IMG/VR virus record: IMGVR_UViG_3300024243_000465
Span: 1 to 24,372 of that record
DNA length: 24,372 nucleotides
Strand: one strand, 5' to 3'
Origin: a virus
A program made the translations under genes and the position numbers. Positions 1 through 24,372 of the stretch are shown piece after piece. The notes under the pieces are model-generated. The model searched no databases and had not been told where the DNA came from. It worked only from the letters and a program-made list of their open reading frames with translations. Within the stretch, counting starts at the first letter, position 1. The number at the start of each line of letters is the position of its first letter.

Positions 1-37
1 CATGTTTTCTTGCAATATCATCTAGTGATTCAGTCAT
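1..37 (-). CDS. Start of a further late gene (partial, runs off the left edge)
   Basis: An ATG at 37 opens a reading frame that stays open to the window edge and encodes MTESLDDIARKH. The start overlaps the stop codon of the upstream transglutaminase-like gene (ATGACTGA), and a GAGGGATGG-like ribosome binding site lies just before it inside that gene. This coupling is the same style as between most genes here, which is why I accept such a short piece. Nothing can be said about its function from twelve residues. Confidence 0.5.
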   Translation of the reverse strand, partial: MTESLDDIARKH

Positions 38-710
38 GTAATCCATCCCTCATTAATATATCGTGTTGCGCCCAGCTTTTCTCATCATTAGTGGTCCACC
101 AGATCTCATTATATTCTGGACAATCTGCATGAGACTTATTGAATCGCCATCGTGATGGGATCTTATGTTGCCAATAGCACCAATCCATAATAATCCAGTT
201 CTTTGTATGTTCCTTTAAATAGATAGCATAAGCGTGTCCCACGGGCTTATAATTTACCTCTACATAACCAGCACATAACTTACATTGATGCCTAGGAATG
301 CCTGCATCAAGCCACATACGAACCATTAGAATAGCACCATCCTCACAATCACCTTTTAAAGATAAATATGTGTCTGAAGGTATCTGCCAATACTCTCTAC
401 GTTTATGCATTCTATAATCAGATTGGTATCTAATATTCTTAGTCACCCACTGCCATATCTTATATGCCTTTTGGTCGTTAGTCTTACAATTTTTAGTGAT
501 ATTTTTTGCAACACCTTGTAGTAGATAGTTATACATGAACACTGATTTGATGTCCACTTTACGTTTACCAGAAATCGTCGGGTACATAACTTTGCTTTGT
601 AGCCATTTATGGTTCCAGATATAAGGAACAAACACATCCCAGAATCCACCCTTTTTAGTGTACCAGTCTGGGAACGTTTTTTGTAAAATATATGCAAATC
701 TATGTACCAT
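30..710 (-). CDS. Transglutaminase-like cysteine protease, probably virion-associated or lytic
   Basis: This 226-aa protein has the three catalytic blocks of the transglutaminase-like cysteine protease superfamily: Cys122 in GDCEDGA, His159 in GHAYAIYL and Asp176 in WIIMDW. The preceding helix-rich part, with KAYKIWQWVTKNI around residues 81-93, is the usual lead-in of the fold. I see no signal peptide or membrane segment. It starts with an AGGTGA site 7 nt upstream of the ATG and closes the tail/adhesion group. Viral members of the superfamily include the pseudomurein endoisopeptidases PeiW and PeiP of methanogen viruses, so a role in opening the cell envelope during entry or release is plausible. 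A structural or maturation protease is the alternative. The fold is well supported; the substrate is not. Confidence 0.75.
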   Translation of the reverse strand: MVHRFAYILQKTFPDWYTKKGGFWDVFVPYIWNHKWLQSKVMYPTISGKRKVDIKSVFMYNYLLQGVAKNITKNCKTNDQKAYKIWQWVTKNIRYQSDYRMHKRREYWQIPSDTYLSLKGDCEDGAILMVRMWLDAGIPRHQCKLCAGYVEVNYKPVGHAYAIYLKEHTKNWIIMDWCYWQHKIPSRWRFNKSHADCPEYNEIWWTTNDEKSWAQHDILMRDGLHD

Positions 711-720
711 TTTATTTCAC

Positions 721-1731
721 CTACAATAAGCTTCTATCTTGTTTTAATAATGTCCCATAAAATGGAAACATTATTTTACCAGTATCATAAGGTGCGAGTC
801 CACATTTCTGTTCTGTTGTTGTAGCCGTACTTAATTCATAACCTATACTTTGAGATGTCCAAGTAACTCCACTATCATTAGATGTTAATAATATTACACT
901 GGCTGTTGTTGTATTCCTCATCATAATATATAAAATACCATTAGTATTAATAATACCATTATTCAAATCATAATCTGCATTATAATGTTTTAAAGTAACA
1001 GTATTAGTTGAATTAACATAATGATAAATTCTACCATCATCACAAACAATAATACAAGTGTCTGCATCTAAACATAGAATGCTTGATTGAAAGACTATAC
1101 CAGTCACATTATCATTAGTGTCTACCCAAGTAACTGCACTATCAGTTGTTTTCCAAATATTACCTGCAGAATCTACTGTATAACCAGTAGTACCATCAAA
1201 CATATCTATACAATAAACTCCTGCTCCAGGGGAGGTTGTAGCGTCTGTCCAACTTCCTCCACCACCTTCACTCAAGTCTGTACTGAAAACCACATGGTCT
1301 ACTCCACCTGCATCATCTCCACCAACTACAACTAGAGATGTTGTTGGCATACTAGCATCATAAACTTTTGTTAAAAAACCTGTTGCTGTTTCTGTTGCCC
1401 ATGTTGCACCACTACTTGATGTAAAAATTACTTTTCCACTATTTGCACCTTCTACTCCTACACCATAAGCAGCATTTGCTTTGCATAATCTTAATATTGA
1501 AATAGTACCTAAGTTAGCACTCTTAGCTGTGAATGTAGTTCCATTCCATAGTCCAACATTGCCAGCCGTTTGTACTAATGAATAATTAGTAGCACTATGT
1601 GCAATCACTCCTGAAAATTCAACTGCTGATATATGTTCAACGTCAAAAACTGGATTAACGTAAACGAAATCCTCGTTAACTTCTGCCGCTAATGCGTCAG
1701 TCCCTGCTGTAAATGTATTTGGTAATGTCAT
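721..1731 (-). CDS. Asp-box (BNR) beta-propeller virion protein, putative adhesin
   Basis: This 336-aa protein carries several Asp-box turns of the sialidase/BNR type: SSSGATW, TTDSAVTW, SNDSGVTW and a degenerate STDLSEGGGGSW. They recur between beta-strand-rich segments, as in YCF48-like or sialidase-like propellers. No catalytic Arg/Tyr set of a true sialidase could be assigned, so glycan binding rather than cleavage is inferred. The N-terminal 40 residues (after MTLPNTFTAG) may be the attachment piece. An AGGAGGAG ribosome binding site precedes the ATG. It lies downstream of the hub and next to another distal protein, the usual place for receptor-binding proteins. It could also be a passive structural cap. 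Confidence 0.65.
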   Translation of the reverse strand: MTLPNTFTAGTDALAAEVNEDFVYVNPVFDVEHISAVEFSGVIAHSATNYSLVQTAGNVGLWNGTTFTAKSANLGTISILRLCKANAAYGVGVEGANSGKVIFTSSSGATWATETATGFLTKVYDASMPTTSLVVVGGDDAGGVDHVVFSTDLSEGGGGSWTDATTSPGAGVYCIDMFDGTTGYTVDSAGNIWKTTDSAVTWVDTNDNVTGIVFQSSILCLDADTCIIVCDDGRIYHYVNSTNTVTLKHYNADYDLNNGIINTNGILYIMMRNTTTASVILLTSNDSGVTWTSQSIGYELSTATTTEQKCGLAPYDTGKIMFPFYGTLLKQDRSLL

Positions 1732-1743
1732 ATTTTTCTCCTC

Positions 1744-2676
1744 CTAAATTAATCTATCTTTTACAATGTATGTAAATTGGTCGGTATCACTTTTACTTTC
1801 TGCTGTATAAGTATCTTCACCACTCATTAAACTTGTTGCATCTTTATTGAAATTTCCAAATCCGTTAATATCGAACCCATTAGCATCGGTGGTTACTAAT
1901 ATTCCTCGAGTTTCAACTTCAAAGCTTGTCTCATCTATTACTGGATATCCACTAATATAATCTTTAACAAGGTCTGATTCTGCCCATCCTCTAAGTAGGT
2001 CCCATACACATTCGCCTGCCGAGAATGTAGTTGCTGCTACAGCGGTTGTTATTATTAATATAACTTCGTCTAATACCCCACTAGGATCTCCACCACCTTG
2101 AGTTAGTGATGACATTATAGCAGTTCCAGAAGTTACCCAATTCCAACCTGATGTTAATTGTGCTTTGGTTCTAACATATTCAAAATAAAGTCCTGCTCCA
2201 TCACCATTTGTTCTAAATCTAAGTTCTAATACAGTTCCAGCTGCAGCTAATAAATCATAAACTGCAGTCTCGTCCATATAAATCCATACACCAAAAGGTT
2301 CAGAGGCTGTCATTACTGTTCCAGCTGCTGCTAAATTTGCTATTGTCCATGTCTTACTAACACTAGTACCATTAGCCAATAAGTTCTGAGCAGTAACATC
2401 TGTTGTGCCACCTCCTGGTTTAAAGGTTATAATATTATCAGTTGATGTTGTTCCACCAGCACTCCCCACAAGATTTCCAGTATTACTACCATCATCATTA
2501 ATAGTACCATCTGTAATAGGTATTGCAATATCTAAATCAACATCACCAACATCTGGTGTACTATTTGATATTCCTACTTTAAATTGAGTAGGCACTAAAT
2601 AATCTGGTGTTGCCTTATATGCTCTATTAATTATAATTTGTCTTCCAGTATCGACAATGATTGATCCATTTGCCAT
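1744..2676 (-). CDS. Distal tail / host-recognition protein (310 aa)
   Basis: The sequence is a low-charge, Gly/Thr/Ala-rich, beta-strand-rich protein that starts with MANGSIIVDTGRQ after a strong GGAGG site. It begins 2 nt from the hub stop codon, so it is translated with the hub. The N-terminal part resembles short anchors that attach fibres or baseplate wedge proteins to the tail. The middle (about residues 110-180) has the alternating pattern of a jelly-roll or carbohydrate-binding domain. No family was recognised with certainty. Position between hub and propeller adhesin is the main reason for the assignment. Confidence 0.5.
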   Translation of the reverse strand: MANGSIIVDTGRQIIINRAYKATPDYLVPTQFKVGISNSTPDVGDVDLDIAIPITDGTINDDGSNTGNLVGSAGGTTSTDNIITFKPGGGTTDVTAQNLLANGTSVSKTWTIANLAAAGTVMTASEPFGVWIYMDETAVYDLLAAAGTVLELRFRTNGDGAGLYFEYVRTKAQLTSGWNWVTSGTAIMSSLTQGGGDPSGVLDEVILIITTAVAATTFSAGECVWDLLRGWAESDLVKDYISGYPVIDETSFEVETRGILVTTDANGFDINGFGNFNKDATSLMSGEDTYTAESKSDTDQFTYIVKDRLI

Positions 2677-2677
2677 T

Positions 2678-4618
2678 TTATTCCTCCATATATGCCCTTA
2701 TAACAGGCAATGTGATTTGCCCAAAACTATTTTTAGTTAAATCTATACTTGCTACTGCTGCATTATCCTCTGTGATCCTTATAAAAGTTCCTAAGCCATC
2801 TGATGATGTGACTGCGGTTCTTACACCACCAATTATAGTTTGCCATGTTGCTTTATTATCTGATGAAATTTCAATTAATAATGTTCCTACAACTGTTCCT
2901 AATGATAATGTAATGAACGATAATGTGCTTCCAATATCTATGGCTTCACTATACCATATTTGACCAGCTGTAAAAGATATATCTTGATTAACAGTATTAA
3001 ATGTAGCAGTGCTATTAATAGCGTCATGGAAATCAGTATCATAACAATGTTCTTCGTATGTCATATTACCTTGGACTAATTTAGGGACAGTTGCTGTTCC
3101 AAATGCAGTACCCCCCCATTCTTCAGTATTACTTCCAGGCTCGTCATTCCATTGTCCTTGTGTCGGATGATCCCATATTAATGAATCAGTATCAGATATT
3201 GTTTGCTTCTCTAATTTCATATAACGACGTCGTGGTTGGAAGGTTCTATCTAAATCTACAATTTGGATTAATATATCATCGTTCTTATTTTGTTGTTCTT
3301 CTAATCTTTTTATTCTATCTAATGTTAATTTATTATATTCTGCTAACGCATATTCTTTATTACCACAATGTAATTTATCGAATTTATGTGGCCAGCTTCT
3401 TTCGATTTTATTTATTACTAATTCTCGTGTTTCACCATTAACGTTATCGACAATTGTAACTTTTTCACCAGCCCTGTAATCATTATCAATACTTGGCACA
3501 TTAAGTTTAACTCTTACAAATGGTTCTGCATAAGTATCTAAATATAAGGTTCCTCTATTAGTTGCGTCTTCAATTGTTTTAATATCACTGAAAGCTTTTG
3601 TTGTTGATGATAATCCATATGCATCAATACTAGTTTGTCGTTTTCTTAAAATCGGGACAGGAGATGGGTATGTATATCTCACCTCGACATAATCGGTTGC
3701 ACCTGGAGTATATGTTGTAGTATTCCAAACTATTAATTTATTTTCAACATCAACACTATAATCAAAATCTGCGACTGCTGTACCATCAATAGTTCCACCA
3801 ATTCTTAAAAAGGTAGGATCGTCTGATGGTGGGGTTGTCGCACCAGCCCAAACTTTAGTAGAGAATGGAGATTTCGTTAATAATACATCTGTTTGTGTAT
3901 AAGTTGGGTCAGTTCCTATCCTACCATTTTCAGTAGTCTCAACCATCTGTTCTGCACCATCTACACGAATTTGATTAACCAATTGGGTGTTATCAAACTC
4001 CCATTTAGGAATATTAGAAACATTATCACCGACTGTTAATGGATTTACATTTGTAGTATTACCTTCAGGTTCAAAATAAACAAAGTCATCATCATAGTTA
4101 TAATAAATTTGATAATTGAATGTATCTGCAATCCATTTTACTCTTTCAAATATATCTGTTTTCCTACATAAGAATTTATCTAATAATACTACTGCTCCTG
4201 TGTTGACTACTGTAGCCCCAGAATTAGTGCTTAGCCCACCAAATGTTGTTATTAATGTATTTGCTATTGCTGACGCAACACCTGCTTCTGAATCAATATC
4301 CTTATCGAAAGAAGTATTAACATCTGTTTTAACTAATGCGATCAACTTATCTCTTGCTTTTATTTGAATATAAGGTTGATTTTTACTAATGGTATCAACA
4401 TTACCTTTGAAAACATTATATTCTTGTCCGGTTATTGGTCCACGTTTAATAATAACTTCATCTCCATTACCAGGCGTTATAGTTGTAAAAAGACGTGATG
4501 CAAACAATAAAAAAGCGTCTGGAATTTCACTACCAAAAGTATCTATAAACTTACAACTAACACAATCACTAGTAACATCCACACCACCAATTGTTATGTA
4601 TGTTAGAACTCGTACCAT
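2678..4618 (-). CDS. Baseplate hub / tail-tip protein (gp27-like)
   Basis: This 646-aa protein starts with a tail-tube-like hub domain (MVRVLTYITIGGVDVTSD to about residue 95). Residues 150-185 (KTDIFERVKWIADTFNYQ, then YYNYDDDFVYFEPEG) match the pattern seen in phage hub proteins related to T4 gp27, Mu gp44 and siphoviral Tal proteins. Residues about 250-318 form an inserted beta-sandwich-like module, and about 340-450 return to the hub with a probable OB-like part. The C-terminal third, ending ITLPVIRAYMEE, looks like a separate jelly-roll. The start overlaps the preceding stop (TAATG) with a GAGGGAG site. It should form the trimeric ring that closes the tube and carries the adhesins. Confidence 0.7.
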   Translation of the reverse strand: MVRVLTYITIGGVDVTSDCVSCKFIDTFGSEIPDAFLLFASRLFTTITPGNGDEVIIKRGPITGQEYNVFKGNVDTISKNQPYIQIKARDKLIALVKTDVNTSFDKDIDSEAGVASAIANTLITTFGGLSTNSGATVVNTGAVVLLDKFLCRKTDIFERVKWIADTFNYQIYYNYDDDFVYFEPEGNTTNVNPLTVGDNVSNIPKWEFDNTQLVNQIRVDGAEQMVETTENGRIGTDPTYTQTDVLLTKSPFSTKVWAGATTPPSDDPTFLRIGGTIDGTAVADFDYSVDVENKLIVWNTTTYTPGATDYVEVRYTYPSPVPILRKRQTSIDAYGLSSTTKAFSDIKTIEDATNRGTLYLDTYAEPFVRVKLNVPSIDNDYRAGEKVTIVDNVNGETRELVINKIERSWPHKFDKLHCGNKEYALAEYNKLTLDRIKRLEEQQNKNDDILIQIVDLDRTFQPRRRYMKLEKQTISDTDSLIWDHPTQGQWNDEPGSNTEEWGGTAFGTATVPKLVQGNMTYEEHCYDTDFHDAINSTATFNTVNQDISFTAGQIWYSEAIDIGSTLSFITLSLGTVVGTLLIEISSDNKATWQTIIGGVRTAVTSSDGLGTFIRITEDNAAVASIDLTKNSFGQITLPVIRAYMEE

Positions 4619-4980
4619 TATACTCCCTCAGTTAAAGTCAAAACATAAGTTGCTCTATTACTTGGAATCACCCAAGTTACATCGAAAGAATTAATTTTCA
4701 CACCAATCGTTCCTAATTCATCACTTATAAAATTAACACTATCTGTTTGTGCTCCCGCGACCAAACCCGCAATAACATCAATTGCTGCTTTTACAGTTGC
4801 TGTCTCTCCTGCGAAAAGACCTTCAACTCTAATTATTTTAGTAACTCCAAATAAATCAAATGTTAAGGTGTCATCACTATCACTCCCAGCAAGAGCTATT
4901 GGAATAATATTTGCATCTTTAACATAATTGATTGAATTAACACTTCCTAATGCGTTTCCATCTAATGTTGGTGCTGCCAT
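4618..4980 (-). CDS. Small tail protein between tape measure and hub (120 aa)
   Basis: No family was recognised. The protein is short, acidic and beta-rich, with MAAPTLDGNALGSVNSINY at the start and ITSFDV-type strands later (INSFDVTWVIPSNRATYVLTL at the end, seen in part). Start and stop overlap its neighbours (TAATG at both ends), so it belongs to one translation unit with tape measure and hub. Genes in this slot in siphoviruses usually encode the distal tail (Dit) protein and in myoviruses a tube-to-hub connector. At 120 aa it is smaller than a normal Dit, so I suggest a minimal distal tail or tail-completion protein without further claim. Confidence 0.5.
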   Translation of the reverse strand: MAAPTLDGNALGSVNSINYVKDANIIPIALAGSDSDDTLTFDLFGVTKIIRVEGLFAGETATVKAAIDVIAGLVAGAQTDSVNFISDELGTIGVKINSFDVTWVIPSNRATYVLTLTEGV

Positions 4981-6170
4981 TATGCCCCCACCCCATAACT
5001 TGTTCTTCCTAATGTTTCACGTTTTATAACTTCAGTAATTCTATTAGTGATTTTATCAATTAACGAACTATTTATTGATCCTGCATCCAACGCATTAATA
5101 TTCACGGTTACATTAATATTGCTGCCACCACCCATTCCTTTAAAACCATTCTTACTCGCCATAATATCATCATTAGGATCAAATTTTATAACTCTTCCAT
5201 CTGAAGTAATTAATGCGTCTCCAACGCTTTCATCGCCTTTTTTTTTACCACCACCCTTACTAACTATATTTTTCAAAAAGTCGGGTATCATCCCCATAAC
5301 TAATCCAACTATTTTATCTTTAGCACCTGCCAACCAAGTTTTTACTGCATTCCAAACCATTGATGAAAAATCTTCAATTGATTCCCATTTATCAGTTATC
5401 CATTTTATGACAGGTTCTGTAACTATAACGAATAAACTTTTAGCATCCTCCCATTTTTTACCAATCCAATCAAAAACAGGGGTTGTAACTTCTACATATA
5501 ATGATTTTGCGTCGTCCCATTTATCACTCACCCACTCCATAAATGGTCCGGTTATCCAATCATATGCTGTCCCTGCCGCGTCCCATCCGGCATGAGCCCA
5601 CTCAATAACCTTATCACTGACCCATTCCCACGCAGATTTTGCACCATCCCATCCTTTACCAGCCCAATCTACTATTTTGTCTTTTATTCTTTTAAATAAT
5701 GGTTTTGATTCTTCAAACTTTTCTGCTATTTTTTTAGCTGTATCAACAAGCCCTGCTCCTGGAATTATTGATTTTATCGCACCCTTCCCCACTTCTCCTA
5801 CTTTTTCTTCTAAGCCGGTTTTCTTAACAATCTTATTCCAAGCTCTTAGAAATGGTATGAGTAATTTTGCTAATATCATTATGAATGGTTTTAAAAAGAA
5901 CACAGCAACATCAGATAGTGGTTTTAAAAACATTAATAATAATGATGCAATTTGTGCGATCATTAATAATGGTGCTTTGAATGCTTGTATAACTGATAAC
6001 AACACACCAAGTGATTTAGCCATTGCTCCCATTGATTTTCCTAATCCTTTCATAGGTCCTACTAATCCACCACCACCTAATCCACCTTCTCCACCACCAG
6101 CAGCAGCACCTAATCCACCACCGCTTGATGTATCTAACATTAATTTCGCTTTTATTGTTGTTTCAGCCAT
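4980..6170 (-). CDS. Tape measure protein with 22-residue repeats
   Basis: This 396-aa protein sits directly after the frameshifted chaperone, the conserved place of tape measures. A Gly-rich N terminus is followed by a hydrophobic stretch at about residues 53-105, usual for tape measures and thought to help genome passage through the membrane. Residues 163-272 form five consecutive units of exactly 22 residues with the pattern xxPVxxWIxxKWxxAKSL. The C terminus (GSNINVTVNINALDAGSIN) looks like the conserved end of many tape measures. It is short for the family; if extended at about 0.15 nm per residue the tail would be near 60 nm (inference). The start overlaps the TGA of the chaperone frameshift product. 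Confidence 0.8.
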   Translation of the reverse strand: MAETTIKAKLMLDTSSGGGLGAAAGGGEGGLGGGGLVGPMKGLGKSMGAMAKSLGVLLSVIQAFKAPLLMIAQIASLLLMFLKPLSDVAVFFLKPFIMILAKLLIPFLRAWNKIVKKTGLEEKVGEVGKGAIKSIIPGAGLVDTAKKIAEKFEESKPLFKRIKDKIVDWAGKGWDGAKSAWEWVSDKVIEWAHAGWDAAGTAYDWITGPFMEWVSDKWDDAKSLYVEVTTPVFDWIGKKWEDAKSLFVIVTEPVIKWITDKWESIEDFSSMVWNAVKTWLAGAKDKIVGLVMGMIPDFLKNIVSKGGGKKKGDESVGDALITSDGRVIKFDPNDDIMASKNGFKGMGGGSNINVTVNINALDAGSINSSLIDKITNRITEVIKRETLGRTSYGVGA

Positions 6171-6671
6171 TTTTATTTAACCTTCCTATTTCTGATTCTA
6201 CATTTTTAATCGTATCTTCTATTAATAATAATAATTGTATTTTTTGAATGTCATAGTCGTCATATTGTTTTGCACAACCAAATGTTTTTAAAAAACAATA
6301 CTCTTCAAATATATTATTTAGTTTGTAATCATTACCAAAATTTATTCTTGTTGCCCATCCGTCGATGGTTTTGAAAGGTCTGATTGCCGATTTAATTTTT
6401 TTTTTTGATTTTCATCTGGATGCATTAACCCTCTTAAACAATCAACCAATTTATCATACTCGTCAACATCTAAATTATCTAAACAATCTCTTACTGGTCG
6501 AACCCCCCATGGATGTGTTTTTACACAATAAGGTAATAGTTCAACCATAAATACTGTGTTTTTAAGTCCCTCTGGAGTTTCTGCTTTCATCATTGCCGCG
6601 TTTCTAACTTTGGCTTTGGGTTTTCTAATTATAACTTCACCATCTTTCAATTGTACTTTATTTTCGTCCAT
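6163..6671 (-). CDS. Tail assembly chaperone, long -1 frameshift product (gpGT-like)
   Basis: After Lys92 of the short product a -1 slip on the A-run at 6406-6396 continues into a frame open to a TGA at 6165-6163. It adds 77 residues beginning IKSAIRPFKTIDGW and ending EIGRLNKNG, for a 169-aa fusion. The extra segment has no start codon or ribosome binding site of its own and fills the whole gap before the tape measure, overlapping its ATG. This mirrors lambda G/GT and the equivalent pairs in many siphoviruses and myoviruses. In those systems the long form, made at a few percent, recruits tail tube protein to the tape measure. The frame and position are seen directly; actual frameshifting is inferred. 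Confidence 0.8.
6342..6671 (-). CDS. Tail assembly chaperone, short product (gpG-like)
   Basis: This 109-aa hydrophilic protein lies between tail tube and tape measure, where lambda gpG and its analogues lie. It begins MDENKVQLKDGEVIIRKPK after a GGTGA site and has a helical core around VFMVELLPYCVKTHPWG and DEYDKLVDCLRGL. Near its end it contains CAA followed by AAA AAA AAA, the only long homopolymer slip site in the gene. The last 17 residues after the slip are probably just the in-frame read-out. It should coat the tape measure during tail assembly and be absent from the finished virion. Confidence 0.8.
   Translation of the reverse strand: MDENKVQLKDGEVIIRKPKAKVRNAAMMKAETPEGLKNTVFMVELLPYCVKTHPWGVRPVRDCLDNLDVDEYDKLVDCLRGLMHPDENQKKKLNRQSDLSKPSTDGQQE
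6396..6406 (-). promoter_or_regulatory. Programmed -1 frameshift slippery run (11 A)
   Basis: The message reads C followed by eleven A residues and then TTAAAT. In the zero frame the codons are CAA-AAA-AAA-AAA-TTA, so both P- and A-site Lys tRNAs can re-pair after a one-base backward slip on A AAA AAA. Zero frame ends 54 nt later, whereas the -1 frame runs 77 codons. An 11-base run could also allow transcriptional slippage, which would give the same fusion. Confidence 0.75.
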
Positions 6672-6721
6672 ATTTTTTCACCATCTTGGTTGTTACTAAT
6701 CTCGGCATCTTACCGATAAAA

Positions 6722-6751
6722 TAAAAAAATAAAAAATTATGCTATTGCATA
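6722..6751 (-). terminator. Hairpin plus T-tract after the tail tube gene
   Basis: On the minus strand TATGC-AATA-GCATA forms a 5-bp stem (6751-6738) that overlaps the last codons and stop of the tail tube gene. It is followed by a T-rich tract with runs of six and seven T broken by single A residues. This could act as an intrinsic (bacterial) or T-tract (archaeal) partial terminator, limiting chaperone and tape measure expression relative to tube protein. Confidence 0.55.
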
Positions 6752-7759
6752 CCATCTAATCGGTACATTTACTGCTCCATCTGTTAACCCAGCATGACCA
6801 TAACCAGATACTGTTACTTCAATCACTCCACCATCAAGTGTTACTGGTTGTGACCAACTTTCAAAATAACAATTCTCTAAGTCAATGTTTACAACTCTAT
6901 CTCCTGCTGCTGCACCTTCCGTAATATCTAAACTCACTGCTTTGCTTGTGATTGTTGCTAATGATGCAGGTGCTCCTGTTGCCCCCCAGAAGAAATCTTG
7001 TAGTTCAGTACCACTAAGAACTCCTGCGGTTGTATCATCTTTCATTTTAAATGTTATTGTAAAATCATACCTTCTCATCCCAGTAACTGGTTGTTGAATT
7101 AATCTACTACCCAAATTTCTATACGTTTGTATATTATTTGCAATGGTCAATGCAAAACTTGTACAATCAAATGTGTCGGATGCTCCGATTACCACACCAC
7201 CCTGTTGGAATACAAACACTTCAGTTGTTGGTGTTGTGTATGTTAATATTGTTGCTGTAGAAGCCACTGTTTGACCAATAAAGTCACATGACGCTTTTAA
7301 TGTTTCTCCTTGTGTTGCAGTCAGTGTTAAGTTATTAATAACAGCGCCATATACTGAAACCTCATGGTCAATATCATTTCCTTCACTACCAAACTCCATT
7401 GTCAATGTTGGAATGGTTGTTGCACTATATCCAATATTATCAGCTTCATTTAATTGCCAAGGGTCTGCTACTACTCCAGTTCCAGCTAATACTCCTACGG
7501 CATATTGCATAAATGTGAAATCATCAACTTCCCAATCCATACTACCAGTAACATCAAATGGACCAGTAAAACTTCCAGTTACGTTACGTCCTTCACCCAT
7601 TCCTTGAGTCTTAAACATATTATTTGCCATGTTAATATTAAAACTTGATACTCTTCCAACTCTATTCCCTGCTGCCGGTGTTGCTCCTGCACCAAAACTT
7701 GTTTCTTCACCATACAAAACATATGAATCGAAGCCCTTATAATAATCAATTGTTGCCAT
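6737..7759 (-). CDS. Major tail tube protein
   Basis: This 340-aa beta-rich protein begins MATIDYYKGFDSYVLYGEE, and residues 20-80 show the pattern of phage tail tube proteins: a P/G-rich loop, FNINMANN, then GPFDVTGSMDWEVDD. It lies just upstream of the frameshifted chaperone and downstream of the neck genes, the expected place. A strong AAGGAGG site 9 nt from the ATG and a terminator directly after the gene fit a protein needed in many copies. The C-terminal part with GGVIEVTVSGYGHAG may be a second domain exposed on the tube. No sheath gene precedes it. Confidence 0.8.
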   Translation of the reverse strand: MATIDYYKGFDSYVLYGEETSFGAGATPAAGNRVGRVSSFNINMANNMFKTQGMGEGRNVTGSFTGPFDVTGSMDWEVDDFTFMQYAVGVLAGTGVVADPWQLNEADNIGYSATTIPTLTMEFGSEGNDIDHEVSVYGAVINNLTLTATQGETLKASCDFIGQTVASTATILTYTTPTTEVFVFQQGGVVIGASDTFDCTSFALTIANNIQTYRNLGSRLIQQPVTGMRRYDFTITFKMKDDTTAGVLSGTELQDFFWGATGAPASLATITSKAVSLDITEGAAAGDRVVNIDLENCYFESWSQPVTLDGGVIEVTVSGYGHAGLTDGAVNVPIRWYAIA

Positions 7760-7916
7760 CTTTAATTTCCTCCTTAACTTTCTTTTTAATTACCTTTTTC
7801 TTCACTTCCTTTTTTGGATTTCTAAGCTCATAATTTTGTTTAATAATCATTTCAGCTTGTTCTTCGTCAACAAGAACTGCTGACCTACCTTTTGGTTTTA
7901 CCCACATACGTGCCAT
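7746..7916 (-). CDS. Small basic protein between tail terminator and tail tube
   Basis: This 56-aa protein starts MARMWVKPKGRSAVLVDEEQ and ends in a strongly basic Lys/Glu helix. The frame is open ten codons further upstream, but GAGAGGG sits about 7 nt before the ATG at 7916, and the longer form would start inside the previous gene without a site. Its last codons overlap the tail tube start (ATGGCAACAATTGA). No family recognised. Small proteins in this position are often neck or tail completion factors. Confidence 0.5.
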   Translation of the reverse strand: MARMWVKPKGRSAVLVDEEQAEMIIKQNYELRNPKKEVKKKVIKKKVKEEIKDGNN

Positions 7917-7917
7917 T

Positions 7918-8658
7918 TTATATTCCCTCTCCAAGATTGAATGCATTACATTGATACTCTAGCATCTGTCTATATATTCCTAAATCCTCATCTAATGGTA
8001 ATGATGAGTTACTAATTTTATTTGGATAATAAAGTCCAGCGAATGTTGTATCTGTTCGCCATCCTGTTCGTATTTGTTTTATAATATCTCTACCAATATA
8101 TTCAACTGCTTTCTTTCCTTCAAGTGCAACAGTATAGGTAGATGTTATTGCTTGTGTGTCGTATGATACTAAGTCTGCTGCTGCGAAGTTTAAGTTGCCA
8201 GTGCTTCCTGAATATTCTACTGTTCCTGCAGCTGGTGTTGTAAAATCAGCATCTGTATTTACACGTGTAACAGTGCCAAATGATACTGCATTATGTTGAA
8301 CATTCGTGACAGAGGCTGGAATTTCGTTATATGTAAACCTATCAGAATTAGCTGTGGCAGACATTGTTCCTAATGCCTCAGCTGTAATTCTAGGTGTAAA
8401 CAATAAATCTTTCTTAGTAACCACATCAATTTGGAACATTACAGTTTCCCATTGAGTATCATCAAACATACCCATAGCAGTAGAAGATTCTGTCAGCATT
8501 GTTATTCCAACTCTAGGATAAGATGCATCACCAAGTGATGTAACTCTAGGAAAATCAGGGTATATCCATTGTCCAGATCTAGAGCCATTTATATCTGTTA
8601 AAGTATTTCGTAAGAAGTTTGTTAATATTCTTTCAGGTTCTATCTTAGTTCTTGTCAT
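7918..8658 (-). CDS. Tail terminator / tail-to-head joining protein with inserted domain
   Basis: The first 90 residues (KIEPERILTNFLRNTLTDI, then PRVGITMLTESS and ETVMFQIDVVTKK) and the last 70 (EGKKAVEYIGRDIIKQIRT and onward) resemble the two halves of a small tail terminator fold, like lambda gpU or SPP1 gp17. Residues about 115-177 form an inserted beta-rich module that also occurs in the neck adaptor and the hub. It is the first gene after a TATA-like promoter, with a leader of about 20 nt containing GGAG. The order gp10-like protein, this gene, tail tube supports the assignment; sequence alone is moderate evidence. Confidence 0.6.
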   Translation of the reverse strand: MTRTKIEPERILTNFLRNTLTDINGSRSGQWIYPDFPRVTSLGDASYPRVGITMLTESSTAMGMFDDTQWETVMFQIDVVTKKDLLFTPRITAEALGTMSATANSDRFTYNEIPASVTNVQHNAVSFGTVTRVNTDADFTTPAAGTVEYSGSTGNLNFAAADLVSYDTQAITSTYTVALEGKKAVEYIGRDIIKQIRTGWRTDTTFAGLYYPNKISNSSLPLDEDLGIYRQMLEYQCNAFNLGEGI

Positions 8659-8692
8659 GGTAATACTCCATCTTGGATGATTATAATAATAT

Positions 8693-8715
8693 GTTCAAGT
8701 ATTTAAATAAAGTTT
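8693..8715 (-). promoter_or_regulatory. TATA-like promoter copy 1, in front of the tail module
   Basis: On the minus strand CTTTATTTAAATACTTGAAC starts within the stop codon of the gp10-like gene. It is identical over 23 bases to the copies at 18286 and 22378. The centre of TTTAAATA is about 46 nt from the ATG at 8658, which would give a leader of about 20 nt carrying a GGAG ribosome binding site if transcription starts 26 nt downstream, as in archaea. Confidence 0.65.
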
Positions 8716-9154
8716 AAAGTGTGACGTTTCTAACTGCCTTATCAATGATTTGTCCCATCTTATTATCATTCCATAATACTCTCCGGAATGGTGCAAATGG
8801 TTGCATACCTTTTGGCATACCTTTACGTTGTTGTGGTGTTAACTCTTTCTTCTTAGGTATTGATGGATAACCAGGGTCAGGGAATGAACTTTGTCCATAT
8901 TGTTCCCAATAATCATAAGTCCCATATTCAATATATACAGCGTGAGGTGCTGAAGATGTCATAGTGAGTTCGTTACCTTGAACAATAAAATCAGTACCTA
9001 ATCGTAATTGTCTTGTACTCCCAATAAGGTTCATACGATCAACTTGCTTTCGGATCTCGCTTTGTAATTGGAATCCTATTGCTGATAAAAACTTCTTTTG
9101 AAATTCGTCCCAGTTAGTGATTTCATACTTCTGACCATCAACTGTAAGTATCAT
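8714..9154 (-). CDS. HK97 gp10-like neck / tail completion protein
   Basis: This 146-aa protein contains the signature of the HK97 gp10 family near its centre: SSAPHAVYIEYGTYDYW, followed by a basic segment and a C-terminal APFRRVLWNDNKMGQIIDKAV helix. The N-terminal half is helical and charged, again typical. Length matches the family. It follows the head-closure gene with overlapping start and stop, and the order adaptor, head closure, gp10-like, terminator, tube is the standard siphoviral neck order. It should sit at the head-tail joint. Confidence 0.75.
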   Translation of the reverse strand: MILTVDGQKYEITNWDEFQKKFLSAIGFQLQSEIRKQVDRMNLIGSTRQLRLGTDFIVQGNELTMTSSAPHAVYIEYGTYDYWEQYGQSSFPDPGYPSIPKKKELTPQQRKGMPKGMQPFAPFRRVLWNDNKMGQIIDKAVRNVTL

Positions 9155-9561
9155 TATACATCACTCGCATTAATTCTTCTCTTGCATCTATACGAATAGT
9201 GAGTAACGTTCCCTCCAAGTTCTGGTGATTCAATACCTTTAATGATTTCCCAAACGCTATTACCATCAATAATTTGGTCTTGTGGTATTGGTAATGTTGA
9301 TAATGCGGTAGGATGTATATATAAAACACCATCACCTACTTCGACAATACCTGCTTCTAAAAACCTTTGGTCTAAGTCTAAGCCAAATTGTAAGTCTCCT
9401 TGAAATGTGACATCTGCAGTTGTTAATGCACTTAGTTGTCCAAATGAATCGACCGTCCTTGTCACAGTTCTTTTAGATAACGTTCTGCCAAATATCTTGA
9501 TGGCTTCTGTTATTAACTTTCTATTAATCTTTGCATGACTTTGTAGTGCTGTTTTTACCAT
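9154..9561 (-). CDS. Putative head-closure (stopper) protein
   Basis: This 135-aa protein starts with a basic helix (MVKTALQSHAKINRKLITEA), followed by beta strands including TRTVDSFGQL, FQGDLQFGLD, VGDGVLYIHP and SVWEIIKGIES. The small beta-barrel with a GDG turn and a W-x-I strand near the end resembles SPP1 gp16/HK97 gp7-like head closure proteins. Its start overlaps the adaptor stop. The ribosome binding site is weak, so it is probably translated by coupling. Assignment rests on position plus this pattern. Confidence 0.6.
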   Translation of the reverse strand: MVKTALQSHAKINRKLITEAIKIFGRTLSKRTVTRTVDSFGQLSALTTADVTFQGDLQFGLDLDQRFLEAGIVEVGDGVLYIHPTALSTLPIPQDQIIDGNSVWEIIKGIESPELGGNVTHYSYRCKRRINASDV

Positions 9562-10886
9562 TAGATTGCCGCCACGTCTGCTCTTTTACCAGTTAGAGCA
9601 TACAGTTCATCAATACGTTTTTTAATTTGAGCAATTACTTCTCTGATATTTACATAGACCTCTCCTATAGTGACCGCCTTGCTGCCTAAGGTGTACGATG
9701 TTGCATCATCATAGGAACCACCGGATAAGTTAACAAAAGCCTTTAGCGAGGCTACATGGACGCTTAAATCGGATATGTAAGTAGGAGTCGTAACCACACC
9801 ATAGTTATAATCAATACGTATATTATCAGTACCATCTGGTACTACAATATCAGTAAAATATAATTGCCCTTCACCACGTAACTTTCGCTGATAAGGTTCG
9901 ACCACAGTATTAATAGGATCTTCTATTCTCATTGTTGAAACTTGTGGATCTACACTATAATCATCAGTAAGTGTTCCTCTTATCCAATAAGCCGAATATC
10001 CATCAACTGTAGTTTCTGCCCACCCATATGGATATGTCCATGTAAACTTTCCACTTGCAGTAAATATACTAGCACCTGTTGTTTCATCAGTTTCAGTTAA
10101 ATCTGTCCAAGCAGTACCATTCCAATACTCCCAATCAATAGCTGTGCTTCCATTATCAACGCCCACCACTGATAAATAGGTTGTTAATCCTAAGAATGTT
10201 AATCCACTACCGATATAAATTATATCTCCAGTTACTGGGGCATCATCAAACAATATGAATGGTGCCTCGGTTGTTGAATTAATATTGTCAGTTAAATCTG
10301 TAAATGTTGTACTCCCCAAATCATAATTATAAAACTTACCGACTGTTAATGGTCTTGCTAAGAAATAAGCTGCATCAACTGTTGTTACTGGTTTCTGATC
10401 TAACACTATAAAATCAGGTGCATCCCAATCATTAGCGAATGGTCTGTTTGTTGTAGGATAACCAAGACTTGCTCTACCACTTCTGTATTCAATAATACTT
10501 GTAGGTGTGTCCCATTTACGACCTGTTACTTTGTCTATCTCATCATCTGCTGCAGCAATCATATCAGTAATCACACTATCAGCAAATAAGTCTGTATAAC
10601 CATATGTCGCATAAAGAATATTTGTTCCTAATGCTGTTACACCCGCACCTGTCAACACTATTCTACCACTTGCTAAATCTAACGCATAATGAGTAACATC
10701 AGTGAGTGCTGTAAATACATTACTACCACTTGCAGCATAACTAAGCTCATAACCGCCTGACGTAATATTTGTATTATCTAAATCGAAACTAACCTCAGAA
10801 TTATCGCCAGTGCCAACATTCTCGTCAATAGCTCTAAGTCCCAATCCTGATTTTTGTATGAATTGTAAATTTGTTGCATATGCCAT
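9561..10886 (-). CDS. Head-tail adaptor (gp6-like) enlarged by two inserted beta domains
   Basis: Adaptor-like parts are seen at both ends: residues 99-135 (DSVITDMIAAADDEIDKVTGRKW) and the C-terminal helices around LSVHVASLKAFVNL and REVIAQIKKRIDELYAL. These match HK97 gp6-type connectors, which are normally near 100-200 aa; this one is 441 aa. Two extra pieces explain the difference. Residues about 25-98 are a beta module shared with the tail terminator and hub. Residues about 205-312 are a domain with IDWEYWNGTAWTDL and GYSAYWIRGTL, as in baseplate or fibre carbohydrate-binding-like domains. The start has GGTGAT 4 nt upstream. Confidence 0.65.
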   Translation of the reverse strand: MAYATNLQFIQKSGLGLRAIDENVGTGDNSEVSFDLDNTNITSGGYELSYAASGSNVFTALTDVTHYALDLASGRIVLTGAGVTALGTNILYATYGYTDLFADSVITDMIAAADDEIDKVTGRKWDTPTSIIEYRSGRASLGYPTTNRPFANDWDAPDFIVLDQKPVTTVDAAYFLARPLTVGKFYNYDLGSTTFTDLTDNINSTTEAPFILFDDAPVTGDIIYIGSGLTFLGLTTYLSVVGVDNGSTAIDWEYWNGTAWTDLTETDETTGASIFTASGKFTWTYPYGWAETTVDGYSAYWIRGTLTDDYSVDPQVSTMRIEDPINTVVEPYQRKLRGEGQLYFTDIVVPDGTDNIRIDYNYGVVTTPTYISDLSVHVASLKAFVNLSGGSYDDATSYTLGSKAVTIGEVYVNIREVIAQIKKRIDELYALTGKRADVAAI

Positions 10887-10890
10887 TGTA

Positions 10891-11070
10891 TCACCATATC
10901 TTATATACTAATAATATTGAACAAAGTCCAACTATTAATCCTAATGCTGTTGACGCTATCCATCTATTAAGCATTACTTTGCCATTCGTTTTTATCACGT
11001 GTTCTTCAATGTCCTCTAATTTCTTGTAAATGTCCTTGTTAGTAATTTTCATGAATGTTCTATCTGGCAT
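10891..11070 (-). CDS. Small one-helix membrane protein (XhlA/holin-like)
   Basis: This 59-aa protein has an N-terminal amphipathic, coiled-coil-like segment (NKDIYKKLEDIEEHVIKTNG) and one C-terminal membrane helix (IASTALGLIVGLCSILLVY). This is the layout of haemolysin XhlA-type accessory holins. The frame is open about 70 codons further upstream, but those codons overlap the preceding gene out of frame. A GGGGGAT site precedes the ATG at 11070, so the short start is chosen. The start overlaps the previous stop (ATGCCAGATAG). It may help in lysis, or anchor a virion or assembly component to the membrane. Confidence 0.6.
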   Translation of the reverse strand: MPDRTFMKITNKDIYKKLEDIEEHVIKTNGKVMLNRWIASTALGLIVGLCSILLVYKIW

Positions 11071-11503
11071 GGTAATCCCCCAATTTAAGTTTATTAACAA
11101 CGACTCCTTCCTTACCACACCATTCAATATACTTATCTTGTGCGTCATGAAAATCGTCAGTATGATAACGAGTAAGTTTAGCTTTGGAAAACATTTTACG
11201 AGCTTTAGTGTGTTTGCTTTTGTTCTTTTTTGCTCTAACCCAAGTGTCACTATATTCTTTAATGTCTTTCTTAAGTTTTGCATGAACTTCTACATCCCAC
11301 CAAGGTACTTTCTTATCATCAATCTTCTTCCACACAGGTAGATAATCATCATGCTTATCGCTATATTTAACTACTAAATACGCTTTGAGTTTAGACCTAT
11401 CTTTTACCCACTTGTCGTCGATTAATGGTTGTGTCTTGAATAACCTTACAATTTTATTCTTTGCTTGGTTCTGTCTTAGACTCTCCACCTTCTTCATTGT
11501 CAT
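11060..11503 (-). CDS. Basic protein of unknown function (147 aa)
   Basis: No family was recognised. The protein is very rich in Lys, Asp and Trp, with DDKWVKDRSKLKAYLVVKY, KVPWWDVEVHAKLKKDI and a Cys/His-poor C terminus ending LKLGDYHAR. It overlaps the previous gene by about 50 nt in another frame. GGTGG lies 4 nt before the first ATG (11503) and 10 nt before a second ATG at 11497, so either may be used. The charge suggests nucleic-acid contact or a role in assembly, but this is only composition. Confidence 0.5.
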   Translation of the reverse strand: MTMKKVESLRQNQAKNKIVRLFKTQPLIDDKWVKDRSKLKAYLVVKYSDKHDDYLPVWKKIDDKKVPWWDVEVHAKLKKDIKEYSDTWVRAKKNKSKHTKARKMFSKAKLTRYHTDDFHDAQDKYIEWCGKEGVVVNKLKLGDYHAR

Positions 11504-11726
11504 TTTCCACCTTCACAGGTTCAGCTTTAACTTCGCTTATTACACCTGTCTTTTCATCAATGCTGTATTGTTTTGTTGTGTCTAATTTAAATTCTTTTAA
11601 TTTCTCTACTACAAACAAGTTCATTTCTCGTGTTGCCATTTTGACCAACACTTGGTTTGCCATAATAGCTTGTTTTCTAATGTTCAACTCCTTTAATGTT
11701 TCTTCTTCTAATTTTAATTCCGTCAT
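11454..11726 (-). CDS. Acidic coiled-coil protein of unknown function (90 aa)
   Basis: The first half (MTELKLEEETLKELNIRKQA to about residue 45) is a long charged helix with coiled-coil spacing. The second half is a disordered-looking acidic tail ending GGESKTEPSKE. An AGGTGAT site lies 5-6 nt before the ATG. It begins shortly after the large fibre gene and overlaps the next gene. It could be a small chaperone or spacer for the fibre or neck proteins. No family recognised. Confidence 0.5.
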   Translation of the reverse strand: MTELKLEEETLKELNIRKQAIMANQVLVKMATREMNLFVVEKLKEFKLDTTKQYSIDEKTGVISEVKAEPVKVENDNEEGGESKTEPSKE

Positions 11727-11741
11727 TTTATATCACCTATT

Positions 11742-13349
11742 TTATATTACAGTCCTTGCTGTTTCTTTCCACACAGATCCATTATACACTAATGTTAATG
11801 TATCACCAGCAGCAGTTGCAAAATCCACTGAACCTAATAATGCAAATTGTGCTCCTGCTCCTCCTGTTGCTTGTTTTACAATTGGGTTTGAATCAAATTG
11901 TAATGTTATGAATGTTCCTGCGGTCACACCAGTTGGAACTGATAATGTATTTATTTGTACTGCTCCTGTGATGTCAAAGTAATTCCCTGTTGTTGTTAAT
12001 GTTGCATCGTTAGCTGAAGCAACGTCTGTTCCTTGTGTGCCGATAACCATTACACCCATGATAACTCCACCTTTACCAGAACTAATTAGTGAATTATCCT
12101 GATTATGTGTTATTGCCAAATATTGTGTATTATCAGTATCTGGGTCGGTTGCACTATGAATAAATATTGTTGGATTTACTTCTGCAGCATGGTCATGATC
12201 TGTATTTCCATTTGATTGATTTGTGAATATTATAGAATTAGCAACAACTCCTAATCCTGCAACAATTGTGTTCTCTGTAGCTTGAACTGTTGACCAATCC
12301 CATGATGCGTCAAAACTGCTCCCAAATACAATACCTTTATTATCATCTAATCTGATATGACTTTCCGTAGCAATAATTCCTTTTCCAGAATTTAACACTG
12401 CATTTCCAGTATTATGACTCAAACTTAACCATTGGTCGTTTGCTGTATCTGGGTCAGTCGCACTATGAATGAATAATGTTGGGTCTGTGCTTGGTGTTTC
12501 GTGGTCGTGGTCTTTAGCCGCATTAGATTCACTGGTTATAATCATATGATGATTTGCAAAACCATCTGTGGCAGTTAAACAAAACTTAAGACCATCGTCT
12601 ACCCCTTGTCTAATACTACCATAAGAACCACCACTAAAAGTAAAAGTTCCATAGAATGAAGCCAATCCGTCAAACCAAGCAGTTCCATCAACTTCTAACT
12701 CTCCAGAAACCATTAAATCACCTGCTGATGGTGTTAAGTGTCCTGGTTCTGTAGTTCCAATCTTAACTTCTCCACCACCAGTAGTAATATCAAAACTATC
12801 AGTTGCTGCGGTATAATTCAAACTACCCCATTGTGTATTGTCACTATCAGGGTCTGTTGAAGAATGTATAAATAATGTTGGATTAGTAGTAGTTGCGTGG
12901 TCGAAGTCTTTTGTAATTGAACCACTCTCACCAATCACTAACTGTCTACCTTGGTCAGAACCTAACAATAAAACGCTCTGGTCATTTGCAGTATCAAAAT
13001 CCCAAAATACACTTGCTGCACCTTGACCACCCATTGCTAAAAGTGTGTTTGCAGCGTATGCAACATTCCCACCAAAACTACAAATGTTTAAATTAGTATT
13101 AACTGTAAATATATCGCCTGTATCTCCATCTTTTCTAACTAATAATGCCTCTGTATCAGTAACGTCAATAATTATTGTACCAGAAGTTACTGTATCTACT
13201 ACTTCAGTATCTCCAGTTACTGTTAAATCGCCATTGACTGTAAGGTCACCAGTTGTACCTTCTATTGTTGCTCGGACAGTTACGTTCCCGCTACCATCCT
13301 CTACAAATTTACTCCATTCTCTTTGGTTTAATGCTGTTGGTAATGCCAT
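11742..13349 (-). CDS. Large fibre-like virion protein with three internal repeats
   Basis: This 535-aa protein starts MALPTALNQREWSKFVEDGSG, a short anchor shared with the 63-aa product just upstream. Residues 25-75 show GDLTVNGDLTVTGDTEV, a beta-helix-like fibre repeat. A block with DHDH-x6-PT(L/I)FIHS(A/S)TDPD recurs at about residues 147-168, 279-301 and 383-404, each preceded by a WDFDT/WDWST or similar strand region. The C terminus is a separate beta domain ending LTLVYNGSVWKETARTVI. There is no clear ribosome binding site. Position between capsid and neck genes suggests a head or collar fibre. A tail fibre is possible. Confidence 0.6.
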   Translation of the reverse strand: MALPTALNQREWSKFVEDGSGNVTVRATIEGTTGDLTVNGDLTVTGDTEVVDTVTSGTIIIDVTDTEALLVRKDGDTGDIFTVNTNLNICSFGGNVAYAANTLLAMGGQGAASVFWDFDTANDQSVLLLGSDQGRQLVIGESGSITKDFDHATTTNPTLFIHSSTDPDSDNTQWGSLNYTAATDSFDITTGGGEVKIGTTEPGHLTPSAGDLMVSGELEVDGTAWFDGLASFYGTFTFSGGSYGSIRQGVDDGLKFCLTATDGFANHHMIITSESNAAKDHDHETPSTDPTLFIHSATDPDTANDQWLSLSHNTGNAVLNSGKGIIATESHIRLDDNKGIVFGSSFDASWDWSTVQATENTIVAGLGVVANSIIFTNQSNGNTDHDHAAEVNPTIFIHSATDPDTDNTQYLAITHNQDNSLISSGKGGVIMGVMVIGTQGTDVASANDATLTTTGNYFDITGAVQINTLSVPTGVTAGTFITLQFDSNPIVKQATGGAGAQFALLGSVDFATAAGDTLTLVYNGSVWKETARTVI

Positions 13350-13358
13350 TTTATTTCA

Positions 13359-13550
13359 TTATGATACTACTACCCTTACAGCTATATCACCAGCTGCATT
13401 TTCAACAAGTTTGTCGTGTTCTAATTGTGATCTTGGTTTATCTGAAGCGGTAAATACTCCCGTAATACCTACTAATCTAACTGTAACTTCAGAACTAATT
13501 TCAACAAACTTGCCCTTTTCTCTATCCATTAAGCTTGTGGGTAATACCAT
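13359..13550 (-). CDS. Short paralogue of the fibre anchor (63 aa)
   Basis: MVLPTSLMDREKGKFVE aligns with MALPTALNQREWSKFVE of the 535-aa fibre, and the following VTVRLVGITGVFTASD aligns with its VTVRATIEGTTGDLTV. The product then stops after IAVRVVVS. An AAGGAGG site precedes the ATG, and it is the gene directly upstream of the fibre. It looks like a free-standing copy of the fibre's N-terminal attachment unit. It could be a competitor for attachment sites, a cap, or a remnant of a deleted fibre. Confidence 0.6.
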   Translation of the reverse strand: MVLPTSLMDREKGKFVEISSEVTVRLVGITGVFTASDKPRSQLEHDKLVENAAGDIAVRVVVS

Positions 13551-13621
13551 TTTATTCCTCCTTAACTTGTATGTTTATTTTATGTGACCGCAATTCGGGA
13601 CTGCATGCCACAATGTAATAA

Positions 13622-13762
13622 TTATTTTTTCTTAACTCCTTTCTTCTTCACAGGTTTAATATGTTTACTAAAAACAGGTCTACCTATAGCTTTTGAAAGT
13701 TTATCTAAATCTTCTTGTGTACTATGTTTTCCTAACTTTAATCCACCTTTTATAGTTGGCAT
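13622..13762 (-). CDS. Small basic protein (46 aa)
   Basis: The product MPTIKGGLKLGKHSTQEDLD and onward ends in a Lys-rich tail (HIKPVKKKGVKKK). A CGGAGGT site about 9 nt upstream of the ATG supports translation. It sits between a terminator and the 63-aa anchor gene. No family recognised. The pattern of a short folded start plus a basic tail is common in small capsid-associated or DNA-binding viral proteins. The 71 nt after it hold no gene I can support. Confidence 0.5.
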   Translation of the reverse strand: MPTIKGGLKLGKHSTQEDLDKLSKAIGRPVFSKHIKPVKKKGVKKK

Positions 13763-13791
13763 TTTGTTTTACCTCCGTGTTTGATAATAAT

Positions 13792-13823
13792 AAAAAAAAA
13801 AATATCATAAATTAACTATGATA
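13792..13823 (-). terminator. Hairpin plus eleven T after the 466-aa virion gene
   Basis: On the minus strand TATCATA-GTTAATT-TATGATA (13823-13803) is a perfect 7-bp stem containing the stop codon in its loop, followed immediately by eleven T. The stem is almost all A/T, so it is weak as a bacterial intrinsic terminator. The T-tract alone would suffice for an archaeal polymerase. Confidence 0.65.
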
Positions 13824-15212
13824 TTGCCATTGAATAATAACAACCCCTGTTGCTAAGATTGATGCACTTGCACCAGACCAGTTAAACGCTGCATTATAAT
13901 GCAATGTTTTGGTATCACTAACCGCGTTAAATGAAATACCAGCCATAATTGTTCCTGCTGTGTTTATAGTCATATCATTTATTGTGGGTGTTCCATTAAC
14001 ATCTGCTGCTGCTGAACCATTGATATAGTCTTCGAAGGTTGCTGTTCCACCAAGAACTGCTACAGCTCCTGTTCCAATAACGCTTCCAATACCTACATCA
14101 GGTGTGTCTGCTTGAACGGCTGCGTCACCAGCTAATGCTACATTTGCAGAAGTTACTGTGTGCACATGTGCCCCTACAGGGAATGTGTAAATCAAAGCAC
14201 CTATTGCTAAATTTCCACCACCACCAATCTCTCCTAAATCCGCGCCAGTTAATGTTAAAATTGTGGTATGATTATATCCATCACCAAATTCAGCAGCTGT
14301 TACGTTTGTACCTGCCACACCTACATTTGCTTGATTAATAATTACTCCTGTAGTAAGTGCGCCTGCCACCCCATTATGTGAAACGGACGCTGCTGGTACT
14401 AAAGAACCAGTCCCATTCTGAACTTCAACAATTATTGACCCAAACTCTGCGCCTGCTGTAGCATCAAGAATTGACCCTGATAGTTTCGCATAAGTTGTAT
14501 CTCCTGCCCCATCGTCGTCACCAATAAAGTTAACAATACCAACCTCGTCGCTTGCTGCTGGACTTGCACTTTTTTGTTGTAAGTTAAGTTCTGCACCAAC
14601 TGCTCCATCTGCTGTTTCAATAATACTCGCGTCTCCACCATTACAAGTTAGGTCACCAGTCATGCCAATAGTTGTTACCCCTGATAAGCCACCAGCTGTT
14701 AATGTTGCTGTACCGTCTGTAAAGGTTGTTGAAGTAATACTAACTCCACCTGTTGCAGTTCCTGCTGTTGATGTAAATGTTCCATCGGTTACAGTTCCAC
14801 CAGTGATAGTTCCTGTTACGTCTAAATCTTCATCGAATACACAGTTACCTGCGTCTACTTTAATTGCTTCAACATTTGTACCAGTGCAATTCACATAAAT
14901 ACCATATGCTCCTGCTACACCTGCACCTGTATTCTGTTCTACTGCTAAAACATTAGAAGTTGAACTTATATTTCCTGTGCTTGTAAATCTTACTAAATCT
15001 TCTCCTGCAGTTAATGCTCCTGAACCATCTATTGTGTGCCCATCAGTTACTGCATTGGATGTTTGTACAAAAGTACCTGTTACTGTTAAAGCGTCTGTTG
15101 ATGCGTCTCCAAAAGTGAAGTCGCCTTCTACTGTAAAATCTCCTTCTACTGTAACTGCGTCCCCTTTGAACGTCCAGCTACGATTTTCTAATTGACTAAT
15201 TCCAAATGCCAT
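13812..15212 (-). CDS. Fibre-like virion protein (466 aa)
   Basis: The protein starts MAFGISQLENRSWTFKGDA and continues with VTVEGDFTVEGDFTFGDAS, a repeating pattern of trimeric beta-helical fibres, then long Gly/Thr/Ala-rich segments (GTITGGTVTDGTFTSTAGT and similar). The C-terminal 130 residues form a distinct domain (LAIGALIYTFPVGAHVHTV up to GVVIIQWQYHS) with alternating hydrophobics like a jelly-roll head. An AGGAG site precedes the ATG, and its own terminator follows. Location right after the decoration genes suggests a head-surface fibre or a capsid vertex protein. The exact place on the virion is not shown by sequence. Confidence 0.6.
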   Translation of the reverse strand: MAFGISQLENRSWTFKGDAVTVEGDFTVEGDFTFGDASTDALTVTGTFVQTSNAVTDGHTIDGSGALTAGEDLVRFTSTGNISSTSNVLAVEQNTGAGVAGAYGIYVNCTGTNVEAIKVDAGNCVFDEDLDVTGTITGGTVTDGTFTSTAGTATGGVSITSTTFTDGTATLTAGGLSGVTTIGMTGDLTCNGGDASIIETADGAVGAELNLQQKSASPAASDEVGIVNFIGDDDGAGDTTYAKLSGSILDATAGAEFGSIIVEVQNGTGSLVPAASVSHNGVAGALTTGVIINQANVGVAGTNVTAAEFGDGYNHTTILTLTGADLGEIGGGGNLAIGALIYTFPVGAHVHTVTSANVALAGDAAVQADTPDVGIGSVIGTGAVAVLGGTATFEDYINGSAAADVNGTPTINDMTINTAGTIMAGISFNAVSDTKTLHYNAAFNWSGASASILATGVVIIQWQYHS

Positions 15213-15230
15213 TTTTGTTTTTCTCCTTGT

Positions 15231-15249
15231 CTAATCAATATATGATTAG
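15231..15249 (-). repeat. Perfect inverted repeat before the 466-aa gene
   Basis: CTAATCA-N5-TGATTAG lies 19-37 nt upstream of the ATG, just before the AGGAG site. It could be an mRNA hairpin at the 5' end or an operator. A TTTAATTTA sequence at 15269-15261 is a possible weak TATA box that would place a transcription start inside this repeat. Confidence 0.45.
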
Positions 15250-15255
15250 TTCCTT

Positions 15256-15273
15256 CACGATAAATTAAACGTG
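15256..15273 (-). repeat. Short inverted repeat CACG-N10-CGTG
   Basis: A 4-bp inverted repeat encloses the TTTAATTTAT stretch between the terminator at 15276-15310 and the repeat at 15231-15249. The arms are short, so it may be chance. Its position around the only TATA-like sequence of the gap makes it worth recording. Confidence 0.3.
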
Positions 15274-15275
15274 GT

Positions 15276-15310
15276 AAAAAATAAAAAAAATCAACATATT
15301 TATGCTGATT
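15276..15310 (-). terminator. Strong hairpin plus T-tract after the second decoration gene
   Basis: Minus-strand AATCAGCAT-AAAT-ATGTTGATT (15310-15289) forms a 9-bp stem with one G-U pair and a 4-nt loop, followed by T-runs. It overlaps the last codons and stop of the 95-aa gene. The upstream paralogue keeps only the first arm (AATCAGCATA) and no T-tract, so termination is expected only after the second copy. Confidence 0.7.
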
Positions 15311-15587
15311 CTGGTGACCTTGCGATTACCCAACAATTTCTTACTTCGTTGTCAGTTCCACCACTTGGCAAAGTAATGCCTCCTGCGGTACTAACTACTG
15401 CGGTGATTAAACCATCTGTTGAATTCTGTACTGATGCTGACATAATATTGCCTGCATCACATACTGTTGAAAGGTCAATTGTGTCTGCTTGGTCAGCACT
15501 TGATGGTGTCACAATCTTATAAAGATTAACACTACCAAGAGTTGCTTCCACAGTCACAGTACAATTTGTTATTAATATTGCTGCCAT
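15300..15587 (-). CDS. Putative capsid decoration protein, copy 2 (95 aa)
   Basis: This small beta-rich protein starts MAAILITNCTVTVEATLG and ends CWVIARSPESA. It is a close tandem paralogue of the next gene upstream, sharing YKIVTP, ADTIDLSTVCDAGNI and TAVVSTAG. Two or three Cys are conserved between the copies. A GGAGG site precedes the ATG and a strong terminator follows. Its place directly after the major capsid gene and its size fit a decoration or cement protein. No family is certain. Confidence 0.6.
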   Translation of the reverse strand: MAAILITNCTVTVEATLGSVNLYKIVTPSSADQADTIDLSTVCDAGNIMSASVQNSTDGLITAVVSTAGGITLPSGGTDNEVRNCWVIARSPESA

Positions 15588-15600
15588 TTTATTTTGCCTC

Positions 15601-15885
15601 CTATGCTGATTCTGGTGATCTAGCTAATACCCAACAAGTCCTTGCTTCGTCATCAGTTGCTCCAGGAATTGTAAGAACTCCTGCTGTTGAAACAACTGCT
15701 GTAAGTAATGAATCAGTTGATGCTTCAACAGATGCTGAGTAAATATTGCCAGCATCACATACTGTACTTAAATCAATTGTATCAGCGTCGTCAGCAGTTG
15801 CTGGAGTTACAATCTTATACATATTAACTCCTGGCATTGCTGCTTCAACTGTTACAGTGCAATCACCTATTGCTATTGCCGCCAT
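15601..15885 (-). CDS. Putative capsid decoration protein, copy 1 (94 aa)
   Basis: The product starts MAAIAIGDCTVTVEAAMPG and follows the major capsid gene with 1 nt between stop and start, so it is probably translated with it. It shares most residues with copy 2, including the C-terminal ARSPESA. Variation is concentrated near residues 16-21, 54-60 and 70-77, which may be surface loops. A decoration protein is inferred from position, size and expected high expression. A small head-fibre base is an alternative. Confidence 0.6.
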   Translation of the reverse strand: MAAIAIGDCTVTVEAAMPGVNMYKIVTPATADDADTIDLSTVCDAGNIYSASVEASTDSLLTAVVSTAGVLTIPGATDDEARTCWVLARSPESA

Positions 15886-15886
15886 T

Positions 15887-16969
15887 TTAAGCCAACCCTG
15901 TTCTTTCAGCCATCAATGCTTCAGCAGTTACAATCAAACTTCCATACCATTTTAGCATATATTTCTGACTGTCGTTGTTCTTTGCTAATTCTTCAAAAGT
16001 TGTGTCTTGTAGAACTGCTAAGAAGATATACCTTGTGTCAAGATATAGGATTTCTCTCTGAGTTGCTGTTATTGGCATGAACCTGTCCTTAATGAATAGT
16101 GCACCATCAAACATAAACGCATCAGGAATACCGAAGTCCATAGTTCCAGAAGGTCTCTCAATGTTTCTTTGGAAGTCCATTAATAATCCTTTGATAACAT
16201 TGTGTGTATTTCCGTCTGTTACTACTAAATCAACCATACCATTTGCTTCAAATACAGTGTTCATATCAGTTCTGATTTGATCTAATGTAATTGCTGCTCC
16301 TGCATTTGCAGTTGTGTTTGTTGCGATTGCTGCTCTCAAACCATCAAATCCTAATGCGTTTGTTGCAACTGCACCATTAACAATTTCATTCTCTAAGATT
16401 TCATTCATACTTGCTGTTTTAACTCTAATATCTTCAGCTAGTAAATTCATAAAGCCCATTCCACTTGCCAATGCTGGTCCTGTTACTCTACCAACAACAT
16501 ATGCGAATTTCATGGTTGTGCTTGTTGCAGTCCATGTATCAACGTCCTCTGCTAATGCTGCATCGTCGCCTTTGAATCCACTTCCTGGTGTTGCTAATGT
16601 ATAAGCACCTTTTGCGGTTAGTGCATTGTAAACATATGCTCTTCCTCTTACTGCCTTTCTAGGTAGTAATCTTACTAAAGGTGTTTGTCTTACAGTTCTA
16701 TCAACAACTGATGGATCGAAGAAACTTGGCATTAAACCATAAGCAGTTACTGTTCCACCACTTGTGTGACCAAATGAAGGTGCTTTTGTTAATGTACCCA
16801 TATATTCTTTTCCCATTGCTACTAATTTCTCGTCACAATCTTTCTTACCCCATCGAATTCCACCATAATAGGTTTCGTCTTCTACGACTCCCATTTTTTG
16901 GAATCCTTGGTCAAAAGCGTAACCTGCGTCGGTATTTCCGATTTCGCTTTTCATAAATCCTGCTTCCAT
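15887..16969 (-). CDS. Major capsid protein, HK97-like
   Basis: This 360-aa protein follows the protease/scaffold gene, the universal slot of the HK97-fold capsid protein. Residues about 85-110 (VVDRTVRQTPLVRLLPRKAV) match the strand leading into the E-loop. About 185-235 (EDIRVKTASMNEILENEIV, then GFDGLRAAI) form the spine helix and P-domain. The C terminus (SQKYMLKWYGSLIVTAEAL) is the typical closing strand of the A-domain. A CGGAGG site sits 8 nt before the ATG. Whether the N-terminal 40-45 residues are cleaved by the protease cannot be told. Confidence 0.85.
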   Translation of the reverse strand: MEAGFMKSEIGNTDAGYAFDQGFQKMGVVEDETYYGGIRWGKKDCDEKLVAMGKEYMGTLTKAPSFGHTSGGTVTAYGLMPSFFDPSVVDRTVRQTPLVRLLPRKAVRGRAYVYNALTAKGAYTLATPGSGFKGDDAALAEDVDTWTATSTTMKFAYVVGRVTGPALASGMGFMNLLAEDIRVKTASMNEILENEIVNGAVATNALGFDGLRAAIATNTTANAGAAITLDQIRTDMNTVFEANGMVDLVVTDGNTHNVIKGLLMDFQRNIERPSGTMDFGIPDAFMFDGALFIKDRFMPITATQREILYLDTRYIFLAVLQDTTFEELAKNNDSQKYMLKWYGSLIVTAEALMAERTGLA

Positions 16970-16970
16970 T

Positions 16971-17285
16971 TTATTTTCCTCCGAATTGTTTTATTAGAAC
17001 ATTGCTTAGTGTTGGTTCTAATTCCTTTTCCACTACTTTTGGTTCTACTGTTGCTTTTAATACCGCCTTCTTTTTTAACTCTTCCAACTCTTTTTTTAAC
17101 TTTTGAAGTTCTAGTTCTGTTGCTGATTTCTCAGGTGCTACTACTGGTTCTTCAGCTTTTGGTTCTTCTTCAACTGCAGGTTCTTCCTCTGCAACTGGTT
17201 CTTCAACCTTCGCTTCTTCCTCAGGAGCTTGCTCATCTGGAACATTTTGAACTTCCTCTTCAACTTTCTCTAATTCCTTATCCAT
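16971..17285 (-). CDS. Nested capsid scaffold protein from an internal start
   Basis: Met176 of the protease gene is preceded by a perfect AGGAGG with 8 nt spacing, as good as the site of the major capsid gene. Initiation there gives a 104-aa protein: an extremely acidic, disordered Glu/Pro/Val segment, a coiled coil (ELQKLKKELEELKKKAV) and a basic C terminus (SNVLIKQFGGK). This is the usual composition of scaffolds. Lambda C/Nu3 uses the same nested arrangement. The site is seen directly; expression is inferred. Confidence 0.65.
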   Translation of the reverse strand: MDKELEKVEEEVQNVPDEQAPEEEAKVEEPVAEEEPAVEEEPKAEEPVVAPEKSATELELQKLKKELEELKKKAVLKATVEPKVVEKELEPTLSNVLIKQFGGK

Positions 17286-17810
17286 TTTTGTTTCCTCCTT
17301 ACCATCCATATTAATATCAAAGCTACGAGCTATTGCTGCAAATGCGTTCCTATTTGATTGTATAGGCACCCATGTTGCTTCAACTAACTCAGCCTCTGTG
17401 TGAACAGTAAATGATTTTCCTTCTATCTTTCGCTCTTCTTGAGCTTTTGGAATTGCACCGATAGAAATACCAGGATTTAGTCCTTTAGCTAATGCTTCTT
17501 CGACCATCCCTTTAATTTGCTGTGCCATAGGATTGCTTTTAAAGAAGAATGGTTTAGCAACGAGTGCTGTATGCCCTTCTTTTTCGACAACCTTAAGGTC
17601 AGTCCATCCGCCAATAAAATTCTCCATCTTATTAGTATGATTAGCTAATGCTGGTAAAACACCAGACTTAGCCCATTGTTGTAATAATGATTTATCCATA
17701 AACTCCATATCACGATCTAAAGAAGTATCAGATAATATTCCCACCATTTCACCAGAATTTATATCCTTTGTTACAGGACACCAGAGTGAAAGTTTATTTT
17801 TAGTTTCCAT
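16971..17810 (-). CDS. Prohead maturation protease fused to scaffold
   Basis: Residues 1-165 match the herpes-type serine protease fold of phage prohead proteases (HK97 gp4-like): early SDTSLDRDMEFMD, candidate catalytic His58 in LANHTNK, candidate Ser116 in PGISIGA, and ELVEATWVPIQSNRNAFA closing the domain. After residue 165 an acidic and then coiled-coil scaffold domain follows, containing the internal start described separately. The ATG overlaps the stop of the HNH gene, and the GGAGG site lies inside that gene. The enzyme should digest the scaffold and possibly capsid N termini during head maturation. Confidence 0.8.
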   Translation of the reverse strand: METKNKLSLWCPVTKDINSGEMVGILSDTSLDRDMEFMDKSLLQQWAKSGVLPALANHTNKMENFIGGWTDLKVVEKEGHTALVAKPFFFKSNPMAQQIKGMVEEALAKGLNPGISIGAIPKAQEERKIEGKSFTVHTEAELVEATWVPIQSNRNAFAAIARSFDINMDGKEETKMDKELEKVEEEVQNVPDEQAPEEEAKVEEPVAEEEPAVEEEPKAEEPVVAPEKSATELELQKLKKELEELKKKAVLKATVEPKVVEKELEPTLSNVLIKQFGGK

Positions 17811-18270
17811 TTACAGCCTCCAAAACAGTTCTATTTAAAAAATGATGATAAGCTTTATGCTCTCCACAATTGTTAAAAACATATATATTTTCAATAGAAT
17901 TATTTATTTTATTGTTATCTAAGTGATGAACCACTTCTTTATCTTTAAGATACCTTCCAAGTTTTTCTTCTGCAACTAATCTATGTTTGGCTACATATCC
18001 TTTATTATTCTTATACGGATGATTATCAGCTTTAACAAATAAATACCCACCCCTAAATAATTGTCCAGCTTTCCATGCTGGATTTTTAGTTAATCTTTTC
18101 GAAAGTGATTTGGCTTGATTTGGTTTTGAAACGCCCCACTTCCTTAAATATTTAAAAATAGTTCCAGAAGTACAGTAATATAATTGTGAAATTTTATCCA
18201 TGGAATAGTGTTTATTAACATATAAGTCAATGATTTTTAATTTATCTTTTTTCACGTTTTCTTTTACCAT
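17800..18270 (-). CDS. HNH homing endonuclease with HTH domain (free-standing, HNH-2)
   Basis: This 156-aa protein has an N-terminal helix-turn-helix (about residues 10-45, LKIIDLYVNKHYSMDKISQL and onward), a WKAGQLFRGGYLFV strand pair, and an HNH_3-type C terminus (YVAKHRLVAEEKLG, VVHHLDNNKINNSIENI, GEHKAYHH) with the two His and the Asn in place. The frame opens seven codons upstream, but the ATG at 18270 has GGTGAT before it and lies about 26-27 nt from the TATA centre. It sits between the MuF and protease genes and ends across the protease start, so it looks like a mobile gene fitted into the late block. Confidence 0.8.
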   Translation of the reverse strand: MVKENVKKDKLKIIDLYVNKHYSMDKISQLYYCTSGTIFKYLRKWGVSKPNQAKSLSKRLTKNPAWKAGQLFRGGYLFVKADNHPYKNNKGYVAKHRLVAEEKLGRYLKDKEVVHHLDNNKINNSIENIYVFNNCGEHKAYHHFLNRTVLEAVNGN

Positions 18271-18285
18271 ATTATATATCACCTT

Positions 18286-18308
18286 GTTCAAGTATTTAAA
18301 TAAAGTTT
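18286..18308 (-). promoter_or_regulatory. TATA-like promoter copy 2, in front of HNH-2
   Basis: It is identical to the copies at 8693 and 22378 and directly abuts the MuF stop codon. The TTTAAATA centre is 26-27 nt from the ATG at 18270, which would give a leaderless message with an archaeal polymerase. A GGTGAT site lies between, which would only be transcribed if the start point were nearer. Confidence 0.65.
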
Positions 18309-19409
18309 TTATTCTAGGTCAAATTCAATGATAGACCTACAATTTGGTCCGTGAGGAGGGTGTTCATAAGTCTTACCGGAGCTATGTTTAAAGATACCAT
18401 GTAACTCTTCGGTTTGACCATCTAATTCCTTACAAATTTGAGTTGTTCTATCATCTACAAATGAAACCCACTTCTTCTTACCTTTTAACCCTGAATCTTT
18501 ATATGCTGATAATTTACCAGCATTAATGAATCTATTACTCTCAGTTCTGGCAATCCTCATTGCTCTACCTTTAGTAATTTTACCTTTAACCTTGCCACCT
18601 TTGTTCTTAATGAATTCAGCTTGTATGTCCTTACGAATCTGGACAACACCTTGTTTCTCATTAATACCATTGGCTACAATGTTACTAACATTGTTCTGAA
18701 CATCTTGTGCTACTCCTTTTAATCCTTTCCATCTTTTGCCATCAATAGTAAACCCATCAAGTTGTCTATCTGCAAATAGTTTTACTTTTTTATCAAAATC
18801 TACTCCCACACCAATATCCATGTTCAACTCTTCTTCCGCTGCTTTAATTCCTTTCTTAACATCTAATTTAATAACACGCTTTAATTTGGTCATAAACCCA
18901 GCTGTATTAACAGTATTAAACAACCTACTAATAAAGTCCCCAAAAGACTTATCAACATAATCTTTTTGTATCTCATCTTTCAATGTCTCCTCTAAGAAGT
19001 TTAAGATTGTCTTTTCCCATTGATTCATTTTGAACCTTAGGAATTCAACATAACCATCAGCTTCATCTATCATCTCTTCACCAGCATCAATTTCAACCTC
19101 TTTCGTTAATGTATCAGGTAAATCTAAGATTTCTTCCTTTTTCTCTTTTAATGGGACAGCATCATGTAATATACTACGCTTGAAGTCTCTGACCGCTTCT
19201 TCAATAGATGCTTCGTATTGTTCACCAAATTGTTGAATTACACTCTTAGGGACCACTGTAAAATATTCCCAATAATCAACAGACCTAATAAATAGAGTAA
19301 ACTGGTTGCCTTCTTCAAGATAGTGCAATATACGCTTATCTTGTTGACGTGGATTCTTTTCCACAATTTCCATAAATTCGTTGTATTCTAATTCTAACAT
19401 TTTATTCAC
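18309..19409 (-). CDS. MuF-like head morphogenesis protein
   Basis: The C-terminal 85 residues carry the full MuF signature: ARTESNRFINAGKLSAY, then KKWVSFVDDRTTQICKELDGQ, then HPPHGPNCRS with the closing Cys/Arg/Ser. The first 280 residues are helical and charged, as usual for these minor head proteins. It lies between the portal group and the protease; in SPP1 (gp7) and Mu the MuF protein binds the portal and is ejected or stays inside the head. An AGGTGA site precedes the ATG, which overlaps the previous gene by 8 nt. Confidence 0.85.
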   Translation of the reverse strand: MNKMLELEYNEFMEIVEKNPRQQDKRILHYLEEGNQFTLFIRSVDYWEYFTVVPKSVIQQFGEQYEASIEEAVRDFKRSILHDAVPLKEKKEEILDLPDTLTKEVEIDAGEEMIDEADGYVEFLRFKMNQWEKTILNFLEETLKDEIQKDYVDKSFGDFISRLFNTVNTAGFMTKLKRVIKLDVKKGIKAAEEELNMDIGVGVDFDKKVKLFADRQLDGFTIDGKRWKGLKGVAQDVQNNVSNIVANGINEKQGVVQIRKDIQAEFIKNKGGKVKGKITKGRAMRIARTESNRFINAGKLSAYKDSGLKGKKKWVSFVDDRTTQICKELDGQTEELHGIFKHSSGKTYEHPPHGPNCRSIIEFDLE

Positions 19410-20538
19410 CTATTATTGATACATAATCTATATACAAATCGTGTGATGCATTACCACTTGTTGGGTGATAAAATCGTATCCACACTTCATCACTTCCACT
19501 AATGTAATCAGCGAGTATTGTCGCTTGTGATACAGGCATATCTGAATATCTATAATTGTGTCCTAATGCAGTTCCTGGTAAATGCCATAAGTTACGCCAA
19601 GTTGTGTTGGTGTGGTCATAAATTTGTATTTGACAAACGTGAGTTGCAGAACCAGCATAATAAGCAGAGATTCCTACCCTGCAGAAATTAGCAATACTAG
19701 TAAATACAAACTTAACATCAAACCCTGGAACCCCAGTAACTTCTGTAATGTGTACTTCACTTCCATCTTGCCAAGTTTGTGTACTAGCAACATTACCAGA
19801 AGTTAAAGTTCCAGTAGTTACAGTCATTGAGTTTGCTGTCTTTCTAGTGACCACTAAATCACAAGGTGTGTTATCTTTTGAAATTAAGGTCTTACTTGCA
19901 TCTGTCCATACTGGCTTTGATGCAGTCAAGGTATCAACATTAACGTCATCACCGAATTTAAAATAATCCTCATCTTCCATCCAAGTTATAATACCATCGT
20001 TAGTATCGCCATCAAATACTATTGAATAATCTATTCCTGCGGTGCCTTCACCAATAACAACTTCCCCTCTTGTTCCCACACCATTTGGTGCTCCTCCGAT
20101 AAATACTAAATTACCACCAGCACCATTACCACCAGCACTGCCCCCGCCCCTAAATATAATCTTCGTCCCATTGCCTGTTGGGGCAACAGATGCACCATAA
20201 CCAAATACATTACCTGTTGGAGCCACTGCTGCTAAATCGGTCTCTGTAATTATAAAATGTAATTGATTATTAAATAATAACCCAAGACTACCTTTAACTG
20301 TTCCACCAACTGGTTGATAATTTATTATTCTAGTTGATGTATCATATCCTGCAGCACCATCCCATCCCTCAGCGTTCAAATCTATATAATATGATGACAC
20401 CCCAAAATTCACACCTGTTGCAACACCATCTTTAGGAATAGAAATATCAGAAGGAATCTTAGTTGTTAAAATACCACTAGCATAAGTCCATTGAGTAGCA
20501 TCAAACTTACCTTCAAAAGGATTATATGTGTAGGTCAT
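19402..20538 (-). CDS. Virion adhesin-like protein in the portal-MuF gap (378 aa)
   Basis: The protein begins MTYTYNPFEGKFDATQWTYA. Residues about 120-170 are Gly-rich (FRGGGSAGGNGAGGNLVFIG), about 195-225 show the fibre phrase DDVNVDTLTASKPVWTDASK, and residues about 245-378 form a galactose-binding-like beta-sandwich (FDVKFVFTSIANFCRVGISA to IYDHTNTTWRNLWHLPG). It overlaps the 98-aa gene and the MuF gene, so the three are translated together. Fibre-like proteins are unusual between portal and MuF. It could be a portal-vertex or head decoration protein. Confidence 0.55.
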   Translation of the reverse strand: MTYTYNPFEGKFDATQWTYASGILTTKIPSDISIPKDGVATGVNFGVSSYYIDLNAEGWDGAAGYDTSTRIINYQPVGGTVKGSLGLLFNNQLHFIITETDLAAVAPTGNVFGYGASVAPTGNGTKIIFRGGGSAGGNGAGGNLVFIGGAPNGVGTRGEVVIGEGTAGIDYSIVFDGDTNDGIITWMEDEDYFKFGDDVNVDTLTASKPVWTDASKTLISKDNTPCDLVVTRKTANSMTVTTGTLTSGNVASTQTWQDGSEVHITEVTGVPGFDVKFVFTSIANFCRVGISAYYAGSATHVCQIQIYDHTNTTWRNLWHLPGTALGHNYRYSDMPVSQATILADYISGSDEVWIRFYHPTSGNASHDLYIDYVSIIGE

Positions 20539-20834
20539 TATGATTTAGTAACTGTTGCAATTCTATCACTAGCATCATAAGTAATAGTAACTGTTGCCAC
20601 AGTTGTTCCTCCAGATCCACCAGTCTTATAAGTTGCAGTCTCTATCTCACCCGCTCCATTACCTGCAGCGACATACGTTAATGCAATATAATCAAATTCA
20701 ACATCTATTAAACCAGAAGGACTAACAATATTACCAGAACCATCAACTTGTAGAACTCTTCTTGCAATTGCGTCATCTGCATATGATGCTCGGTTCTGGT
20801 CAACAGCTGCTTTAGTTGAATTGCTGTTTGCCAT
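20538..20834 (-). CDS. Small beta-rich protein downstream of portal (98 aa)
   Basis: The product starts MANSNSTKAAVDQNRASYAD and contains ARRVLQVDGSGNIVSP and TVTITYDASDRIATVTKS, the short strand-turn-strand pattern of virion decoration or fibre-base proteins. It overlaps the portal gene by 23 nt and the 378-aa adhesin start by 1 base (TAATG-type junction). No family is certain. It may be the attachment base for the 378-aa protein, judging only by coupling. Confidence 0.5.
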   Translation of the reverse strand: MANSNSTKAAVDQNRASYADDAIARRVLQVDGSGNIVSPSGLIDVEFDYIALTYVAAGNGAGEIETATYKTGGSGGTTVATVTITYDASDRIATVTKS

Positions 20835-22257
20835 TTTTCATGAACCCCTTAAATAATTTCTTATACAGCTTTTGTGATTCCCTATCTTCTTTCTTTTCGT
20901 CCTTATCCTTTTTCTTATCTCTATCTTTCTTCTCTTTGTCTTTAGGATCTTCTTCTTCGTCCTCATCGTCACCACCAATAGCACCACTATCAATCATCTG
21001 TTGTTGCATCATCATTGCCATTGGCTCGTCACCCCAATCGACAGGCTCTAAACCTTCTATTGCTCGTACTTCATTAATGGTTATTACATTAGCTGCAAGC
21101 TTTGCCATCATTTGTTCATGTTCTATCTTTTCAGCTGCATCATCACTAGGGAACCATTCAAACTTAATCTTATCGTGACCTATTAATTCGTTACGTATCT
21201 CGTTATTAATCTTCTGTGCTATCAATTGTAAATATGGCTTAATAGCATTCTTGATTGTTATTCGTTCTTGAGACTCACCAGTACTCTTATTACTATTCTC
21301 ATAGAATCCTACTTCTTGAGGACTTAATCCGTATGCTCCAAATACAACATGGAAATACCACTTTTGACCTTCCAACCAATCCATGTCTTTATTAGAAGTA
21401 GCAAGGGGGGTAAAGGAAGACTCAGAGTTATGGAAGACAAGTTTGTGGGGTTTGCCCTTAACTTGTTGTTCCCATGCTGATTGGAACGTCCTTAAATTAT
21501 CCAAGTCCATATTAACATTAACGATACCGTCGGGTGTAGCGTTATTAATAAAGAACTCTTTGTTATATCTTGTGGACTGGATCATAACTTCAACTTCTTG
21601 TTGTATGCTTTGTAGTGGTGACCATCCATATGGTGGTGATTCGGTCAATGTGTTAATCTTACCATATATGATTTCTTTCTTCTCGAATGGTATTGGTGCA
21701 CCTTGTACTTGCCTAAAACTATATTGGTAGTATGCTGGTACTGGATTACCATCTCCATCTTCACCTAGAATTCCATGCTCATTAATATTCATTAAGAATC
21801 TTCCACCATCATAAGAAAACAATTCAACAATCTCGCCACTTACATTATGTCCTTTATATACAACCCCAGAATCAATCTCTAATACATCTCTTAAGAATGG
21901 ACCCCATATATCCCAGAAAGCATCACCATTACGATTTGGATTTATCAATAACGTCTTTAACTTCTCAATATCCGTACTATAATCTTGTTCGTCTTCTTCA
22001 TCCGTATTAACAACATCCCAATCAATAATCATCAATTGTTTTATGATTGCATTTACAACCATCTGTACCCAACAAGATTTAGCGTATTGTCTTACCTCTA
22101 GGAGATTAATCCTACGTGGCACTCCCAACATTGGATTAAAGAACCATGTCGGTAATACAGGTAAGTCTGCTGTAGGTGTTATTTCTCCAGCGTTAAATAA
22201 TCTTATATCTTTTGCAAGATATTTCTTTGTGTTTTTTATTAAGTCTAGGATTCCCAT
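20812..22257 (-). CDS. Portal protein (HK97 type)
   Basis: This 481-aa protein shows the HK97/SPP1-like portal pattern: an N-terminal VQMVVNAIIKQLMIIDWDVV helix-strand, AYYQYSFRQVQG, EIIYGKINTLTESPPYGWSP with the conserved PxGxSPL-like turn, a WxFHVVFGAYGLSPQEVGF clip/stem region and a long C-terminal helix. The last 50 residues are a disordered acidic then Lys/Asp/Glu tail. It forms the dodecameric DNA entry ring at one capsid vertex. The message begins at promoter copy 3 and has a leader of about 105 nt. The ribosome binding site before the ATG is weak (TAGG). Confidence 0.85.
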   Translation of the reverse strand: MGILDLIKNTKKYLAKDIRLFNAGEITPTADLPVLPTWFFNPMLGVPRRINLLEVRQYAKSCWVQMVVNAIIKQLMIIDWDVVNTDEEDEQDYSTDIEKLKTLLINPNRNGDAFWDIWGPFLRDVLEIDSGVVYKGHNVSGEIVELFSYDGGRFLMNINEHGILGEDGDGNPVPAYYQYSFRQVQGAPIPFEKKEIIYGKINTLTESPPYGWSPLQSIQQEVEVMIQSTRYNKEFFINNATPDGIVNVNMDLDNLRTFQSAWEQQVKGKPHKLVFHNSESSFTPLATSNKDMDWLEGQKWYFHVVFGAYGLSPQEVGFYENSNKSTGESQERITIKNAIKPYLQLIAQKINNEIRNELIGHDKIKFEWFPSDDAAEKIEHEQMMAKLAANVITINEVRAIEGLEPVDWGDEPMAMMMQQQMIDSGAIGGDDEDEEEDPKDKEKKDRDKKKDKDEKKEDRESQKLYKKLFKGFMKNGKQQFN

Positions 22258-22362
22258 GATTATAAAACCTACACGGGAATCTCACCCGAGCAGGAAAAAG
22301 AGGTGATTGACTACTAAGTAGCCATCCGATAATACCCCGAATTAACGAGTTATTAAGAGACA
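22258..22362 (-). promoter_or_regulatory. Structured 5' leader of the portal message
   Basis: The predicted leader holds two hairpins. CCTGCTCGGG pairs with CCCGTGTAGG (22294-22268, ten positions with one T-T mismatch and one G-U), ending about 11 nt before the ATG. A short palindrome lies at 22323-22309 (GGCTACTTAGTAGTC). Between them AATCACCTC (22308-22300) could instead pair through TCACC with GGTGA in the loop of the first hairpin, giving two mutually exclusive folds. No known riboswitch family was recognised. No gene fits in this 146-nt gap. Confidence 0.45.
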
Positions 22363-22377
22363 ATACTATAAATACAC

Positions 22378-22400
22378 GTTCAAGTATTTAAATAAAGTTT
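22378..22400 (-). promoter_or_regulatory. TATA-like promoter copy 3, in front of the portal
   Basis: It is identical over 23 bases to copies 1 and 2 and lies 3 nt beyond the stop codon of the terminase nuclease gene. The TTTAAATA centre is about 131 nt from the portal ATG, predicting a leader of about 105 nt. Confidence 0.65.
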
Positions 22401-22403
22401 TTT

Positions 22404-23637
22404 TTATCCAAAGAACCAGCCTATTTGTTTACTTCTCAATCCATGAGCAGCACATGCCAACGCATCACAAAAGTCATCACGATTACCCTCGCCATGATGC
22501 AACTTAAGATTGCCAGACTCTGTTGTCTCATAACGAAAGTCTTTTAATTGGAATATTAACTTCTTATGATTAGGTATTAATAGTTTGCCTTGCTCCATTA
22601 ATAGTTTTAGGTTACTGAATATATCCATCTTATTCTTTTGTGTGAACGTAACACCAATAACAATATCCACACTATCATGAGGTGTCTTATATGTATCTTG
22701 CTTTAATGTCTTAGGTGGATTAAGATCTCTACTAAGCACATCAGAAACACCAGCACCTAGTCCAGTGCTATCACATATTATCTTTTGGAACTTAAATCGG
22801 TTATGTAAATATTTAATATAGTCAATAGCTTCGTCCATGGTATTCTTAGGTATCTCTTTAATGAATACCACTTTATGTGGATCTCCTTTCTCAATTATAA
22901 CGAATACAGAACTATCTTCGCCTGCCCTCGCAAGGTATATGCAATAAAGAGGGGTTACCTCATTATTTCTGCACCAAGGACATATGTTTTGTTTATCATT
23001 TTAGTCTTTGTGACAATAATTACAAAGCGTTAATAAATTGCTTTTTTCATTGTTTTTACTTTCCCTCCATGGTATTATATGATGAACATGTAATCCTTTT
23101 GTCTTTTTTAAACCACAATTTTGGCACGTGTAATTATCACGTTCTAATATTGATAATCTTAATTCCATCCATTCTTTGTAATTGTCTCTATAATCTCTTT
23201 TTGATGGGCCACCTTTCCACATAGGGTTTTTTTCTCTAAATAAACCATATTTAACTTTATCTGGATTTTCCTTTTTAGTTAATCCTTTATTCCATGCCTT
23301 TTTTCCTTTCTGTCTTTTACTTTGTAATTTGGCCATCCTATATTTATATAATATAACTTTTGGATGATCATTACCCAATACTTTCTGCCAAGGAACATTA
23401 CCTTTTAAAGATTCTTGTGCCTTTTTTCTTATATGCTCATTCCACATTGGATTATTATGTAAATTTTTATATGTTGTTGCACAACTCCTACCACAAAACT
23501 TTCTATTATAACTTGGTGGTGCATTAAATTCTTTTTTACATTGTTTACAAATATTTATTGCCATACTTAATAGGGTATGAGTTCAAGTATTTAAATATTG
23601 TTATTGCAAGGTCCGCCCCTAATACATATGTTGGCAT
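22404..23637 (-). CDS. terL: Terminase large subunit, nuclease half, interrupted by an HNH element
   Basis: Two segments join in frame. The first, 23637-23606, encodes MPTYVLGADLA; the second, 22929-22404, continues RAGEDSSVFVIIEKGDPHKV. Joined length is 558 nt, 185 residues. All RNase H-like motifs are then present: Asp in YVLGADLARAG, Asp in KIICDSTGLGAG and Asp-Asp in NRDDFCDALA. Without joining, the first catalytic Asp is lost. The ATG has its own GAGAGG site, so this half is translated separately from the ATPase half. It should cut the viral concatemer at packaging. How the two segments are joined is not known, since no intron class could be assigned. Confidence 0.75.
23001..23564 (-). 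CDS. HNH homing endonuclease inside the terminase insertion (HNH-1)
   Basis: This 187-aa protein has an N-terminal Cys4-type finger (CKQCKKEF to CGRSC), NUMOD3-like DNA-contact motifs (RKKAQESLKGNVPW, AWNKGLTKKENP, EKNPMWKGG) and a C-terminal HNH with two zinc-binding Cys pairs: RDNYTCQNCG, LHVHHIIPWRESKNN, NLLTLCNYCHKD. It stops directly after the last motif, shorter than usual. The ATG at 23564 lies about 27-28 nt from the TATA centre of promoter copy 4 and lacks a ribosome binding site, which fits a leaderless message. It should spread the insertion into uninterrupted terminase genes. Confidence 0.85.
   Translation of the reverse strand: MAINICKQCKKEFNAPPSYNRKFCGRSCATTYKNLHNNPMWNEHIRKKAQESLKGNVPWQKVLGNDHPKVILYKYRMAKLQSKRQKGKKAWNKGLTKKENPDKVKYGLFREKNPMWKGGPSKRDYRDNYKEWMELRLSILERDNYTCQNCGLKKTKGLHVHHIIPWRESKNNEKSNLLTLCNYCHKD
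23581..23597 (-). promoter_or_regulatory. TATA-like promoter copy 4, in front of HNH-1
   Basis: The minus-strand core ATTTAAATACTTGAAC matches the three other copies, but the upstream flank differs (ACAAT instead of CTTT). It lies at the very start of the insertion. The conserved 7 bases after the TATA (CTTGAAC) in all four copies go beyond a plain TATA box and may be a binding site for a viral factor. Confidence 0.6.
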
Positions 23638-23774
23638 ATTTTCCTCTCATCTTCTATATGTGGTGTGTCGTCTTTACTATCTTTAAATTGTGTACACGCT
23701 TTCTTCTCGTCCCAATAATAGTAGCACGTCTTACCAAACTCTTTATAGTTCCAACACTTATCACATATCATCAT
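23619..23774 (-). CDS. Tiny Cys-rich protein 2 between the terminase halves (51 aa)
   Basis: MMICDKCWNYKEFGKTCYYY opens with a CxxC pair and has further Cys at about residues 17, 27 and 47, with His near the end. It is likely a small metal-binding protein. GAGGA lies 6 nt before the first ATG. Its last 19 nt overlap the start of the nuclease half in another frame. No family recognised. A role in packaging is guessed only from position. Confidence 0.55.
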   Translation of the reverse strand: MMICDKCWNYKEFGKTCYYYWDEKKACTQFKDSKDDTPHIEDERKICQHMY

Positions 23775-23775
23775 A

Positions 23776-23901
23776 TCATTCCTCATATAATTTATTTACT
23801 TTTTTGCAATAAACACAAGTACCAAATATTTTATAATCAGTATAATATAGTTTATTAAAAGTATTACAAGCACAAGCTTCACAAGTTATTTCATCATACA
23901 T
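23776..23901 (-). CDS. Tiny zinc-ribbon-like protein 1 between the terminase halves (41 aa)
   Basis: MYDEITCEACACNTFNKLYY, followed by FGTCVYCKKVNKLYEE, gives two CxxC knuckles about 20 residues apart, the minimal zinc-ribbon layout. The ATG overlaps the ATPase stop codon (TAATG), with GGGTGA 6 nt upstream, so it is translated by coupling. No family could be named. It may be a nucleic-acid-binding accessory factor or a passenger. Confidence 0.55.
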   Translation of the reverse strand: MYDEITCEACACNTFNKLYYTDYKIFGTCVYCKKVNKLYEE

Positions 23902-24372
23902 TATATTTCACCCAGCATTTCATAATCACCAATACACTTATCAATTAACTCCCATGAGAAGAATGCATCCTCATCAGGAATAAACTCAGCACAATACTCT
24001 GTCCTAAACTCAATGCTATGTTCACCAAGCTGGTTCTTCTGCTCGTCAATGAAGTCCATAGTAAAATGTTTAGCATCTACTGCATGTTGCCACGTATAAT
24101 GATGACTCTTATATGCGTCATCTGATTGGAAGCTATTATAAAAATGGTTCATACTGAATGGGGTGCTAATCTTTATTACCTTACCTTGTGTTGCTGCTAC
24201 CATTGGCATCAATACTTGGTTTACTATGCTATCTTTAATATAAGCTGCCTCTTCCATTATTAATACATTAGCAGTCATACCTCTTATTGTATCACCACTA
24301 TCACCACAAGGAAATGCACTAATTCGACTATTCTTAATAACCATTTGCCTCATAGTAACAGAACTAACCTCA
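23901..24372 (-). CDS. terL: Terminase large subunit, ATPase half (5' end outside the window)
   Basis: The visible 157 codons hold the second part of the packaging ATPase. SRISAFPCGDSGDTIRG leads to the Walker B strand and catalytic Glu (NVLIMEEAAYI), then the coupling motif KISTPFS and the C-terminal lid (FRTEYCAEFIPDEDAFFSWE). The protein stops at LGEI, just where full-length terminases pass through a linker into the nuclease domain. The frame is open to the right edge, so the Walker A part lies beyond it. The motor half would power DNA translocation and must associate with a separately made nuclease half. Confidence 0.8.
   Translation of the reverse strand, partial: EVSSVTMRQMVIKNSRISAFPCGDSGDTIRGMTANVLIMEEAAYIKDSIVNQVLMPMVAATQGKVIKISTPFSMNHFYNSFQSDDAYKSHHYTWQHAVDAKHFTMDFIDEQKNQLGEHSIEFRTEYCAEFIPDEDAFFSWELIDKCIGDYEMLGEI

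Follow-up and report, generated by a model that had tools for sequence, protein, structure and literature searches.

A candidate bulge-helix-bulge mini-intron beside a free-standing HNH gene in the terminase nuclease gene of a probable archaeal tailed virus

A 32-nt insert with the geometry of an archaeal bulge-helix-bulge (BHB) intron was revealed in a viral terminase large subunit (TerL) gene, at catalytic motif I of the nuclease. The stretch of DNA analyzed (hereafter the window) is a viral record of 24,372 bases, which is linear and probably a fragment. We propose, with a probability of about 0.85, that the TerL nuclease is encoded there by two exons (22999..22969 and 22936..22404) split by a mobile 32-nt archaeal BHB pre-mRNA intron, which would be removed by a host endonuclease and spread by a free-standing HNH endonuclease. 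According to this proposal, the end of exon 1 would pair in the pre-mRNA with the end of the intron, giving a central helix of 4 bp with a 3-nt bulge on either side. Each bulge would be cleaved after its second base by the tRNA-splicing endonuclease of the host, and the exons would be sealed by the host's RNA ligase, so that the codon of the catalytic Asp is rebuilt. The adjacent HNH gene would supply a free-standing homing endonuclease, with the conserved motif I sequence of intronless alleles as its cutting site. Repair templated by the donor would then copy the HNH gene, a recoded start, the intron and flanking exon together, and the donor itself would be protected by the intron that interrupts the HNH target.

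Terminase locus, its insert and the probable host

TerL of the window is split into an ATPase cistron and a nuclease cistron on the minus strand, where all features given below are located as well. The 3' part of the ATPase cistron occupies positions 23901..24372 (Pfam Terminase_6N, 1.2e-5; PHROG terminase large subunit, 3e-18); the gene starts outside the window, and its ATPase part extends to 23901. The nuclease cistron starts at 23637 with MPTYVLGADLA, in the same context as in the intact intronless allele of the related contig L005. Its frame is broken there by the HNH unit, leaving a displaced first nuclease start at 23606..23637. The HNH endonuclease gene that follows (23001..23564; 187 aa; Pfam HNH, 9.6e-11) is intact and lies outside the proposed intron. 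It is preceded by a TATA box, TTTAAATAC (23587..23595), which lies within a 15-nt context, TTTAAATACTTGAAC, that occurs four times exactly on the minus strand of the window (0.31 expected) and reads as an archaeal TATA element. The HNH gene ends one base before an ATG at 22999, where ATGATAAACAAAACATATGTCCTTGGTGCAG gives MINKTYVLGA-, the nuclease start once more in recoded form.

The first-pass annotation had noticed an interruption of nuclease motif I by an HNH element with its own promoter, and this was borne out; the HNH gene proved to be intact. It had also placed a single intron-like element of 676 nt at 22930-23605. The sequence features used for this placement do exist: ACCTTGC is present at both edges of the stretch, and TGCAATAA (23601-23608) is complementary to TTATTGCA (22940-22947). 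The 3' half of this complementarity belongs to the mini-intron's own pairing strands. The boundaries themselves had to be revised. The 676-nt stretch is composed of the complete HNH gene followed by a second nuclease start that carries a 32-nt insert of its own, the latter two lying within the last 70 nt, and removal of the 32 nt only also restores GADLARAGED, with 4/4 central pairs. Hence the assignment to an HNH-linked intron of archaeal BHB type, and not of group I or II, was retained, but its 676-nt extent and the location of the HNH gene inside it were not. A good BHB is found in the duplicated nuclease start. The suggestion of a new or relaxed splicing type, or of a true disruption, is not needed.

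Only two in-frame junctions in the stretch restore the motif, and one of them, picked out by a BHB scan, is a canonical BHB. Exon 1 (22969..22999; MINKTYVLGA-G) ends with GGTGCAG at 22969, and exon 2 starts with ACCTTGCG at 22936 and continues to the stop codon (22404..22936; AC-CTTGCGAGG; Pfam Terminase_6C, 1.1e-5). The 32-nt mini-intron AAATAATGAGGTAACCCCTCTTTATTGCATAT (22937..22968) is located between them. The predicted central helix is formed by GTGC in exon 1 (22971..22974) and GCAT in the intron (22939..22942), all 4/4 pairs being present, with the bulges AG|A and AT|A and an intron hairpin (helix h) of 5+4 bp (AATAA/TTATT and GAGG/CCTC). A cut after the second base of each 3-nt bulge would rebuild the catalytic Asp codon (G|AC); the joined product (MINKTYVLGADLARAGED...; MINKTYVLGADLARAGEDSSVF...) has 187 aa and contains the restored GADLARAGED. 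Shuffled versions of the insert reached an equally good BHB score with P = 1.2e-4, and of the 787 short BHB candidates that the minus strand yielded, the motif ranked third. The stability of the fold is not significant (z -0.9), and the minimum-energy structure lacks the BHB. On the exon side, helix h' at bulge b comprises a single pair, beyond which come an internal loop and an exon stem with interruptions (9/12 pairs in the register used); the motif therefore falls short of a perfect hBHBh'. By its predicted pairing, the insert is a good BHB and not a relaxed one. Another candidate BHB in the window, at GAGG/CCTT, was rejected because it yields a stop or no helix h.

The minus strand of the window carries all head genes, encoding terminase, portal, Mu-F-like protein, protease-like protein and major capsid protein (MCP). 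The only annotated MCP relatives found were from a haloarchaeal tailed virus, and the nearest matches of the TerL nuclease were from a Halogranum tailed virus and Thermus phages. The related contig L009 encodes a family B DNA polymerase together with an ERCC4 nuclease; the phage matches of the latter belong exclusively to haloarchaeal viruses. Taken together, the TATA elements, the MCP relatives and these two L009 genes make an archaeal host likely; the window virus is probably a tailed virus infecting an archaeon. A provirus search for the host with the nuclease and portal as queries revealed no relative in 84,980 species genomes, and tRNA genes were found neither in the window nor in 16 related loci.

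Several other features of the contig family were observed. In the window (18309-22257, minus strand) the portal and Mu-F-like protein are separate, with two ORFs between them; in L009 they are fused, and a single 750-aa protein matches the Mu-F protein of the window. L009 also contains genes matching PTPS (QueD-like), radical SAM, GTP cyclohydrolase I and QueC (1374-3943), a set that suggests 7-deazaguanine DNA modification. Genes judged by eye to be cytosine-C5 methyltransferase-like lie between or near the terL parts in L010 (9193-9810; no Pfam match) and L043 (~1526-2220), and a TnpB-like OrfB_IS605 gene is present in L080 (12840-14147, minus strand), in the contig of L010. The ATPase and nuclease cistrons overlap or are adjacent, without an insert, in L027, L053 and L058, and TerL is fused in L011, L013-L017, L059, L063, L065 and L066. 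About 197 nt upstream of terL in L005 (1044-1239) are extra in comparison with L023.

BHB inserts in related viruses

Nuclease searches led to about 20 distinct viruses of this group. Motif I was found to be interrupted in five more contigs, by 60 nt in L010 and by 31 nt in each of L012, L043, L060 and L029; as L060 and L029 are near-identical, the five contigs represent four lineages. Their inserts are located a few codons away from the insert site of the window.

In every lineage the motif-restoring junction is a canonical BHB, with 4/4 pairs in the central helix as in the window: GAGG/CCTC with bulges TT|A and AG|A in L010, TAGG/CCTA with AT|T and AG|G in L012 and L043, and AAGG/CCTT with AT|T and AT|G in L060. 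P for the BHB at the restoring junction was <1e-5 for L010, 3.5e-4 for L012, 3.6e-4 for L043 and <1e-5 for L060. A cut after the second bulge nucleotide would give the exact motif in all five cases, the window included, the other spliced products being GADLARLGQD (L010), GCDFARMGQD (L012) and GADLARMGQD (L043 and L060). The restored ARLGQD and ARMGQD are identical to the motif of intronless relatives. The codon split at the junction, G|AC in the window, is TT|A in L010 and AT|G in the others.

The intron-side helix h has 12 bp in L010, 5+3 in L012, 4+3 in L043 and 9 in L060, and the z-scores of the folds are -4.1 (L010), -4.1 (L060), -2.3 (L043) and -1.6 (L012). The L012, L043 and L060 introns align without gaps and contain 7 pairs changed on both sides, with 92% paired cells; this covariation covers all three helices, and its counts are few, being drawn from three sequences. 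It was matched by none of 500 shuffles and was lost if the partners were slid by 1-3 columns. The first central pair is TA, TA and AT in L012, L043 and L060, respectively, and GC in L010. Pairing extends into the exons in all four lineages (10-12 of 12 pairs). Intronless alleles also hold 6-10 of the 12 exon-stem pairs, since motif I itself is partly palindromic.

A split-homology screen of the contig family revealed no clear case of a second mini-intron, and the homologous 31-nt intron pattern was found in 2.9 million viral contigs at no locus beyond the four known terL loci.

HNH gene, signs of mobility and alternative readings

An HNH gene or its remnant accompanies the insert in three of the four related lineages. 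Upstream of the intron the gene is complete in the window and in L060, where a free-standing endonuclease thus stands beside an ORF-less intron; it is 5'-truncated in L012 and reduced to a 30-aa remnant in L043. In L010 the intron is present and no HNH gene was found. The HNH protein of the window shares 62 of 170 residues with that of L060 (E 1e-27) and belongs to a common family, with 250 relatives in viral contigs. The L060 HNH frame (5373-5978) runs on through MKSYILGADLAR (exon 1) and stops in the intron. Splicing is needed to bring it into frame with the nuclease and would fuse the HNH protein to the nuclease unless translation starts internally. A second HNH gene of the window (17803-18291, minus strand), with the same TATA element (18286-18300), is located directly upstream of the protease-like gene; there is no mini-intron at this place, as the start of the protease-like gene matches its L009 homologue without interruption.

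Close intronless relatives were found for the window (L005, which provides an empty site of the kind that the first-pass annotation proposed to look for), for L043 (L068) and for L060 (L027). In the window/L005 and L043/L068 pairs divergence is concentrated at the junction. The window and L005 nucleases differ only within the first 17 codons (0-16) and are identical over the rest of the 150 compared. Across 120 codons spanning the junction, L043 and L068 have 26 synonymous and 1 nonsynonymous nucleotide differences, mostly near the junction, and L060 diverges from its intronless sister almost exclusively by synonymous changes within 20 codons. Such clustered divergence is the footprint expected of co-conversion, in which the intron would have been gained by one allele rather than lost by the other, and the L043/L068 pattern points to purifying selection on the spliced reading.

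Other explanations of the locus were also considered. It is quite improbable that a single large intron with a relaxed BHB spans all 676 nt and contains the HNH gene, the displaced MPTYVLGADLA start being spliced to exon 2. Its removal does rejoin GADLA and RAGED in frame, the 8-bp stem noted above is present, and both bulges offer CC|T cuts (offset 3). However, just 2/4 central pairs form at this junction, as the first-pass annotation had stated, and the second start and the frame-perfect 32-nt BHB would be left unexplained. Nor would this be a general mechanism: a search of L043 and L060 for a nuclease start upstream of the HNH gene gave none, so that a large HNH-containing intron of this kind cannot form there, and the small BHB is present in both. 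A group I or II intron was rejected, given inserts of just 31-60 nt and the covariance-model search of Rfam, which gave no family match at the gathering threshold and no intron family among the weak matches.

True disruption, with the nuclease being a pseudogene in these viruses or supplied elsewhere, appears very improbable. Splicing is indeed required for the gene to be readable, and the contig represents a fragment. Yet the window, L010, L012 and L060 have an intact exon 2, which in L043 stays open as far as the available sequence reaches, the divergence from intronless sisters described above is almost all synonymous, and BHBs at the exact restoring junction are not expected of random inserts. 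T4 gene 60, located beside mobA, is read by ribosome bypass. Hopping of the ribosome over the 31-60 nt inserts would be in line with a small hairpin-bearing insert adjoining an HNH gene and with the likeness of this layout to the mobA insertion that splits the T4 topoisomerase gene (PMC2988022), but we regard it as even less likely than disruption. The conserved residue requires joined split codons, which codon-to-codon hopping cannot provide; no take-off and landing codons were found that match and would yield the product, and the BHB geometry is canonical in every case. An AGG-to-AGG bypass in the window was rejected, as the catalytic Asp would be lost. Finally, the contigs are metagenome assemblies, but the chance of a sequencing or assembly artefact is close to negligible: the insert is identical in four assemblies of the window virus (the window, L004, L006 and L007), which makes a chance error unlikely, and the L060-virus insert is the same in two.

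Comparison with known systems

The BHB mini-intron proposed here resembles the cbf5 pre-mRNA introns of archaea (Thermoproteota), which are cut between the second and third bulge nucleotides, are 16-44 nt long, contain no ORF and interrupt a protein-coding gene (PMC2738675). Unlike here, cbf5 is a cellular gene, and its intron is too short for a homing endonuclease gene and not linked to one; in our case the gene is a viral terminase gene, the intron is present or absent between close alleles, and an HNH gene is adjacent. Until a 2020 study, cbf5 was the sole reported archaeal mRNA BHB intron; this study added one case, Haloferax HVO_1309, also a cellular gene, in which the intron lies in the untranslated leader (5' UTR) and not in the coding sequence (PMC7714728). 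Documented archaeal mRNA BHB introns are thus very few (PMC2738675, PMC7714728). In the open-access literature, to which our search of published papers was mostly confined, we found no viral gene reported to carry such an intron. If confirmed, this would be a rare BHB intron of a protein gene and, as far as we found, the first in a virus.

An HNH-linked viral BHB intron gained or lost between close alleles would offer a testable origin for such introns. It would also explain seemingly broken terminase genes in metagenomes and would mean that viral packaging depends on host tRNA splicing. Genes split by such introns will be missed by gene callers. It seems fairly probable, moreover, that we deal with a two-part selfish element of archaeal viruses, in which a free-standing HNH endonuclease is combined with a protein-spliced BHB mini-intron masking the HNH target in the donor allele, and the host tRNA-splicing machinery keeps the essential terminase active. 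Homing would then proceed without a self-splicing intron, and BHB introns would have a way into protein genes.

The cases of collaborative homing known to us involve self-splicing introns. The likeness to this process, described in phages, is that an intron lacking an endonuclease has next to it a free-standing one, which is pre-adapted to the site of intron insertion (PMC2988022); the difference is that the intron here would be a protein-spliced, putatively archaeal BHB one. T4 mobA/gene 60 and Aeh1 mobE/nrdA are similar in that an HNH gene splits a critical gene at a conserved site with its function apparently kept (PMC2988022), whereas the unit described here adds a recoded start and a putative intron, and the ATPase and nuclease of TerL are encoded by separate cistrons. 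Archaeal rRNA introns likewise link a BHB intron with a homing endonuclease, but their endonuclease ORF is inside the intron (PMC2738675); here the HNH gene is outside the 32-nt intron, and the gene interrupted encodes a protein.
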